From Gottfriedia acidiceleris (GTDB lineage Bacteria > Bacillota > Bacilli > Bacillales > Bacillaceae_G), in assembly GCF_023115465.1 (NCBI RefSeq), contig NZ_CP096034.1, positions 3,596,001 to 3,660,000 of the forward strand: a DNA stretch of 64,000 nt. The letters are read 5' to 3'. Below are positions 1 through 64,000 of this stretch, piece by piece (position 1 is the stretch's first letter; the number at the start of each line of letters is the position of its first letter). The notes under the pieces were generated by a model, which was not told where the DNA came from, searched no databases, and saw only the letters and a program-made list of their open reading frames with translations. A program made the position numbers and the translations under genes.

Positions 1-317
1 TATGGTTCATTCCATTTTTTATTGTTAACATAAAGCTGATCATCTTTATATTCGATTGTATCTCCAGGTAAACCAATGACACGTTTAACATAATCTTCTT
101 GCTTATTTGCATGAAATACAATTACATCAAATCTGTTAATATCACCAATTTCATATCCAAATTTATTAATAACTAGTAGGTTTCCATCCTTTAAAGTTGG
201 CATCATAGATTCTCCATCAACTACATATGTAGAAAATAAGAACGTTCTTACAATAAAAGCAATTGCGATCCCAATAATGATCGCTTTTCCCCAGTCTAAT
301 ACTTCTTTTCTTAGCAT
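1..317 (-). CDS. signal peptidase I (3' end outside window)
   Basis: This is a type I signal peptidase, which removes signal peptides from exported proteins at the outer face of the membrane. The visible 105 residues start at ATG 317. They show a short cytoplasmic N-terminus, one membrane segment (about residues 10-30), the catalytic serine in GESMMPTL (Ser37) and the catalytic lysine in VKRVIGLPGD (Lys78), which is the Ser/Lys dyad of the family. A GGGAGAG ribosome-binding site precedes the start. The gene lies 33 bp downstream of the yhjE-like gene, the same pairing as yhjE-sipV in B. subtilis, so it may be the sipV orthologue. The C-terminal half, including the conserved SRDSR box, lies outside the window. 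Confidence 0.93.
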   Translation of the reverse strand, partial: MLRKEVLDWGKAIIIGIAIAFIVRTFLFSTYVVDGESMMPTLKDGNLLVINKFGYEIGDINRFDVIVFHANKQEDYVKRVIGLPGDTIEYKDDQLYVNNKKWNEP

Positions 318-350
318 AAAGTTGCTCTCTCCCTTTTGAGTAATAATGCT

Positions 351-992
351 TTATTGCTCATCAGATGATTCAGACGCACTCTTTTTCTCTGTTGTTTTTT
401 CTTTGATGTCCATACGTTTCTCAATCACTTTTCCAACAATCCATAATACGAATATAAAAATTCCTATGTACAATGCTTTAATCGGCTTTTGAAATACTGA
501 AGTTAAATCTTTCCCTAAATAACTAATCATCGCGATCATCGTAAACTTTCCAAGTACTAATGCGATTAGAAATTGTGATATTTTGATACGTGACAGACCA
601 GCTACTATATTTATTAAAAAAGATGGTGAAAATGGAAACGCAAACATAATAAAAATTGGACCAAATCCCCTTTTTTCAATCCACCCTATTGATGATTCTA
701 CTTTCTTATGCTTACTTACAAATGAAAAAAATCGTTTCTGACCAAATTTTCTAACAACATAGAATAGTAAAATGGAACCTAAGCAAGAACCAATCCATGA
801 ATATAAAAAACCTAATAGTGGCCCAAATGCTGCTGCATTAGCAAATACAAAAATGACCAAAGGTAGAACTGGACAAATTGCTTCAATAAAAGGGATTGAT
901 ATTCCAACTAATGGACCATAATCTTTGTATTGTTGAATGAGATGTAAAAAATGTTCTTCTGTAAAAAAAGCCTTTAAGTCAAAAACGTTCAT
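351..992 (-). CDS. yhjE: TVP38/TMEM64 (VTT-domain) membrane protein, YhjE-like
   Basis: A 213-residue polytopic membrane protein of the TVP38/TMEM64 family, also called SNARE-associated or DedA-like. Visible are a first hydrophobic hairpin (about residues 27-80), the family core with GFGPIFIMFAFPFSPSFLIN (about 108-127, with conserved F..P.(F/L)P spacing) and a C-terminal membrane segment before a charged tail rich in K, E and S. A GGAGAG site lies 12 nt before ATG. It is the first gene of an operon with the signal peptidase, as in B. subtilis. Relatives are thought to act as lipid scramblases or transporters, but no substrate can be read from the sequence. Confidence 0.8.
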   Translation of the reverse strand: MNVFDLKAFFTEEHFLHLIQQYKDYGPLVGISIPFIEAICPVLPLVIFVFANAAAFGPLLGFLYSWIGSCLGSILLFYVVRKFGQKRFFSFVSKHKKVESSIGWIEKRGFGPIFIMFAFPFSPSFLINIVAGLSRIKISQFLIALVLGKFTMIAMISYLGKDLTSVFQKPIKALYIGIFIFVLWIVGKVIEKRMDIKEKTTEKKSASESSDEQ

Positions 993-1197
993 TTAAATAT
1001 GAATCTCTCCTTAAGCCGTATTTCTAAATAGATATCCTTACTGTTAACATTATCACATATAACTATTTATTCAATAATAATAAATGATTCTAACTAGTAT
1101 TTTTGTAATAATTTGACTGATTATCTTATAAAAAAATTTTTACTAATTTGTTCCTAAATAATGCTTAATGTAATTCTAATAAACTATTTTAAAAATA

Positions 1198-1238
1198 AAT
1201 AAAAAAACTACTTCACTGGATGGAAAAGTAGTTTTTTC
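1198..1238 (-). terminator. intrinsic terminator of the FAD oxidoreductase gene
   Basis: An inverted repeat ACTACTT...AAGTAGT is flanked by A and T runs, so it can work in both directions. On the minus strand it ends in seven T about 175 bp after the oxidoreductase stop codon. Confidence 0.7.
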
Positions 1239-1275
1239 ATTCATTGAAATAGAATTTGTAAATTTAATAAGTAAC

Positions 1276-1390
1276 ATCATGTTGATTACTACTACAGGGT
1301 GCTCGCTTTTTTAGTTGAGAGAGATGTGAGCTCTTCGGAACGCCTGCGGGGTCTCACCCTTCTTTCTTTTCCCATAGGAGTAAAGTTTAA
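1276..1390. repeat. family-1 dispersed repeat, copy 1
   Basis: This block shares ordered segments with those at 31558, 52483 and, shortened, 27058: a GTTGAT-type start, CTACAGGGTGCTCGCTTT, then GGGGTCTCA, then CCCATAGGAGT. It is more GC-rich than its surroundings and has no open frame of note. Such blocks are common between genes in Bacillaceae genomes. Their mode of spread is not evident here. Confidence 0.6.
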
Positions 1391-1413
1391 CAAAGCCTAT
1401 ATGTTCAATTGAA

Positions 1414-2637
1414 TCAATTGTTTAGCAAAGGTCGCTCTTGCAAGTATAGAGCTAAATCTGGACAGTTCCCTTCAACAATTTCCTTTACAATAAGCTTCGA
1501 CAGCAGCTGGCTGTAAACCGTCCCGTTATCACCAAAGGCAAATAGGAAATAGCTATTTGGAATTGCTTCATATTTTCCGATAATCGGAAGGCCATCGATT
1601 GTGCCTCCATAAAATGCAGCTAAGTAATATTCTGGCTGTACTTGAATAGTTGGAAACATTTTATTAAACTCTTCAATCAGTTTCTTCTTTTTGTGAATCA
1701 GTTTACTATCACGATCTTCAGAGTACGAAGTATTATCATCAAGTCCGCCTATGATAATCCGGTTATCTCTAGTTGTACGCATAAATAAATAGGGACGAGC
1801 CGTTTCCCAAATGAGTGTTCTGTTATACCATTCGGAAAGATCTTTGACTGGTTGGGTAGTTACCGTATATGTACTCACAAAGGAAGCTTTTTTCTCCTTT
1901 TTAATCTCTATTCCTTCATAACCTGCTGCGAAAATAATATATCGTGCTTTGATCGAATGACCATTATTTGTAGTAACAATCATCTTTTCTTGTTCTTTAT
2001 CATAATGGTGACCGTTCATTTCCGTATGTTCAAATATACGAATTCCTTTGCTTGCGGCGTTATCCAAAAGTGCATGGGTGTATCTGAAAGGATTAATTTC
2101 TGCATCATTGTATGAATAAATAGCGGCATCCCTGCTAAAAGGATATTTTTCTTCAATATCATCCTTTGTTAAAAAAGTTAGTTCACAGTTTTGCTGTTTT
2201 AAGAATTCATATTCCTTCTTAAGACTTTCAACATCATCTACACAACTTGCGGAATAGAGAGTATCTCTTCTGTTGAATTCACAATTAATGATGACATTCT
2301 TTGAGGCAGCTTCAATTTCATTTATGGCTTCTTTCAGTAGTTGTAAATGCTTTTTAATGTAATCTTCTCCGAAGGTGTTAATCAAATCAGTAAACATTTT
2401 TTCACCGGAATATTGAAGGAGGGCCGTATTCGTACTAGTACTCCCGCTGCCAATGGTTGATTTTTCAATTACCGCCACATCTAAATTAGAATCGGAAAGA
2501 TAGTATGCACATTGTGCCCCTGAGCTTCCACCCCCAATGATTAATACATCACAAGATAGGTCTTCCTCCAATGTTGGATATGATGGAGCATCAGGAAAAG
2601 TAGTAGGCCAATAATAGGTTCCAGAGTGTAATTTCAT
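1414..2637 (-). CDS. FAD-dependent amine/amino-acid oxidoreductase (DadA/DAO family)
   Basis: A 407-residue flavoprotein of the D-amino-acid oxidase/DadA superfamily. The N-terminal dinucleotide-binding motif VLIIGGGSSGAQCAYYL (about residues 31-47) is followed by a glutamate-containing strand (DVAVIEKS). The RPYLFMRTTRDNRIIIGGLDD segment (about 280-300) and the C-terminal GLPIIGK..FAFGDNGTVYSQ block fit the FAD/substrate region of the family. A GGAGGATATAG site precedes ATG. It has no same-strand neighbour close enough to suggest an operon, and its own terminator lies downstream. The substrate (amino acid, sarcosine-like amine or other) cannot be determined. Confidence 0.8.
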   Translation of the reverse strand: MKLHSGTYYWPTTFPDAPSYPTLEEDLSCDVLIIGGGSSGAQCAYYLSDSNLDVAVIEKSTIGSGSTSTNTALLQYSGEKMFTDLINTFGEDYIKKHLQLLKEAINEIEAASKNVIINCEFNRRDTLYSASCVDDVESLKKEYEFLKQQNCELTFLTKDDIEEKYPFSRDAAIYSYNDAEINPFRYTHALLDNAASKGIRIFEHTEMNGHHYDKEQEKMIVTTNNGHSIKARYIIFAAGYEGIEIKKEKKASFVSTYTVTTQPVKDLSEWYNRTLIWETARPYLFMRTTRDNRIIIGGLDDNTSYSEDRDSKLIHKKKKLIEEFNKMFPTIQVQPEYYLAAFYGGTIDGLPIIGKYEAIPNSYFLFAFGDNGTVYSQLLSKLIVKEIVEGNCPDLALYLQERPLLNN

Positions 2638-3010
2638 CTATATCCTCCAGTTATTAAAAAGTAAAAAGTATAATGTTACTATTTCCAACCTCAATTTGTG
2701 TATGCAAGAAATTCTACTCAGATTGAACACTTTATAATATTAAATGTGAAAAAATGAATAGTACTTGAGTGAAATTCAAAAATAGAAACCGAAAGAGCCA
2801 ATCGCTATACTAAAGTTCCATACCATTTGTAGTTACAAAAAAATCAACAATCTACTTTAACAAATCCTTCTTATTAAGAATTAAACGGACTAAATTCCGG
2901 AATTTATCAATAATCTTTTCTATTATTTCTTTTACATACTTGTTCAAAAAATCCCCATAAAAAAACTACTTTACTATATGTTAAGTAGTCAAAATTTTTA
3001 TCTTTCACTT
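2638..3010. other. intergenic region, no gene seen
   Basis: This AT-rich stretch between the FAD gene and comK holds only the comK terminator near 2958-2990. I see no ribosome-binding site plus frame on either strand. Confidence 0.5.
2958..2990 (-). terminator. intrinsic terminator of comK
   Basis: Stem ACTACTT / AAGTAGT with a run of seven T on the minus strand, about 20 bp after the comK stop codon. Confidence 0.7.
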
Positions 3011-3586
3011 TTATTTTTCGTGAACTGATATTCCTTTTATATATGAGGTAATTTCGTTATCAGGAATTAATTTGTAAGATTTTTGTTGGGTATTTTCAGG
3101 ATTGAGCCGATCTTCATAAATCGCCCTTAAATGTGCTGTTCGGTATAATTGGTTTTCAAATGAACCACGAGATATTTCTAATGGAAGTTCAACACCATTG
3201 AAAAATTCAACAACTGATCGATTGTATTTACCGCCTCTGAAATTAGCAACATGATTGTAGGAGATCCAAGAACATTCTACTTTTAAAGAAGATGAAGTGG
3301 GGAAAAAGAAAATTTGATTCATTGAGCTGATCGCTATTGGTGGTTTGTGAGTGATGGAAATCATTTGTTTAGTTCCTTCACGCCTACCCCGGTAACTACT
3401 CCCGAAGTAAGCACAGCTTCTTTCAATAATTTCAATCGGTTTCATTAAAACATAAAAATGATCATCTGTTTCGTATACCTTTGAAATTACAACTAAATCG
3501 ACAGTAAATTCTGGAATGATTGCCATTGTTGACTTATTAATCTCGTACTCATTTAATACTTTAACTTGTCCTTTCACATGATTCAT
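3011..3586 (-). CDS. comK: competence transcription factor ComK
   Basis: ComK is the master activator of DNA-uptake (competence) genes and of its own promoter. The 191-residue product matches the usual length (192 in B. subtilis) and carries family blocks I recognise: MKPIEIIERSCAYFGSSY, GRREGTKQM, ISITHKPPIAIS, QIFFFPTSS, CSWISYNHV and SFENQLYRTAHLR. An in-frame GTG/ATG-type start exists 54 bp upstream, but I chose ATG 3586 because GAAGGAG sits 8 nt ahead of it and the product then has the family length. The window does not contain its usual antagonists mecA or comS. Presence of an intact gene suggests, but does not prove, transformability. Confidence 0.9.
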   Translation of the reverse strand: MNHVKGQVKVLNEYEINKSTMAIIPEFTVDLVVISKVYETDDHFYVLMKPIEIIERSCAYFGSSYRGRREGTKQMISITHKPPIAISSMNQIFFFPTSSSLKVECSWISYNHVANFRGGKYNRSVVEFFNGVELPLEISRGSFENQLYRTAHLRAIYEDRLNPENTQQKSYKLIPDNEITSYIKGISVHEK

Positions 3587-3690
3587 CCTTACAACTCCTT
3601 CTGTTATTAGTATTGAACTGTTAAATTTTGTTGGCTTCAAGATAGTCTCTTAAGTAAATAGATGACCATCAATTAAGTTTAACAAGATCA

Positions 3691-3780
3691 GATAAAAAAT
3701 TTTTTAACATGAAGTATAGTAGCAACATTGATGTTAGAGAAATAATATCACAAATCTTTATTTGTAAAATCATTTTTTGA
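3691..3780. promoter_or_regulatory. candidate ComK-binding AT-boxes upstream of comK
   Basis: At 3766-3778 there is an exact AAAA-N5-TTTT box (AAAATCATTTTTT), and at 3694-3705 a near match (AAAAAATTTTTT). ComK binds pairs of such AT-boxes, including in its own promoter. The spacing here (about 70 bp between boxes) is not one of the standard K-box spacings, and AT-rich DNA gives chance matches, so this is weak. Confidence 0.3.
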
Positions 3781-3833
3781 ATACTTTAACAGAAGTGTCA
3801 TTGTTTACTAAATTTTAGGATAAAAGCCAATAG

Positions 3834-3873
3834 AAAAACCACCTTTCTCACAATTGAAAAAAGTGGTTTTTTA
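3834..3873 (-). terminator. intrinsic terminator of aceBA
   Basis: Stem AAACCAC / GTGGTTT with flanking A and T runs, just after the aceA stop codon. It is bidirectional in form. Confidence 0.75.
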
Positions 3874-3877
3874 CTAA

Positions 3878-5167
3878 TTAATTAGATGAAAATTGTTGTT
3901 CTTCAGTAGAGCCTTTAAGAGCTGTTGTTGAAGAAGTTCCACCAGTAATAATTTGAGCTACTTGATCAAAATATCCTGTTCCAACTTCGCGTTGGTGTCT
4001 TGTTGCAGTATAGCCATATTGTTCACTTGCAAATTCAGCTTGTTGAAGTTCTGAATATGCTCCCATTCCACGATCTTTGTAGTTTCTAGCTAATTCAAAC
4101 ATGCCAAAGTTTAATGCGTGGAAACCAGCAAGGGTAACAAATTGGAATTTATAACCCATTGCTGCAATTTGTTGTTGGAATGTCTCGATTGTTTCATCAT
4201 CTAGTTTCTTCTTCCAGTTAAATGAAGGTGAACAGTTATAAGCTAGTAATTTACCTGGGAATTTAGCATGAATAGCATCTGCAAAACGTTTTGCATCTTC
4301 TAGGTTAGGCTCTGACGTCTCACACCAAACTAAGTCTGCATACGGTGCATAAGCAAGACCACGAGCAATTGCTTGATCTAACCCCGCTTTCGTACGATAA
4401 AAACCTTCAGGTGTTCTTTCACCAGTAATAAATTGTTTGTCGACTGGATCAATATCACTTGTAATTAAATCTGCTGCATCTGCATCAGTTCGGGCAACAA
4501 TCAGGGTAGGAACTCCCATTACATCCGCTGCTAAACGAGCAGAGATTAAGTTACGAACCGCCGTTTGTGTTGGTAATAATACTTTCCCACCTAAATGGCC
4601 ACATTTTTTTTCTGAAGACAATTGATCTTCAAAATGCACACCTGCTGCTCCTGCTTCGATCATACTTTTCATTAGTTCAAATACATTTAATTGTCCACCG
4701 AAGCCAGCCTCTGCATCTGCCATAATCGGTGCGAAGTAGTCGATTTCTTCTCCACCTTCAACATATTGAATTTGATCTGCACGTTGGAAAGCCTGATTAA
4801 TTCGTTTTACAACTGCTGGTACAGAATTTGCCGGATATAAGCTTTGATCTGGATACATTTGACCTGAAAGATTTGCATCGGCTGCTACTTGCCAGCCACT
4901 TAAATAAATAGCCTTTAAACCTGCTTTTACTTGTTGAATTGCTTGGTTTCCAGTTAATGCTCCTAGTGCATTCACATAGCTTTCTTCATTTAGAAGTTTC
5001 CATAATTTTTCCGCACCCTTTTTTGCCAATGTTTGTTCAATATCAATTGATCCTCTTAATTTAATTACATCTTCAGCAGTGTATGTTCTTGTAATGCCAT
5101 TCCATCTAGAATCAAGCTCCCAGCTTTCCTGTAATTCAGCAATACGCTTTTCACGATTTTTCGTCAT
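3878..5167 (-). CDS. aceA: isocitrate lyase
   Basis: Isocitrate lyase splits isocitrate into succinate and glyoxylate, the first step of the glyoxylate bypass used for growth on acetate or fatty acids. The 429-residue product has the catalytic loop [11 protein letters not shown] (Cys189), the upstream metal-binding block [12 protein letters not shown] and the [11 protein letters not shown] segment. A TTG two codons upstream is in frame, but the GGAGG site is 8 nt before ATG 5167 and only 2 nt before that TTG, so ATG is preferred. It lies 18 bp after aceB, forming the aceB-aceA operon. Confidence 0.96.
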
Positions 5168-5185
5168 ATTCAATTCCTCCTAATT

Positions 5186-6772
5186 TTATAAAAAGTTATA
5201 TCCTTTTAAAGTCAGAAAGTCAGCAAATTCATCGTTGGTAATTAACTCATCAAATAATCCAATTGCTTCACTAAATCGTTTTGCTTCAAATTGTTCTTTC
5301 CCAATTTCTAGTTGAAGTTTCATCATTTCTTCATTTTTTAATGATTCCACTAATTGTAAAGTAATGTTTGTACCATCCTCTAAAACACCTTTTTCATGAC
5401 GCACCCATTGCCAAATTTGCGCACGCGAAATTTCAGCAGTCGCAGCATCCTCCATTAAGTTGTATAGCGGCACCGCACCTCGACCGCTTATCCATGCTTC
5501 AATATACTGAATCGCAACTGTTATATTTGTTCTGAGACCTTGCTCCGTAATAACACCACTAGGAATCTCTAAAAGATCCGCCTCAGTTACATTAACATCC
5601 TCACGTTTTCTATGAATCTGATTTGGTGTAGGCATAAATCGATTAAACTGTTCAAGAGCTACAGCTACTAAACCAGGATGAGCTACCCAAGTTCCATCGT
5701 GTCCATCTTTTGCTTCACGCTCTTTATCTTTTCTTACCTTTTCAAACGCAACTTCATTTCGCTCTTTATCATCTTTAATTGGAATTTGAGCTGCCATTCC
5801 TCCAATTGCTGGAGCATTTCTACGATGACAAGTTTGAATAACTTTTTGAGAATATGAACGCATAAAAGGTACTTCCATCGTCACAACAGATCGATCAGGT
5901 AAAATAATTGATTTGTCGTATCGCATCATCTTTATGAAACTAAAAATATAATCCCATCTTCCGCAATTAAATCCTGCTGAATGATCCTTTAATTCATAAA
6001 GTATTTCATCCATTTCAAATGAAGCAGCAATTGTTTCAATTAATACAGTTGCTTTAATAGTTCCAACAGGTATATTCAATTCATTTTGAGCAAATAAAAA
6101 AACATCATTCCATAATTTTGCTTCCAAATAACTTTCCATTTTTGGTAAATAAAAATAAGGTCCTGATCCGTTTTTTATTGCCTGTTTTGCATTATGAAAG
6201 AAATAAAGTCCAAAATCTACTAAGCTACCAGACATATTTTCACCATTTACAGTGATATGTTTTTCTTCTAAATGCCAGCCTCTTGGTCGAACTACTAGGA
6301 CAGCTGGCTTCTCTTTTAACTTATATGTTTTTCCATTTGATTGAAGTGAAATTGTTCGATTCACAGCATCTCTTAAATTAACCTGACCTGAAATTATATT
6401 TTCCCAAGTTGGAGAAGTAGCGTCCTCAAAATCAGCCATGAAAACAAACGCATCAGAATTCAATGCATTGATAATCATTTTTCGATCAACTGGTCCTGTT
6501 ATCTCTACTCTTCGATCTTGTAAATCCTCTGGAATAGGTGCTATTGTCCAATCACTTTCACGAATGTATTTTGTTTCCTCTAAAAATTCGAGCTTTCCCC
6601 CATTTTGTAAAAAACACATTCTTTCTTTTCTGTTTAATAACAGCTGTTGTCTACGTTGATCGAATCTCAGATGTAATTGCTCTAAAAAACTTAATGCTTC
6701 GGTCGTAAGAATGTCAGTTGAACCCTCTACATGATTACCTAGAACTTTAATTTTTGAAAGCTCTGTTGTCAT
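5186..6772 (-). CDS. aceB: malate synthase A
   Basis: Malate synthase condenses glyoxylate with acetyl-CoA to malate, the second step of the glyoxylate bypass. The 528-residue length is that of the A form. Signature blocks include VFMADFEDATSPTW, VVRPRGWHLEEKH, the family pattern GFNCGRWDYIFSFIK and DGTWVAHPGLV. GGAGG lies 6 nt before ATG. It is the first gene of aceB-aceA. Two matching inverted repeats just upstream suggest a dedicated repressor or activator. Confidence 0.96.
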   Translation of the reverse strand: MTTELSKIKVLGNHVEGSTDILTTEALSFLEQLHLRFDQRRQQLLLNRKERMCFLQNGGKLEFLEETKYIRESDWTIAPIPEDLQDRRVEITGPVDRKMIINALNSDAFVFMADFEDATSPTWENIISGQVNLRDAVNRTISLQSNGKTYKLKEKPAVLVVRPRGWHLEEKHITVNGENMSGSLVDFGLYFFHNAKQAIKNGSGPYFYLPKMESYLEAKLWNDVFLFAQNELNIPVGTIKATVLIETIAASFEMDEILYELKDHSAGFNCGRWDYIFSFIKMMRYDKSIILPDRSVVTMEVPFMRSYSQKVIQTCHRRNAPAIGGMAAQIPIKDDKERNEVAFEKVRKDKEREAKDGHDGTWVAHPGLVAVALEQFNRFMPTPNQIHRKREDVNVTEADLLEIPSGVITEQGLRTNITVAIQYIEAWISGRGAVPLYNLMEDAATAEISRAQIWQWVRHEKGVLEDGTNITLQLVESLKNEEMMKLQLEIGKEQFEAKRFSEAIGLFDELITNDEFADFLTLKGYNFL

Positions 6773-6787
6773 ATGATTCCTCCATTC

Positions 6788-6831
6788 AGTTATATAACAG
6801 ATATTGATTACTTATGTTATTATATAACAGT
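6788..6831. promoter_or_regulatory. pair of palindromic sites ahead of aceBA
   Basis: TTATATAACAG occurs at 6790-6800 and again at 6820-6830, 30 bp (about three helical turns) apart. The first lies in the palindrome GTTATATAAC, the second in TGTTAT-TAT-ATAACA (6815-6829). The sites are 15-60 bp upstream of the aceB start and look like operators for one dimeric regulator, which I cannot name. Confidence 0.45.
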
Positions 6832-6892
6832 ATATTCGGATTTGATATTAAATTCTGAAAATATTTCTAAAGAATTTTCGACAGTAGTAATC

Positions 6893-6923
6893 AAAAAAGT
6901 CATCCATTAAGGATGACTTTTTT
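6893..6923 (-). terminator. intrinsic terminator of the 6982-10232 cluster
   Basis: Perfect hairpin AAAAAGTCATCC-ATTAA-GGATGACTTTTT with A and T runs on both sides, 60 bp after the lipoprotein stop codon. Confidence 0.85.
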
Positions 6924-6981
6924 CTGTTGATTCCCTTTTCAAATCACTTAAAATGAATGTTTTCTCGGAAAGTGCAAAGGA

Positions 6982-7680
6982 CTATTTTTTGTTACCAACT
7001 AAAAGATCCATTGATTCCATTTTGTGACCCTTACTATAATTTATATGAGTAGTTAATTTATACCTCCCATTTTTAGGTAGTTTAGTATTAATCGTATATA
7101 TACCATTTTTATTACTCATATTTAAAGAATTAACATAATTAATATCATTATTTTCTATCTGTAATATAACCTCACAATTTTTTAACAAACTTCCTTTTTT
7201 ATTTAATATGTTGACTTCAATCCTAACATCTTTATTTGGTATAACTGGATTTGGATTAGTTGAAATTTTTAAAAATTCAATTTCATTTAAGTCCATCTGC
7301 ATATCACCAAAAACGTCAGTGTATTTCTTAATAATAGTTTGACCTTGATGAGTTAAAGTATATATAATATTCCATCTACCTTCTTTCGGTAGTTTTTGAC
7401 TAAAAGAGTATATTTCTCCATTATTTTTTAATTTTAAAATACTGATTTGTTTATTTTCCTCAGACATGCTTAATTTTGCATTTAACTCCATATTATGTTT
7501 AGCATATTTGGAGGGAATTTTAATTTCTCCACTTAAAATGTTATTATTATAAGAGTGTTCAGCTCTTATTTCATAGGTTTTTATATACGAAGAAGTAGTC
7601 TTGTGACTGCAACTTACAAGTAAAAGAATTAAACAAATAAATAAAATCCTCTGATTCAAACTATTCACCGAAACTTTCAT
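6982..7680 (-). CDS. lipoprotein with two YtkA/FixH-like repeats (unknown function)
   Basis: I do not recognise a named family. From ATG 7680 the 232-residue product begins with a type II signal peptide ending LLLVSC (Cys24), so it should be lipid-anchored outside the membrane. Two similar beta-rich halves follow, each with a 'LPK.GR+..' block (SFSQKLPKEGRWNIIYTL and INTKLPKNGRYKLTTHI) typical of Ig-like YtkA/FixH domains. The start overlaps the end of the subtilase gene by 20 bp. A GTG four codons on (7668) is an alternative start, and neither has a strong ribosome-binding site. Context suggests a partner of the protease or the secreted protein upstream. Confidence 0.6.
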   Translation of the reverse strand: MKVSVNSLNQRILFICLILLLVSCSHKTTSSYIKTYEIRAEHSYNNNILSGEIKIPSKYAKHNMELNAKLSMSEENKQISILKLKNNGEIYSFSQKLPKEGRWNIIYTLTHQGQTIIKKYTDVFGDMQMDLNEIEFLKISTNPNPVIPNKDVRIEVNILNKKGSLLKNCEVILQIENNDINYVNSLNMSNKNGIYTINTKLPKNGRYKLTTHINYSKGHKMESMDLLVGNKK

Positions 7681-8776
7681 TAAAATACAAATACTTCTTT
7701 TGATTATTAAGAAAATTGTTATCAAGCTGACTAGCATAACTTTGGTTTAAAATTACACTTTTCATTTCACTGTTTGTTTTATTTGGAAACTGTTCAAATA
7801 ATATAGAGACTAGTCCTGACAAAACAGCTGTAGCTAAGGATGATCCTGAACTAATTGTGTATTTTTCTTTTAAATATATGGTATGACTGGGAAGGTATCC
7901 TATATTTGAATTAAGTGTAAGAATTTTAGTACCTGGAAGAATAAAGTCTGGTTTAATGTACATCCATTTATTAATGTAAGAAACTGTATATGGGGCTATT
8001 CTGTATTTGTTTGTTGAATACATTGTATCTCTTGTTAAATAATCCATAGCTCCAACTGAAAGAACAGTATTAAAAGAAGCAGGGTAGGTAGATTTTTCAC
8101 TATTAATAAACACGTTTTGTATGATTTTTTTATTTCCAATTGAACAAATGACCATTAAATCATTTTTATCTGCATTATTTATACTAGTTTTTAAAATCCC
8201 TAAACTTCTTTTACTTAATTCATTAAAACCATAGGAAATATTAATAATTTTTATATTATATTTGTCCTTATTTTCAATAACCCAGTTAATTCCATTAATT
8301 GTGTTTTGAATATTACCTTCACCATATTTATCTAAAACTTTTACTCCAACAATATTAGTTTTATTATTAATACCTTCATATGTGTTGCCATTTCCGGCTA
8401 TCAACCCTGCTATTAAAGTACCGTGCCCATTATCATCATATGGTTCAGCATAATTATTAACAAAGTCTTTAAAAGCAATTATTTTATTAACATGTTTAGT
8501 TAAATCTTCATGTGGAAATACACCAGAATCTAAAACTGCTATGGCTATTTGCTTAGAGTTTTCATTAGTAGTAGAGAAATGTCTACTAGGGGAAATTCCT
8601 AACATCTTTTTTATTATCTTCGGGGTTAATACAACACCATTCCTATTTATTAATTGTTCGTAAGATTTTTCTGAAGAGTCTAATATTTCAACAGTTTGAT
8701 TGAATCTAAAAAAATAATTATTTAAACACAATACAAGGAAACATAAAATTATATTTAAAGTAAGAAATCTAATCAT
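7661..8776 (-). CDS. membrane-anchored S8 (subtilisin-like) serine protease
   Basis: A 371-residue subtilase with an intact catalytic set: Asp83 in AVLDSG, His118 in NGHGT, the oxyanion Asn in CSIGN (about 215), and Ser313 in GSSLAT, where most family members have GTSMA. An N-terminal hydrophobic stretch (residues 3-24) may anchor it or act as a signal. There is no obvious long I9 propeptide. No Shine-Dalgarno is visible before ATG 8776, so expression may be weak or use another start. It sits where B. subtilis has aprE next to yhfN, but the sequence is not a typical secreted alkaline subtilisin and the AT content is very high. Confidence 0.8.
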   Translation of the reverse strand: MIRFLTLNIILCFLVLCLNNYFFRFNQTVEILDSSEKSYEQLINRNGVVLTPKIIKKMLGISPSRHFSTTNENSKQIAIAVLDSGVFPHEDLTKHVNKIIAFKDFVNNYAEPYDDNGHGTLIAGLIAGNGNTYEGINNKTNIVGVKVLDKYGEGNIQNTINGINWVIENKDKYNIKIINISYGFNELSKRSLGILKTSINNADKNDLMVICSIGNKKIIQNVFINSEKSTYPASFNTVLSVGAMDYLTRDTMYSTNKYRIAPYTVSYINKWMYIKPDFILPGTKILTLNSNIGYLPSHTIYLKEKYTISSGSSLATAVLSGLVSILFEQFPNKTNSEMKSVILNQSYASQLDNNFLNNQKKYLYFNESFGE

Positions 8777-8805
8777 ATTATTATATACAATAATTTTTTA
8801 TGAAA

Positions 8806-9780
8806 TTAATGAGTGTGTAGTCTTTCTGAATGATCTCTAAACCATGAACAATTGTAATGCCCACCATTTTTTTTCTTGGCATTACAATATACGTTTGTTG
8901 ACTTATCGCCCATGTAAGAAAGTGCACTTTGAATACTTTCTATGTAACATACGTAATTTTCACTCCAATAAAAAAATAATGTCTTATTACTTGCGTATGC
9001 TGCACCACGTTCAATTGCAATTGAACAATCAGAGCTATTAAAAGGGAATTTTGCAGAATCTGCAATTTTTTTTGCAGCCTTATTGCACCCTACAATGTTA
9101 TTACTTGCAATAATTTTCATTCTTCCCTTACCCTCACCGACGTAGCTACCAATAGCCTTTGTAGAGTAATATGTTGTTGTTGCCTCACCTATTTCTGAAT
9201 TAACCATATTAGTTTCAGACATTATTTGTGAACCCTCAAAAAATGCCTCTCCACTTAAGTTAATCTCAATTTCAAAATGATTTTCACCCTTTCTTATATC
9301 TAAAAAATCACTAGTTATGATATTTTCTTTAAACTTTATTATTAGATTATACTTACCTACGGGTATATTATGAAATTTAAAATCACCATTTTCATCAGTA
9401 ACTGTTTCAAATTCACCCAACTTTACTGTTAAATCTGGTAAAGGTGTATTGATATTTGATCCCATTTTTTTGTCAGTAAATATGGTTTTACTTTTTTTAT
9501 CTTTCAAAGATTTCATTAATTTTTTGATTTCTTTAGCCTCTTTATTATTTCCTTTATTCTCTGCGTTTTTAAGTCTAACTGGTAATTCCTGAACTAGGGC
9601 TTCATTTAAATTTGTATTAAAATTCTCTTTAGCTTTTTTAGTTTCATTCTCGTCCAATTCAATTATGTTTGTGACATTACCTGAAAGGTTTCCATTTTTT
9701 ATTGATGCTGCACTAGCCAAATTACTAATTGAACTTAAACTAAATAACATTAGAATTAGTATACTAGTAAACTTTTTCAT
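8806..9780 (-). CDS. secreted protein with carboxypeptidase-regulatory-like domain and Cys-containing C-terminus
   Basis: This is not a family I can name. The 324 residues start with a signal peptide (cleavage near ASA-A, residue 25). Next come a charged Lys/Glu/Asn-rich helix (about 45-105), a beta domain resembling carboxypeptidase-regulatory/CnaB folds (DLTVKLGEFETVTDENGDFK, then GKYNLIIKF, about 118-155) and a C-terminal region with five cysteines (GCNKA, DCSIA, VCYIE, YCNAK, NCSWF) ending in a His-rich tail. GGAG lies 16 nt before ATG, which is long. Its place directly upstream of the protease makes it a plausible substrate or partner, which is inference only. Confidence 0.6.
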   Translation of the reverse strand: MKKFTSILILMLFSLSSISNLASAASIKNGNLSGNVTNIIELDENETKKAKENFNTNLNEALVQELPVRLKNAENKGNNKEAKEIKKLMKSLKDKKSKTIFTDKKMGSNINTPLPDLTVKLGEFETVTDENGDFKFHNIPVGKYNLIIKFKENIITSDFLDIRKGENHFEIEINLSGEAFFEGSQIMSETNMVNSEIGEATTTYYSTKAIGSYVGEGKGRMKIIASNNIVGCNKAAKKIADSAKFPFNSSDCSIAIERGAAYASNKTLFFYWSENYVCYIESIQSALSYMGDKSTNVYCNAKKKNGGHYNCSWFRDHSERLHTH

Positions 9781-9809
9781 ATTAATATATCAACATCTCC
9801 TTTTAGAAA

Positions 9810-10232
9810 CTATTTGAATTTGTAATTTTTTTTCTTTGTTAACTTATTATTTTTATAAAGTTCAATTTTAAATTGACCTTTATAAAGCCTAGTACTATCT
9901 AAAGTGAAGCTATATCCAGATGTTTCTTTTTCTTCTGTCCAGTTTTTTTGAAACAGTACTAAATCCTTTTTATTTTTTATTACTAATTTTCTTGGAACAA
10001 TTTTTTCATCCTCCCCTTCCCTAGGATATTGATAGTTCACAGATACCCAAATATTTTTATTTAGGTCAAGAACTCCATCATATTTTTCCATTTTCTGAGA
10101 TTCAGAGTTAATTACATACCCTAATTGAAAATCTTCAATTCGACTTCCATTGTCTTTTGTAAAATTAATTAAAATAATAATAAAAGGTACACACGAAAGT
10201 ATTAAAATAGGTATTAAAAGTATTTTTTTTAT
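9810..10232 (-). CDS. small membrane-anchored protein, start codon apparently lost or non-canonical
   Basis: The only in-frame ATG (10091) has no ribosome-binding site. The frame stays open upstream for 47 more codons and encodes a classic N-terminus: Lys-Lys, then a hydrophobic stretch ILLIPILILSCVPFIIILI. Seven nt before codon ATA 10232 lies AGGTGG, exactly where a start is expected. No ATG, GTG or TTG exists between 10232 and 10091, so the gene either initiates at ATA (or ATT 10235) or has lost its ATG by one base change. The mature part (about 110 residues) is Lys-rich and beta-like with no recognised domain. It is the first gene of the accessory cluster. Confidence 0.5.
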   Translation of the reverse strand: MKKILLIPILILSCVPFIIILINFTKDNGSRIEDFQLGYVINSESQKMEKYDGVLDLNKNIWVSVNYQYPREGEDEKIVPRKLVIKNKKDLVLFQKNWTEEKETSGYSFTLDSTRLYKGQFKIELYKNNKLTKKKNYKFK

Positions 10233-10572
10233 AATTTCACCACCTTTATAAAAATGAAATAGATTCCTTTAAATTTGCGATTACTTCATTCAATAAATTG
10301 AAATTAATTTTAGGTATCGCATAGAAATAGAATATTAAGTAAAATTTTACTAAGTTTTACTAAATTCAATGTAAACTAAAGCTATTATTGATTCAATGAA
10401 AATTTTGTGAATTTTTTAACAAACTTTATAACTTTTTATAAAATGACACATTTAAAGTAGTTAATCCTGTACAATTTAGACATTTAAAGGGTTTTTCTTA
10501 AATTTTAAAAAAAGCTTGCAGATATTGGTATAAAACCAATCAATCTACAAGCTAAACATTCAATAATTAACT
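10233..10572. other. promoter region of the accessory cluster
   Basis: No gene is seen. The region holds a 14-bp palindrome AGTAAAATTTTACT at 10339-10352 next to a second AGTTTTACT (10354-10362), which on the minus strand reads as tandem TTAGTAAAA elements and could be an operator. The yhfN terminator follows at 10506-10553. Confidence 0.4.
10506..10553 (-). terminator. intrinsic terminator of the M48 protease gene
   Basis: Long interrupted stem AGCTTGTAGAT..ATTGGT / ACCAAT..ATCTGCAAGCT followed by seven T on the minus strand. Confidence 0.8.
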
Positions 10573-11850
10573 CTATTTATTGTTGATTGTTTTTTCAGCT
10601 GCCTCTAAATACTTCATTCTTTCCAACATTGTCGGATGATCATATCTAAACAATTTCACTAAAAATGGTGGATTTACTTGAGACAAACTGTTTTTGGATA
10701 ACTTTTGAAATGCTATAATTCCTGCCTCCGGATCATGTGTTAGCTTAACTGCATATAAATCTGCTCTTTTTTCGGCACTTCTTGAAAATGCATTTGATAT
10801 CGGATCAGAAATAAAACCTACAATTCCACTTATGATCAAAAATAAGGTTAGGATGACGGCCATTTTATCGGTTGAATGACTACTCCTACTCTTTGATAAT
10901 ACGTACTTCATTAATAAATGAATGATATACAGACCGACTAAACTACCTGCTAACATACCAAACATTGATTTATAGATGTCTTTATGGACGTAATGTGACA
11001 TTTCATGAGCCATGATGAACATAATTTCATCTTCAGTAAGTCCTTTTAGAGTTGTATCCCATAATACAATCCTAGCGTTTTTACCTATACCAGTAACATA
11101 TGCATTATAAGTAGTTGTCTTAGTGGACATATTTACTTCATATACACGATGTGCAGGAATATTTGCTTCTTTAGCTAGGGTAATAATTTTCTTTTCAAGA
11201 TTTTTATCTTTTAATGGGTAAAAATCATTATATAAGGGATCAATTACTACAGGCTGAATAAACGTTAAGAAAATCGTAAAAGGAATACTTAATAGCCATG
11301 CAGTTAGCCACCATTTCTTTGGCTGTTTTTTTATTAACAAATACACAACATACATCACAAAAAACATCATTCCAAAATTTATCCAAAAACTAATCATTTC
11401 ATCCTTCATCCAGGCATTAAATGTTTGAACAGACAATCCGTATTTCGTCGATAATTTAAATCGATAGAAATCAATTGGAAATGAAACGATATATGTAGCG
11501 ATTGATACAAAGAAGAAATATAAAAAGACTTGTATAAACTTAAATCTAGTCAACTTAGATAATGAGTCACCTAATCTTTCAATTGATCCACTTAATAATA
11601 AAAGCGATAATACAATCCAATCAATCGGCAAGGTAATAAAGTAAAGAACATTTTTTAAAGTGCTATAACTAGAACTTAAATTAGCTTCCTTATGATTCAT
11701 GAATGTATGTGGATCAACAAACGTTCCTTTATATTTTGAAGGTAGGTCAGAAGTCGTAAAAACATAAAAGTATAACAGGACTAAAATGATATAAACGAGA
11801 TAGCCTAGACAGATGAATTTGGTTAGTTTAGATTTAGTTGCTTTTTTCAT
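10573..11850 (-). CDS. yhfN: M48-family membrane zinc metalloprotease (Ste24-like), YhfN-type
   Basis: A 425-residue integral membrane protease related to CAAX/Ste24 endopeptidases. The zinc motif HEMSH (about residues 282-286) is preceded by the TTLKGLTEDEIMFIMA block, and the third ligand region is FSRSAEKRADLYAV. Several membrane segments lie N-terminal to the active site and two after it. ATG 11850 is preferred over the ATG 15 bp upstream because GGGGGGAG lies between them, 5 nt before ATG 11850. The neighbouring lcfB follows the B. subtilis order. Confidence 0.88.
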   Translation of the reverse strand: MKKATKSKLTKFICLGYLVYIILVLLYFYVFTTSDLPSKYKGTFVDPHTFMNHKEANLSSSYSTLKNVLYFITLPIDWIVLSLLLLSGSIERLGDSLSKLTRFKFIQVFLYFFFVSIATYIVSFPIDFYRFKLSTKYGLSVQTFNAWMKDEMISFWINFGMMFFVMYVVYLLIKKQPKKWWLTAWLLSIPFTIFLTFIQPVVIDPLYNDFYPLKDKNLEKKIITLAKEANIPAHRVYEVNMSTKTTTYNAYVTGIGKNARIVLWDTTLKGLTEDEIMFIMAHEMSHYVHKDIYKSMFGMLAGSLVGLYIIHLLMKYVLSKSRSSHSTDKMAVILTLFLIISGIVGFISDPISNAFSRSAEKRADLYAVKLTHDPEAGIIAFQKLSKNSLSQVNPPFLVKLFRYDHPTMLERMKYLEAAEKTINNK

Positions 11851-12310
11851 AAAATCTCCCCCCATTCTATATTATCAACTTTGTCCAATTTTTTAGAACT
11901 TCAACCTATTATATTTTTTAAATACTTTTTTCTATTTTAAAGGGATTTTTAGGAAAATAATGATACAACCAATATCTAACTAAGAAGTTCCGTCCGACAC
12001 TTTTAGAATAAATTAGTCAGACCATAATCTGTTTTTATAAATACAGGAATTAGTAATCTATTTTAATAGAGTGAAATTTAAAATGTGAGGTGGGTATATC
12101 GGAGGTACATTTCATTTCTAGTATAAATTTAACTTTATTTTATAGATAATTAGCAGTCTTGAAATTTGAAAGAAGTAGAACAGTTTTGCATGTTTTCCAT
12201 TTGAAAGAGTAACGTCTGTACATTTTTTAGTGTGTAATTCCTTTACAACTTTATATCCCTATTAAATAGGAGAGATCCCCTAAAAGAGCTCTCTCCTCTA
12301 TTATCTCAAA
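11851..12310. other. intergenic region, no gene seen
   Basis: About 460 AT-rich bases between lcfB and the M48 protease gene. The lcfB terminator occupies 12268-12298. I find no convincing coding frame, repeat copy or RNA structure in the rest. Confidence 0.5.
12268..12298 (-). terminator. hairpin after lcfB
   Basis: Stem AGGAGAGA / TCTCTCCT. The following minus-strand sequence is T-rich but interrupted, so termination may be moderate. Confidence 0.55.
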
Positions 12311-13843
12311 TTATTGTCTAACTGAATCTTTCAATGCTCTTCTAAGTATTTTACCAGTTGCATTTTTTGGAAGCTCTGGAATGAACTCTATTGATCTCGG
12401 TACTTTATATTTTGCTAAGTGTGCCTTGCAATATTCAGTCAACGTCTCCACACTTAATGAAGGATTTTTTGACACAACATAAGCTTTTACACTCTCTCCA
12501 AAATTATCGTCTGGTAATCCAATCACCGCACATTCTACAACATCTGGATGATTATAAATTACCTCTTCAACTTCACGAGGGTATACGTTATAGCCGCCAA
12601 CAAGAATCAATTCTTTTTTTCGATCGACTATATAGAAATAACCATCTTCGTCTATTCTTGCTAAGTCACCAGTATATAACCAGCCATCTCGTATCGTCAT
12701 TGCTGTTTCTTCTGGCATATTATAATAGCCTTTCATTATATTTGGTCCGCGGACGATTAATTCACCTACTTCACCAACTGCTACTTCTTCACCAAGAGCA
12801 TTTACAACTTTATTTTCTACATTGCTAATATTTGTCCCAATTGATCCTGCTTTTCTTGGACGGTCTAATGGATTAAACGTCGTAACAGGCGAAGCTTCTG
12901 ATAATCCATATCCTTCTGAAATAATAACTTTAAATTTCTTCTCAAAATTCTCTAAAAGTGCAACAGGTAATGAAGAACCACCTGAAATGCATAGTCGAAT
13001 TGACTCAAAGTCTTCTGTTTTTCCTTCAGGGAATTGATATAAGAAATTATACATTGTTGGTACTCCTGCAAATACAGTTGCTTTGTATGTACGAATAATA
13101 TCAAATATTTCTTTTGGGCTAAATTTAGGCACCAAAATAACAGTAGCTCCATACATTAAAGGCGCGTTTAAAGCTACAGTTAAACAAAATACATGGAAAG
13201 CAGGTAGAGTTGCAATTACCTTTTCTGTATTTGAAAAGCTTAAGAAGTGCCCAGCATCCATAGCATTTGAATATAAGTTTTTATGCGTTAACATAGCTCC
13301 TTTTGGTTTTCCTGTTGTACCAGAAGTATACAAAATGACCGCTAAATCATCATCATGCAATTCAGGTCCTTTGAAATCTATATCTCCAAGTCCAACTACA
13401 TTTGTAAACGATTTCAATTTATTGCTCTCAAATTCATAAGGATTCTCTTGTTTTGTTTCACAAATAATGAAGTGATCGATAGTAGGAAGAATCGGTGAAG
13501 CTTTTTCTACTAGTGGAAGAAATAAGTCTAAGGTGATAACTGCTTTTGCGTCGCCGTTTGTTAATATGTATACTAATTCATCTGGTGCATATAGAGGATT
13601 AACTGGTATTACAGCCGCTCCAACCTTCAACGCACCATATAGTGCTATAATAAAATGAGGAGAATTACCAACAACTAGAGCTACTTTATCTCCTTTTTCT
13701 ATCCCTAATTTTGAGAGACCACTCGCAAATTTCGTAATATAGGTCTCTAGTGTTGAGTATGAAAATGTCTGCCCTTCAAAAATAATAGCAGAATGTTCAG
13801 GATGCCTCAAAGCTGATTGTGACAGTGTTTCAACTAAATTCAA
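12311..13843 (-). CDS. lcfB: long-chain fatty-acid--CoA ligase
   Basis: An AMP-forming acyl-CoA synthetase that activates fatty acids for beta-oxidation. The 510 residues contain the P-loop LYTSGTTGKPKGAM (171-184), the YGLSEASPV motif, the YTGDLARIDEDGYFYIVDRKKELI hinge region and the C-terminal catalytic lysine in ATGKILRRAL. The start is TTG 13843, with GGGGG 9 nt upstream. No ATG fits better. The gene stands alone with its own terminator. Position next to yhfN and lplJ matches YhfL/LcfB of B. subtilis. Confidence 0.92.
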   Translation of the reverse strand: MNLVETLSQSALRHPEHSAIIFEGQTFSYSTLETYITKFASGLSKLGIEKGDKVALVVGNSPHFIIALYGALKVGAAVIPVNPLYAPDELVYILTNGDAKAVITLDLFLPLVEKASPILPTIDHFIICETKQENPYEFESNKLKSFTNVVGLGDIDFKGPELHDDDLAVILYTSGTTGKPKGAMLTHKNLYSNAMDAGHFLSFSNTEKVIATLPAFHVFCLTVALNAPLMYGATVILVPKFSPKEIFDIIRTYKATVFAGVPTMYNFLYQFPEGKTEDFESIRLCISGGSSLPVALLENFEKKFKVIISEGYGLSEASPVTTFNPLDRPRKAGSIGTNISNVENKVVNALGEEVAVGEVGELIVRGPNIMKGYYNMPEETAMTIRDGWLYTGDLARIDEDGYFYIVDRKKELILVGGYNVYPREVEEVIYNHPDVVECAVIGLPDDNFGESVKAYVVSKNPSLSVETLTEYCKAHLAKYKVPRSIEFIPELPKNATGKILRRALKDSVRQ

Positions 13844-13963
13844 GAAAAACTACCCCCTTTAAAAATAAAAATTTAAAATATTCTAAATATATTATATTGC
13901 TAGAAAACAATTCTGACAAGTGTGAAAACTAGCACTTTTTAGACTTCTGATTTTTTATCAAAC

Positions 13964-13993
13964 AAAAAAAGAGTAGTCTCCTACTCTTTTTTT
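13964..13993 (-). terminator. intrinsic terminator of yhfI-lplJ
   Basis: Hairpin AAAAGAGTAG-TCTC-CTACTCTTTT with long A and T runs. It overlaps the lplJ stop codon. Confidence 0.85.
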
Positions 13994-14981
13994 AAAATAA
14001 TAAACTCATAAATTCTTCTTTCGTTACATTACCAAAATAATGTGTAAAATTAACTTCATTTAGCTTATTTTCAATCTCTTGTTGATCAAATTTACTACCA
14101 ATCAGAAGTTGTTCTATATCAGATACATCTCCTACCCCAAAGAAGTCACCATAAATTTTAACATTCTCAATGATTCCTTTGTTTACATCTAAACGAAGAT
14201 CAATCGAACCAGCTGCAAATCTTTTACTTTGTTGGATATTGCATTTAGGGGATTTCCCAAAATTCCAATCCCAATTTCGGTATCTACTCTCAGCAAGTTC
14301 TTTAATATTTTTTATATCTTCATCTGTCCATTCGTATCGCTCTATTTTCCCATGTTCTTTAAAAATAGATTGTAAAATTAAATCTTTAAATTCTAAGATT
14401 GTTAAATCATCTTTTAAAAATTCCTTAATATTTGCAACTCTACTTCGGACTGATTTAATTCCTTTAGATTGAATTTTTTCTAGCTTTACATTTAATGCAT
14501 TTACAACTTCATCTATATCACTATCAAACAACAATGTACCGTGGCTAAACATTCTACCTCTAGTAGAAAATTGTGCATTACCTGAGATTTTTCTGCCTTC
14601 TGCTAATAGATCATTTCTTCCACTAAGTTCAGCATTCACACCGAGTTCCTTTAATGCCTCGATCACTGGTTCAGTAAATTTTCTAAAATTATGAAAGCTG
14701 TCACCATCATCTTTTGTAATAAAACTAAAATTAAGATTGCCTAAATCATGATATACCGCTCCACCACCAGATAATCTTCGAACTACGTGGATATTATGAT
14801 CATTTACATATGAAGCATTAATCTCCTCGGCAGTATTTTGATTTTTACCAATAATGATTGATGGTTCATTAATATAAAATAAAAAGTATGTATTTTCAGG
14901 ATCTAGATTTTTTAGCGCATATTCTTCCATCGCTAAATTTAATGTTGGATCCGTTATTCCCCTATTATCTAAAAATAGCAT
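13992..14981 (-). CDS. lplJ: lipoate--protein ligase
   Basis: This enzyme attaches free lipoate (through lipoyl-AMP) to the lysine of 2-oxoacid dehydrogenase and GcvH domains. The 329-residue product has the family blocks NLAMEEYAL, PSIIIGKNQNTAEEIN, RRLSGGGAVYHDLGNLNFSF and SGNAQFSTRGRMFSHGTLLF. ATG 14981 is chosen because ATAGGAGG is 6 nt upstream and the family starts with this MLFLDN-type segment. An ATG 33 bp earlier lies inside the preceding gene. It is 10 bp downstream of the MBL-fold gene, so the two are co-transcribed as in B. subtilis yhfI-lplJ. Confidence 0.93.
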   Translation of the reverse strand: MLFLDNRGITDPTLNLAMEEYALKNLDPENTYFLFYINEPSIIIGKNQNTAEEINASYVNDHNIHVVRRLSGGGAVYHDLGNLNFSFITKDDGDSFHNFRKFTEPVIEALKELGVNAELSGRNDLLAEGRKISGNAQFSTRGRMFSHGTLLFDSDIDEVVNALNVKLEKIQSKGIKSVRSRVANIKEFLKDDLTILEFKDLILQSIFKEHGKIERYEWTDEDIKNIKELAESRYRNWDWNFGKSPKCNIQQSKRFAAGSIDLRLDVNKGIIENVKIYGDFFGVGDVSDIEQLLIGSKFDQQEIENKLNEVNFTHYFGNVTKEEFMSLLF

Positions 14982-14991
14982 GTGTTTCCTC

Positions 14992-15726
14992 CTATAATTT
15001 TGATTTCCATTCAAATCCTGTATAAGCTAAATGAACAAGTCCATTATAATACTTTTGGGCTTCACTTATTAAATCTTTTGTATTACCGCTATGAGGAAGA
15101 TGTGATAATAATAATTCTTTTACATTCGCCTCAATTGCAATTGTTGCAGCATCTTTGCTGCTCATATGCCCCACTTTAGCTCCATCTTGATTTTCATACA
15201 TATTACAATCACTTATAAGCAAATCCGCGTTGGAAGAAAACGGTATGAAGTCTTCCGTATAGCTCGAATCAGCTGTATAGACTACTGAGTGAGTTGCTGT
15301 TTCAATTCGCATGGCAAAACAATCTACAGGATGTACTGTTTTAATAAATCGAATAGTAAACGGACCTAGGTCAAGAGCTTCATTTGGATGATATTCATAA
15401 CCTTTTGTTGCTTCTTTATATGTTAACGAATTAAATTTTACATTATCAAAGTTATGTCCATATATAGGTAAAGCAAACTTATCCTTTCCAGCGTTTACAA
15501 GTTTGAAGTATTGTAATACGCCTATATCTGCCATATGATCATGATGATAATGTGACAGGATTACAGCATTTAAGCTATTAGGATCAATGTAATTTTGTAA
15601 TGTAGCTAATGCACCAGAACCACAATCAACCAATAGATTAAAATTTTTGGATTTAAATAAATAACATGAAGTTGCTTCACCTTTACCTGGATAGCCGCCC
15701 CAATAACCAATAACGGTTACTTTCAT
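14992..15726 (-). CDS. yhfI: metallo-beta-lactamase-fold hydrolase, YhfI-like
   Basis: A 244-residue MBL-fold protein of the RNase Z-like/YhfI group. The metal site is HYHHDHMAD (about residues 58-66), with further ligands in TVHPVDCFA, TADSSY and the C-terminal LLLSHLPHSG. The YWGGYPGKGEATSCYL start is characteristic of the YhfI branch. GGAGTG precedes ATG. It forms a two-gene operon with lplJ. The substrate is unknown, and no RNase Z exosite arm is visible. Confidence 0.82.
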   Translation of the reverse strand: MKVTVIGYWGGYPGKGEATSCYLFKSKNFNLLVDCGSGALATLQNYIDPNSLNAVILSHYHHDHMADIGVLQYFKLVNAGKDKFALPIYGHNFDNVKFNSLTYKEATKGYEYHPNEALDLGPFTIRFIKTVHPVDCFAMRIETATHSVVYTADSSYTEDFIPFSSNADLLISDCNMYENQDGAKVGHMSSKDAATIAIEANVKELLLSHLPHSGNTKDLISEAQKYYNGLVHLAYTGFEWKSKL

Positions 15727-15846
15727 AAAACAAACACACTCCTTTATACTTATTATTTCTATGAAAATTTAAATTTATAAGCTCGTCCTTACTGTTTAGT
15801 AAAAATAGGCGTTTAGATTATTTTTTAAAAATTGTACTAATACAGA

Positions 15847-15876
15847 TTGACACAAAATAAGTTGTAGTAATACAAT
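15847..15876 (+). promoter_or_regulatory. sigma-A promoter of yhfH
   Basis: TTGACA at 15847-15852 and TACAAT at 15871-15876, 18 bp apart, about 25 bp upstream of the yhfH ribosome-binding site. Confidence 0.65.
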
Positions 15877-15906
15877 ACTAATAAGTTAACTAAAGGAGAG
15901 GGTAAC

Positions 15907-16038
15907 ATGCTTGTAAAAATGTCCGAATTTTTAAAACTATTACCAAAGAAATTATGTAAACACTGTAATTCGACGATTGAAGAACAACATGATTGCTACA
16001 GTAACACTTGTTCAAAATGCTTAAAAGATAGTTTTTAA
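15907..16038 (+). CDS. yhfH: YhfH-type small zinc-ribbon protein (43 aa)
   Basis: A 43-residue protein beginning MLVKMSEFLKLLPKKLC, with two CxxC pairs, CKHC and CSKC, separated by about 17 residues, which makes a zinc-ribbon-like fold likely. AAAGGAG lies 8-9 nt before ATG, and a good sigma-A promoter is upstream. Length, the FLKLLPKK segment and Cys spacing match the YhfH family. It also occupies the same place as B. subtilis yhfH beside yhfI. Function is unknown. Confidence 0.8.
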   Translation: MLVKMSEFLKLLPKKLCKHCNSTIEEQHDCYSNTCSKCLKDSF

Positions 16039-16108
16039 GCAAAGTCTTTTAGGATCAGCAATTTTCTTAATGACATGATTAAACATATGATTAGTACAGA
16101 GACATAAT

Positions 16109-16153
16109 AAAAAGAGCAACCTAAAAGTATCAATCTACTTTTTTGGTTGCTCT
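16109..16153. terminator. bidirectional terminator between yhfH and hemY
   Basis: Stem AGAGCAACC / GGTTGCTCT with an inner AAAGT / ACTTT pairing. It lies between convergent genes, with a T run on the minus strand. Confidence 0.75.
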
Positions 16154-16179
16154 ATTCTTTACTAATTGTTTTAAAAGCC

Positions 16180-17601
16180 TTAATAGCTTCGAACAGCTTG
16201 TTTTTCATGTGCGAACAAGTATTCAATTGTATCTGAAACTGCTTTCTCACCTTGATCTATGCAGTCTGGTAAGCCGGATCCATAAAATGAGCAACCGATT
16301 ACCGATACACCAGGCATTTCTTTTTGTAAATATTGTTCCATATTTTTCGTACGCTCTTTATGATTAATCGTATATTGAGGCATAGCATCTTTCCATCTTG
16401 AAACAATATAAAACTCTGGTTTCTCAGTTATATCCATCGTTTTTCTTAAGTCTTCTAAAACAATTTCAACAAGTTCTTCATCCGTTTTATCGACTATTTC
16501 CTTATTGTAAGGTCGTCCAACGTAACAGCGTAATAGAACTTTACCTTTTGGACATGCATGTGCCCATTTTTTATGTGTCCAAGTACACGCTGTTATATTA
16601 TAGTCATTATTACGTGAAACAACAAAGCCTGTACCATTTATATCCTTCTTAATTGCATGCTCTGGAAATGCAAGTGCAACATTCGCAACTGATGTAGAAG
16701 GAACTTTTTTGAAAGGCTCAAATACCGGTTTGTTGTTAAATAGTTGTGGAATGAAACGATGAGGTACAGTAACGATAATGGAATCTGATTCTATCTTTTC
16801 ATTATTGCTAAGTACAACCTCATATTTTTTTCCAATTTTATTAATATTAACTACTTGTACACCTTTTAAAACTTCCTCTTGATCTAACTCTTCTTCAATT
16901 CGTTCAACGATTGTTTGAAGACCTGTACTTACAGTTTGGAAAATTCCTTTTCTCGGACCTTTCGATTTCTTCACAGGCATCTCTTTTTTCATACCTAGAA
17001 CAATACTTTGATGTTTTTGTTCAATTTGGAAGAATTGAGGGAACGTTGCCATTAAGCTCATTTGGTCAATGTCACCTGAATAAATACCTGATAAAAGGGG
17101 TTCAATTAGATTCTCAACTACTTCATTACCTAGTCTTCTTCTAAAAAATTTACCTAGTGACATATCCCCTTGGACATGTGTTTTTGGTAAAACAAAGTCT
17201 AAGCCTGCACGAATTTTTCCTGCTGGTGAAAATAGACCTGAAAAAATAAAAGGCTTGATTTGTGTAGGAATCCCCATGTTTGAACCTTCTGGCATACCAT
17301 GTAATTTATTATGGGCTAATACGTATGATTTTCCAGCAGAGTTAAAAACGATTTGATCTTGGATCCCTAAGTTTTCTGCTAATCGATATGCACTCTTTTT
17401 CCTAGCCAAAAACGAGTCAGGGCCACGCTCAATAACAAATCCATCTTTCCTAATTGTTTGGATTTTTCCTCCAAGCCTTGATGAACCTTCAATTAATTGA
17501 ATATCAATTGGCAGATTATTTTTTAATTTTTCTTGTTTTAAATAGTAGGCAGATGTCAATCCAGTAATACCGCCACCAATAATGACAACCTTCTTATTCA
17601 C
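16180..17601 (-). CDS. hemY: coproporphyrinogen III oxidase (HemY/CgoX)
   Basis: An FAD enzyme that in Firmicutes oxidises coproporphyrinogen III to coproporphyrin III (formerly called protoporphyrinogen oxidase). The 473 residues open with VVIIGGGITGLTSAYYL and continue with GGKIQTIRKDGFVIERGPDSFLARK. The C-terminal block ends VIGCSFYGSGLPDCIDQG, the second FAD contact. The start is GTG 17601, with GGAGG 7 nt upstream. It is the third gene of hemE-hemH-hemY, so product flow is uroporphyrinogen to coproporphyrin to iron coproheme, with HemH using the HemY product. Confidence 0.94.
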   Translation of the reverse strand: MNKKVVIIGGGITGLTSAYYLKQEKLKNNLPIDIQLIEGSSRLGGKIQTIRKDGFVIERGPDSFLARKKSAYRLAENLGIQDQIVFNSAGKSYVLAHNKLHGMPEGSNMGIPTQIKPFIFSGLFSPAGKIRAGLDFVLPKTHVQGDMSLGKFFRRRLGNEVVENLIEPLLSGIYSGDIDQMSLMATFPQFFQIEQKHQSIVLGMKKEMPVKKSKGPRKGIFQTVSTGLQTIVERIEEELDQEEVLKGVQVVNINKIGKKYEVVLSNNEKIESDSIIVTVPHRFIPQLFNNKPVFEPFKKVPSTSVANVALAFPEHAIKKDINGTGFVVSRNNDYNITACTWTHKKWAHACPKGKVLLRCYVGRPYNKEIVDKTDEELVEIVLEDLRKTMDITEKPEFYIVSRWKDAMPQYTINHKERTKNMEQYLQKEMPGVSVIGCSFYGSGLPDCIDQGEKAVSDTIEYLFAHEKQAVRSY

Positions 17602-17628
17602 TTCTTTACCTCCTATTTCAAAACCATA

Positions 17629-18561
17629 TTATTGTTCGTTCAATTTTCTTAATACAACCGTACTAAGCCCACTAATAAATAATGGATCCGTATTAGGCAT
17701 CGGTGGACGAACATATGCTTTTTGAATTTCATCCGTTACTTGTTTGCATTCTATATCATTATCATACAGTACTTCTAAATGCTCACTTACAAATCCTAAT
17801 GGTAAGTAGACGTAAGTTTCAAAATCATAATTTTCATCTAACTCACGTGTTAAATCTTGAACATCAGGTCCTAGCCAAGGGTCTGGTGTATTACCAGCAC
17901 TTTGCCATCCTAGAAAATAATGACGAATATCAGATTGCTGAACGACTAACTCGGCAGTTTCCTTAAGTTGCTCTGGGTATGGATCTCCAAAGTTAAGAAT
18001 TTTTTCAGGTAAACTATGTGCTGAAAAAATAAACGCCGTTTTCACACGTTGCTCTTCATTCATTGGTTCAAGAATTGCTTCCACTTCACGAACCCAATAT
18101 TGAATAAATCGTTCTTCTTTGTACCAATCATCTACATGGATAATTTTTGGTCCATCAATTTTTTCTGAATGATTTGTAGCACGTTCGTTATATGACTTTA
18201 CACTAAACGTAGAATAATGTGGTGCAAGTACGATACTTACTGCTTTTGTTATACCATCTTTTTTCATATCTTCTACTGCATCTTCTATGAATGGTTCAAT
18301 ATGCTTCAGTCCAATGTACATTTTGAATTCTACATTGTCTTGGATCTTATTTAAATCTTCTTCTAATGCTTTTGCTTGTTCAATTGTTATTTTTGCTAAT
18401 GGAGAGATTCCTCCAATTGCACGATATCGTTCAGTCAGTTCTTCCAACGCCTCAGGTGAAGGCTTTCTACCTCTACGAATATCTGTATAATAACGCTCTA
18501 TATCTGATTCTTTATATGGCGTGCCGTAAGCCATAACTAATAAACCGATTTTTTCTTTCAT
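17629..18561 (-). CDS. hemH: ferrochelatase (coproporphyrin ferrochelatase, CpfC type)
   Basis: This enzyme inserts iron into the porphyrin ring; Gram-positive members act on coproporphyrin III. The 310 residues contain VMAYGTP near the N-terminus, the metal-site histidine in [10 protein letters not shown] (about residue 183), [11 protein letters not shown] and the [17 protein letters not shown] block with the conserved glutamate downstream in [11 protein letters not shown]. Length and motifs are typical. It lies between hemE (24 bp) and hemY (27 bp) in the hem operon. Confidence 0.95.
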
Positions 18562-18584
18562 GTCATCACCATAGTCCTTTTATA

Positions 18585-19628
18585 TTAAGCTTTAACCCTT
18601 GATGAATACTCATGTACAAAACTAGTTAATCGTTTAAGAGTATCAGGATTTACTTCAGGGAATACCCCATGACCTAAGTTGAAAATATGACCTGGATTTG
18701 CCATACCTTCATCTAATATTTCTTTCGCACGTTTCTCAATAACTTCCCATGGTGCTAATAAAAACGCAGGATCTAAATTACCTTGAAGTGTTTTCGTAAT
18801 CCCTAGAGAGCGAGCTTCAGTAATAGAAGTTCTCCAATCAAGACCAATTACATCTACAGGCAGTTCATTCCATTCATGAATTAAATGGCTTGCGCCAATT
18901 CCAAACATCGTTGTTGGAATATGATCTGCTTTAAGTGCTGTAAAAATCTTTTCCATACAAGGTTTAATATAAATACGATAATCATTTGCATTTAATGCAC
19001 CAACCCATGAATCAAATAATTGTATTGCACTTGCCCCAGCTTTAACTTGTGCCTTAACGTATTTGATCGTCATGTCTGCTAGATGATCCATTAAAGCAAA
19101 CCATGCTTCTGGCTCTGCGTACATAAATGATTTTGTTTTATTATAGTTTCTAGACGGTCTACCTTCGATCATATAGCTAGCAACTGTAAAAGGTGCACCT
19201 GCAAATCCAATTAATGGAACAGATAGAACCTCTGTTGTTAATAATTTAATCGTCTCATAGATATAAGGTAGTTGCTCTTCTGGATGAATATCAGTTAACT
19301 TTTTTACATCTGCTAAAGAACGAATAGGATTGCTAATTACCGGTCCTACTCCTGATTGAATTTCTACGTCTACTCCAATTGCGGGAAGTGGCGACATAAT
19401 ATCTTTATATAAAATAGCTGCATCAACATTATATTGGTCCACTGGTAGCGCTGTTACGTAAGCGCATAACTCAGGTTGATGAGTAATTTCAAATAAAGAA
19501 TATTTTTCTTTTATTTTTCGGTATTCTGGCTGAGAACGCCCTGCTTGTCTCATATACCAAACTGGTGTATGCGTTACTTCTTCTCCTGTAATCGCTTTAA
19601 GAAATGTATCGTTAAAATCTTTTTTCAT
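18585..19628 (-). CDS. hemE: uroporphyrinogen decarboxylase
   Basis: Decarboxylates the four acetate side chains of uroporphyrinogen III to give coproporphyrinogen III. The 347 residues include the N-terminal signature [16 protein letters not shown], the catalytic aspartate block [11 protein letters not shown], the [16 protein letters not shown] signature and the C-terminal [16 protein letters not shown]. It is the first gene of hemE-hemH-hemY. Confidence 0.96.
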
Positions 19629-20017
19629 CCTTCAAAGTCTCCCTTTCACTATTCCAAACTCTACTATTAAATATACTGATTGAACCATTAATTGTATAGA
19701 AAACTCGAATTTTGACACATAATGTTCACTGATTTAACAATTTTTCTCAATTAATAGGCCTATTTTACTACCAGACTTTTCCCATTAAAAATTATATCAA
19801 AATATGTCTAAAATATCGAATTAATAATCTTTATTTATTAATAATAAAGAAGTTTTCTAATTCTTTTTTTAATGTTCGGTTAATCGTTATCTCATCGTTC
19901 AAACTTGCTAATCTCTTTACTATTCTTTTTTAAGAGATATAGTTACGATCATCGTTTTAATAGAAAATAAAAAACTCCCCTTCAAATCATTTGATAAGAA
20001 GGAGAGCCTTAAAATGT
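19629..20017. other. intergenic region between pbpF and hemE
   Basis: No gene is seen. It carries the hemE promoter region (a TATACAAT element near 19695 on the minus strand with a poor -35) and, at its left end, the pbpF terminator. Confidence 0.45.
19967..20008 (-). terminator. intrinsic terminator of pbpF
   Basis: Imperfect stem CTCTCCTTC / GAAGGGGAG followed by six T on the minus strand, just after the stop codon. Confidence 0.7.
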
Positions 20018-22153
20018 CTATTCCTTATTTCTTATGTTGGGTTTGACAAGTTTAGACCTATCACCTTCTTCTTTTGTTTGAGGATTGTACGGTACTACAT
20101 AATAAGAAGGGACATTAAATACATTTACAAAGGAATCTTTGTACTCATCTAAACCAGTAACAGTATCTATTAATTTTTCTTTTCCATTCTTCACTCGATA
20201 GATTCGATATTGTTGTCTGTGGTCAGTTGGTGCATTCCAATTAATGACGACAGTGAATAATCCAAATGGAGAGAATGATACTTTTGATTGAACATTAGAA
20301 ATAGGCTCTAAATTTATCGGTGATTCTAAATCGTCTATATTTTTTGGCTTTTTAAATTTAGTAGATGGTTCTCTTCCTGCTTCACTTAAAATCTTTTTAA
20401 ATAAAATGGTTGGATATGTACTACCATTTCTTAAAAAATGTTTTGAATCTGTTTTATCATATCCCATCCAAATTGCGCCTACTACGTCAGGTGTATAGCC
20501 TACAAACCAAGCATCTTTGTTTCCGTTTGTTTGGCCAGGTATATTTGTAGATCCGGTTTTACCAGCTAAATCGCCAGTAAAACTTCCTCTACTAGCTGTC
20601 CCTTCATTTACAACACCTTTAAGCATTTTTGTCATATACCAAGAGGTTTGTGATGAAAACACTTTATATTCCTTTATTTTCGCTTCAGCAACTAATTCAT
20701 TGTTCCGATCATAAATTGCATTAATAACAAAAGGCTCTAATGCATCTCCATCATGATCAAAGGCACTATATGCTTTTACTAGCTCTAATGGTGTTAAACC
20801 AATTTTCAGTCCTCCAAGTGCCATACTTAAACCTTCATCGGGAATATTCAAATCCATTTTTTCTAAATACTCTTTCGCATTATCAATTCCAATATCATTT
20901 AATAACCAAACTGCCGGCACATTTGCTGACTCTATTAATGCATTAAACATCGAAATCGTTTTCGTATAAACTCCATTATAATTCTTCGGTTTATAATCTC
21001 CTAACGCACTCTGTTCATTTGGTAATAAAGAATACGGATTGTAGTTTCCCGTTTCAAGCGCTGGCGAATAGACAAGTAAGGGCTTCATTGTTGAACCAGG
21101 CTGCCTTTTCACGTTAATACGATTTAAACCTTGAAAATAGTAATTTCTACCACCAATTGCTGCCTCTACACCGCCTGTTTCGGAGTTTATTAATACAAAG
21201 GCTCCTTCTGCATTTTGATCAGTTCCCGGAAAATAGTTTCCATTTTTAAAATATTTATAGGCGGTTAATTGTGTTTTTTTATGGATTGGAACGACAACTT
21301 TGTATCCACCATTTAAAAGTTGGTCATAAGAAATGCCATATTTCTCTTTTGCTTCTTTTATAACCATATCAATATATGTAGCATATCCGTTTTCAAATTT
21401 TTGTTCCGTAATATGTAATACTGATGGTTTGCTTTTGGCTTTCTGATACTCAGATTCGGTAATATAATGCGTATCTAGCATTTTATAAAGAACAAGATTC
21501 CTACGTTCTAAAGATCGCTCTGGTTGTGTGACTGGATCATAATGTGATGGAGCTTTTAATAGGGCTGCTAACGAAGCACTTTCCTCGATAGTTAAATTTT
21601 TAACATCTTTTCCGAAATAATATTTTGCAGCTCCGCCGATGCCATATACCCCGTGACCGAAATATACCTGATTTAAATACATTTCTAGAATTTGATCTTT
21701 TGTATACTTTCTTTCTAGATTAATTGCTATAATTACTTCCTTTGTTTTTCTCATAAATGTTTTATCGTTCGTCAAAAAAACATTCTTTGCAAGTTGTTGA
21801 GTTAGCGTACTCGCACCTTGTACTTTACTAAATGCCTTTATATCATTTACTATAGCCCGAAAAATTGATTGTGTATCAATTCCATGGTGCTTATAGAAAC
21901 GTTCATCTTCAATTGAAACTACTGCTTGTTTAGTATAATCAGGTATATCACTAATTGAAACGATTTGATGATTTTCATTATATAGCTTTGATACAAAATT
22001 CCCCTCTAAATCTACCATTTCCGATGATGAGTGGACGACTAACTTATCTTCATCTATAACATAATTGCCTAGGAAAACGATTAGTAAAAATCCAACAAAG
22101 CTAATTAACAGGACACCTAACAGTCCTATTGCTAAATATCCCCATTTTTTCAA
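20018..22153 (-). CDS. pbpF: class A penicillin-binding protein (PbpF-like)
   Basis: A bifunctional peptidoglycan synthase of 711 residues. One N-terminal membrane segment (about 5-28) is followed by the glycosyltransferase domain with EDERFYKHHGID and GASTLTQQLAKN. The transpeptidase domain has the serine motif PGSTMKPL (SxxK), ESANVP (SxN) and LAGKTGSTN (KTG). A C-terminal beta domain resembling fibronectin type III follows (about 600-690). The start is TTG 22153, with GAAGGTGA 5 nt upstream. Position beside hemE matches B. subtilis pbpF, a penicillin-binding protein expressed in growth and in the forespore. Confidence 0.92.
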   Translation of the reverse strand: MKKWGYLAIGLLGVLLISFVGFLLIVFLGNYVIDEDKLVVHSSSEMVDLEGNFVSKLYNENHQIVSISDIPDYTKQAVVSIEDERFYKHHGIDTQSIFRAIVNDIKAFSKVQGASTLTQQLAKNVFLTNDKTFMRKTKEVIIAINLERKYTKDQILEMYLNQVYFGHGVYGIGGAAKYYFGKDVKNLTIEESASLAALLKAPSHYDPVTQPERSLERRNLVLYKMLDTHYITESEYQKAKSKPSVLHITEQKFENGYATYIDMVIKEAKEKYGISYDQLLNGGYKVVVPIHKKTQLTAYKYFKNGNYFPGTDQNAEGAFVLINSETGGVEAAIGGRNYYFQGLNRINVKRQPGSTMKPLLVYSPALETGNYNPYSLLPNEQSALGDYKPKNYNGVYTKTISMFNALIESANVPAVWLLNDIGIDNAKEYLEKMDLNIPDEGLSMALGGLKIGLTPLELVKAYSAFDHDGDALEPFVINAIYDRNNELVAEAKIKEYKVFSSQTSWYMTKMLKGVVNEGTASRGSFTGDLAGKTGSTNIPGQTNGNKDAWFVGYTPDVVGAIWMGYDKTDSKHFLRNGSTYPTILFKKILSEAGREPSTKFKKPKNIDDLESPINLEPISNVQSKVSFSPFGLFTVVINWNAPTDHRQQYRIYRVKNGKEKLIDTVTGLDEYKDSFVNVFNVPSYYVVPYNPQTKEEGDRSKLVKPNIRNKE

Positions 22154-22353
22154 TTATTTCACCTTCATTTCTCTTACCATATAACAAATAGTATATCCAT
22201 TTATTCCCATCAATAAGTCATTATTTCCTTTTTTTCGATGTATATTTCCTCGGAAATACATTTTTCGCCATTTCTTAATTGAAGATAATTTTGAAGGATA
22301 TCAATTACATTTCTTGAATAGGTTATATAGATAGTAAGTAGGAGGGTGAAATA

Positions 22354-23550
22354 ATGTCAGATTTATTTTCTTTATTAGATTCATATTATCCCGAAATGGT
22401 ATCTACACGTAGATACTTACATGAAAATCCTGAGCTTTCATTTAAAGAATACGAGACAGCAAAATTCATTCAAAACTTTTATCAACAATTAAATATTCCA
22501 TTCAAATCAAATATAGGTGGAAATGGTGTTGTTGCTACAATTCATGGTCGTAACCCCGGAAAAACAATCGCTTTACGAGCTGATTTTGACGCACTACCTA
22601 TTCAAGATGAGAAAAATGTTCCTTACTCCTCAAAAGTACCTGGCGTTATGCATGCATGTGGTCATGATGGTCACACTGCTACACTATTATATTTAGCAAA
22701 GGCACTTCATGAGCAAAAAGATTCATGGGACGGTAAGGTTGTGTTCCTTCACCAACATGCAGAAGAATATGCTCCAGGTGGAGCAATTTCTATGATTGCA
22801 GATGGCTGTTTAGACGGTGTTGATGAGGTTTATGGAACCCATTTGTGGGCAATTGAAGATTTAGGAACAATTGGTTATCGAAAAGGACCAATCATGGCAG
22901 CAGCTGATCGTTTTTCAATCACAATCCAAGGTCAAGGCGGTCATGGTGCAGAACCCCATCGAACAAAGGACAGTATTGTTATTGCTAGTCAACTTGTTAT
23001 GGCTCTTCAACAAGTTGTTAGTCGTGAAACAAATCCAATTGACACTGTAGTGTTATCGATTGGAAGTTTCGAAGCAAAAAATGCTTTTAATGTAATCGCC
23101 GATCGAGCAACTTTAATAGGAACGGTTCGTACGTTCAAAAAGGAAACACAGGAAAAAGTAAAAAAACAAATAGCTAGAATCATAAAAGGGATTTGTCTAG
23201 CAAATGATGTTACATACGAATATAAGTACGATGATGGATATCCTCCAGTAGTAAATCATGAAAAAGAAACTGATTTATTAGTTAAAGTAGCCGAATCAAT
23301 TGATGAAGTTAGTCATTTAATAGAAATGGACCCTAAAATGGGCGGTGAAGATTTCGCATACTACTTACAAAAAGTACCAGGAACCTTCTTCTTCACAGGA
23401 GCTAAACCTCCTCACATTACAGAAGCATATCCTCATCACCATCCAAAATTTGATTTTGACGAAAAAGCAATGCTAATTGCAGCAAAAACACTAGGGTCCG
23501 TGACATTAACTTCATTAAAACAATCACAAAAATTAGTTGAGCAAAAATAA
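22354..23550 (+). CDS. yhaA: M20-family amidohydrolase, YhaA-like
   Basis: A 398-residue zinc amidohydrolase of the N-acyl-amino-acid hydrolase/aminoacylase group (M20D). Metal ligands are visible in GVMHACGHDGHTA, VVFLHQHAEEYAPGG and TFFFTGAKP..HHHPKF. The lid region GQGGHGAEPHRTKD is also present. GGAGGGTG precedes ATG. It faces ecsC head to head at its 3' end. The exact N-acyl substrate is not determinable from sequence. Confidence 0.88.
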   Translation: MSDLFSLLDSYYPEMVSTRRYLHENPELSFKEYETAKFIQNFYQQLNIPFKSNIGGNGVVATIHGRNPGKTIALRADFDALPIQDEKNVPYSSKVPGVMHACGHDGHTATLLYLAKALHEQKDSWDGKVVFLHQHAEEYAPGGAISMIADGCLDGVDEVYGTHLWAIEDLGTIGYRKGPIMAAADRFSITIQGQGGHGAEPHRTKDSIVIASQLVMALQQVVSRETNPIDTVVLSIGSFEAKNAFNVIADRATLIGTVRTFKKETQEKVKKQIARIIKGICLANDVTYEYKYDDGYPPVVNHEKETDLLVKVAESIDEVSHLIEMDPKMGGEDFAYYLQKVPGTFFFTGAKPPHITEAYPHHHPKFDFDEKAMLIAAKTLGSVTLTSLKQSQKLVEQK

Positions 23551-23589
23551 AAAAAAAGGAGAACTTTTTAGTTCTCCTTTTAGTGTGTA
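23551..23589 (+). terminator. terminator after yhaA (left copy of a duplicated hairpin)
   Basis: Hairpin AAGGAGAAC-TTTTTA-GTTCTCCTT with an A run before and T run after. A 35-bp segment (23555-23589) is repeated at 23741-23775 with one mismatch. Confidence 0.8.
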
Positions 23590-23740
23590 GACAAAGTACT
23601 AAAAACTTGATTTTCAGACTGATTGCAAGCGCTTGTCTTTCGAGGCGCGAAGCCTGGTGAGGAGCGGAGTTACCTTAAACGGTAATGAGCACCGCAGACA
23701 GGCGAAGTAACGAAGAAAGCGAGCGTTTGTCAACAGTCTG
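23590..23740. repeat. family-2 dispersed repeat, copy 1 (terminal inverted repeats)
   Basis: A GC-richer block with imperfect terminal inverted repeats (CAGACTG near 23617 and CAGTCTG at 23734-23740, continuing into AAGCGC / GAGCGTTTG). Its centre is GAGTTACC..GGTAATGAGC. A second copy lies inverted at 55212-55325. The block is bracketed by 35-bp near-identical direct copies of the yhaA/ecsC terminator. Confidence 0.6.
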
Positions 23741-23775
23741 AAAGGAGAACTTTTTAGTTCTCCTTTTAGTATGTA
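23741..23775 (-). terminator. terminator after ecsC (right copy of the duplicated hairpin)
   Basis: The same GGAGAAC..GTTCTCC hairpin as at 23555-23589, placed 6 bp after the ecsC stop codon. Confidence 0.65.
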
Positions 23776-23780
23776 ACTCT

Positions 23781-24518
23781 TTAAATCAAATCGTCCTTCT
23801 TCTTCATATACCTTAATCGATAAGCATTTTTAGCTGTTTCACCTAATTGTTCAAGAAGTTGATAATTTACATAAGCTCCAACCGGTGCTCCAATAATAGG
23901 GACTAATTGCAGAAGTTTTGCTAAATCGATATGATCTCGATATTCTAGTTGTAATTGCTCCCAATTGACTTGAGGATTTTCATCTACTTTATCTTCCCAC
24001 TTTTCAATAACTTGAAATACTTTTTTCCGATGGCTATCACTTGAAAAAGCAAGTTGAAAAATATAAAGCATAAATTGTCTTTCAAGCTCATCTTTAGGTG
24101 AGTAACCATAAATTTTTGCTGCCTCAACTAAAAACCTAATTTTTATCCCAAGTAATAACGGAAAATCGGCAAGACCGAGTAATATTCCACCTGCTCCTGT
24201 TCCCGCACCTTCTACAGCTGAAATCTTTTTGTACTCGTTTAATTTTTTATCTAAGATTAAATCTCTTTCTCTAAGTGTTAATGCTTTATATTCTTCATCA
24301 CTGCCATTAAAAATAGTAGATCCTCCCATGAATAAAACCATCATATTTTTAACGGTTTTTGTGAGCAAATCTTGGATTTGTTCTGGTAATAATGATTGAA
24401 GCTTTAACTGAACTTTTTTTGCAGAAGTTTGAAAAATATTTGAATCTGACATTACTTTCTGTTTCCATCTAGATAGTTCGTACTGAATACGAAGTTCATA
24501 AGAATCCATTTTGTCCAC
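23781..24518 (-). CDS. ecsC: EcsC family protein
   Basis: A 245-residue member of the EcsC family (Pfam EcsC), usually encoded beside the EcsAB transporter. The central GAGTGAGGILLGLADFPLLLGIKIRFL segment (about 128-155) and the C-terminal VPIIGAPVGAYVNYQLLEQLG are the family's glycine-rich hydrophobic blocks. The start lies 3 bp after ecsB, so it is the third gene of ecsABC. Its biochemical role is not established. Confidence 0.88.
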   Translation of the reverse strand: MDKMDSYELRIQYELSRWKQKVMSDSNIFQTSAKKVQLKLQSLLPEQIQDLLTKTVKNMMVLFMGGSTIFNGSDEEYKALTLRERDLILDKKLNEYKKISAVEGAGTGAGGILLGLADFPLLLGIKIRFLVEAAKIYGYSPKDELERQFMLYIFQLAFSSDSHRKKVFQVIEKWEDKVDENPQVNWEQLQLEYRDHIDLAKLLQLVPIIGAPVGAYVNYQLLEQLGETAKNAYRLRYMKKKDDLI

Positions 24519-24521
24519 CCT

Positions 24522-25742
24522 TTACAATTTTTGTGGCTTACTTAACCTTTTATGCACATAAAATTTAATTAACCACATTGAAAATAAAGTATACACAACG
24601 ATTGCAATAATAAAGTTTAAGATTGACAAGCCCTTTATTAAACCAATAATACTAAAAGCTAGACTACATATTATTAGTAGTATATACAAAAGTGTCGAAA
24701 TAGATTTTTTATTTTCTTCATTTGTATAAGGATAAATTTTCCACAGCAAATGATAGTTATACTGTTTTAAAATTGACATATTCTGTAAGGAAATTACATA
24801 AAGAAATAAAATGCCAATCAATATTTTCCCAATTGTAGTTGGCACCAAGTAAACTACAAACCCACCTACGAAAAGTTGTCTTAAAAACATACTTAAATAG
24901 TTACCATTTCTGATGAATGTACGAACTAGTAAATAATTCGCAGCATTTCTCATTTTAATTTTATTAATGATTGGATCGGCCCACTTTCTTCGCTTAACCT
25001 GTTGCTGAATAGACGGCACATCAGTAAACATATTCGCAAATCGATAAAAAGTCGCTAGTCTTGAAGTATCAAGTTTAACATTTCTTTCCCATTGTACTCT
25101 TTTATTTTTACTACCTATTTGATTAGATAATGCATAAACAGCTAAAATGACAATCATTATGACAAGGAAAAAACTGCTCCATTTACTTAATAACCCATAA
25201 ATAAATAAGAAAGTACCTAGTAACCTTAAACAATAATCAAAAGCTCGGTTTAAAACACCACTATTTGTAAGGTGCAAGAATGAAACAAAGAGATTGTATC
25301 CTTTTAATAAGAAAATTATTACAATAAAGACGATAAAACTTGTTGTTTGTCCTAGTGAAAATTTCTTATAAATTGGATAAATAACACCTAACATCATTAA
25401 CATTAAGTAAACTTGAATGATGTACGTTATGAAAAAGGAACGGACAAAGTAGCTTTTCATCTTTTTTTCTAAAGGTAGTAAATAATGTAAATCAGGTCCT
25501 TTAAAAAAAGTAGTTACTTGACCTGTTACAACAAGAAAACTAAAAAGAATAGCAATTAGTAATATAGCCGGAAAGTCTGGAGAAATTGTTTTTAGCATTT
25601 GTTGATAATAATATGCTCCCCCTCCAAACCCAAAAACAATTACAAATTTTATATGATCATTAAAAATATAACGACCATATTTACTCACTTCTTTTATGAA
25701 GCTCCTATACCGTGCTAACCATAAATCTTTTATCGTACTCAT
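24522..25742 (-). CDS. ecsB: ABC transporter permease EcsB
   Basis: The 406-residue membrane subunit of the Ecs transporter, with about eight hydrophobic segments (around 30-75, 95-200 and 285-395) and a basic cytoplasmic loop near 205-260. EcsAB is linked in B. subtilis to processing of secreted proteins, competence and sporulation, and to intramembrane proteolysis by RasP. The start codon overlaps the ecsA stop (ATGA), indicating translational coupling. Confidence 0.9.
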   Translation of the reverse strand: MSTIKDLWLARYRSFIKEVSKYGRYIFNDHIKFVIVFGFGGGAYYYQQMLKTISPDFPAILLIAILFSFLVVTGQVTTFFKGPDLHYLLPLEKKMKSYFVRSFFITYIIQVYLMLMMLGVIYPIYKKFSLGQTTSFIVFIVIIFLLKGYNLFVSFLHLTNSGVLNRAFDYCLRLLGTFLFIYGLLSKWSSFFLVIMIVILAVYALSNQIGSKNKRVQWERNVKLDTSRLATFYRFANMFTDVPSIQQQVKRRKWADPIINKIKMRNAANYLLVRTFIRNGNYLSMFLRQLFVGGFVVYLVPTTIGKILIGILFLYVISLQNMSILKQYNYHLLWKIYPYTNEENKKSISTLLYILLIICSLAFSIIGLIKGLSILNFIIAIVVYTLFSMWLIKFYVHKRLSKPQKL

Positions 25743-26476
25743 ATTTCTTTTTCCTTCGTTGCAAAAATATAAATTTCATCTAATGAAGCATTTGGCATCT
25801 TATATTGAGTTTGTAATTCGTTTAATGTACCTTTTGCAATAATTACTCCTTCATGCAAAATAATAAATGAATCACAATAAATTTGAGCAGTCGATAAAAT
25901 ATGAGTAGACATTAAAATGCCTGCTCCTTTTTCTTTTTCATTGTTCAAAATCTCAAGTAAATCATTTATCGCGATTGGATCTAATCCTAAAAAGGGTTCA
26001 TCTATTATGTATAACTGTGGTTGGACAATAAGGGCACAAATGATCATTACCTTTTGTTTCATCCCTTTAGAGAATGTAGAAGGAAAATATTTTCTTTTAT
26101 CATATAATCTAAATGTTTTTAATAGCTCTTCACTACGTTTTTTTAAATCCTTTTCAGGAATATTATATGCCAAGGCTGTAATTTCAAGATGTTCCTGCAA
26201 AGTTAATTCATCATAAATCATCGGTGTTTCAGGAACATATGATATGCTAGCACGATATGCAGTTGGATCTTTATCAAAAGATTCACCATTAATTAATATG
26301 TCACCTTTAAATGGTTTCAAAAGTCCTAATATATGTTTTATAGTCGTACTCTTACCGGCACCATTTAACCCGATTAACCCAACAAGTTCATTCCTATTAA
26401 TCGTAAACGAGATATCTTTAATGACAGGCTGTCTAGTGTATCCACCTGTGACATCTTTTACATGTAATAAAGTCAT
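25739..26476 (-). CDS. ecsA: ABC transporter ATPase EcsA
   Basis: The 245-residue ATPase of the Ecs transporter. Walker A is GLNGAGKST (36-44), the signature is FSKGMKQK, Walker B is LYIIDEPFLGLDP, and the switch histidine is in LMSTHIL. Length and position first in ecsA-ecsB-ecsC are as in B. subtilis. The gene is transcribed away from the RNA array that begins about 115 bp upstream. Confidence 0.94.
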   Translation of the reverse strand: MTLLHVKDVTGGYTRQPVIKDISFTINRNELVGLIGLNGAGKSTTIKHILGLLKPFKGDILINGESFDKDPTAYRASISYVPETPMIYDELTLQEHLEITALAYNIPEKDLKKRSEELLKTFRLYDKRKYFPSTFSKGMKQKVMIICALIVQPQLYIIDEPFLGLDPIAINDLLEILNNEKEKGAGILMSTHILSTAQIYCDSFIILHEGVIIAKGTLNELQTQYKMPNASLDEIYIFATKEKEI

Positions 26477-26591
26477 TCTTTACAAATCCTTTCAAATGTA
26501 CTTTTCCTATAAATTTTATTGTATCAAATAATAATCTTAACTTCCTTATTATCATATTTATGGAATGCTAAAAAAAAATCCTTCTTTTTTT

Positions 26592-26620
26592 GAATACTAT
26601 TTTAGGTTAAGGGTATTATA
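26592..26620 (+). promoter_or_regulatory. promoter of RNA copy A (sigma-G-like)
   Basis: GAATA (26592-26596), 17 bp, TATTATA (26614-26620). The same -35/-10 arrangement recurs with exact spacing before copies B and C. A sigma-A reading (TTGAAT-18 bp-TATTAT) is also possible here. Confidence 0.45.
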
Positions 26621-26626
26621 ATTCTT

Positions 26627-27018
26627 GAAGGGAAAGCAACACACTTTCCAGTTCAAAATTTGAAATGAGGTGTGTGTTAAAGGAAATTTAATTTGCGTTC
26701 AAACCTAAGTCAGATACTTGTTTAAGTGAAATGAGGTATCTCCAAAGATTAACATCGTTGTCATATACAGCAATGCAAATATCTAAGGAGATGGTGCGCT
26801 TGAACATGATCTATAAAAACAAAGGTCATTAGTATACCAATTTGTAAATGAGGTGTCTCGAGCAGAACATATAATTTATTTATAGGTGTACCAATTTATT
26901 GAACATTAAAGCAAATGAGGTGTCTGTTAAAGACAATTTAACTTATTAACCTAAAATCATTTTCTAAAATCTTTCCCCTTCATCAAGGAGCAACTACTGG
27001 TTGCTCCTTGTTTTATTT
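26627..27018 (+). ncRNA. tandem structured RNA, copy A (~390 nt)
   Basis: An unrecognised non-coding RNA, first of three paralogous copies. It starts about 7 bp after a conserved promoter block and ends in the hairpin CAAGGAGCAAC / GTTGCTCCTTG plus T run (26984-27018). Conserved structure includes a 5' hairpin GGAAAG / CTTTCC whose loop AACACAC can pair with GTGTGTT downstream, a long-range helix GTTCAA / TTGAAC enclosing TCTCC / GGAGA, and a small hairpin TGTCT-GTTAA-AGACA near the 3' end. The motif AAATGAGGT(G/A)T occurs at 26663, 26729, 26846 and 26913. No frame with a ribosome-binding site is conserved among copies, so a coding role is unlikely. Confidence 0.7.
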
Positions 27019-27057
27019 GTTGAAAAACAAACTTTTTAAGTTATTATTAAGAACAAT

Positions 27058-27150
27058 GATTGTTGATTTCCACTACAGGATACTCGCTTTCCATGGGTCG
27101 AGACCTCAGCCACCTTGTCATCATCCGCTCCAAACAACTAATTCATTTAA
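27058..27150. repeat. family-1 dispersed repeat, copy 2 (internally shortened)
   Basis: GTTGATTTCCACTACAGG and CTCGCTTTCCATGGG match the 31558 copy closely. The central GGGGTCTCA and CCCATAGGAGT segments are missing, and the sequence ends with a CCGCTCCAAACAAC tail. It lies between RNA copies A and B. Confidence 0.6.
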
Positions 27151-27269
27151 TCTATACCTTATTTATCCAATTAACTAACGGCCATTTCTTCAATCTGATT
27201 CAAGTCCCTCTCTGTTATCTAGCTTTCCTCTCATCCTTTGATGTCTTTTAAATTTTCATCCCCTATTAA

Positions 27270-27298
27270 GAATACTTTCTTTACCGCAGGGCATCATA
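27270..27298 (+). promoter_or_regulatory. promoter of RNA copy B (sigma-G-like)
   Basis: GAATA (27270-27274), 17 bp, CATCATA (27292-27298), which fits the sigma-G pattern GMATR / CATNMTA. No good sigma-A -35 is present here. Confidence 0.5.
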
Positions 27299-27304
27299 AG
27301 TTTT

Positions 27305-27675
27305 GAAGAGAAAGCAACACACTTTCTAATTCAAAAATTTGAAATGAGGTGTGTGTTAAAGGTAATTTAATTTGCGTTCAAACCTGTGCAAGGTAACGGT
27401 TAAAGTGAAAAGTCTCCCAAGATAAAGCATCGTTGTATAAACAGCAGTGAAAATATCAAAGGAGATGGTTAGCTTGAACATTACCACTTAAAAACAAAGG
27501 TTTTAGTATACCAATTTGTAAATGAGGTGTCTCGAGCAGAGCATATAAATTTATTTTAAGGTGTACCAATTTATTGAACATTAAAGCAAATGAGGTGTCT
27601 GTTAAAGACAATTTATAATTACTCCAATATTCTTTCCTCTTCATCAAGAAGCAACATTAGTTGCTTCTTGTTTTA
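27305..27675 (+). ncRNA. tandem structured RNA, copy B (~370 nt)
   Basis: Second paralogue of the array, nearly identical to copy C and diverged from copy A. The terminator stem is CAAGAAGCAAC / GTTGCTTCTTG (27645-27674), so a G-C pair of copy A is replaced by A-U. The 5' hairpin is AGAAAG / CTTTCT, likewise a compensatory change. The AAATGAGGTGT motif occurs at 27342, 27520 and 27588. The last two each follow GTATACCAATTT or GTGTACCAATTT, showing an internal duplication. Open frames on the opposite strand are not supported by a ribosome-binding site. Confidence 0.7.
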
Positions 27676-27823
27676 GGTTGTAGAATAGAAGTTATGTTAC
27701 CCACTTCTAGATGTCCACTTTAGGTTTGTTCATCGAGAGCACGTCCTTCCCGTCCCTATACTATACTTTTAATAATCCAAATAAATTAATTAGTCTAAAA
27801 CTGCTTTTGTTTTTATTGTTTTT

Positions 27824-27852
27824 GCATACTTTCTTTTATACAGGGCATCATA
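27824..27852 (+). promoter_or_regulatory. promoter of RNA copy C (sigma-G-like)
   Basis: GCATA (27824-27828), 17 bp, CATCATA (27846-27852). It matches GMATR / CATNMTA at every position and is conserved with copy B, while the 130 bp just upstream is not. Confidence 0.5.
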
Positions 27853-27858
27853 AGTTTT

Positions 27859-28237
27859 GAAGGGAAAGCAACACACTTTCTAATTCAAAAATTTGAAATG
27901 AGGTGTGTGTTAAAGGTAATTTAATTTGCGTTCAAACCTATGCAAGGGTAGATGTTGAAGTGAAATTTCTCCATAGATAAAACATCGTTGTATAAAACAG
28001 CAGTGAAAACATCATAAGGAGATGGTTAGCTTGAACATTATCACTTATAAACAAAGGTTTTAGTATACCAATTTGTAAATGAGGTGTCTCGACCAGAGCA
28101 TATAAATTTCTTATAAGGTGTACCAATTTATTGAACATTAAAGCAAATGAGGTGTCTGTTAAAGACAATTTATAATTACTCCAATATTCTTTCCCCTTCA
28201 TCAAGAAGCAACATAGGTTGCTTCTTGTTTATTTTTT
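27859..28237 (+). ncRNA. tandem structured RNA, copy C (~380 nt)
   Basis: Third paralogue, ending in CAAGAAGCAAC / GTTGCTTCTTG plus T-rich sequence (28202-28237), about 70 bp before hit. The AAATGAGGTGT motif is at 27896, 28077 and 28145. The 5' hairpin pairs GGAAAG with CTTTCT (one G-U). The stem TTCTCC / GGAGA and the enclosed CATCGTTGT / ACAGCAGTG helix are kept although the connecting sequence differs from copies A and B. Function is unknown. Confidence 0.7.
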
Positions 28238-28307
28238 CCTGGCCCTATTTCCCCTTTAACCTACGCCTATGTTAAAATAAGGAAAAAAGTGAAAGGAAGT
28301 ATAAAAA

Positions 28308-28745
28308 ATGGCACATGACGCTAATTGTATTTTCTGTAAAATTGTTGAAGGTAGCATCCCAGCTTCAAAAGTATACGAGGATGATGATATTTTAGCTTTT
28401 TTAGATCTAAGTCAAGTTACAAAAGGACACACTTTAGTCATTCCAAAGGATCATGTTGAAAACATATTCGAAATGAGTGAAGAGACAGCTAGTACATACT
28501 TCCGAAAAGTACCTCAAATTGCGAATGCAATGAAAGAAACTTTTAATGTCCAAGGTGTAAATATTTTAAATAATAGTGGTGAAGTTTCAGGCCAAACTGT
28601 ATTTCATTATCATATGCATATTTTACCACGATACGGAAATAATGATGGCTTTGATGTAAAATGGCATTCAAACCAAAATCAATACACAAATGAAACACTA
28701 CAAGAGATTGCAAAATCTATCGAAAATAACATTATTAAAAAATAA
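28308..28745 (+). CDS. hit: HIT-family nucleotide-binding protein
   Basis: A 145-residue histidine-triad protein of the Hit/HinT group, which hydrolyses nucleoside phosphoramidates or related adenylates. The N-terminal CIFCKIVEGSIPASKVYEDD and the triad VFHYHMHILPRY (about 105-116) are present. The CxxC near the start may bind zinc. AAAGGAAG precedes ATG. It is single, with a strong terminator, and lies between ecsA and hpr as in B. subtilis. Confidence 0.93.
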   Translation: MAHDANCIFCKIVEGSIPASKVYEDDDILAFLDLSQVTKGHTLVIPKDHVENIFEMSEETASTYFRKVPQIANAMKETFNVQGVNILNNSGEVSGQTVFHYHMHILPRYGNNDGFDVKWHSNQNQYTNETLQEIAKSIENNIIKK

Positions 28746-28766
28746 TAAAATAATCCCTTTTATATA

Positions 28767-28808
28767 CGAAAACAGGAGAGTGAATATCTCCTGTTTTCGT
28801 TTTTTTTA
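28767..28808 (+). terminator. intrinsic terminator of hit
   Basis: Perfect 13-bp stem CGAAAACAGGAGA / TCTCCTGTTTTCG followed by eight T. Confidence 0.9.
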
Positions 28809-29098
28809 TGTAAATTCCATCTATTTTCTGCATTTTATACTATATTTTTATAGCGTTATATTATATATTTACTATATTACCAATAATATTTTATCGACAA
28901 TCACTCTATAGTTTCGCTAAAATTATTATATAAGCATAATTTTTACAACCCACAACACTTAATTATAATATAAAAATGTAGAATTTTATCAACTACTTTG
29001 TGAAAATTTTTAAAAATTCTAACTAAAAGTTCTTTATTTATTCACATATTATTGGCATAATAATAAATAGATAGTTAAATAGAAAAGAAGGTGAATTG
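28809..29098. other. AT-rich promoter region of hpr
   Basis: No gene is seen. B. subtilis has trpP, yhaH and other genes between hit and hpr; these are absent here. Confidence 0.4.
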
Positions 29099-29659
29099 AT
29101 GAAAACTGAACAAAAATTATACACAATGAAAGAAGCTTTGATTTTTAGTCAAAGAATTGCCCAAATTTCTAAAGCATTATGGAAGTCAGTTGAAAAGGAC
29201 TGGCAACAATGGATTAAGCCCTATGATTTAAATATCAATGAACATCATATTTTAATGATCGCCTTCCACTTAAAGGGTGCGTCTATTTCTGAAATTGCTA
29301 AATTTGGTGTAATGCACGTATCGACAGCTTTTAACTTCTCTAAAAAGCTAGAAGAACGTGGTTTATTAGTGTTTTCTAAAAAAGTAGAAGATAAACGTAA
29401 TACGTATATTGAATTAACAGAAAAAGGTAAAGATATGCTATTAGAGATTCTAGGTGAATTTGATCCAGAGACAAATTCAGTTTTTCAAGGTACTTTACCA
29501 TTAAAAGAATTTTATGGTAAATTTCCAGAAAATATGGAAATTATGGCTATTTTACGTAATATTTATGGAAAAGATTTTATGGATATATTTGAAACAACGT
29601 TAGGTAACATAGATAAAGAATTTATTGAAGAAGATAATCGTTTAATTAAGAAACCTTAA
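29099..29659 (+). CDS. hpr: MarR-type transition-state regulator Hpr (ScoC)
   Basis: Hpr/ScoC represses extracellular protease, peptide-transport and sporulation genes in B. subtilis. The 186-residue product has the winged-helix DNA-binding region ([47 protein letters not shown], about 45-90) and the wing [20 protein letters not shown] 29099 is chosen over the adjacent TTG because GAAGGTG is then 5 nt away. It could control the subtilase cluster and other exported proteases of this strain. Confidence 0.93.
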
Positions 29660-29717
29660 TATCTTCTTTAAAGCTACAATTTCAGTTTATTTGTCTTTGA
29701 AATTGTACAAATAAATA

Positions 29718-29757
29718 GAAGCGGGGCAAGATTAATTAAATCCTTCCGCTTTTTATT
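29718..29757 (+). terminator. intrinsic terminator of hpr
   Basis: Stem AAGCGG..AAGGA / TCCTT..CCGCTT with a T run (CTTTTTATTT). Confidence 0.65.
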
Positions 29758-29892
29758 TCGGCCACTTTTGTTCAAAATTTCACATAATTACCTCTTTAAA
29801 TCCTTCAGGCTCATTTCCATTTCTATATTTCTAAATTTCATTTAACAAAGTATATGTACATCATTAACTATTTTAATCTGGAATAAAAACTC

Positions 29893-29921
29893 AACCGGAG
29901 GTACAATACCTCCGGTCGAAT
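29893..29921 (-). terminator. terminator of the 29-aa spore protein gene
   Basis: Hairpin ACCGGAGGT-ACAAT-ACCTCCGGT followed on the minus strand by GAGTTTTTATT. Confidence 0.8.
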
Positions 29922-29939
29922 ATTTGTCTTATTTACAAA

Positions 29940-30029
29940 TTAGATGCAAGCTGCTCCTACGATAATTAATAAGATGAACAATACAACGATTAACGCAAAT
30001 CCTCCACCATGGAATCCTACGCCCATCAT
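29940..30029 (-). CDS. SscA/YjcZ-type tiny spore protein (29 aa)
   Basis: A 29-residue protein made of a Gly-rich start (MMGVGFHGGGF) and one hydrophobic segment ALIVVLFILLIIVGAAC. This is the hallmark of the YjcZ/SscA (YhzE) family, small proteins of spore-coat assembly or unknown sporulation role. AAAGGAGGTG lies 5 nt before ATG. A sigma-K-like promoter is upstream. It sits close to prsA, as sscA does in B. subtilis, so orthology with sscA is plausible. Confidence 0.8.
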   Translation of the reverse strand: MMGVGFHGGGFALIVVLFILLIIVGAACI

Positions 30030-30054
30030 TCACACCTCCTTTTGCTACATATCT

Positions 30055-30081
30055 TATCTTATGCGTGTAGTAAAAAATGGT
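30055..30081 (-). promoter_or_regulatory. sigma-K-like promoter of the 29-aa spore gene
   Basis: On the minus strand AC (30081-30080), 16 bp, CATAAGATA (30063-30055), matching the sigma-K pattern AC-N16/17-CATANNNTA. A GCCCAGAC element just upstream resembles a GerE box in part. Confidence 0.4.
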
Positions 30082-30127
30082 CTGGGCAAATGTATAAATA
30101 ACCTTCATTTTTGAAGATTCATACTAC

Positions 30128-30211
30128 TTATAAAAATGAACACCCAATAATGATTAACAAAATAAACAGGATCACGATTAATACAAATTCACGCGATGCT
30201 TTCCCCTCCAT
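30128..30211 (-). CDS. second tiny spore-type membrane protein (27 aa)
   Basis: A 27-residue product, MEGKASREF followed by VLIVILFILLIIIGCSFL, similar in its membrane segment to the 29-residue neighbour. GGAGGGTGG lies before ATG. It shares upstream sequence with the neighbour (ACATTCGCCCAATCATTT versus ACATTTGCCCAGACCATTT), containing a GATTGGGC element on the plus strand that fits the GerE consensus. It is likely part of the mother-cell sporulation regulon. Confidence 0.7.
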   Translation of the reverse strand: MEGKASREFVLIVILFILLIIIGCSFL

Positions 30212-30643
30212 TTTTCCACCCTCCTAACAGTAATCCATAATAATATATAGACGAATGCCTTAAATGATTGGGCGAATGTCACGATTGACAAGTTTTTAAT
30301 TTGCAGGAAAAACATGATTTTTAGACAAAGTCAGGAGTTAAAATATAAAAAAATAGAAATCTGCCTTCATTTATTCCCCTTCTCTTATATTGCCTACATT
30401 TCATTTAAAACTAGTTCAAGTTTCCTTAAAATTAATTAATATTTAATTAAAAAGCATACCAAATTATTCTTTTTTTGGATAAACTTTGTCACATTGAAGA
30501 AAAATATGTTATATTAAGTGAAGTTATTTCCAGTAAAAGGTATGTCTAAATACAGGAAAAATTAAGATTTAAGCTCCATACTTTAATAAGTAAAATTTTT
30601 CTTTATAAGAAATCATTTTAAATTTTTATTAGGAGATGTTTAA
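30212..30643. other. prsA upstream region
   Basis: No gene is seen in these 430 bases. The left end holds the promoter of the 27-aa gene, the right end the prsA promoter and a ~120-nt leader without obvious structure. Confidence 0.45.
30486..30515 (+). promoter_or_regulatory. sigma-A promoter of prsA
   Basis: TTGTCA (30486-30491), 18 bp, TATATT (30510-30515). Confidence 0.45.
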
Positions 30644-31465
30644 ATGAAAAAGTTAATCGTATCTGCAGTTTTAGCTACCTCAGTATTCGGACTAGCAGCA
30701 TGTGGATCTGCTGGTATTAGTAACGATGTTGTTGCTACATCTAACGCGGGAGATATCACATCTAAAGATTTATATAACAAGATGAAAGATACAGCGGGAT
30801 TAGCAATGCTTAAGCAAATGGCTATTGAAGATTATTTAAAGAAAAACTACAAAGTTAGTGATAAAGATGTTGACGCTAAGTTCAATGAGTACAAAGCACA
30901 AAATGGTGACCAATTTAAAGCTTTCTTAGCTCAGTACGGATTTAAAGATGAAGCAGCATTTAAGGATCGTGTTAAAATCGATTTATTAACTGAAAAAGCT
31001 GCTGAAGCTTCAGTAACTAAAGCTGATCTAGCAAAATATAAACCAGAAATTAGAGCTAGCCATATCTTAGTAAAAGATGAAGCTACAGCTAAAAAAGTTG
31101 AAGATGAATTAGCTAAAGGTGCAGATTTTGCAGCAGAAGCAAAAAAATATTCTACTGACACTGGTTCAAAAGATAAAGGTGGAGATTTAGGCTATTTTGG
31201 AGAAGGTGCAATGGTACCTGAATTCGAAGCAGCTGCTTATAAATTAAAAGTTGGAGAAATTAGCCAACCAGTTAAATCACAATTTGGATACCATGTTATT
31301 AAATTAACTGGTAAAAAGACTGCTAACGAAAAAGATGCTCGTAAAAAAATTGCTGAGTCTAAGCTAAGCCAAGAAAACTTCCAAGCATTCTCTGATGAAC
31401 TTCTTAAAAAAGCTAAATTTAAAGTAAAAGATAAAGACTTAGAAAAACAAGAGAAAAAATCATAA
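30644..31465 (+). CDS. prsA: foldase lipoprotein PrsA
   Basis: PrsA is an extracytoplasmic peptidyl-prolyl isomerase that helps exported proteins fold at the membrane-wall interface. The signal peptide ends FGLAAC (Cys20, lipid-modified). The parvulin domain spans about residues 137-224 (IRASHILVK .. GGDLGYFGEGAMVPEFEAAA .. QFGYHVIKLTGKK), and flanking helical regions are Lys-rich. The 273-residue length is typical. AGGAGATG precedes ATG. PrsA is essential for secretion of subtilisins and so may serve the protease cluster at 7661. Confidence 0.95.
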   Translation: MKKLIVSAVLATSVFGLAACGSAGISNDVVATSNAGDITSKDLYNKMKDTAGLAMLKQMAIEDYLKKNYKVSDKDVDAKFNEYKAQNGDQFKAFLAQYGFKDEAAFKDRVKIDLLTEKAAEASVTKADLAKYKPEIRASHILVKDEATAKKVEDELAKGADFAAEAKKYSTDTGSKDKGGDLGYFGEGAMVPEFEAAAYKLKVGEISQPVKSQFGYHVIKLTGKKTANEKDARKKIAESKLSQENFQAFSDELLKKAKFKVKDKDLEKQEKKS

Positions 31466-31494
31466 AAAAAACCTGCCTAAATGGCAGGTTTTTT
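31464..31494 (+). terminator. intrinsic terminator of prsA
   Basis: Stem AAAACCTGCC-TAAAT-GGCAGGTTTT. The identical hairpin recurs at 31998-32025. Confidence 0.85.
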
Positions 31495-31983
31495 CACGCT
31501 GTTGAAAAACAACCTTGTCAATTAAATTACCAAATTTTCGTAAAAGGAGTAAAGTGATGTTGATTTCCACTACAGGGTGCTCGCTTTCCATGGGGCGAGA
31601 CCTGAGCCTCCGGGGTCTCAGCCTTCCCGCTAATCCCATAGGAGTCGATCACCCCTCCGTTCCAATCAACTTATACAATTAAAAAAAGTCTGTAATTAAA
31701 TACTAGTCAAATAGCTTTTACTTAGAGTAATCTAACTGTTGTATATTAATCAGCTTGTAGATCAATTAATACCGAACAATTGTTAAACTAAACTATAAAA
31801 TTTTTTCCCTAAAAAAGCCCATAATATTTTTAACTTCTAAAAAAATCATTACTAGTGTTATTCGAATAATAAAATTGCTCAAACACTTTTACATTTAAAA
31901 CCATTAAAAAATCATTCAAAAAATGCTAATTTTATCATTATTAACTGTTCATTTAAAGTCCGTTTCCCTATTGATGACTTTAT
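31495..31983. other. intergenic region between prsA and yhaL
   Basis: No gene is seen. Apart from the dispersed repeat at 31558-31670 the 490 bases are AT-rich without recognisable features. The region is bounded on both sides by the same terminator hairpin. Confidence 0.5.
31558..31670. repeat. family-1 dispersed repeat, copy 3 (best conserved)
   Basis: The fullest copy: TGTTGATTTCCACTACAGGG, GTGCTCGCTTTCCATGGGGC, GAGACCTGAGCCTCCGGGGT, CTCAGCC, CCCATAGGAGTCGA and a TCCAATCAAC end. The start GTTGATT and end AATCAAC are complementary, so the block has terminal inverted repeats. Confidence 0.7.
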
Positions 31984-32038
31984 ATTTCATCCAATTAAAA
32001 AACCTGCCTAAATGGCAGGTTTTTTAATTGGATGAAAT
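31984..32038. repeat. 25-bp-arm perfect inverted repeat at the end of yhaL (bidirectional terminator)
   Basis: Two perfect 25-bp arms (31984-32008 and 32014-32038) separated by TAAAT. The right arm includes the last codons and stop of yhaL, and the inner part is the CCTGCC / GGCAGG hairpin identical to that of prsA. It will act as a terminator for yhaL. Confidence 0.85.
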
Positions 32039-32227
32039 CTCAGAGTTAATAAGTAATTGCTCTCTTCGTTCTCTTTCTTCTTTAATTCTTTGTAAGTAAA
32101 TTTCTCCCTCTTTTTCAATGTAAGCTTCATCTGCATCTCTTTCTTGTTTCGAGGTGTAAAGCACCATAAATCCACTTACAAAAATTCCTAAAATCACGAT
32201 ATACATCCAAAATGGTAAAATTGGCAT
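32024..32227 (-). CDS. yhaL: sporulation protein YhaL
   Basis: A 67-residue protein with one N-terminal membrane segment (MPILPFWMYIVILGIFVSGFMVLY region) and a charged helix containing EAYIEKEGEIYLQRIKEERERR, the characteristic YhaL block. AAGGAGG precedes ATG. It lies 69 bp downstream of yhaM in the same direction. YhaL is classed as a sporulation-associated protein; its function is not known. Confidence 0.85.
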   Translation of the reverse strand: MPILPFWMYIVILGIFVSGFMVLYTSKQERDADEAYIEKEGEIYLQRIKEERERREQLLINSEISSN

Positions 32228-32295
32228 TGATTTTCCTCCTTAGTAGACAAGCATTTGCTTCATTATATGGCTAATAAAGAGGAAGTATGATTAAT

Positions 32296-33234
32296 TTAAA
32301 ATTTTGGTTTGTAAAAACTACGATTTTCTAATGGGAAAATACGCTCTGTATATTCTCCTGGTTCAACTCTTTCAAGTGCGCGGTCTAACATATTCATTTT
32401 TGCATCGATATTATCAATATAATGTAATATTTCCGCTTCTTTAATTAAAGGTAGTTTTGGACTACCATACTCATACTTACCATGATGACTTAAAATAAGA
32501 TGTTGTAGAACAGTGACCTCTTCTCCCTCAATACCTAGCTCGATTGAAGCATTTCCAATTTCAATTGCCATAAGCGAGATATGTCCTAACAAATTACCTT
32601 CGACAGTATACTTTGTTGAAACTGGACCAGATAACTCTCTTACTTTTCCTAAATCATGTAGTATGATTCCAGCATATAGTAAGTCCTTATTGATCGAAGG
32701 ATATAAATTCGCAATTGACTCACCCAATTTCAACATACAAAAAACATGGTATGCTAAACCAGAAACAAATTCATGGTGATTTTTAGTAGCCGCTGGAAAA
32801 TCAAGAAAATCTTCTTGATTTTTTAATACTAGATACTCAGTAAGCTTTTTAAGTTTTTCATTGGTCATATTATTAATATATGAAGTAATTTTCTCATATA
32901 ATTCTTCTTTAGAAACTGGTGCTCTTGCGAAAAAATCTTCCGGATTAACTTCGTCTGTATCTTTAGTTGGACGAATTTGGCGTAATTTAAGTTGAAGTTT
33001 TCCTCTATAATCGTGAAGCTCCCCTTCAACTTTTACTACAGTTCCTTCAACATACGCTTCTTCTTGCTCTGAAGAAATATCCCAAAGTTTCGCCTCAATA
33101 TCTCCACTTTGATCTTGTAAAGTTAAAGATAAGAATGTTTTTTGATTACTTGCTACACCTTTAGTAACAGCTTTGACAAATAAAAATGTTACAAATCGTT
33201 CGCCAACTTCATAATCATATACTTTTTTATCCAT
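32296..33234 (-). CDS. yhaM: 3'-5' exoribonuclease YhaM
   Basis: YhaM trims RNA 3' ends and also degrades single-stranded DNA. The 312-residue product has an N-terminal OB-fold (about residues 10-85, with [16 protein letters not shown]) and a C-terminal HD phosphohydrolase domain with [14 protein letters not shown] (about 192-206) and [18 protein letters not shown] 33234 is preferred over the ATG 12 bp upstream because GGAGG lies between them, 5 nt before ATG 33234. Confidence 0.94.
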
Positions 33235-33570
33235 AAGTACCTCCATTTTGTATATGCTTCCTTAAGCTCTACTTAAGTAAATAGCTTAAAATATTTTGGA
33301 AAATTAATTTCACAAAATAAAAAAGGAAAATCAAATTATGTATTAGTCGTTTTACTTATCCTATTATACGTTAAAATAGATACTTAGCCCAACAATGTTC
33401 TTACAAAAAATTAAGACATAATCTAACAATTCTTAAAATCCGTTATACCTACAAATGTCAAAATTTTAAATCTGAACTGAATTTTTTTATAATTCAAATT
33501 ATTACTTTACACAGCTTTTCAATCTATGCCAAAATAGTAATATCGCAACTACTTTAGGGAGGTCTAGGAC
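33235..33570. other. divergent promoter region yhaM / yhzD
   Basis: These 336 AT-rich bases separate divergent genes. I see no confident promoter consensus, repeat or small gene. Confidence 0.4.
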
Positions 33571-33756
33571 ATGGCAACATATCGAATTACAGCTTTTGAA
33601 AAAAGTGGCGAATCAATTGTCGATGAACAATTTGAAGCTAATTCTGACTTAGAAGCAAAAAAAATTGGTACAGAAAAACTTACTACACTCGGTGCACTTG
33701 ATAAAACACACCGTTGCATTAGTCAAACTGGTAAACTACTTTTATTTCATCCATAA
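33571..33756 (+). CDS. yhzD: YhzD-like small protein (61 aa)
   Basis: A 61-residue protein, MATYRITAFEKSGESIVDEQFEANS.. ending THRCISQTGKLLLFHP. The start (TYxITAFxKxGE) and end (THRC...GKLLLFH) match the YhzD family, found in Bacillus beside yhaM. GGGAGG lies 8 nt before ATG. Function is unknown. Confidence 0.82.
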   Translation: MATYRITAFEKSGESIVDEQFEANSDLEAKKIGTEKLTTLGALDKTHRCISQTGKLLLFHP

Positions 33757-33758
33757 TG

Positions 33759-33794
33759 AAACAAGCTGCGAAAATTTATCGCAGCTTGTTTTTC
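33759..33794 (+). terminator. intrinsic terminator of yhzD
   Basis: Stem AAACAAGCTGCGA / TCGCAGCTTGTTT plus T run. Confidence 0.85.
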
Positions 33795-33938
33795 CATCTA
33801 AATTAATGTTTAAACTACCAATCAAAGTTTCAACATTTTCTAACTTCTGCTTGGCCAGGAACGTCCCTTTTAATGAAATAGCTGTCGAGAATTGCTCAAC
33901 AGCCATAGGATTACTTTTAAGTGCATCCTATTGACATT

Positions 33939-34484
33939 TTAGGAAGCAGGTTCAACTTTTGTAGCTTTATAGCCAGAGCCATCCCATATGAGATATACTC
34001 GATATTTTTGCGAGCCTTTTGTCTTTGCTGATACAGTCCCGACTGAACCACCTGGGTTGCTTTTATCACTTCCTAAAAACCAAACAGTCATATTACTTGA
34101 ATCTATTCCAGCAGCAGATGAGATTGTCTGTAGCATTGCCTGCCAGTCTTGAGAATTTCGATCATAGCTTGTAACATGCTTCGTACTTTGTGCACCCGTT
34201 TGTTCTGGTGTTTCCGGTGCCGTGCCATTTGAATCGTCATCATCAATTGTTTGAACCGTTGTAGATGTCTCTTTTACACCATTATCATCATTCTTTTCGC
34301 TGTTTTTGGCCGATGCATAGTCACTTTTATTAGAACCTGCTTTATTATCATTCGGCGAAAAAATGGAATACGAGACAAATGCTATTAGTATTAGTACGAT
34401 TCCAATTGATCCAAATAAAATGAGTTTTGTTTTTTTTCTTTTCGCTCTTGACGTTGTACGTGAATTACTTTGAATCTTTTTCAA
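33939..34484 (-). CDS. YrrS/DUF1510-family membrane protein
   Basis: An 181-residue protein with a basic cytoplasmic tail, one membrane segment (TKLILFGSIGIVLILIAFVS), a low-complexity Asp/Ser/Thr/Glu linker and a C-terminal DUF1510-like domain (SQDWQAMLQTISSAAGI, NMTVWFLG, KYRVYLIWDGSGYKATKVEP). YrrS of B. subtilis has the same plan and interacts with cell-wall and sporulation proteins. I favour TTG 34484, 10 nt after GGGAG; a GTG three codons earlier touches the ribosome-binding site. Confidence 0.75.
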   Translation of the reverse strand: MKKIQSNSRTTSRAKRKKTKLILFGSIGIVLILIAFVSYSIFSPNDNKAGSNKSDYASAKNSEKNDDNGVKETSTTVQTIDDDDSNGTAPETPEQTGAQSTKHVTSYDRNSQDWQAMLQTISSAAGIDSSNMTVWFLGSDKSNPGGSVGTVSAKTKGSQKYRVYLIWDGSGYKATKVEPAS

Positions 34485-34493
34485 TCTAACCAC

Positions 34494-34853
34494 TCTCCCA
34501 AAACTGAGAATGTCAACATTCTACCATGAGTGGAGAAAAACTTATAGTCTTGTATTTTAAAATTAACCATTTCGTAAAACAACTGTTAAGTTTTTTTCAT
34601 TGTCAGACATAATTGAACTAACAAAGACTAGTGCATAATAGAATATAGACAATCTAATTTTTAATGAAATATTCTTTATTTATTAAAGACATAGAATTAC
34701 AGAAAGAAAATAGTAGTGTGATAGTAAATAGTCTTTAAAAAATTATATCTATTATTTCAGGTTATTTAATTGTACTTTTGTTAATTTTATTTGTACATCT
34801 TTTCTTTTCTTCTAATCAAAAAAATCGACCGAATCCAGTCGATTTCACAATCC
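34494..34853. other. intergenic region, no gene seen
   Basis: About 360 AT-rich bases. Only the yhaR terminator (34818-34846) is recognisable. Confidence 0.45.
34818..34846 (-). terminator. intrinsic terminator of hemZ-yhaR
   Basis: Stem AAATCGAC / GTCGATTT followed by seven T on the minus strand. Confidence 0.8.
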
Positions 34854-35642
34854 TTATTTCCCAGTAAAAACAGGAAGTCTCTTTTGTAAAAATGCCTGTA
34901 AACCTTCTTGATGATCAACTGTTCTTCTCATTGCACTTTGTCCTTCTTTTTCATATAAAAGTACATTTTTTAGGGAATCTAAGTTACCATTACTGTAGAT
35001 TTGTTTTGTTTGGATCATCGCACTTACGGGTTTATGAAGAATAGACTTCACACGTTCATTAATTTTTTGTTCAAAGTCCCCACTGATTACTTCATCAACT
35101 AAACCGATTTCTAGCGCTTGCGTTGCATTTAGTTTTTTACCTTCCCAGATCAGTTGTTTAGCTTTTGTTTCACCTAGCCTTTTTTCTAAGAAGTAATGTG
35201 CACCACCATCAGGAATTAAGCCAATTCCGATAAAGTTCATTGCCAATACACCTGATTCGTGAGCAAGAACGAAATCACTAGCAAGAGCAAAACTTAGTCC
35301 TATTCCAGCAGCTGGCCCATGAATCGCACTAATAACGATTTTAGGTAAAGTATATAATTTAACTACTACATCTGTAATTAAATCCATTACTGGACCAAAA
35401 GCAGACTCATCTGTGTTACTTAGCATTGATTTTAAATCTCCACCTGAAGAGAAACCTTTGCCATTTCCACATAGTACGACTACATCAACGTCTGAGCTAG
35501 CAATTTCATCCAGTACATCTCGAAATTGTCTGAATGTATCTTCATTCATTGCATTCAATACTTCAGGTCGATTAAAGACAACAGTTGCAACTCGTCCCTC
35601 TTTTCTTAATAAAACATGTTCTGCCGTGTTTGAAATAGACAT
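34854..35642 (-). CDS. yhaR: enoyl-CoA hydratase/isomerase family protein, YhaR-like
   Basis: A 262-residue crotonase-fold enzyme. The oxyanion-hole loops are visible in NGKGFSSGGDLKSML (about 60-75) and HGPAAGIGLSFALASDF (about 107-123), followed by GIGLIPDGGAHYFLEKRLG. Catalytic glutamates of true hydratases are not clearly conserved at both positions, so isomerase or other crotonase activity is possible. It lies 72 bp after hemZ on the same strand, as in the B. subtilis order. Confidence 0.82.
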   Translation of the reverse strand: MSISNTAEHVLLRKEGRVATVVFNRPEVLNAMNEDTFRQFRDVLDEIASSDVDVVVLCGNGKGFSSGGDLKSMLSNTDESAFGPVMDLITDVVVKLYTLPKIVISAIHGPAAGIGLSFALASDFVLAHESGVLAMNFIGIGLIPDGGAHYFLEKRLGETKAKQLIWEGKKLNATQALEIGLVDEVISGDFEQKINERVKSILHKPVSAMIQTKQIYSNGNLDSLKNVLLYEKEGQSAMRRTVDHQEGLQAFLQKRLPVFTGK

Positions 35643-35714
35643 AAAAAAATCCCCCTTGTTTTCATGGTTAATTTAAACATTAAACATCGCAAGGGGAATT
35701 TCCTTTATTTCTCA

Positions 35715-37202
35715 TTAATTTGATTGATTACTTTTGGAAAATAACTCATCTAAAATCTTAATTTTTGCATTTGTATAATGTTCATAACCTTCATTATACG
35801 ATTTAGGATCTTTTGCATTAGCAAAACGAGTTATTTGACGAGTTTCCGGATTTACAAACTTACTAGATGCACCACAACCTAAACCAATAATTGTTTGTTC
35901 TTCTTCCATAATTAAAATATTATACAAGCTTTCTTGACCATCAACAGAGTATCCAATGTTTTCAAGATTACCTAATATATTTTTTTGACGGTATAAATAG
36001 TAAGGATGATAGTTATGATTTTTTGTCCATACAGTTGCTTCAGTCATCATTTGCAGCACTTCATCTCGATCTGCAACTTTATATTTTTGTTTGTTTTGCG
36101 TCATTTCTGAGGCTCTTTTAAATGAAAGTGTATGAACAGTCAATGATTCAGGCATTAACTTTTCAGTTTCATCTAATGTATATTGAAATTCTTTTAAACC
36201 TTCTCCAGGTAAACCAATAATCAAATCCATATTTATATTATTCATACCCATTGCACGGGCTAAATGATACTTTGTTATTGTTTCATCTACAGTGTGATGT
36301 CTTCCAATCGCTTTTAAAGTTTCTTGGATATAGGACTGTGGATTTATACTAATACGATCAATATTCCATTTATTTAAAACATCTAATTTTTCTGGCGTAA
36401 TTGTATCAGGCCTACCAGCCTCTACCGTAATTTCACGAACCTGCTTCATATTTGGAAATGATTCGTGCATCTTAGCATACAGTAAGTCCATTTCTTCTGC
36501 TGTAATACTAGTAGGTGTCCCTCCGCCATAATAAATCGTCGTAATGTTAATTCCACGTTCCTTTAGAAACTCACCAATTTTTTCCATTTCGTAATGTAAT
36601 CCGTATAAGAATGAATCGACTGCACCTTGTTTCCCTTGAATAGCATAAGCTGGGAATGTACAATAAGCACACTTAGTAGGGCAATATGGGATACCTATAT
36701 AAAGACTAACCTCATTTTGTAAGTTATATAAATCTGGTATTACTTTTAATTGACGATCGACGATTGATTGCATTAATTCAATTTTTTCGTCATGGATTAA
36801 ATAGTCATTTCGTAGCTCATCATGTGCCATTTCCTTTGACATACCAGATTTAAGTTTGGAATGAAGGAGCTTAGTTGGTCGTATACCAGTTAAGATTCCC
36901 CACTTTTGCTGGATTCCAGTATGCTCCTGTAGTAATGATAAAAAGACAAAGTTAACTGCTTTCTTTTTAAATTTAAATGATTCTCGATCATCTTTACCAT
37001 CTACATAGCCTGTAGTTGCTTCGAAATTCGTACCTAACCTACCAACTACTTGTTTATTAACTTCATCTAACACAAAACTTACTTCTATATCTGCATCTAT
37101 TTTTTCTAACGATACATCACAGTCTTCAAAGAATAGTTGAGCTAATAGCTCTAACGGTCTTTGAAAACGAATATCCTCTAAACCTTTAATATATATTTTC
37201 AT
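35715..37202 (-). CDS. hemZ: radical-SAM coproporphyrinogen dehydrogenase-like HemZ
   Basis: A 495-residue radical SAM protein of the HemN/HemZ family. The 4Fe-4S motif is YCPTKCAYCTF (about 172-182), preceded by YIGIP, and the IYYGGGTPTSI block (about 219-229) contacts SAM. An unusual N-terminal domain (about 1-165) is shared by the HemZ branch. HemZ has been linked to anaerobic heme synthesis in B. subtilis, but the activity of this branch is debated. AAAGGTGAT precedes ATG. Confidence 0.9.
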   Translation of the reverse strand: MKIYIKGLEDIRFQRPLELLAQLFFEDCDVSLEKIDADIEVSFVLDEVNKQVVGRLGTNFEATTGYVDGKDDRESFKFKKKAVNFVFLSLLQEHTGIQQKWGILTGIRPTKLLHSKLKSGMSKEMAHDELRNDYLIHDEKIELMQSIVDRQLKVIPDLYNLQNEVSLYIGIPYCPTKCAYCTFPAYAIQGKQGAVDSFLYGLHYEMEKIGEFLKERGINITTIYYGGGTPTSITAEEMDLLYAKMHESFPNMKQVREITVEAGRPDTITPEKLDVLNKWNIDRISINPQSYIQETLKAIGRHHTVDETITKYHLARAMGMNNINMDLIIGLPGEGLKEFQYTLDETEKLMPESLTVHTLSFKRASEMTQNKQKYKVADRDEVLQMMTEATVWTKNHNYHPYYLYRQKNILGNLENIGYSVDGQESLYNILIMEEEQTIIGLGCGASSKFVNPETRQITRFANAKDPKSYNEGYEHYTNAKIKILDELFSKSNQSN

Positions 37203-37277
37203 TTTATTATCACCTTTTTAAGTTATCACTTAAGTATAAAATTAAAGAGTAACAAGGTCAATTATTTAAAATCCACT

Positions 37278-37324
37278 AAAAAAGCCTGGTTTTCGAAGAG
37301 AATTCTCTTGAAAGCCAGGCTTTT
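37278..37324 (-). terminator. intrinsic terminator of yhaX
   Basis: Stem AAGCCTGGCTTTC / GAAAACCAGGCTT with one bulge, followed by a T run on the minus strand. Confidence 0.8.
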
Positions 37325-37326
37325 AT

Positions 37327-38196
37327 TTATTTTTCGATTTTTAAATGTGTTTTTAAGAATGGCAGTGGGAATTGTTTCCTGAAATGCTCCTTGATCATAT
37401 AAGGAACACCATTTTGATCATTAGATCTTGTAATCCAGTCTGCTACTTTTTTAATCTCTACAGGAGCATTTGACATAGCAACTCCTAAACCTGCATGCTC
37501 AATTAATGGTAAATCACTAAAATTATCTCCGATTACAACCATTTCGTTATAAGAAATTCCTAAATGTTCACCTAATCGTTTTAATCCTGAATATTTTGAA
37601 ATTCCTTTTCGAACGATTTCAATTTTACGATCTTCATCACATAAGCAATCAAGATGTGGATACTTTGCATTCAATTCTTGTTTCACCTTATTTTTCTCTA
37701 CTTCATCAGAGAAATAACATTCGATTTTTAACGGTGCTATTGAATTTTCCAGAATGCTATCTGAAAGTGATTCAACAAATTGGATTGGATAAAAGACAGG
37801 ATCAGCATTTGATAAAACTGCTTTTGCCACTAAATTAGATTGTAATTTTTTTCGATTTCCGATTGAAAAATGTTCATGTGATAACCGAATATTACAATCA
37901 TACTTTTCTAGTTTTTTAACGATGTCATAAGCTTCTTCCTCTTCAATTCTCTTTTCAAATAATGGTTCATCAAGCTTTGAAGAGATAAAGGCACCTGAGT
38001 GAGAGACCATAAGGTTATTAACCTTAAGAGCTTTTGCAATTTTTTTTGTAGCTTGGAAATTTCTACTTGTATATAAGGTTACATAAATCCCTTTGTCTTG
38101 AACGTATTCAACAGCCTCTTTCGATTCTTTTGAAAGTTTTCCATTGGATTGCAATAAAGTACCATCTATATTAATTGCAAGTAACTTATAAATCAC
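37327..38196 (-). CDS. yhaX: Cof-type HAD-family protein, YhaX-like, nucleophile Asp replaced by Asn
   Basis: A 289-residue HAD protein of the Cof/IIB subfamily. Motif I reads AINIDGTLL: the first, catalytic aspartate (position 9) is asparagine, while the second (Asp11) is kept. Motif II is YTSRN, motif III lysine lies in ISKYSGLK, and motif IV is VIGDNFSDLPLIEHAG. Without the nucleophile normal phosphatase activity is not expected, so it may bind rather than hydrolyse a phosphorylated ligand. The start is GTG 38196, with GGGGGAG 5 nt upstream. Confidence 0.85.
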   Translation of the reverse strand: MIYKLLAINIDGTLLQSNGKLSKESKEAVEYVQDKGIYVTLYTSRNFQATKKIAKALKVNNLMVSHSGAFISSKLDEPLFEKRIEEEEAYDIVKKLEKYDCNIRLSHEHFSIGNRKKLQSNLVAKAVLSNADPVFYPIQFVESLSDSILENSIAPLKIECYFSDEVEKNKVKQELNAKYPHLDCLCDEDRKIEIVRKGISKYSGLKRLGEHLGISYNEMVVIGDNFSDLPLIEHAGLGVAMSNAPVEIKKVADWITRSNDQNGVPYMIKEHFRKQFPLPFLKTHLKIEK

Positions 38197-38328
38197 TTAA
38201 TCTCCCCCATTTCGCGAAGAAATACCTTACTAGAAATATATGACATGCTTCATTTAATTAGAACATTATAGGCTTTTATTATATCCATTCTTATTTGAAG
38301 TCTCTCCTATGATAAAAAAGGGATAAAG

Positions 38329-38380
38329 AAAGGCAGGAAAAAGTAAAAGAATGAAAGATCCTCTTCTTATCCTGCCTTTT
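38329..38380 (-). terminator. hairpin terminator of yheA
   Basis: Stem AAAGGCAGGA / TCCTGCCTTT with a long A/G-rich loop. The T run after it is short. Confidence 0.6.
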
Positions 38381-38385
38381 AAATA

Positions 38386-38742
38386 TTAAAGTTCAAGTAA
38401 AGCTTTATAAAATTCTTCTAATGGACTCATGACAATTTTATTTACATCTTGGATGACTAAATTGAGTCTTTGTTCTACTTGCATTAAGTTTGCAATTAAA
38501 GGATTTTGAGACACTCTTGCAACAATTTCTTGTCCTTTTGCATTTTCTTCAGGTGTAACTGCTTCACCTTGATACATTTTTTGTTGCATCGCCTTTTGGA
38601 AATTTTGAAATTCCATAAATAATGGTTTTGCATTTGGATCAGCTAATACTTGTGAATATAGTGATTGTAAGTTTTTAAATTCAGGTTGCTCCTTAAAAGC
38701 GTTTTGTAGTGAGTATGCAATATCATAAATATTTACAGCCAT
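38386..38742 (-). CDS. yheA: YlbF/YmcA-family protein YheA
   Basis: A 118-residue all-helical protein of the YlbF/YmcA (Com_YlbF) family, relatives of the RNase Y accessory proteins. The blocks MAVNIYDIAYSLQNAFKEQPEF, SQVLADPNAKPLFMEFQ and VTPEENAKGQEIV are typical of YheA. GGAGG lies 7 nt before ATG 38742. An ATG 45 bp upstream lacks a site. B. subtilis yheA is likewise next to the yheC/yheD genes. Confidence 0.88.
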   Translation of the reverse strand: MAVNIYDIAYSLQNAFKEQPEFKNLQSLYSQVLADPNAKPLFMEFQNFQKAMQQKMYQGEAVTPEENAKGQEIVARVSQNPLIANLMQVEQRLNLVIQDVNKIVMSPLEEFYKALLEL

Positions 38743-38854
38743 GTTACTACCTCCTATAAACTTTTGTATCTCCACTATAGCAAACATTCTATTATATGTC
38801 AGTCTTTCTAAAATAAATCAAACTTTCTTCCCTAAAAATTTCCTAAAGGCATTC

Positions 38855-38882
38855 ACCAACTAGGCGAATATCACATAGTATA
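38855..38882 (+). promoter_or_regulatory. sigma-K-like promoter of the YheC/D operon
   Basis: AC (38855-38856), 17 bp, CATAGTATA (38874-38882), matching AC-N16/17-CATANNNTA. It lies about 34 bp upstream of the first gene's start. A mother-cell sporulation promoter fits coat-associated products. Confidence 0.45.
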
Positions 38883-38915
38883 CAACGACAATTATTTTGG
38901 AAAGGAGGAGAACCA

Positions 38916-40010
38916 TTGCAATCTTTTCCTAAAAATCAAGAACCCCAATCTTTTGTTGTAGTAACTGATTCAATCAATGAGGATTCATTAAATCCGCTCG
39001 GTTCAATAACGACACTTTGTGAGGAACTATCAGAGTTATGCGGAGACTCTGATATTGATTTCTATGTAACGACATTTAAAAAACTACTAACGAATGAATT
39101 AAAAGGATATAAGCGTTCAGATAATGGCTGGACTTTAATGAATGTACCTGCCCCTTCCATCATTCATAACCGAATTCATTCAAGAAGACTTGAACGAACG
39201 AAAGAGTTTAAATTACTTAATTCTTCGCTAACAAGTCAACAAATACCTTTTTTTAATGCTCGCTTCTTAAATAAGCTTGAAGTTTTTAAAGCTCTAATCG
39301 ATTCAGCCTATATAAAGCCATACGTTCCATATACTGAGGAATGCTGCTCAGTTGAACAATTAGAGAATTTTATTCAAAAATATAAAACGGTTTTTATTAA
39401 ACCAATTCACGGTAGCCAAGGTAGAAACATTTTTAAGGTTACAAAAGATAAAGATTTGTATCGTTTAAAAAATAGCCAAAATTCCGAAGTAGAAGTTGAA
39501 TATAAATCAATTTCTCAACTATTTCATCCAATTAAACAGCAATTAAGTAAGCGTACTTTTATCATCCAAGAAGGCTTACCTTTAATTAGTAAAGATGATC
39601 GACTTGTTGATTTTAGATTTTTATGTCACAAAAATAAATTTAATAAATGGGAAGTAACTTCAACTGTAGCAAGGATTGGCCACCCTACGCAGTTTGTAAG
39701 CAATTTGGCACGCGGGGGTGACCTTCAAAAAATTGATCAGTTTTTAAGTCAATATTTACAAAAGAAGGAGCGAATTCACTTTAAAAAATTATTGATAGAA
39801 TTAGCCATCGAATGCTGTATATGTATAGACTCCTCCTTTGATGGATTATTCGCTGAGTTTGGAGTGGATCTTGCTATAGACAATGAATTTAACCCTTGGG
39901 TTATCGAAATAAATTCAAAGCCATCTAAGGATTTACAAGTTTCAGAATCAATTCAAAAAATTAGACCTTCAACAAAAGCTATTTTTTCTCTTGTTCAATC
40001 ATATTTATAA
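38916..40010 (+). CDS. ATP-grasp spore-coat-associated protein (YheC/YheD family), paralogue 1
   Basis: A 364-residue member of the YheC/YheD family, annotated in spore formers as endospore coat-associated ATP-grasp proteins. The nucleotide-binding lysine block FIKPIHGSQGRNIF (about 155-168), the RLVDFRFLCH segment and the metal site AEFGVDLAID..WVIEINSKPS (about 310-330) are intact. The start is TTG 38916, with AAAGGAGG 7 nt before. It is the first of four consecutive paralogues and lies behind a sigma-K-like promoter. Substrate is unknown; the fold suggests ATP-dependent ligation of a carboxylate. Confidence 0.85.
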   Translation: MQSFPKNQEPQSFVVVTDSINEDSLNPLGSITTLCEELSELCGDSDIDFYVTTFKKLLTNELKGYKRSDNGWTLMNVPAPSIIHNRIHSRRLERTKEFKLLNSSLTSQQIPFFNARFLNKLEVFKALIDSAYIKPYVPYTEECCSVEQLENFIQKYKTVFIKPIHGSQGRNIFKVTKDKDLYRLKNSQNSEVEVEYKSISQLFHPIKQQLSKRTFIIQEGLPLISKDDRLVDFRFLCHKNKFNKWEVTSTVARIGHPTQFVSNLARGGDLQKIDQFLSQYLQKKERIHFKKLLIELAIECCICIDSSFDGLFAEFGVDLAIDNEFNPWVIEINSKPSKDLQVSESIQKIRPSTKAIFSLVQSYL

Positions 40011-40028
40011 GTACAAGGAGTGAAAAGA

Positions 40029-41114
40029 ATGAGAATAGGTTATTTATCTCTTAAAGAAAGACAAGAAGGTGAATACGTTCAGCATATGGCGAAAGAAGCA
40101 AGTAAACTTGGTTACGAATTCGTTCAATTTACCCCTTTTAATATTCAACCAGCTACTGAAGAAATTATGGGTTGGAAGTATATAGCAGAAACAGAACAAT
40201 GGGAGAAAACAACATTTGAAATACCGAATTATATTTATGATCGTTGCTTCTATTCCCCAAGCATTAAAAGTAAGCAAGCAAAGCCTATTGTTGACTGGCT
40301 AAAAAAACGTAAAGACATCACTTTTTTAGGATATGGACTGCCAGGAAAATGGGAAACTTATCAAGCTCTAGCAACTGATGAAAGTTTAAATCCATATATC
40401 CCTAAAACAAAAAAACTATTACACTTAGCTGTATTTTTTGAAGAACTTAGAAAAACGCGCAAGCTCGTCATTAAACCAATCCATGGTTCAAGAGGAATCA
40501 ATATTTATTTTATTACGTTAAGTGCCTATTCAATTAGTGTTTCAACACAAAAACAAAAGAAAGTAATTGAAACTGTTTACGAAACACGTGATGAATTTTT
40601 TGAGTGGCTACAACCGATTGTTGAATCAAAAGGATATGTTTATCAAAATTATCTAGACCTCCAAACAAAATCGCGTGAAGCATTTGATTTAAGGATCCTT
40701 TTACAAAAAAATGAAAATGGTGAATGGCAAGCAGTTGGCAAAGGTGTTCGCATCGGTCAGCCTAATTCAATTGTTGCAAATTTAAGTGCAGGAAGTAATG
40801 CAGTTCCATTTGAAGAATGGATTACTCAATTTAGTCAAAGAACTGCTTTAATATTACAGCAAGATATTGAGACAATTTGCAAACAATTACCAGTCACCCT
40901 TGAAAAGAATTTCCTTCCTTTATTTGAAATTGGTTTAGATTTAGGTATTGATTCAAATCAAGCCATCTGGATTTTAGATGTTAATTCAAAGCCTGGTAGA
41001 AAAGTTTTACTTCAAACCGACCCTTCTATCCAGCAGAAGCTTTACTCAGCACCCATACAGTATTGTTTACATTTACAAACGAAATCTAAAAGCGAAAGAA
41101 GTGAAATTAAATAA
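40029..41114 (+). CDS. ATP-grasp spore-coat-associated protein (YheC/YheD family), paralogue 2
   Basis: A 361-residue paralogue starting MRIGYLSLKERQEGEY. ATG 40029 is preferred to GTG 40020 because AAGGAG is 8 nt away. ATP-grasp blocks are LVIKPIHGSRGINIYF, AFDLRILLQKNENGEW, VRIGQPNSIVANLSAG and FEIGLDLGID..WILDVNSKPGRK. It begins 18 bp after paralogue 1, and its stop TAATG overlaps the next start, so the genes form one operon. Confidence 0.85.
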   Translation: MRIGYLSLKERQEGEYVQHMAKEASKLGYEFVQFTPFNIQPATEEIMGWKYIAETEQWEKTTFEIPNYIYDRCFYSPSIKSKQAKPIVDWLKKRKDITFLGYGLPGKWETYQALATDESLNPYIPKTKKLLHLAVFFEELRKTRKLVIKPIHGSRGINIYFITLSAYSISVSTQKQKKVIETVYETRDEFFEWLQPIVESKGYVYQNYLDLQTKSREAFDLRILLQKNENGEWQAVGKGVRIGQPNSIVANLSAGSNAVPFEEWITQFSQRTALILQQDIETICKQLPVTLEKNFLPLFEIGLDLGIDSNQAIWILDVNSKPGRKVLLQTDPSIQQKLYSAPIQYCLHLQTKSKSERSEIK

Positions 41115-42469
41115 TGAATGAAGTTTATAAAATCGTTACTCATCGACAGAGTAAGAATCTAGTGTGTATCCCTGAAGAGCTTACTACTTCTAGAAATATT
41201 GAATATATTGCTTTTGGTCAAAAAAAATACCCTTGTCAACTAGTTACGATGAATACACTTCACCATATTATTTCGATATCAGAGCATTTAGTCGAAATGC
41301 TCTGTATACCTTTTGAAGGTTCTATTGAGCCTATTATTATCGGAAATACTTTACAGCTTGGGCCGCTCGTCGGAATTTTCACCGCCGGCTTTACTGAGTC
41401 ACTACTTCGCCCTATCGGTGATCGTAGCTTTATGTTTGCAAACTTAATTGCAGAAAATAATCACAAAAATAGCTTTATCTTTGTATTTGGTACTCACGGA
41501 ATAGATTGGGAATCTGAAACCGTTCAAGGTTATTTCTTTACAAATAAAAGGTGGATCAAGGAAGTCGTTCCTTTTCCAACGGTTATTTATAATAGGTTAC
41601 CTAATCGAAAAGTTGAGGTTCATAAATCAATTAAACGCGTACGTCATAAATTAGAAAAAGAATACAAAATCCCATGGTTTAATCCTGGATTCTTCAATAA
41701 ATGGGACTTATATTTAAAATTAAAAAATGAAGAATCAGTTGCACATTATCTCCCAAAAACAGTAAAGTTCCATAATTTTGACACGATTGAAGAATTATTA
41801 TCGCAATACCAATTTGTATATGTTAAACCTGAAAATGGTAGCCTCGGTTCAAAAGTCATTTTAATACGTTATCATCGAGACGAAGGAATTTATTATTGTC
41901 GATATCGTGATTTTGAAACAAATAAACTTCAAAAATTCTCATCACTACAATCTTTAATTAATCATGTTTTTCGTAGTACGAAGTTACACGACTTCATTGT
42001 ACAACAAGGAATTTCACTGATTCGTTACGAGCATCAGCCTGTCGATTTCCGAGTTCATACAAACAAGGATGCTTTAGGAAAATGGCATGTAACGGTTATT
42101 GCCGCAAAAGTAGCAGGAAAGGGTAGCACAACTACTCACTTAAATAACGGTGGTCGTGTGAAAACTCTTGAAGAACTATTTGACCAGGAAAAAGCGAAAA
42201 GAATACATGATAAATTATCTACGGCTGCATTAAAAATTAGTGAATCTTTAGATCGTCAAGTAGATGGTCATATCGGAGAAATTGGATTTGATATAGGTGT
42301 TGATAAGGATGAAAAAATTTGGCTTTTCGAAGCGAATTCTAAACCTGGAAGATCAATCTTTTCAAATCCTAGTTTCCAAGAAAATGACAAACAAATTAAA
42401 AAACTATTTTTGGAATATGCTACTCATCTTTCCAAAAAGGGTAATGAACTCGAGGTTTCAATGAAATGA
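41114..42469 (+). CDS. yheD: ATP-grasp spore-coat-associated protein, paralogue 3 (YheD-like length)
   Basis: The longest member (451 residues, about the length of B. subtilis YheD). It has an extra N-terminal domain (about 1-95) ahead of the common core PLVGIFTAGFTESLLRPIGDR. Core blocks are VYVKPENGSLGSKVILI, QPVDFRVHTNKD, AGKGSTTTHLNNGGR and GEIGFDIGVD..WLFEANSKPGRS. Its start overlaps the stop of paralogue 2 and has only a weak ribosome-binding site, so translation is probably coupled. Confidence 0.85.
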   Translation: MNEVYKIVTHRQSKNLVCIPEELTTSRNIEYIAFGQKKYPCQLVTMNTLHHIISISEHLVEMLCIPFEGSIEPIIIGNTLQLGPLVGIFTAGFTESLLRPIGDRSFMFANLIAENNHKNSFIFVFGTHGIDWESETVQGYFFTNKRWIKEVVPFPTVIYNRLPNRKVEVHKSIKRVRHKLEKEYKIPWFNPGFFNKWDLYLKLKNEESVAHYLPKTVKFHNFDTIEELLSQYQFVYVKPENGSLGSKVILIRYHRDEGIYYCRYRDFETNKLQKFSSLQSLINHVFRSTKLHDFIVQQGISLIRYEHQPVDFRVHTNKDALGKWHVTVIAAKVAGKGSTTTHLNNGGRVKTLEELFDQEKAKRIHDKLSTAALKISESLDRQVDGHIGEIGFDIGVDKDEKIWLFEANSKPGRSIFSNPSFQENDKQIKKLFLEYATHLSKKGNELEVSMK

Positions 42470-43635
42470 TCTCTGTTTTTTATCATCTTGATAAAAATAC
42501 TTGGTCACATGACCATAGTGAATCAAGATATTCCATAGGCCATAATCGGCATACTATATTACCATCTCAAAACGATCGTTCAAATTCCATACAATTTCAG
42601 GTAAAAAAAAAAGGAACACATTTAGGCCCTATTATTGGTATTTTAACAAACGAAGATCGGCTACCTTTTAGTGGAAATATTAAGACCTTTAAAAGAATTT
42701 GTAAGAAGGTATTAACTGAAGGCGGTATACCTATCATATTAACTCCTACCGCCCTCTCTGGTAAATCGGTTAAATGTTATACGTTTTGTTTTAAAACAAA
42801 AAAATGGCTTAAGCTATTTTCTCCTTTACCAGACGTTATTTATAATCGCATACCATCTGTACAGTACGAATCTAACGAGGATTATAAAAATTTCCGAGTA
42901 AAAATCTCTGAACTAGACATTCCTTTTTTTAACGAATCATATCTCTCAAAAATACAAACAACGTCAATATTATCTTCAAACGACTTTTTAAAAAATTATA
43001 TACCAAAAACAATCGGTTTAACTAGCGAAAAAGATTTATATTTCTATTTGAAAAAATGGAAATTTCTATATGTGAAGAAACATAATTCTTCAAAGGGATT
43101 TGGCGTGTTTAAGCTCTCCTTGAAAAGCGATAAAGAAGTCATAATCCGTAATGCATTTCATGTGGAATTGGTGAAATCAATTAGTGAATGTTGGAAATTT
43201 CTAAGTTCATTAAGCGAGGATTTTATTTGTCAACAAGGAATAGTGAGCGAATTACCAGATGGAAGAAAGTTTGATTTACGAATTCTTGCACATAAAAGTG
43301 AAAATAACTATATTCTTTCTGGTATCGGTGTAAGAGTAGGAACATTTAATGCCATAACAACTCATGTACCTAGAGGTGGTAGCATTATTACGATTGAAGA
43401 ACTACCGATTGAATTAAATTTTTCATTATTACAAGAAATAGTCAAACAAACAGGAATTGCATTAAATATGGACGATGCACATTTTTATGAATTTTCAATG
43501 GATATCGGAATTCAAAACAATCATTACTATATTTTTGAAATTAACTCTAAACCAATGGTCTTTGACGAGATTGCGATCAAAGAAAAAGGACTTGAAAACT
43601 TAATTCGACTATTTTATGAACTTTCGAATTTTTAA
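42466..43635 (+). CDS. ATP-grasp spore-coat-associated protein (YheC/YheD family), paralogue 4
   Basis: A 389-residue paralogue whose ATG overlaps the previous TGA (ATGA). After about 60 variable residues come the core blocks GTHLGPIIGILTNEDRLPF, VIYNRIPSVQYE, LYVKKHNSSKGFGVF (the glycine-rich loop is altered relative to the others, Ser-Ser-Lys-Gly), KFDLRILAHK and MDIGIQNNHYYIFEINSKPM. The metal-site Asp/Glu/Asn residues are kept. It ends the operon before a terminator. Confidence 0.83.
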   Translation: MISVFYHLDKNTWSHDHSESRYSIGHNRHTILPSQNDRSNSIQFQVKKKGTHLGPIIGILTNEDRLPFSGNIKTFKRICKKVLTEGGIPIILTPTALSGKSVKCYTFCFKTKKWLKLFSPLPDVIYNRIPSVQYESNEDYKNFRVKISELDIPFFNESYLSKIQTTSILSSNDFLKNYIPKTIGLTSEKDLYFYLKKWKFLYVKKHNSSKGFGVFKLSLKSDKEVIIRNAFHVELVKSISECWKFLSSLSEDFICQQGIVSELPDGRKFDLRILAHKSENNYILSGIGVRVGTFNAITTHVPRGGSIITIEELPIELNFSLLQEIVKQTGIALNMDDAHFYEFSMDIGIQNNHYYIFEINSKPMVFDEIAIKEKGLENLIRLFYELSNF

Positions 43636-43669
43636 CAGTAGTTACACAGCTACTGTTCTTTTTTATTTT
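43634..43669 (+). terminator. terminator of the four-gene ATP-grasp operon
   Basis: Stem AACAGTAG / CTACTGTT followed by CTTTTTTATTTT, overlapping the last stop codon. Confidence 0.8.
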
Positions 43670-43720
43670 ATATAACAATGATAAACTAATATGAAATAAT
43701 GCTTCGGAAGGTAATGAATA

Positions 43721-44650
43721 ATGAATATGATTGATAAAATTAAGACATTATTTGGGAGTGAGTCTGTTTCAGTCACTCCTGATGAAAATACATATATGGA
43801 TTACTCTTGGTTTTCTACTGAAAATCAAGAAATATTCGGGATTAAAAAAAATTCAATATCAGAGGAACAAAATAACCTACTGGAATGTCTTTTTACAAAA
43901 TTAGTATCAGATGCAATTTTGCTGCCATCTGAACAAAGCGAGTGGTTTCAATATTTATTTTTAAGGAAAGGACATAATCCTTTCTCTTTCGAAACCGAAG
44001 TTTCTCTCCCTACTTCAATTCGTTTTATTCATTTTTATAGCAATCAGTTATTCTCTAGTAAAACCGAGTTTGAAGAAGCAATCAATGCATTCTTTCATAA
44101 AGAAGTAATAGTCGTTTGGAATTCGGCTAAGGAAGGCGTCATTATTGAAAAAATAATCGATCAACCATTTAACAAAGAATTTTTAGAGCATATGCAAGAA
44201 ATCATTGCAGCTGACTTGTACCATGATGTCACCTTTTTTGTAGGAAAACGCTATTTACCATTAGCGAATCTAAGCCTTTATTTTGATATTGAACATCAAT
44301 GTTTTAAAAAAGCATTATCCGTAAAAAAGCAAAAAAATATTCTTTGGTTATCAAAAGAAATGCTTTATTATATCCTCTCTTTTTTACCAGATGATTTACA
44401 AAAGGAATTACCTAATTTATTTTTGAATGATATGAAAATTGATGATCCAATTCTTTCAACGGTAAAAATCTTTCTTCAACAAAATTTAAATGTTACTGCT
44501 ACTTCAAAAAAAGCTTTTTTACATCGAAATACTGTTCAATATCGTCTTGATAAGTTTTCGGAACAAACTGGTATAGATTTAAAGCATTTCGAGGATGGAT
44601 TAGTTATATTTTTAGCCATTCATTTACTTGAGATCGGGATTGAAAATTAA
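43721..44650 (+). CDS. PucR/CdaR-type helix-turn-helix regulator (YxkF-like)
   Basis: A 309-residue protein with a C-terminal PucR-type HTH (DPILSTVKIFLQQNLNVTATSKKAFLHRNTVQYRLDKFSEQTGIDLK, about 248-294), in which HRNTVQYRLDK is the recognisable core. The N-terminal sensor region has no identified domain. B. subtilis yxkF has the same C-terminal domain and adjoins msmX, so this is the likely orthologue. GGAAGG precedes ATG. Confidence 0.75.
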   Translation: MNMIDKIKTLFGSESVSVTPDENTYMDYSWFSTENQEIFGIKKNSISEEQNNLLECLFTKLVSDAILLPSEQSEWFQYLFLRKGHNPFSFETEVSLPTSIRFIHFYSNQLFSSKTEFEEAINAFFHKEVIVVWNSAKEGVIIEKIIDQPFNKEFLEHMQEIIAADLYHDVTFFVGKRYLPLANLSLYFDIEHQCFKKALSVKKQKNILWLSKEMLYYILSFLPDDLQKELPNLFLNDMKIDDPILSTVKIFLQQNLNVTATSKKAFLHRNTVQYRLDKFSEQTGIDLKHFEDGLVIFLAIHLLEIGIEN

Positions 44651-44654
44651 TTAA

Positions 44655-44698
44655 AGCCTATTTTGTGCACCTTGTACAAAGTAGGCTATTTTTTTTTG
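44655..44698 (+). terminator. terminator after the PucR-like regulator
   Basis: Stem AGCCTA..TTGT / ACAA..TAGGCT followed by nine T. Confidence 0.8.
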
Positions 44699-44782
44699 TG
44701 AACCTTTGCCATTGTTTATAAACGCTTAAATGTTTACAATAAAACCAATGAAACCGATTACAAATAGTTGGAGGTAATACTA

Positions 44783-45880
44783 ATGGCAGAATTAAAATTA
44801 GATCACATTTATAAAATATATGATAATAACGTAACAGCTGTAAAAGATTTTAATCTTCACATTGAAGATAAAGAATTTATCGTTTTCGTTGGACCTTCTG
44901 GATGCGGTAAATCAACAACACTTCGAATGATCGCTGGTTTAGAGGATATTTCAAAAGGTGACTTCTTTATTGATGGTAAACGTGTAAATGATGTTCAACC
45001 AAAAGATCGTGACATCGCAATGGTATTCCAAAACTACGCACTTTACCCACATATGACTGTATATGATAACATGGCTTTCGGATTAAAATTACGTAAGTTT
45101 GACAAAGCAGAAATTGATCGTCGTGTAAAAGATGCTGCACGTATATTAGGTCTTGAGGAATATTTAAATCGTAAACCAAAAGCTTTATCTGGTGGACAAC
45201 GTCAACGTGTAGCTCTTGGTCGTGCAATTGTACGTGATGCAAAAGTATTCTTAATGGATGAGCCATTATCAAACTTAGATGCTAAATTACGTGTTGCAAT
45301 GCGTTCTGAGATTTCAAAATTACATCAACGTCTTCAAACGACAACTATTTATGTAACACACGATCAAACAGAAGCAATGACAATGGCTACACGTTTAGTC
45401 GTAATGAAAGATGGTATAATTCAACAAGTAGGTACACCAAAGGAAGTTTATGATCGCCCTGAAAACGTATTCGTTGGTGGATTTATTGGTTCACCCGCAA
45501 TGAACTTTGTTTCTGGTAAAGTTGAAGATGGTTACTTTAACTTAGGCAGCAAAAAAGTTGCTATACCTGAAGGAAAAATGAAAACATTACGCGATAATGG
45601 ATATGTAGGAAAAGAAGTAATTTTAGGAGTACGTCCTGAAGATTTACATGACGAACCAGTATTTATCGAAGCGTCTCAAGGTACAGTTCTTGATTTAAAA
45701 ATTGAAGTAGCTGAGCTTTTAGGAGCTGAATCAATGCTTTACACTAACTTTGAAGGTAATACTTTAGTAGCAAGATTAGATGCACGATCAACATTTACAC
45801 ATGGTCAAGTAATTAAATTAGCAGTAGACATGAACAAAGTTCATTTCTTTGATAAAGAAACAGAATCTCGTATTCGATAA
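44783..45880 (+). CDS. msmX: multiple-sugar ABC transporter ATPase MsmX
   Basis: A 365-residue ATPase of the UgpC/MalK group, equal in length to B. subtilis MsmX, which energises several sugar importers. Walker A is GPSGCGKST (37-45), the signature LSGGQRQRVALGRAIV, Walker B VFLMDEPLSNLDAKLR, and the switch VTHDQTEAMT. A C-terminal TOBE regulatory region follows (about 290-355). ATG 44783 is chosen because GGAGG is 8 nt upstream; a TTG 15 bp earlier overlaps the site. No sugar permease is adjacent, consistent with a shared ATPase. Codon use is strongly biased, suggesting high expression. Confidence 0.94.
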   Translation: MAELKLDHIYKIYDNNVTAVKDFNLHIEDKEFIVFVGPSGCGKSTTLRMIAGLEDISKGDFFIDGKRVNDVQPKDRDIAMVFQNYALYPHMTVYDNMAFGLKLRKFDKAEIDRRVKDAARILGLEEYLNRKPKALSGGQRQRVALGRAIVRDAKVFLMDEPLSNLDAKLRVAMRSEISKLHQRLQTTTIYVTHDQTEAMTMATRLVVMKDGIIQQVGTPKEVYDRPENVFVGGFIGSPAMNFVSGKVEDGYFNLGSKKVAIPEGKMKTLRDNGYVGKEVILGVRPEDLHDEPVFIEASQGTVLDLKIEVAELLGAESMLYTNFEGNTLVARLDARSTFTHGQVIKLAVDMNKVHFFDKETESRIR

Positions 45881-45901
45881 TTCAAGAATTAAACATAAAA
45901 T

Positions 45902-45942
45902 AACGCGGTACCATTTATATTGGTACTGCGTTATTTTATTTT
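45902..45942. terminator. bidirectional terminator between msmX and the Cys-rich gene
   Basis: Stem AACGC.GTACCA / TGGTAC.GCGTT followed by TATTTTATTTT. It includes the stop codon of the convergent gene. Confidence 0.75.
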
Positions 45943-46182
45943 CTCAATAATTTTAAGAAAACCTTCATTACAATCTGGACAATTAAACATATGTGTACAA
46001 TACTGATATGAATTATGCTCTGTTAAACCATCAGCTTTTGCTGAAATGTCATAATCTAAATATGGACTATATTTATCTTCGTAATCAACAGCTCTGCCTT
46101 TATCTTCACAATGATTTTCACAAATAGGACATTTTAGTTTATAATGTTCAATGCCATTGCACAGTGGACAAATACCATCCAT
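45931..46182 (-). CDS. small Cys-rich, probably zinc-binding protein
   Basis: An 83-residue protein of unknown function with three CxxC pairs (CPLC, CPIC, CPDC) plus single Cys and His residues (ENHCED, QYCTHM), suggesting two zinc sites. The middle is acidic and tyrosine-rich (DYEDKYSPYLDYD). ATG 46182 is used; a GTG four codons upstream overlaps GGAGTG. Genes of this type are found in Bacillus genomes but I cannot name the family. Confidence 0.6.
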   Translation of the reverse strand: MDGICPLCNGIEHYKLKCPICENHCEDKGRAVDYEDKYSPYLDYDISAKADGLTEHNSYQYCTHMFNCPDCNEGFLKIIEKIK

Positions 46183-46218
46183 AAATAAGCTCACTCCAAT
46201 TTTGTTTAGTTCATTAAG

Positions 46219-46247
46219 AAAGGATGGAGATTAATCTCCATCCCTTA
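46219..46247 (-). terminator. terminator of the SASP gene
   Basis: Perfect palindrome GGATGGAGATTAATCTCCATCC. The T run on the minus strand is short (TTTCTTAATG). Confidence 0.7.
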
Positions 46248-46260
46248 TTAGCCATAGATA

Positions 46261-46470
46261 TTATTTTGAATAACCACCTAAGCTTTGTTCAGCCATTTGA
46301 ACTAAACGTTTAGTGATCTCACCACCTACAGAACCGTTAGCACGAGCTGTAGTATCAGGACCTAAGTTTACTCCAAACTCAGAAGCGATTTCATACTTCA
46401 TTGCATCTAATGCTGATTGAGCACCAGGTACTACTAAGTTGTTGCTGTTTCCGCTGTTGTTGTTTGCCAT
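46261..46470 (-). CDS. alpha/beta-type small acid-soluble spore protein
   Basis: A 69-residue SASP that coats and protects DNA in the dormant spore and is degraded at germination. The germination-protease site YEIASEFGV and the DNA-binding block [19 protein letters not shown] are both present, after an Asn/Ser-rich start. AAGGAGGTGAG precedes ATG. A sigma-G promoter is upstream, as expected for forespore expression. It belongs to the SspA/B/C/D group; the exact member is not assignable. Confidence 0.96.
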
Positions 46471-46500
46471 GTTGTCTCACCTCCTTAAGTAGTGTAATGA

Positions 46501-46529
46501 TAGTATGACTCTAATCGATTAACATATGT
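46501..46529 (-). promoter_or_regulatory. sigma-G promoter of the SASP gene
   Basis: On the minus strand ACATA (46529-46525), 17 bp, CATACTA (46507-46501). The -10 is a perfect sigma-G match, and the 17-bp spacing equals that of the RNA-array promoters at 26592, 27270 and 27824. Confidence 0.6.
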
Positions 46530-46591
46530 ATGTTTAGCTAATGTAAATTTTGGAAAAAACAAGTTAATTTGTTTATTAGCGTATTTCACAT

Positions 46592-46622
46592 AAAAAAAAG
46601 CACTAGATTAACATCTAGTACT
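46592..46622 (-). terminator. terminator of the amino-acid ABC operon
   Basis: Stem GCACTAGAT-TAAC-ATCTAGTAC followed by eight T on the minus strand. Confidence 0.8.
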
Positions 46623-46662
46623 AGTTTTTTACACGATATTGTAAAATATTTTATTTTACTAT

Positions 46663-47397
46663 TTACTGTATTAATTGTAAAAATTGTTTAGTTCTTGCAT
46701 GTTTAGGATGTTCTAAAACATCTTTAGGATGACCTTGTTCAACAATATAACCACCGTCCATAAAAATGACTTCATCCGCTACATCTCGAGCAAATTTCAT
46801 TTCATGTGTAACGACAATCATTGTCATTCCCTCTTCCGCTAACTCCTTCATTACCTTTAAAACTTCTTGTACAAGCTCAGGATCTAATGCTGAAGTTGGT
46901 TCATCAAATAAAATGACCGTTGGTTCTAAGGCTAACGCTCTAGCAATCCCCACACGCTGTTGCTGACCACCTGAAAGTTGATGTGGTAATAAATTTATTT
47001 TCTCTTCTAATCCTACTTTAGTAAGTAAGTCTATTGCTTTCTTTTTTGCAACATCTTTTTTAAATTTTTGTACAGTTACTAAGCCTTCCATAACATTTTC
47101 TACCGCTGTTAAATGAGGAAATAAATGGTGTTGTTGAAACACCATACCTGTTTTACTTCTTAGAGAAATAATTTCTTTTTTCGTAACTTTATTAGAAAAA
47201 TCTATTGTCTGTTCATCAATGGTTATTTTACCATCAGTCGGATGCTCTAAAACATTAATACATCTCAAAAATGTAGTTTTCCCAGAACCAGAAGGGCCAA
47301 TAATAGCAGTAACAGTACCTTTTTCCACATTTAAGCTAACATCTTTTAATACTTCTAATTCACCAAAACTTTTTTTAATATTTTCTAGTTTTATCAT
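46663..47397 (-). CDS. tcyC: polar amino-acid (probably cystine) ABC transporter ATPase
   Basis: A 244-residue ATPase of the GlnQ/HisP group. Walker A is GPSGSGKTT, the signature [15 protein letters not shown], Walker [15 protein letters not shown], and the switch [17 protein letters not shown] 47397 follows GGAGG by 8 nt; an ATG 15 bp earlier overlaps it. It is the last gene of a binding-protein/permease/ATPase operon. Assignment to cystine (TcyABC) rests on the likeness of the binding protein and is moderate. Confidence 0.85.
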
Positions 47398-47411
47398 ATG
47401 TTCTTCCTCCA

Positions 47412-48107
47412 TTACTTAGCAACATAGCGTTCAACTCGAGCTTCTAATCGACCTTGAATGATTGAAAGGAAGAAGCAAATTATCCAATAGATGAATGCAG
47501 CTTCTATATAAACAACTAAAAATTTATAGTTCGTTGCAGCTATTTCCTGGGCTGTTCTAAACATTTCAGTTACTAAAATTAACGAAGCCAAAGAAGTGTC
47601 TTTTACTAAACTAATAAAAGTATTTGATAATGGCGGTAATGAAACTCTAGCCGCTTGAGGAATTATAATACGTTTTAATGTTTGATTATATGTCATGCCG
47701 ATTGAATAAGCAGCTTCCCATTGCCCCTTGTCAATCGACTGGATTGATCCTCTAATAATTTCGGATGCATAAGCACCAACACTTAATGAAAAACCAATAA
47801 TGGCAGAAATATAAGGTGAAATTGTTACATGTATTGAAGGTAAACCATAAAAAATAATAAATAATTGTACTAAAAGAGGGGTTCCTCTAATAATTGAAAC
47901 ATAAAATTTGGCTACTCCATTTAAGAATTTATTACCTGACAGACGGAAAAGAGCGGTAATAAATGCTAATACAAGACCTACTACAAATGTAATAATTGTT
48001 AATGGAATAGTACCTATTAAAGCAGTTTTAACCATTGGAAGGAAAGAATCCTTCACAATGGTTAAATTGTCAATCCACTCTTGGCTGAGTATATTATTTA
48101 AGTCCAT
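47412..48107 (-). CDS. tcyB: polar amino-acid (probably cystine) ABC transporter permease
   Basis: A 231-residue HisM/GlnP-type permease with about five membrane segments and the cytoplasmic EAA loop [39 protein letters not shown] (about 143-180), the contact with the ATPase. It overlaps the binding-protein gene by 14 bp and is followed by the ATPase after 14 bp. Confidence 0.88.
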
Positions 48108-48897
48108 CTTTACCGAACCATTTTTGTACTATTTCATCATACTTCCCGTCTTTTTTCATATCTGCAAGTGCTTTATTCACTGCTTTTACTAATGAATCAT
48201 CATCTTTACGGAACATAAATCCACTGTTAGAAGCATCGTTTTCTAAAGCTGCAATTTTAACTTTTTTGTCGCCAGTTTCATTTAAATAGTTTTGAATTGA
48301 TAATTTATCGTTGATTGTAACATCAGCACGGCCAGTTTCAATTAATTGAATTGCTTGGCTAAAACCTTCTACCCCAACTAATTTAGCTCCATATTTCTTA
48401 GCTAAATCACCATAATTACTAGTTAAAGATTGAGCAGCATTTAAGCCTTTAATTCCATCAAATGAGTTAACATTTGAATCTGATTTTACAACTAATGCAC
48501 CTGATGAAGTGATATATGGATCAGAGAAATAATATTTTTTCTCACGATCTGGTCTAATACCAACTTCATTGGCAATGATGTCAAAACGTTTTGCATCTAA
48601 CCCTGCAAACATTGCATCCCATTGAGTTTCAAAATATTTTGGTTTTACTCCTAAACGTTTTGCAACTTCATTTGCTAAATCAACATCAAAACCTGTTAAT
48701 TTACCAGATTTATCATGGAACGTGAAAGGTGCATATGTACCTTCAGTACCAATATTCAACTCTCCGCTATCCTTCACTTGAGTTAATAAATCTTTTCCTT
48801 TTGCAGTTTCTTCTTTTTTATTTGTATTGCAGCCTGCCATAACACCAGCTGCTAAAAATAACGAACCTAATGTTAAACCAATTTTCTTAATATTCAT
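48094..48897 (-). CDS. tcyA: polar amino-acid (probably cystine) substrate-binding lipoprotein
   Basis: A 267-residue family 3 solute-binding lipoprotein. The signal peptide ends GVMAGC (Cys23). The ligand domain has NIGTEGTYAPFTFHDKSGKL, GFDVDLANEVAKRLG, RFDIIANEVGIRPDREKKYYFSDPY and GRADVTINDKL. The TEGTYAPFTFHDKSGKLTGFD block is as in cystine-binding TcyA-type proteins. It is the first gene of the operon; no S-box or T-box leader is visible upstream. Confidence 0.87.
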   Translation of the reverse strand: MNIKKIGLTLGSLFLAAGVMAGCNTNKKEETAKGKDLLTQVKDSGELNIGTEGTYAPFTFHDKSGKLTGFDVDLANEVAKRLGVKPKYFETQWDAMFAGLDAKRFDIIANEVGIRPDREKKYYFSDPYITSSGALVVKSDSNVNSFDGIKGLNAAQSLTSNYGDLAKKYGAKLVGVEGFSQAIQLIETGRADVTINDKLSIQNYLNETGDKKVKIAALENDASNSGFMFRKDDDSLVKAVNKALADMKKDGKYDEIVQKWFGKDGLK

Positions 48898-49199
48898 TTT
48901 TTAATCTCCCTTAACCTTATCGGAATTGTTTGTTTTGAATTGTGTGTCTTAAATATATTGCATGTATTAAAAAATTACAACAAAAAAATCTTATATTTTT
49001 ATTATTTTTCTTTTTGTCTTTTTAATTCTATTTTTATAATTGAAAATGAAAGTTAGAAAAACAGAGCGTCTAAGGAAAATAAATTTATCATTACCCTTAA
49101 ATTACCAATATAAGAAAGTAAAAAACGTAATCAACTAAGTAAATATTGTCATATTGATTTCTTTTATGTCCATACTGAATAAATTAAGCACTCAAATCA
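48898..49199. other. upstream region of the amino-acid ABC operon
   Basis: About 300 AT-rich bases without visible gene, repeat or leader terminator. Confidence 0.4.
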
Positions 49200-49229
49200 T
49201 AAAAAACTCGGCTCCTAAGAACCGAGTTT
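49200..49229 (-). terminator. terminator of the corC-like gene
   Basis: Stem ACTCGG.TCCTAAGA.CCGAGT followed by six T on the minus strand. The stop codon is inside the loop. Confidence 0.75.
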
Positions 49230-50090
49230 ACTTTGCAAATGGTTTATTTTTACAATTACACTTTGTATTCTTCTATTTTGAACTTCTTTAATGATGAAGG
49301 TGAGATTTTTATATTGCAGTAATTCTCCATTTTTTGGTATATGTTTAAAACTTTCAAATAACCATCCACCTAATGTTAAATATCGACTACTAGGCTTTTT
49401 TATTTTAAATCGATTAAAAAAACTCGATAAGTCAATTGAGGCTTGGAATTGGTATTCATTCTCATTTATTTGGAAAAAATCTTCCTCTTTCTCGTCAAAT
49501 TCATCTCTAATTTCCCCAACGAGTTCTTCTATTATGTCTTCAAGCGTAACGATACCGGAAGTACCTCCAAATTCATCTACAACAATTGCTAGATGTGCAT
49601 TTTGTTTTTGAAGAATTTTTAACACTGTTGAAATTTTCATTGTTTCCATCACAAAAATCGGCTCTCTAATCAACTCATGAATAGTAACTGTTTGTTTTTG
49701 TATAAGTTGAGTTAAAAATTCCCTTTCTGAAATTACACCAATTATATGATCAATATCCTGCTCATAAACTGGGATTCTAGAATACCGTTCTTGTAGAAAT
49801 AAATTACATATAGAGTGCACAGATTCATTTAGATCAACCGCTACCAAATTTGTTCGGGGTGTCAATATGTCATTTACTTTTTTTTCTTTAAAAGTGATAG
49901 TTCTTAAAAATAATTCATCTTCGTACAAGTTAATTTGTTCTTCAACATCAACATCAAATAAATAATGATGTGTTAAAAGATGTTTTTCTTTTGAATCTAC
50001 ATTTTTTCGATCCTTTGATTCTTTAGAAAAAAGTCGGTTAATAAAGTTTAAAAAATTTTTTATACCATTACCCGAGGGAGCATCTGACAA
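49215..50090 (-). CDS. CorC-like CBS-domain protein without membrane domain
   Basis: A protein with paired CBS domains (about residues 70-190, with ILTPRTNLVAVDL and FGGTSGIVTLEDIIEELVGEIRDEFD) and a C-terminal CorC/HlyC domain (YLTLGGWLFESFKHIPKNGE). The DUF21 membrane domain of most Gram-positive members is missing. The open frame begins at TTG 50171 with no ribosome-binding site. I prefer TTG 50090, 10 nt after AGGGG, giving 291 residues beginning MSDAPSG. That is close to the length and start of the soluble CorC of enterobacteria. The role is presumed to be in magnesium/cobalt homeostasis. Confidence 0.7.
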   Translation of the reverse strand: MSDAPSGNGIKNFLNFINRLFSKESKDRKNVDSKEKHLLTHHYLFDVDVEEQINLYEDELFLRTITFKEKKVNDILTPRTNLVAVDLNESVHSICNLFLQERYSRIPVYEQDIDHIIGVISEREFLTQLIQKQTVTIHELIREPIFVMETMKISTVLKILQKQNAHLAIVVDEFGGTSGIVTLEDIIEELVGEIRDEFDEKEEDFFQINENEYQFQASIDLSSFFNRFKIKKPSSRYLTLGGWLFESFKHIPKNGELLQYKNLTFIIKEVQNRRIQSVIVKINHLQSKLGS

Positions 50091-50188
50091 GCACTTCACA
50101 CCCCTATAACAAATTTTTAAATTATTAACTATCGACAATCCTTTACAAATATTTAATTTATATGTATTCAATAAAGGTAAAATTATGC

Positions 50189-50222
50189 AAAAAAAAGCCT
50201 CTTACTTTTAGAAAAGAAGAGG
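50189..50222 (-). terminator. intrinsic terminator inside the corC-like leader
   Basis: On the minus strand CCTCTT-CTTTTCTAAAAG-TAAGAGG is followed by eight T, about 100 bp before the chosen start. A terminator ahead of the gene, on the same strand, suggests attenuation or a separate short transcript. Confidence 0.65.
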
Positions 50223-50315
50223 GGGGAAAAATGAGGTATTGTACGAAACGATTAAAAATAAGCTGATTGAAATAGTTAATAAATAACTAGTAGAAGAATT
50301 AGAACCTCTGCTCAA
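50208..50315 (-). CDS. possible leader peptide ahead of the corC-like gene (35 aa)
   Basis: A TTG-initiated frame with AAGG 5 nt upstream encodes a hydrophobic 35-mer containing YLLTISISLFLIVSY and ending FFPPLLF. Its last codons, including the Pro-Pro pair, lie on and just before the 5' arm of the leader terminator. It may be a chance frame; start and ribosome-binding site are weak. Confidence 0.25.
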   Translation of the reverse strand: MSRGSNSSTSYLLTISISLFLIVSYNTSFFPPLLF

Positions 50316-50441
50316 ATCAACCTTACAACCATATTTTATAATAAAATGAATTGAATTGGCGTTATAAGTTGTTAACTTTTTGTGAATTATTGTACAAAGT
50401 ATAACACTATAAGGTTTAAGTATTAATTTGTTTAATAAAAC

Positions 50442-50482
50442 AAAAAAAGAAGGTATAAAGACTATGGCTTTATCCTTCTTTG
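50442..50482 (-). terminator. terminator of the mpfA homologue
   Basis: Stem AAAGAAGGATAAAG / CTTTATACCTTCTTT with one bulge, followed by seven T on the minus strand. Confidence 0.85.
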
Positions 50483-50493
50483 TAATCTGATCT

Positions 50494-51810
50494 TTATGAT
50501 TTTACTGCCTGAATAAACTCATTTTTTTTTATTTCAACTAATTTAACTTGATGTGAATCTAATTCAACAACTTTGAATTCAAAGTCCTCAAATAAAACAG
50601 ATTCACCTTGTTGGATGTCGTGATTTTGGGTTAAAATCCACCCACCAATTGTATCAACATCATCTTCCTCAACATATAGACCGAATAAATCATTAATTTC
50701 AGTAATTAATACTCTACCGTCTACAATCTTATGTGATTCCGAAATATGTTGAACAGCTGGTTTTTCATCATCATCATATTCATCACGTATTTCTCCAACA
50801 ATCTCCTCAAGAATATCTTCCATTGTTAATAATCCCGCTGTTCCTCCATATTCATCATACAGAATTGCAAGTGGAATACGTTTCTTTTGCATTAACAATA
50901 ATAAATCATGGATTGCGATTGTTTCAATTACCTGAATTACTGGACGAGTATAGTTTGCGAAATCGTATGTTTTTTCAACTTTTCCATCAAGATAGCGAAT
51001 AAAAAAGTCTTTTACATTAACCATACCTAATATATCATCTTTATCTTCACCAAAAACTGGATAACGTGTATATTTTTCGTTTTTAATTATTTCAATTTGT
51101 TCTTCAATTGGGTCTTCTGCATATAAACCGATAATTTCAGTACGAGGGACCATAATTTCTTTTGCAAGTCGGTTATCGAATTCAAAAATATTATTTAAAT
51201 ATTTATACTCAGCCTGATTAATTTCTCCGCTTTCAAAGCTTTCTGATAAAATAATTCTCAATTCTTCCTCAGTATGAACTTCTTCTGATTCAGATGCTGG
51301 TTTAACGCCAAATAATCCTGTAAAAAATCTTGCAGAACTATTTAATGCCCAAATAAATGGGTAAGCTATTTTATAGAAAACAATAAGTGGAGTAGAAAGT
51401 ATTAGTGTGATTGATTCAGCTTTTTGAATAGCAACCGTTTTAGGTGCTAGCTCACCAATTACAACGTGAATAAATGTCATAAATGAGAAAGCTAAAATAA
51501 ACGAAATAGTTGTAGCAATTGTTCCGTTTAATCCAAGAAATTCTACGACTGGGTGTATTAGATTCTCAAACGTTGGCTCACCTAAATAACCTAATCCTAA
51601 AGCTGTAACCGTAATACCTAATTGACAAGCTGATAAATATTCATCCAAACTCGTGGTAACCTTTTTAGCAGCTACTGCACCTCGCTTTTTTTCGGCTACT
51701 AGTTGATCAATTCTACTTGATCTAACTTTCACTATCGCAAATTCTGCTGCTACGAAAAAAGCTGTAAGTGCGATTAAAACTGCAATCATAAACAAGTTAA
51801 CTATGTCCAA
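50494..51810 (-). CDS. mpfA: HlyC/CorC-family transporter (MpfA/YhdP-like)
   Basis: A membrane protein with an N-terminal DUF21 domain (LTAFFVAAEFAIVKVRSSRIDQL, then YLSACQLGITVTALGLGYLGEPTFE), two CBS domains (IMVPRTEIIGLYAED to YGGTAGLLTMEDILEEIVGEIRDEYD) and a C-terminal CorC/HlyC domain. B. subtilis MpfA/YhdP, with the same plan and a MerR gene next to it, is implicated in magnesium efflux. The frame opens at GTG 51843, but that codon is part of the AGGAGGTG site itself. I favour TTG 51810, where the family normally starts, with a hairpin between site and start. Confidence 0.85.
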   Translation of the reverse strand: MDIVNLFMIAVLIALTAFFVAAEFAIVKVRSSRIDQLVAEKKRGAVAAKKVTTSLDEYLSACQLGITVTALGLGYLGEPTFENLIHPVVEFLGLNGTIATTISFILAFSFMTFIHVVIGELAPKTVAIQKAESITLILSTPLIVFYKIAYPFIWALNSSARFFTGLFGVKPASESEEVHTEEELRIILSESFESGEINQAEYKYLNNIFEFDNRLAKEIMVPRTEIIGLYAEDPIEEQIEIIKNEKYTRYPVFGEDKDDILGMVNVKDFFIRYLDGKVEKTYDFANYTRPVIQVIETIAIHDLLLLMQKKRIPLAILYDEYGGTAGLLTMEDILEEIVGEIRDEYDDDEKPAVQHISESHKIVDGRVLITEINDLFGLYVEEDDVDTIGGWILTQNHDIQQGESVLFEDFEFKVVELDSHQVKLVEIKKNEFIQAVKS

Positions 51811-51816
51811 TGACGA

Positions 51817-51837
51817 ACTCGAGTATAATACTCGAGT
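51817..51837 (-). promoter_or_regulatory. perfect inverted repeat between ribosome-binding site and start of mpfA
   Basis: Two 10-bp arms (ACTCGAGTAT / ATACTCGAGT) around one T. AGGAGG is at 51848-51843 and the likely TTG start at 51810, so the hairpin occupies most of the 32-nt gap, leaving about 11 nt when folded. It could bridge the site to the start codon, or be a protein-binding operator. Confidence 0.55.
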
Positions 51838-51972
51838 ATTCACCTCCTGAGAATTTCAATCTACAAAAATATAAAATTATTATTTTACTTACTTAATAGA
51901 TTACCATAATTTAGTAAAACATACATATTTTATAGCTTTAATAAATTGTTAAGTTTTAAATTAATTTAGTTA

Positions 51973-52389
51973 TTATTTTACAAAATGTTTCAATGTTTCA
52001 AATAACGGAAATGTATGATGTGACAATGTATCTACTAAAACATTTTTTTCACAATCATTCATACCCGAAATTACTGGTACTAATTGAGCTAATTTAGCTT
52101 CAAGCTCAATAATTTGATTTGATATTTGTTGAATTTGTTCAAAAACACAATTTTTTTGATTATAATTAGTTTTCAATAAATCTTTTATCTCTTCTAAGGA
52201 TATTCTCATTTTTTTACAATGTTCAATAAATCTGAGAGTCTCAATTGCCTCTGTGGAATAATACCGATAGTTTGATTCTGAACGTTTTGCTTCTAGTAAC
52301 CCTAATTTTGTATAATAATCAATTGTTCTTTTTGAAACTTGAGCTATTTCAGCTAACTCACCAATTCGATACTCGATCCCAAGTGACAA
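51973..52389 (-). CDS. MerR-family transcriptional regulator (YhdQ-like)
   Basis: A 138-residue MerR regulator. The winged helix-turn-helix is YRIGELAEIAQVSKRTIDYYTKLGLLEAKRSESNYRYY (about 7-45), followed by a dimerising coiled coil (about 75-110) and a short effector region with one cysteine (NDCEKN). The start is uncertain: TTG 52389 lies only 1-2 nt after GGGAGG. The neighbour mpfA and the gene order resemble B. subtilis yhdP-yhdQ, so it may control mpfA, or metal/efflux genes elsewhere. Confidence 0.82.
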   Translation of the reverse strand: MSLGIEYRIGELAEIAQVSKRTIDYYTKLGLLEAKRSESNYRYYSTEAIETLRFIEHCKKMRISLEEIKDLLKTNYNQKNCVFEQIQQISNQIIELEAKLAQLVPVISGMNDCEKNVLVDTLSHHTFPLFETLKHFVK

Positions 52390-52482
52390 CCCTCCCCCAT
52401 TTTAAGTAATATTACTATTATATAATTTTAAAAGTATACAGTCAAACGTTACAGTTCTACATAAATTTCGTTAAAAGTAAGA

Positions 52483-52612
52483 AGTTGGTCGGATGATTTC
52501 CTCTCCAGGTACTCGCTTTCCATAGGGCGTAACCTGAGTATCCTCGGCAAGCCTGCGGGGTCTTTAGGCTTACCTCATTTCCTATAGGAGTCGAGCAACT
52601 TACGCTCCGATC
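52483..52612. repeat. family-1 dispersed repeat, copy 4
   Basis: Shares TACTCGCTTTCCATAGGGCG, GCCTGCGGGGTCT, CCTATAGGAGTCGAGCA and CGCTCCGATC with the other family-1 copies. It lies between the divergent merR and serC promoter regions. Confidence 0.6.
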
Positions 52613-52705
52613 TTTTTCATTATTTTTTGTTGTTTGAACTAAACCTATAAAAGTTCTAGATTCACAAAACGCCTTTCAATTAATAAATAAACTGGAGGTG
52701 TAATT

Positions 52706-52843
52706 TTGAAATTAAACAATAACATAATTCATAAGGTTCCATTTTTACAGTCAGCAATTTCTGACTTAATGTTTGGTTTTTACTCATATAAATCTACTAA
52801 TTTAAATACTACAATCAATAACATTCCCTTTTCATTAATTTGA
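52706..52843 (+). CDS. possible small protein (45 aa)
   Basis: A TTG-initiated frame with GGAGGTG 6 nt upstream encodes MKLNNNIIHKVPFLQSAISD followed by a segment rich in Asn, Tyr and Ser, ending NIPFSLI. The ribosome-binding site is strong and the frame ends 110 bp before serC. No family is recognised, and the composition is close to that of random AT-rich DNA, so it may not be real. Confidence 0.35.
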   Translation: MKLNNNIIHKVPFLQSAISDLMFGFYSYKSTNLNTTINNIPFSLI

Positions 52844-52956
52844 AAATTACATTTTTTTGTGAAATTTTTATTATTTTATTTCATCTTTTATTGACCAACG
52901 TATATCAGTAGTTTAAAGTTAGAATATTAAAAAAATAACTAGTGAGGATGATTTTT

Positions 52957-54051
52957 ATGGAACGCGTTTTTAATTTCTCTGCTGGCCCATCTGTCTTGCC
53001 TGTTCCAGTATTGGAAAAGGTACAAAAAGAGCTTGTTTCTTACGGTACTTCTGGTATGTCTGTTATGGAAATGAGTCATCGTTCGGCTGAGTTTGAAGGA
53101 ATTATTAAGAAATGTGAAGGCTTATTACGTGAACTTTTAGAAATTCCATCAAATTATAAAGTGTTATTTTTACAAGGTGGAGCATCAACTCAGTTTTCAA
53201 TGATTCCATTAAACTTACTAAGAAAGTATAAAAAAGCTGCTTATATTAATACAGGAACTTGGTCAAAGAAAGCAATCTCTGAGGCAAAAAAATATGCAGA
53301 TGTTGATATTATTGCTTCGTCTGAGGATGAAAATTTTTCATATATTCCTAATTTAGAAGATTTAGCCCTTTTTGAACCATACGATTATTTACATATTACA
53401 ACGAATAACACAATTGAGGGGACAAAATACTCTACTTACCCTAAAACAAATTCTCCATTAGTTGCAGACTTTTCTTCAAATATTCTTTCTGAACCAATTG
53501 ATGTCTCACAATTCGGTTTAATTTATGCTGGAGCTCAAAAAAACATCGGTCCAGCAGGGTTAACAATTGTCATTATTAGAGATGATCTCATTGGAAATGC
53601 AGATAAAAATTGCCCGACAATGCTCGACTACAAAACACATGTAGAAGCTTCTTCACTTTACAATACACCTCCTACATTTAGCATTTATGTAGCGATGCTA
53701 GTTTTAGAATGGATTAAAGAATCAGGTGGTTTAGATCGTATTTATCAAACCAATCTTTTAAAAGCTCAATTATTATATGATTTTATCGATCAATCTGACT
53801 TGTTCTCTTCACCAGTTAAAAAAGAGAACAGATCACTTATGAATATTCCATTTACATCAACTTCTGATGAATTAAATAAGCAATTTCTTGCTCAGGCAAA
53901 TTCAGCCGGCTTGGTGAATCTTGAAGGTCATCGATCAGTTGGGGGAATGCGAGCTAGTATTTATAATGCGATGTCATTAGAAGGCGTTGAGAAATTAGTT
54001 CATTTTATGAGTCAATTTGAAAAGAAAATATTAGAGGAGATTGTAAGATGA
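52957..54051 (+). CDS. serC: phosphoserine aminotransferase
   Basis: A PLP enzyme converting 3-phosphohydroxypyruvate and glutamate to phosphoserine. The 364 residues start MERVFNFSAGPSVLPVPVLE (family start) and include GGASTQFSMIP, TNNTIEGTKY and the PLP-lysine block LIYAGAQKNIGPAGL (about 192-206). ATG 52957 is preferred over GTG 52942 because GAGG lies 9 nt upstream of ATG and inside the longer frame. It overlaps serA by 4 bp, so the two form a serine-biosynthesis operon. Confidence 0.95.
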   Translation: MERVFNFSAGPSVLPVPVLEKVQKELVSYGTSGMSVMEMSHRSAEFEGIIKKCEGLLRELLEIPSNYKVLFLQGGASTQFSMIPLNLLRKYKKAAYINTGTWSKKAISEAKKYADVDIIASSEDENFSYIPNLEDLALFEPYDYLHITTNNTIEGTKYSTYPKTNSPLVADFSSNILSEPIDVSQFGLIYAGAQKNIGPAGLTIVIIRDDLIGNADKNCPTMLDYKTHVEASSLYNTPPTFSIYVAMLVLEWIKESGGLDRIYQTNLLKAQLLYDFIDQSDLFSSPVKKENRSLMNIPFTSTSDELNKQFLAQANSAGLVNLEGHRSVGGMRASIYNAMSLEGVEKLVHFMSQFEKKILEEIVR

Positions 54052-55208
54052 TAAAAATTCAAACATTAAATAATATTTCTGAGCACGGAATAAAAGAATT
54101 TCCTTTGGAAAACTTTTGCATTAACAATGAATTACATGAACCGGATGGAATACTTTTAAGAAGCCATAGTATGCATGAAATGAGCATTCCAAGCAGTGTA
54201 AAAGCAATCGCAAGGGCTGGCGCTGGTGTAAATAATATTCCAATTGATGAGTGTACTTCAAGGGGAATTGTTGTATTTAATACGCCTGGTGCAAATGCAA
54301 ATGCAGTTAAAGAACTAGTTCTCACAAGTTTATTCCTTTCTTCACGACGAATTATTGAAGGAATTGAGTGGACTCGTTCATTATTTGGCGAAGAAAATGT
54401 TTCCAAAATTGTCGAAGCTGGTAAAAAAGAATTTGCAGGAGCAGAAATCGCAGGAAAGAAATTAGGGATTATTGGTTTAGGAGCAATTGGTGCACTTGTA
54501 GCAAATGACGCTCTTGCGTTAGATATGGAAGTATATGGATATGATCCTTATATTTCTGTCGAAACTGCATGGCGATTATCTAGAAATGTGCAACGAATAG
54601 ATAATTTAGAGCAGATTTTTTCAACGTGCGATTATATAACAATCCATGTGCCTTTAACACCGGAAACAAAAGGATTTGTGAATGAAAAACTTTTATCTGG
54701 AATGAAAAAGGGAGCAAGATTACTTAATTTTTCACGTTCTGAATTAGTAGATGATGTTGCGCTTGAATATGCGTTGAATAACGGGACAGTTGGAGTTTAT
54801 GTGACAGATTTTCCAAATGAAAAAGTTATTGGTATGAAGAATGTCATTCCAATTCCTCATTTAGGAGCATCAACAACTGAATCAGAAGAAAACTGTGCCC
54901 GAATGGCAGCAAAACAATTAAAAAATTATTTGGAAACAGGTAATATTAAAAACTCGGTTAATTTTCCAAATGTAGAATTACCTTATACAGGGAAAAAACG
55001 TATTACGATTGCACATAAAAACATTCCAAATATGGTCGGTCAAATTACAGGATTACTAGCAAATTATCAAGTAAATATTGCAGATATGCTTAACCGAAGT
55101 AAAGGTGCTTTTGCTTATACAATGATTGACCTTGATGAAACAATCAATGGTCCAGTTGAACAGCTGTTAAGAGATATTGAGGGTGTTATTTCAGTAAGAA
55201 TCATCTAA
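54048..55208 (+). CDS. serA: D-3-phosphoglycerate dehydrogenase (short form)
   Basis: Oxidises 3-phosphoglycerate to 3-phosphohydroxypyruvate, the first step of serine synthesis. The 386 residues hold the NAD-binding GIIGLGAIGALVANDALALDMEVYGYDP block (about 142-169), the catalytic arginine region NFSRSELVDD, the glutamate in GVYVTDFPNEK and the histidine in IPHLGASTTESEENC, then a C-terminal ACT domain (about 315-386) for serine feedback. It lacks the extra middle domain of the ~525-residue B. subtilis enzyme. Its start overlaps the serC stop (ATGA). Confidence 0.94.
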   Translation: MIKIQTLNNISEHGIKEFPLENFCINNELHEPDGILLRSHSMHEMSIPSSVKAIARAGAGVNNIPIDECTSRGIVVFNTPGANANAVKELVLTSLFLSSRRIIEGIEWTRSLFGEENVSKIVEAGKKEFAGAEIAGKKLGIIGLGAIGALVANDALALDMEVYGYDPYISVETAWRLSRNVQRIDNLEQIFSTCDYITIHVPLTPETKGFVNEKLLSGMKKGARLLNFSRSELVDDVALEYALNNGTVGVYVTDFPNEKVIGMKNVIPIPHLGASTTESEENCARMAAKQLKNYLETGNIKNSVNFPNVELPYTGKKRITIAHKNIPNMVGQITGLLANYQVNIADMLNRSKGAFAYTMIDLDETINGPVEQLLRDIEGVISVRII

Positions 55209-55211
55209 CCT

Positions 55212-55325
55212 TCAAACTGCCCGTAAACGCTCGCTTTCTTCGTTGCTTCGCCTGTCCGGCGCTCATTACCGTCCAAGGTAACTCCGCTTTTCACTAGGCT
55301 TCGTCCTCGAAGGAACTCAGATTTT
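55212..55325. repeat. family-2 dispersed repeat, copy 2 (inverted relative to copy 1)
   Basis: The reverse complement of this block aligns with 23620-23740 through GTAACTCCG, GCTCATTACCGT, CTTCGCCTGTC and CGCTCGCTTTCTTCGTT. Unlike copy 1 it is not flanked by duplicated terminators. Confidence 0.6.
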
Positions 55326-55343
55326 TTGGTTTATCTTCACAAT

Positions 55344-55383
55344 GAAGCGGTAGGATCATTAAGAGTCCTACCGCTTTTTATTT
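55344..55383 (+). terminator. terminator of serC-serA
   Basis: Stem GCGGTAGGA / TCCTACCGC followed by CTTTTTATTTA. It also ends the convergent thiolase transcript as a hairpin, but without T run in that direction. Confidence 0.8.
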
Positions 55384-55388
55384 ATTTT

Positions 55389-56579
55389 TTATTCAAAACA
55401 ATTTTCAATAATTGTCGCAACGCCTTCTCCACCACCAATACATAGGGTTGCAAGACCGTACTGTGTCTCTCTTCTCTTCATTTCATGAATCAATGTAACT
55501 AGTATTCTAGTTCCACTCGCTCCAATTGGATGTCCGAGTGCAATCGAACCTCCATTTACATTGACAATATTTTCGTCAAAACCGCATTCCTTCATGACAG
55601 AAAGCGATTGCACAGCAAATGCTTCGTTCGCTTCAATCAAGCCTATTTCACTTAATTCTATCGATGATTTTTCAAGTGCTTTTTTAGCTGCAAATGCTGC
55701 CCCAATTCCCATTATGCTTGGATCAACACCTGCACTACTATTTGCATTAATTTTTACTAATGGTATAATACCTAGTTCTCTTGCTTTACTTTCACTCATT
55801 AATACAACTGCTGCTGCGCCATCATTTATACCTGAGGCATTTGCTGCTGTAACTGTTCCATTTTTTTCGAAAGCTGTTCTTAGTGATGAAATTTTCTCTA
55901 CTGTAGCACCAAATTTTGGATATTCATCCTCTTTAAAGATGATCGGGTCCTTTTTCCTTTGTGGAATTTCAATTGAAACAATTTCATCTTCAAATTTACC
56001 GGCCTTTATTGCATTCTCGGCTTTTTGTTGGCTATTTACCGCAAACTCATCTTGTTTTTCCCTAGAAACTTCATAACGAACTGCTAAATTTTCAGCTGTG
56101 TTTCCCATATGATAATCATTAAAGGCACACCATAGTCCGTCTGCAATCATACTATCAACAATTTGTTGATTGCCCATTCTATAGCCATCTCTTGCACCTT
56201 TAAGTAAATAAGGAGCTTGACTCATATTTTCCATACCGCCAGCAACTATAATTTCAGCATCTCCTGCTATGATGGCTTGAGTCGCTAAATGGACTGATTT
56301 TAATCCAGAACCACAAACTTTATTTATCGTCATGGCTGAGACAGTATTTGGAAGTCCTGCCTTTAATGCTGATTGTCTAGCTGGATTTTGACCTAAACCA
56401 GCTTGAAGTACATTTCCCATAATAACTTCATCAACCTGATTTTCTTGAATACCCGCTCTATTAATCGCTTCTTTAATAACTTTAGCGCCTAATTCTACTG
56501 CACTCACATCTTTCAATGTACCACTGAAACTTCCGATTGCAGTTCTAACTGCACTAACAATTACAACATTCTCACCCAT
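55389..56579 (-). CDS. acetyl-CoA C-acetyltransferase (thiolase)
   Basis: A 396-residue thiolase that splits acetoacetyl-CoA to two acetyl-CoA (or the reverse). The acyl-binding cysteine is in [11 protein letters not shown] (about 88-92), the C-terminal histidine in [11 protein letters not shown] and the second cysteine in [12 protein letters not shown] 56579 is preferred, with GGGGG 7 nt upstream that falls inside the longer frame. As the last gene of the ketone-body operon it would finish 3-hydroxybutyrate degradation. An AtoB-type role is inferred from context. Confidence 0.9.
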
Positions 56580-56631
56580 TTTATTTCCCCCTTTTTTCAT
56601 CCTATTTAACCAAACAACATGAAATCTACTA

Positions 56632-58050
56632 TTAACTTTTTATGTTATAAGCTTTACATTTTTCATAAAAAGTTGACTTACTTATTTCTAATAATTTTGC
56701 AGCTTCAATTTTATTACCTTGAGTTTCATTTAGAGCTCTCTTAATTGCTTCCTTTTCAGTCTCTTCAATCATTTCTTTTAAAGATTTTAAGGAATTTTGA
56801 TTATTTAATTGAGATGCATTTTTTTCGGATTCGATTGTATTTTTTTGATTAGTTGGATTTTCATATAAATAAAGAGGTAATTGCTTTGGTGTAATCACTT
56901 TACCATTTAGGACATTTATGCATCTCTCAAGTACGTTTTCTAGTTCTCGAATATTTCCTGGCCAATGATGAGACTTAAGAATTTGAAAAACTTCATTTGA
57001 AATTTGAATTCCGTTTCGATGAAATTTCCTTTCGAGTTTTTTTATTAACGAATTGGCTATGAGAGGTAAATCATTTATCCTTGATCTAAGTGGAGGAATG
57101 TCTATTTTAATTACATTTAAGCGGTAATACAAATCTTGGCGGAATTCTTTTAATACTACCATCTTCTCAAGATTTCGATGCGTAGCGGCAATGACTCTTA
57201 CATCAATGGAAATAGGAGAACTTCCACCAACTCTTTCAATCTCTCTTTCTTGAAGTACTCGTAGTAATTTACTTTGCATATGCAAAGACATATCACCAAT
57301 CTCATCTAAGAAAATCGTTCCTCGGTTCGCAATCTCAAATTTCCCTTTTTTCCCGCCTCTTTTTGCACCTGTAAAAGCACCTTCTTCATAACCAAAAAGC
57401 TCTGATTCTAGTAAATGCTCTGGAATTGACGCACAATTTACTCTTACAAATGGAAAGTTTCTTCTTGGACTAGCATCGTGAATGGCATGTGCAAACAATT
57501 CCTTACCTGTACCAGATTCCCCAAAAAGTAAGATTGCTGATGAACTTGCAGACACTTGCTCTGCCAAATTTTTTGCAGCGTTAAAGACTGGCGTTTCACC
57601 AATTATTTGATTGAATCTATATTTACTATTTAATTCTTTCTCAAATTTCCTTTTATAATAGTTTAATTCTTCTACTAAAGGTTCTACTTTTTTAGAATAC
57701 TCAATCCAATCTTGCGCATTTCGGAACATTACCGTTCCGACAGCACCTACTAATTCATCACCTACATACAGCGGATAACGATTTGCTACCATTTCTGTAT
57801 TTTTTATTGGATGGATCTCCGCTACCTCCGCTTGACCGGTTTTGGCGACTATATGCATTCTAGAGTTTTCAATAACATCTTCTACAGGCATCCCAATTAC
57901 TTCATGAGCAGAACGCCCAACAAACTCACAATATGATTCATTCATATACAAAATTTTCCCTTCACGGTTAACGACAACAATCCACTCAGTTGCAAGATTA
58001 ATAATCTCGGAAATCCAATCAAAAGGCAGACTCTCTAACATACTATTCAT
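56632..58050 (-). CDS. sigma-54-dependent activator with PAS domain
   Basis: A 472-residue enhancer-binding protein. An N-terminal PAS sensor (about 10-115) is followed by the AAA+ domain with Walker A GESGTGKE (177-184), the sigma-54 contact loop GAFTGA (224-229), Walker [12 protein letters not shown] and the arginine-finger region [10 protein letters not shown], and a C-terminal Fis-type HTH ([21 protein letters not shown]). It is encoded within the operon it most likely controls, because a -24/-12 promoter and palindromic sites lie upstream of the permease gene. The inducer is unknown; a metabolite bound by PAS is plausible. Confidence 0.9.
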
Positions 58051-58085
58051 ACCATACCTCGCTTAAAGTAGTAGAAACTAGAAAG

Positions 58086-58136
58086 GATAAGAGCAGGAAT
58101 CTCCCCCTGCTCAAAACAACCATTTCACTCTTATCC
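58086..58136 (-). terminator. hairpin between 3-hydroxybutyrate dehydrogenase and the activator gene
   Basis: GAGCAGG / CCTGCTC forms one stem, and GGATAAGAG / CTCTTATCC an alternative outer stem sharing the CTC bases. There is little T run, so it may be a partial terminator or processing site within the operon. Confidence 0.4.
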
Positions 58137-58921
58137 TACTGAACTGTATATCCTGCATCAATTACATTCGCTTGTCCTGTAATCCCGCCAGTATATTCAC
58201 TAGCAAGAAATACTGTATAATTTGCAATTTCTTTTACTGTAAGTAATCTTTTTTGAGGTACTAATGGATAAATTACTTCTTCAATTACACTTTCAATTGG
58301 TACATTTCTTGATTTTGCTAAGTCAGCCAACTGGTTTTGAACTAAAGGTGTATCCACATAGCCAGGGCAGATTGCATTGACTGTTATACCGTCACTTGCA
58401 CCTTCTAATGCAGCAACCTTTGTTAAACCAATAACGCCATGCTTGGCAGAATTATAAGCAGCTTTACCAGCGAATCCTATTAACCCATTGATCGAAGCCA
58501 TATTAATAATGCGACCATACTTTTGCTTTTTCATAATTGGAAATACATGTTTGATACTAATAAAAGGTGCAGTTAACATGACCTTAATAAGTAATTCGAA
58601 TTTTTCAGTAGGGAAATTCTCAATTGATGAAACGTATTGTAATCCAGCATTGTTTATTAAAATATGTAATTCACCAAATTGATCGATTACTTTACGGAAC
58701 GTGTCAACTACTTGTTCTTCATTTGTTACATCACATGCATAACCGATCGCATTAAACCCTAGCTCTTGTAATGAAGTAGCAGACTTTTGAACATTTTCCT
58801 CATTTAAGTCAGTTAAGACAACTGTTGCTCCTTGCTCTGCAAAGGTTTTAGCAATTTCAAAACCAATTCCACTACCGGCACCAGTTATCAGTGCAACCTT
58901 TTCAGAAAGCATTTGCTGCAT
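58136..58921 (-). CDS. 3-hydroxybutyrate dehydrogenase (SDR family)
   Basis: A 261-residue short-chain dehydrogenase oxidising 3-hydroxybutyrate to acetoacetate with NAD. Motifs are TGAGSGIGFEIA (cofactor loop, about 14-25), NNAGLQY, the catalytic serine region INMASINGLIGFAGK, YNSAKHGV (Tyr/Lys) and CPGYVDTPLV. GGAGG lies 7 nt before ATG. It follows scoB by 21 bp. B. subtilis has the same order (yxjC-scoA-scoB-yxjF). Confidence 0.9.
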   Translation of the reverse strand: MQQMLSEKVALITGAGSGIGFEIAKTFAEQGATVVLTDLNEENVQKSATSLQELGFNAIGYACDVTNEEQVVDTFRKVIDQFGELHILINNAGLQYVSSIENFPTEKFELLIKVMLTAPFISIKHVFPIMKKQKYGRIINMASINGLIGFAGKAAYNSAKHGVIGLTKVAALEGASDGITVNAICPGYVDTPLVQNQLADLAKSRNVPIESVIEEVIYPLVPQKRLLTVKEIANYTVFLASEYTGGITGQANVIDAGYTVQ

Positions 58922-58942
58922 TTGTTTGCCTCCTTTTAAAGA

Positions 58943-59599
58943 TTAGTTCACGTTATTTAATAACTTCGGACTAATTGTAAAAGTAGCCTCAGTTTTTTCA
59001 GAAATTTCTTGAATCGTTGCTCCACCAACGCATTCTACTAAAACCATTCCATTTTCTGTAAAATCAAAAACTGCTAATTCAGTAATTAATCTATTCACTA
59101 CGCTTTTTCCAGTTAAAGGTAAAGTACATGCTTTTTTAACTTTACTTTCACCGTATTTATTTGCATGTTCCATCACTACGACGATTTTCTTAGCACCATT
59201 TACTAAGTCCATCGCACCGCCCATACCTTTTACCATTTTCCCTGGAATCATCCAGTTAGCAAGATCACCAGTTTCTGAGACTTCCATGCCACCTAAAATA
59301 GCTAAATCAATATGGCCTCCTCTAATCATTGCAAAAGATTCAGCGCTATCAAAATAAGAAGCACCTTTCGCAGCAGTTACTGTTTCTTTACCTGCGTTGA
59401 TTAAGTCAGCGTCAAGTTCAGTTTCTGTTGGATATGGTCCAATACCTAGTAAACCATTTTCAGATTGTAGCATTACTTCAATTCCTTCTGGAAGATAGTT
59501 TGCTAATAAAGTAGGTAGTCCAATTCCAAGGTTTACATACATACCATCTTGAATTTCTTTAACCGCAGTTTGAATAATTAATTGACGAATATCTTTCAT
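58943..59599 (-). CDS. scoB: 3-oxoacid CoA-transferase subunit B
   Basis: The beta subunit (218 residues) of succinyl-CoA:3-ketoacid CoA transferase, which activates acetoacetate. The family signature around the catalytic glutamate is [14 protein letters not shown] (about 44-57), followed by [40 protein letters not shown]. It starts 12 bp after scoA. GGAGG precedes ATG. Confidence 0.95.
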
Positions 59600-59611
59600 G
59601 TTATTAGCCTC

Positions 59612-60313
59612 CTATACTCCTGTAGTCATTCTACGTTCAATTCGTTTTTCGTATGTTTCACCGTGGAATACGTGTTGTACATAAATGCTTGGCGTATGAA
59701 TTGCATCAGCATCAAGCTCTCCAACTTCTACTACTTCCTCAACTTCTGCAATTGTGATTTTTCCAGCCATCGCAGCAAGTGGGTTAAAGTTACGAGCAGT
59801 TTTTCTAAAAATTAGATTCCCTTGCTTATCAGCTTTCCACGCTTTAACAAATGCAAAGTCTCCTACGATCCCTTCTTCTAATAAATAAGTTCTTCCATTA
59901 AATACTTTATGTTCTTTTCCTTCTGCGATTGGTGTACCTACACCTGTTGCTGTGTAGAATCCTGGGATTCCAGCACCGCCTGCACGAATACGTTCAGCTA
60001 GAGTCCCTTGAGGAACAAGCTCTACTTCAAGTTCTCCACTTAAGAACTGCTTTTCAAAAATTTTATTTTCTCCAACATATGAAGAAACCATTTTTTTAAT
60101 TTGTTTATTTGCTAATAAAAGACCAAGACCCCAATCGTCTACTCCACAGTTATTACTTACGATTGTTAAATCCTTTGTCCCTTTATCTCGTAATGCTAAA
60201 ATCATTTTTTCAGGAATACCGCAAAGACCAAAGCCACCGACTATAATCGTAGCTCCATCATGAATTTGTGAAACAACCTCTTCAACTGAAGTAATTACCT
60301 TATTCTTGCCCAT
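59612..60313 (-). CDS. scoA: 3-oxoacid CoA-transferase subunit A
   Basis: The alpha subunit (233 residues). Family blocks are [19 protein letters not shown] (about 19-37), [50 protein letters not shown] and [28 protein letters not shown]. It forms a complex with ScoB. It follows the permease gene by 42 bp. Confidence 0.95.
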
Positions 60314-60355
60314 TATTTTGCTCCCTTCAAAAGTAAGATTAGTAGTTTAACATTC

Positions 60356-61786
60356 TTAAACAAGTCCTGTAAGTTTAAATACTGCAATGATTAAGAATAC
60401 TGCAACTGTTTTAATGATTGTTATTGCAAAAATATCTTTATATGACTGGCGATGTGTTAAACCAGTTACAGCTAATAATGTGATGACTGCACCATTATGA
60501 GGCAAAGTATCCATACCACCTGATGCCATCGAAATAACACGATGCATTACTTCCGGCGGGATATTATATTTATTAATAGCCTCGATATATTTATCAGACA
60601 TTGCACTGAGCGCAATACCCATACCTCCTGATGCAGAACCTGTAATACCTGCTAAAGTTGTAGTCGTCACAGCACCATTTACTAATGGATCCGTAAATGT
60701 ATGAGAGATACCTTTACTTACCATTCCAAATCCAGGTAATGCAGAGATTACTCCACCAAAACCATACTCAGCACCAGTATTCATAGAAGCAAGTAGTGCT
60801 CCACCGATGCTTGCGTTAATACCTGTCTTTAGATTAGTACGCATATTCTTATAGCCATAAATCATTGCTGAAAGAATTCCAATAACTAGAGCGCATTCAA
60901 CTGACCAAATACCAACAACTGCAGTTATATCAACAACCCCAAAAGCTTCTAGTCCAATCGATTTAAAATCAAATCCATTTGGATACCATTTTGGGAATGA
61001 AACGACAAAAAATTTATTTGAAAAACCAACTAGTAAAAGTGGTACAAATGCTAATATCTGTTTTATAACTGGTGTAGAGGTATTTGTCGTTAATGAAGGA
61101 ACTTCTGTTTGAGTTTCCTGAGCAGCAGCTAGTTCTCCATTAAATCCTAAATAACCTTCACCCGCTTTTTCTGCTTTTTTGCGTCTGGATTCTAAATACC
61201 AAAGACCAACTGCAAGTACAAAAACAGCAGCTAAAATACCTAGAAATGGTGCAGCATAAATATCTGTTTTGAAAAATGTAGTTGGAATAACATTTTGAAT
61301 TTGCGGTGTACCAGGCAATGCATCCATCGTAAATGTAAACGCACCGAGTGCGATCGTTCCAGGAATCAATCGTTTTGGAATATTCCCTTCACGGAATAAG
61401 TTTGCAGCAAATGGATAAATAGCGAAAACAACAACAAACAAGCTTACTCCACTATATGTTAAAATTGCACCCATTAATACAATCGCTAAAATAGCTCTTT
61501 TTGCTCCAACTAATTGAATAATCGTTTTTGCGATTGATTCAGCAATACCAGACATTTCAACGACTTTACCAAAAATTGCACCAAGTAAAAATACAGGAAA
61601 ATATAGTTTTATGAAACCAACCATTTTTTCCATGAAAATATTACTAAAGAATGGAAGTATATAACTTGGCTCAGTTAAAAGTACTGCAAATAAAGCACAA
61701 ATTGGTGCAAATAAAATAACAGAAAACCCACGATAAGCAACAAACATTAAAAGTCCTAATGCTAATAAAATAATTAAGATTTCCAT
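60356..61786 (-). CDS. GntP-family permease, YxjC-like (probably hydroxybutyrate/acetoacetate uptake)
   Basis: A 476-residue membrane transporter of the GntP family with about 12 hydrophobic segments and a hydrophilic centre near residues 205-245. Typical blocks are FGKVVEMSGIAESIAKTI, GAILTYSGVSLFVVVFAIYP, ALPGTPQIQNVIPTTFF and ASGGMDTLPHNGAVITLL. ATG 61786 follows GGAGG by 5 nt; an upstream in-frame start lacks one. As the first gene of the ketone-body operon it most likely imports 3-hydroxybutyrate or acetoacetate, which is inference from context. Confidence 0.88.
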   Translation of the reverse strand: MEILIILLALGLLMFVAYRGFSVILFAPICALFAVLLTEPSYILPFFSNIFMEKMVGFIKLYFPVFLLGAIFGKVVEMSGIAESIAKTIIQLVGAKRAILAIVLMGAILTYSGVSLFVVVFAIYPFAANLFREGNIPKRLIPGTIALGAFTFTMDALPGTPQIQNVIPTTFFKTDIYAAPFLGILAAVFVLAVGLWYLESRRKKAEKAGEGYLGFNGELAAAQETQTEVPSLTTNTSTPVIKQILAFVPLLLVGFSNKFFVVSFPKWYPNGFDFKSIGLEAFGVVDITAVVGIWSVECALVIGILSAMIYGYKNMRTNLKTGINASIGGALLASMNTGAEYGFGGVISALPGFGMVSKGISHTFTDPLVNGAVTTTTLAGITGSASGGMGIALSAMSDKYIEAINKYNIPPEVMHRVISMASGGMDTLPHNGAVITLLAVTGLTHRQSYKDIFAITIIKTVAVFLIIAVFKLTGLV

Positions 61787-61823
61787 AATAACCTCCTTGT
61801 TATCTTTACGTATTGGCACTTTT

Positions 61824-61837
61824 TGATAACGCTTTCA
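61824..61837 (-). promoter_or_regulatory. CcpA catabolite-repression site (cre) in the ketone-body operon leader
   Basis: TGAAAGCGTTATCA on the minus strand matches TGWAANCGNTNWCA at all positions. It lies about 70-80 nt downstream of the expected sigma-54 start and 38 bp before the permease start, suited to a roadblock. Confidence 0.65.
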
Positions 61838-61917
61838 TTCAAACTGTTTAACTAGTTTAAATACCACTATTTACTATATTTTGCTCCTTTCACAGAATGT
61901 CCTTCTGCTTTTATATA

Positions 61918-61934
61918 AGCAAATAGTGTGCCAA
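61918..61934 (-). promoter_or_regulatory. sigma-54 (-24/-12) promoter of the ketone-body operon
   Basis: On the minus strand TTGGCAC-ACTAT-TTGCT, which fits YTGGCACR-N4-TTGCW at every position. It precedes the permease start by about 130 bp. Confidence 0.85.
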
Positions 61935-62062
61935 GTTATTAATGGATCGTACTAAAACGGATGTGTATATTTTTAGGACCGTGCCTTCACACAAAATATT
62001 TATTTTATAATTCTAATAATATTAAGTTAATTTATAATTTTCAATATTTTTAATCTGTTTTT

Positions 62063-62132
62063 TTCCGAAATTTCGGAATTCCACTCCAATAAAATTCCGA
62101 AAACCTGGAAATTCCAGAAATTCGGAATTTTA
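62063..62132. promoter_or_regulatory. palindromic upstream activator sites
   Basis: A 16-bp perfect palindrome TTCCGAAATTTCGGAA (62063-62078) and a larger nested one: arms AAAATTCCGAA (62091-62101) and TTCGGAATTTT (62121-62131) around CTGGAAATTCCAG (62105-62117). They lie about 130-215 bp upstream of the -24/-12 promoter, where sigma-54 activators bind. The second could also fold as a terminator for the epimerase gene that ends at 62156. Confidence 0.65.
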
Positions 62133-62155
62133 TTTTTGAACATTTTATGAACTTT

Positions 62156-63031
62156 TTATAGTGAACAATAATGATGAATTAATTTTTCCATCCAATCATG
62201 AACTTCTAAAAATTGAAACCCTGCTTTTTTAGCTTTCTCATTACTCAATGATTGATCGCTATAAGCATCAAATGGTGATTGATATTCGAATGTACCATGA
62301 GACTTAATAATAGCCTTTTTTCCAGTTTCCTTTTCACAAAAGTTTATTATTTCTTTAAATGTTATTTCACCATTAGAACACGCATTAAAAGGACCACTTT
62401 TTATCGATTCATTTTCACCTAACCAAAGTAAAAACTCAGCGGTTTCATCAGAATCGATAAAGGTCATCTCTTTGTTTAAATCAGATATAATGATTCCTTC
62501 GTTTCTTGATACTTTATTAACATAGAAGAGTAATCTCTTCGTATAATCATCCGGTCCTAAAACGATTGGGAATCTAGCTGCAAACACTGGGAAATTTGCT
62601 TCTTGATATAAAACAGCCTCACAAAGACGCTTCCCTTCCGCATATGAATATTCATTATCAATGTTATACTTAATAGCATAATTGTATGGAATGAAGTCAG
62701 TTTCCACATGGTTTAATCCCGTATCATAAACCGCTAAAGATGAAGTGAAAATATATCTTCCAACATGATTAGCTAATAGTTTAATAATTTCCTTCGCTTC
62801 ATTTGGAGTATAACAAATATTATCATAAACAAGGTCCCATTTATGAGTAGTTAAACTAGTTAATGTTTCAGGGTTTCGTCGGTCGATTATAAATCTACTA
62901 ACTCGATCTCCAAACTCATCTCCTGTAAGCCCTCTTGTTGCGATTGAAACATCATAACCTTTTTCGATTAGTTTATGAACAAGTCGTTTTCCGAAAAACC
63001 TCGTACCACCTAATACTAAAACTTTTTTCAT
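62156..63031 (-). CDS. NAD-dependent epimerase/dehydratase family protein
   Basis: A 291-residue extended-SDR protein. The cofactor loop is VLVLGGTRFFGKRLV (about 4-18, GxxxFxG form), typical of the CSP41-like/isoflavone-reductase-like branch of epimerases. The usual YxxxK is replaced by YSYAEGKRLCE (about 130-140), which keeps Tyr and Lys. GGAGG lies 7 nt before ATG. It lies upstream of the sigma-54 operon in the same direction, but the regulatory sites between them show it is a separate unit. Substrate is unknown. Confidence 0.8.
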   Translation of the reverse strand: MKKVLVLGGTRFFGKRLVHKLIEKGYDVSIATRGLTGDEFGDRVSRFIIDRRNPETLTSLTTHKWDLVYDNICYTPNEAKEIIKLLANHVGRYIFTSSLAVYDTGLNHVETDFIPYNYAIKYNIDNEYSYAEGKRLCEAVLYQEANFPVFAARFPIVLGPDDYTKRLLFYVNKVSRNEGIIISDLNKEMTFIDSDETAEFLLWLGENESIKSGPFNACSNGEITFKEIINFCEKETGKKAIIKSHGTFEYQSPFDAYSDQSLSNEKAKKAGFQFLEVHDWMEKLIHHYCSL

Positions 63032-63348
63032 TTTCTAGCCTCCAAAGAAAAATACACGTATTAACTATTCGCCATAAAGCAACAAAATACCTTTTTATAA
63101 TAGGAAACAATATGATTAAAACTATTCTAATCAAAAAATAGAACATTAATAGCCAAGCACTCTCATCAATTCTATATAAGTTTATCATTAAAAAAGGGCG
63201 TCTCAAAAGCACTTTGACTTTTGAGACAACCCTTTATTGTCAGTTAGTAGATTTCAATCCCCTTCCAAACTAAGAAACTGTTCATTTCGAAAGCTATAAA
63301 TATACTAACAAATATTACTTAATTATAACTGTACGTTATAATTTAACT
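63032..63348. other. intergenic region, no gene seen
   Basis: About 320 bases with the terminator at 63190-63237. A 79-codon frame on the minus strand (62973-63212) overlaps the epimerase start and lacks a ribosome-binding site. Confidence 0.45.
63190..63237 (-). terminator. terminator of the Ig-repeat protein gene
   Basis: Stem AAAGGG.GTCTCAAAAG / CTTTTGAGAC..CCCTTT with six T on the minus strand. It lies about 110 bp after the stop codon. Confidence 0.8.
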
Positions 63349-64000
63349 CTATTTAACATGGTTTAAAACTTGAATAGTAGAAGCTGAACTTTGGTTTCCT
63401 GCACTATCTGTTGAAGTAACTGAAATAATTATATCTTTCTTTTGTTTAGCAATAGTGATACTAAATTTCCCTGATGCATTAGCTGTCCCTTGTGCAACGA
63501 TTTTATCATTAATTTTCACAACAACTTTTGAATTTGCTTCTGTTAATCCTGAAATTATTGTATCATTTTGATCAATCGGATTAATGCTCGGTGCATTAGG
63601 CGCTGTACGATCTAATACTGTAATTGTTGCTGGTTCACTACGGTTACCAGCTGCATCAGTTGCACTCACTGTTAATACCGTTTCTGCTTTTTGTGTGCTT
63701 ATATCAATCGTATATTTTCCGTCTGCATTAGCTTTTCCTGTTGCAATCGTATCATTATTGTTTTTTACAATAATTGTTGCATTTGCTTCCGCAGTACCAG
63801 AAATTGTCGTATCATTGTCATCAATTGTATTGATTGTTGGTACATTTGGTGCTGTAATATCCACTACAGTAATAGTTGTTCCACTACTTACTTTACCATC
63901 ATCATTTGTTGCTGTAATCACTAAAACAGTACCTGCTTTTTGTTTTGCGATTGGAAGCGTAAAGTCACCTGCTTCATTTGCGTTTCCACTTGCTACAACA
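63349..64000 (-). CDS. C-terminal end of a repeat-rich bacterial Ig-like surface/secreted protein (partial)
   Basis: The frame is open to the right edge, so the start lies outside the window. The visible 216 residues consist of tandem ~82-residue Ig-like (Big_6-type) repeats, each with APN.P.IN.ID..D..ISG..EAN, then a V.V/I.VKN..D/K strand, A.GTANA.GK..I.I..QK and VSATD.AGN.S..ATI.VL. Two full repeats and the end of a third are seen. The protein ends right after the last repeat (LNHVK), with no LPXTG, SLH or choline-binding anchor. Such proteins are usually long adhesins or cell-wall proteins. Confidence 0.85.
   Translation of the reverse strand, partial: VVASGNANEAGDFTLPIAKQKAGTVLVITATNDDGKVSSGTTITVVDITAPNVPTINTIDDNDTTISGTAEANATIIVKNNNDTIATGKANADGKYTIDISTQKAETVLTVSATDAAGNRSEPATITVLDRTAPNAPSINPIDQNDTIISGLTEANSKVVVKINDKIVAQGTANASGKFSITIAKQKKDIIISVTSTDSAGNQSSASTIQVLNHVK

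Follow-up and report, generated by a model that had tools for sequence, protein, structure and literature searches.

Three tandem RNA units between ecsA and hit are probable homologues of the forespore RNA ncr1670/S357/Bvs196

A small RNA encoded between hinT and ecsA has been described in Bacillus. In B. subtilis it is ncr1670, 256 nt long and enriched 2.77-fold with Hfq (PMC3574147), which is equated with S357 in PMC4410918; the B. subtilis homologue is called S357 once and S547 elsewhere in PMC9147052. The B. velezensis RNA, Bvs196, is reported to be 294 nt long, to lie between hinT and ecsA, to start 4 nt past a sigma-F/G promoter and to have an intrinsic terminator at its end (PMC9147052). 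It is driven by sigma-F and mainly by sigma-G, the reporter being confined to forespores, and its loss leads to a lower sporulation frequency and to lower heat and UV resistance of the spores (PMC9147052). Bvs196 binds spo0A and sspN-tlp RNA in vitro, the site for sspN-tlp being nt 109-124 (PMC9147052). In the parts of these papers that concern it, the RNA is treated as a single transcript of 256-294 nt from two Bacillus species.

The window considered here is the whole stretch of DNA that was analysed, 64 kb in length. It contains three paralogous plus-strand units, A, B and C, between ecsA and hit (hinT), at the position given in the first-pass annotation.

25739-26476, minus strand: ecsA, divergent neighbour (ABC_tran); ecsB and ecsC come next
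about 26626-27016, plus strand: RNA unit A, with a putative start and the terminator as its end; A-type group in the tree
about 27304-27676, plus strand: RNA unit B, putative start
about 27858-28233, plus strand: RNA unit C, putative start
28308-28745, plus strand: hit (hinT), downstream neighbour

Aligned with their flanks, the three copies are 86% identical, averaged over the columns. The folding energies of A (z -6.2) and C (z -4.7), the two units compared with dinucleotide shuffles, were better than those of 100 out of 100 shuffles. Each unit has its own promoter-like block, with exactly 17 bp between the elements in A, B and C, and each is closed by its own intrinsic terminator, as had been claimed.

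26592-26620, plus strand: promoter-like block of copy A, GAATA-N17-TATTATA, sigma-F/G type judged from sequence
27270-27298, plus strand: promoter-like block of copy B, GAATA-N17-CATCATA, judged from sequence
27824-27852, plus strand: promoter-like block of copy C, GCATA-N17-CATCATA, judged from sequence
26984-27010, plus strand: intrinsic terminator of copy A, terminator scan
27645-27670, plus strand: intrinsic terminator of copy B, terminator scan
28202-28227, plus strand: intrinsic terminator of copy C, terminator scan

The three blocks have the pattern GHATR-N17-YATNATA in common, which we take to fit the sigma-F/sigma-G consensus and not that of sigma-A. Judged by this pattern, A, B and C would each start a few nucleotides past a sigma-F/G-type promoter, as in ncr1670/S357/Bvs196. 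A sigma-70 scan at the locus found nothing over background (11 found, 8.9 expected). The terminator scan of 26400-28400 returned the three terminators listed and no others, with 0.8 expected. The compensatory change described for the terminator stem is borne out by the 27 units of the genus, in which column pair 407-428 is A-U in 16, G-C in 10 and G-U in one.

The position between hinT and ecsA and the intrinsic terminator are the same in A, B and C as in ncr1670/S357/Bvs196, while the lengths are not close. Counted from 4 nt past the promoter, according to the published start rule, A has 387 nt, B 365 nt and C 368 nt, outside the neighbourhood of 256-294 nt; the same rule gives 293 nt in B. 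siamensis (locus L077; 294 nt for Bvs196) and 291 nt in B. inaquosorum. B. siamensis is presumably a near relative of B. velezensis, and its promoter, GCATA-N17-CATCATA, has the spacing seen in A, B and C. Length was not treated as defining, because the B. paralicheniformis RNA (L079) comes to 320 nt and, across 50 units, the stretch preceding the terminator ranges from 236 to 475 nt.

Rfam 15 gave no match at gathering score in the 64-kb window, a search that the first-pass annotation had named as a check; the 13 matches with E <= 5 in 26400-28400 each lie under the gathering score of their family. That the RNA belongs to no known kind is not supported: no Rfam model matches, but the homologue at the locus had already been named ncr1670/S357/Bvs196. 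The units are additional members of a known, little-studied RNA that has no matching Rfam model here.

A local hairpin had been proposed at the 5' end. A long-range closing helix of the 5' and 3' ends, P1, is better supported, both by native versus permuted duplexes and by the genus alignment, and we think that the true partner of the 5' stem is the 3' end, paired through this longer helix.

26626-26636, plus strand: P1 5' strand of copy A, partner 26971-26982
26971-26982, plus strand: P1 3' strand of copy A, partner 26626-26636
27304-27314, plus strand: P1 5' strand of copy B, with a G-to-A change relative to A and C
27632-27643, plus strand: P1 3' strand of copy B, with a compensating C-to-T change
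27858-27868, plus strand: P1 5' strand of copy C, partner 28189-28200
28189-28200, plus strand: P1 3' strand of copy C, partner 27858-27868

In the RNAalifold structure of the 27 genus units the 5' end, UGAAGGGAAAG, pairs with CUUUCCCCUUCA directly before the terminator. The change in copy B is compensated (GAAGAGAAAG with CUUUCCUCUUC, pair 21-396). Of the stem change reported earlier, the forms GGAAAG/CTTTCC in A and AGAAAG/CTTTCT in B are in the sequence, but copy C has GGAAAG/CTTTCT, with a G-U pair. In the genus alignment 99.5% of the cells of P1 and the terminator are paired, and 12 cells have a two-sided change, a number that none of 500 shuffles reached. Ten of these cells belong to one terminator pair and just two to P1, both being single-sequence changes (one of them in copy B); two-sided changes in P1 are few because the genus is closely related.

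The duplex test across genera is the stronger evidence for P1. It covered 50 units, namely A, B and C and 47 of the 74 named loci, described below, that bear the module; the other 27 loci were left out because the script, within its limits, detected either no -10 pattern or no terminator. The native strands have a mean duplex energy of -19.5 kcal/mol versus -14.1 kcal/mol for permuted partners, and none of 10,000 permutations was as good. The true 3' strand has a z value of -11.2, the same strand reversed has -4.6, and six control segments from inside the units lie between -2.6 and +2.8; therefore the signal is partly composition and relatedness, and mostly pairing. Outside P1 and the terminator, covariation in the genus alignment is thin: three of the 90 RNAalifold pairs have two-sided changes, covariation contributes -0.73 of the -66.59 kcal/mol, and the count of further pair types is not above shuffles (54 of 500). 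The family-wide MAFFT and RNAalifold analysis, on the 45 of 50 units remaining after a length filter, yielded no helices beyond P1, the terminator and short ones within two of the M1 copies. The loop pairing AACACAC/GTGTGTT, described earlier as a possible pseudoknot, is present, but is seen by eye in this genus alone; the pair GTTCAA/TTGAAC is present in the sequence as described.

Two conserved modules were found within the units. The first, M1, is the 22-nt sequence AAAUGAGGUGUYURUYRAAGAC with a GAGGUG core. Each of the three copies contains three instances, to which A adds a degenerate fourth.

26663-26684, plus strand: M1, copy A, first instance
26729-26750, plus strand: degenerate M1-like sequence AAATGAGGTAT, in copy A alone among the window copies, from repeat-family comparison
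26846-26867, plus strand: M1, copy A, pattern match
26913-26934, plus strand: M1, copy A, pattern match
27342-27363, plus strand: M1, copy B, pattern match
27520-27541, plus strand: M1, copy B, pattern match
27588-27609, plus strand: M1, copy B, pattern match
27896-27917, plus strand: M1, copy C, pattern match
28077-28098, plus strand: M1, copy C, pattern match
28145-28166, plus strand: M1, copy C, pattern match

The hit loci used for comparison are the best 80 named matches to the B. subtilis protein and not a random sample. M1 occurs upstream of hit on the same strand in 74 of these 80 loci and at least twice in 73. With one mismatch allowed, six loci have none, one locus has one, 22 have two, 42 three, four four and one five, and four loci have seven (L090, L092, L110, L120). 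In 73 of the best 80, a divergent ecsA could be recognised no more than 1.6 kb upstream of hit. The six loci lacking M1 also lack a recognised ecsA near hit, and the one other locus with no recognised ecsA, L141, stops at a contig edge. In the laxer set of 256 instances the conserved stretch is sharply bounded at 22 nt and the spacers vary; the GGTG core is 100% conserved in this set because the search required it. The fourth position is T in 230 instances, A in 17 and C in nine.

Among the 397 genomes of the order, a strict 20-mer of M1 with one mismatch was found in 118, the reversed control giving none among the matches listed; the laxer pattern was found in 308, yet its reversed control likewise matched in many. 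Folding of single sequences favours a local M1 hairpin (positions 9-12 with 18-21, counted from 0), for which no pair covaried above shuffles in 176 distinct instances. This says little, because the M1 pairs are so invariant. A perfect 11-nt complement of M1 occurs at one site in the genome of A, B and C, by eye apparently coding, and the reversed-pattern control also gave one. We also noted a passing resemblance, as it seems to us, of AAUGAGGU to the kink-turn strand of U4 snRNA.

The -10 pattern GGNYATNNTA, searched from 160 nt upstream of the first module through the last module, occurs in 53 of the 74 module-bearing loci versus about 7% of mononucleotide shuffles. It is absent from 21 of the 74, including the Rossellomorea loci L121, L123, L124, L139, L141 and L148, and the complete -35/-10 pattern occurs in just 36. 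The search for sigma-G gave a strong match (6.8e-154) in the genome that carries A, B and C. Co-occurrence of sigma-G with the module was considered and rejected as evidence, being confounded by family. In 15 of the 397 genomes sigma-G is matched only weakly (about 1e-36 to 1e-39), and none of the 15 has the strict module, but it is also absent from the remaining genomes sampled in families f7, f25 and f35, and in f14 just one has it; the co-occurrence is therefore uninformative.

The second module, M2, is AAGGRGAUGGUYNNNUUGAAC. It has 64 instances in 40 of the 50 units, 24 of which have it twice.

26785-26802, plus strand: M2, copy A, AAGGAG, spacer and TTG
27459-27476, plus strand: M2, copy B
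28016-28033, plus strand: M2, copy C

The ten units without M2 are L151 and the nine of the B. subtilis/B. pumilus group, L074-L082. All 64 instances read like a Shine-Dalgarno site followed by UUG or AUG: the triplet 13 nt past the first G of GGRG is TTG in 61 and ATG in three (Priestia flexa L099, Priestia megaterium L143 and Bacillus sp. L118). No other leucine codon occupies the UUG position in the 64 instances, and the mini-ORFs of M2, considered as a conserved peptide, vary in length and sequence across units. Therefore M2 is start-codon-like or an RNA motif, and not a conserved peptide.

M1 and the covarying P1, common to the Bacillus-group loci L074-L082 and to A, B and C, point to homology of these RNAs. 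An end-to-end alignment of the Bacillus-group RNAs with A, B and C was not achieved beyond M1 and P1; the window copies have 365-387 nt versus 291-293 nt, and M2 is present in them versus absent from L074-L082. The site for sspN-tlp, nt 109-124, would by eye fall outside M1 in L077, and therefore does not explain the modules.

The genome itself has three matches to the unit at E <= 0.001, all at the ecsA-hit locus. One to four matches were found in each of the 12 other sampled genomes of the genus; outside it, eight of 47 genomes have short matches, all eight in M1-bearing stretches. A tree of 27 units sets the A-type copies from ten genomes apart from the B/C-type copies (support 0.97). The B copies of four genomes cluster (0.97), the C copies cluster less firmly, and G2C and G8C lie outside the B/C split. 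The separation of A-type from B/C-type copies therefore places the first duplication before several species splits, with both products kept. Genome G009 seems to carry a second copy of its own.

Outside the genus, locus L098 has two promoter-like blocks, and in the genomes of loci L155, L157, L158 and L161 second copies, with the terminator and both P1 strands recognised by eye, lie away from hit, both on the chromosome and on a contig that matches a Priestia plasmid. These genomes probably belong to Priestia, because the 39 plasmid records (of 72,556) that match such a displaced copy are all Priestia; 31 match over at least 80% of the copy. No annotated feature lies beneath the match among the 20 plasmid matches listed. 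The unit had no match in 50,697 phage records. A dispersed repeat or mobile element was rejected on these counts, the three matches in the genome all being at this locus and the Priestia plasmids being a genus-specific exception.

A, B and C are probably tandem-triplicated homologues of the forespore sRNA ncr1670/S357/Bvs196, trans-acting RNAs closed by P1 that present modules and act on translation. Homology, synteny, the promoter pattern, P1 and the modules are documented by the comparisons of sequence; we infer expression in this organism, a role of the modules and a benefit of three copies. Each copy would be a separate transcription unit, switched on in the forespore by its sigma-F/sigma-G promoter. 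The RNA would close on itself, the 5' end pairing with the stretch just before the terminator, and would be released as a trans-acting product of about 365-390 nt. The closed scaffold would present repeated ribosome-binding-like modules, M1 with its GAGGUG core and M2 with AAGGRG plus UUG. It would act on translation in spore maturation by pairing with target mRNAs, through a reader of the modules, or both. A forespore trans-acting sRNA working post-transcriptionally is the best supported part of this reading. The earlier suggestion of a multicopy regulatory RNA linked to sporulation is well supported.

How the modules are read admits several explanations. One possibility, which we hold tentatively, is that M1 is recognised by a putative RNA-binding protein, which the RNA would titrate or scaffold; titration by RNA has a precedent in the CsrA/RsmA-titrating RNAs. 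M1 is a 22-mer conserved in sequence, present at least twice at 73 of the best 80 loci with variable spacers, and its possible hairpin lacks covariation, although its pairs are too invariant for this to mean much. Co-purification of ncr1670 with Hfq is reported (PMC3574147), but the enrichment is modest.

It is rather unlikely that the RNA is a ribosome-binding decoy. M1 and M2 would then pair with the anti-Shine-Dalgarno end of 16S rRNA, and a single RNA would tie up several 30S subunits, damping or storing translation capacity in the forespore. M1, AAAUGAGGUG, is one position off the ideal AAAGGAGGUG, the anti-Shine-Dalgarno sequence used occurs 12 times in the genome, and in each of the 64 M2 instances a TTG (61) or an ATG (three) follows AAGGRG at start-codon distance. 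Predicted anti-Shine-Dalgarno sites (<= -9.5 kcal/mol) number 4.66 per unit versus 1.24 in dinucleotide shuffles, but this excess largely restates the existence of the modules. Moreover, the fourth position of M1 is U in 90% and never the better-pairing G, the model leaves the AAAG conserved in the 3' half of M1 with no role, and in the predicted folds GAGGUG lies mostly in pairs, with mean unpaired probabilities of 0.14-0.40 across its six positions. Recast for the Bacillales as a whole, the proposal becomes a spore RNA forming a closed scaffold of mock ribosome-binding sites, which gathers 30S subunits or translation factors and throttles or stores translation before dormancy; we consider this improbable. 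If it were true, M1 would be the mock site that lacks a start codon and M2 the one with UUG or AUG at start distance, and the tandem triplication and the plasmid copies would raise the dose of the RNA.

Pairing with CsfG, a sigma-F/G forespore sRNA with CU-rich loops, is highly improbable. Both are Bacillus forespore RNAs, and the genome has a csfG candidate, a match of 96.6 bits to the Rfam family ylbH (RF00516), CsfG being the strand opposite ylbH (PMC3574147). However, this stretch contains no CACCTC, and 7, 39 and 20 of 200 shuffles were as good as the duplexes with A, B and C, in this genome only. That the units are a cis-acting leader or riboswitch of hit is scarcely credible: they lie upstream of hit on its strand at the 74 module-bearing loci, but each is ended by its own terminator and further copies lie away from hit, and a cis role is disfavoured because of these terminators and displaced copies.

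Compared with the published text, in so far as it covers them, P1, M1, M2, the kept tandem copies and the plasmid copies appear to be new. The main text of PMC9147052, figures and supplements aside, contains none of the words motif, tandem, paralog and Rfam, and the module sequences as text strings gave no bacterial paper among the matches listed. In place of a single transcript, the trans-acting forespore sRNA would have a Bacillales-wide architecture of a closing helix, a repeated 22-nt module and a start-site-like module, with tandem amplification in this genus and copies carried onto plasmids in Priestia. An sRNA with two reported targets thereby gains obvious parts to mutate, and the question of the module reader becomes directly testable in B. 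subtilis.

Among the described systems, Bvs196 is like A, B and C in its hinT-ecsA locus, sigma-F/G promoter and intrinsic terminator, as reported, and its relative in B. siamensis (L077) shares the M1 modules and P1; unlike them, Bvs196 is described as a single copy of 294 nt, and L077 has no M2. The RNA ncr1670/S357 has the same hinT-ecsA locus but is listed as one RNA of 256 nt, and association with Hfq is reported for ncr1670 in B. subtilis (PMC3574147). CsfG, encoded at ylbG-ylbH, is like the Bvs196-type RNA a small forespore RNA under sigma-F/G (PMC9147052). It differs from A, B and C in its locus: RF00516, the ylbH family on the strand opposite to CsfG, has no match at the ecsA-hit locus, and its matches in this genome lie elsewhere.

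A short frame with a TTG start comes after M2 (AAGGRG, a spacer, and then TTG or ATG at start-codon distance) in two of the tandem sRNA copies:

26800-26832, 10-codon frame, copy A
28031-28063, 10-codon frame, copy C

The frame following M2 in copy B has only 5 codons. By eye, a 10-codon frame is retained in several A-type relatives, the copies of other genomes of the genus that group with copy A.

The spacer separating copies A and B contains a dispersed repeat of about 55 bp, which lies outside the sRNA and includes TTGATTTCCACTACAGGATACTCGCTTTCCATGGG:

27061-27115, between copies A and B
31558-31611, second instance

The search of the G. acidiceleris genome yielded 67 candidates; 40 of these were scored, and all 40 are matches, the repeat itself included. 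Excluding the self-match, identity is 84-94% across 42-57 bp.

Seven copies of M1, the 22-nt module with the GAGGUG core, were observed at each of the loci L090, L092, L110 and L120 of other genomes. At L090, L092 and L110 just one promoter-like block per locus was found, which suggests duplication within a single RNA rather than tandem genes at these three loci.

Additional sRNA copies away from ecsA-hit occur on plasmids of Priestia megaterium/aryabhattai and on at least one chromosome-sized contig (loci L155, L157, L158, L161 and the plasmid matches). Among the 20 matches listed (H1-H20), the plasmids are of 48.6-212 kb, and no annotated features overlap these 20 matches.

Finally, a second, weak match to the ylbH/CsfG model was found under the cut-off:

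G000:C1:3543540-3543651, L043, 35.4 bits

This locus contains CCATCCCCTT, which is complementary to the M2 sequence AAGGGGATGG, and, by eye, a terminator-like hairpin on the strand opposite to the match. L043 may be a second CsfG-like RNA.
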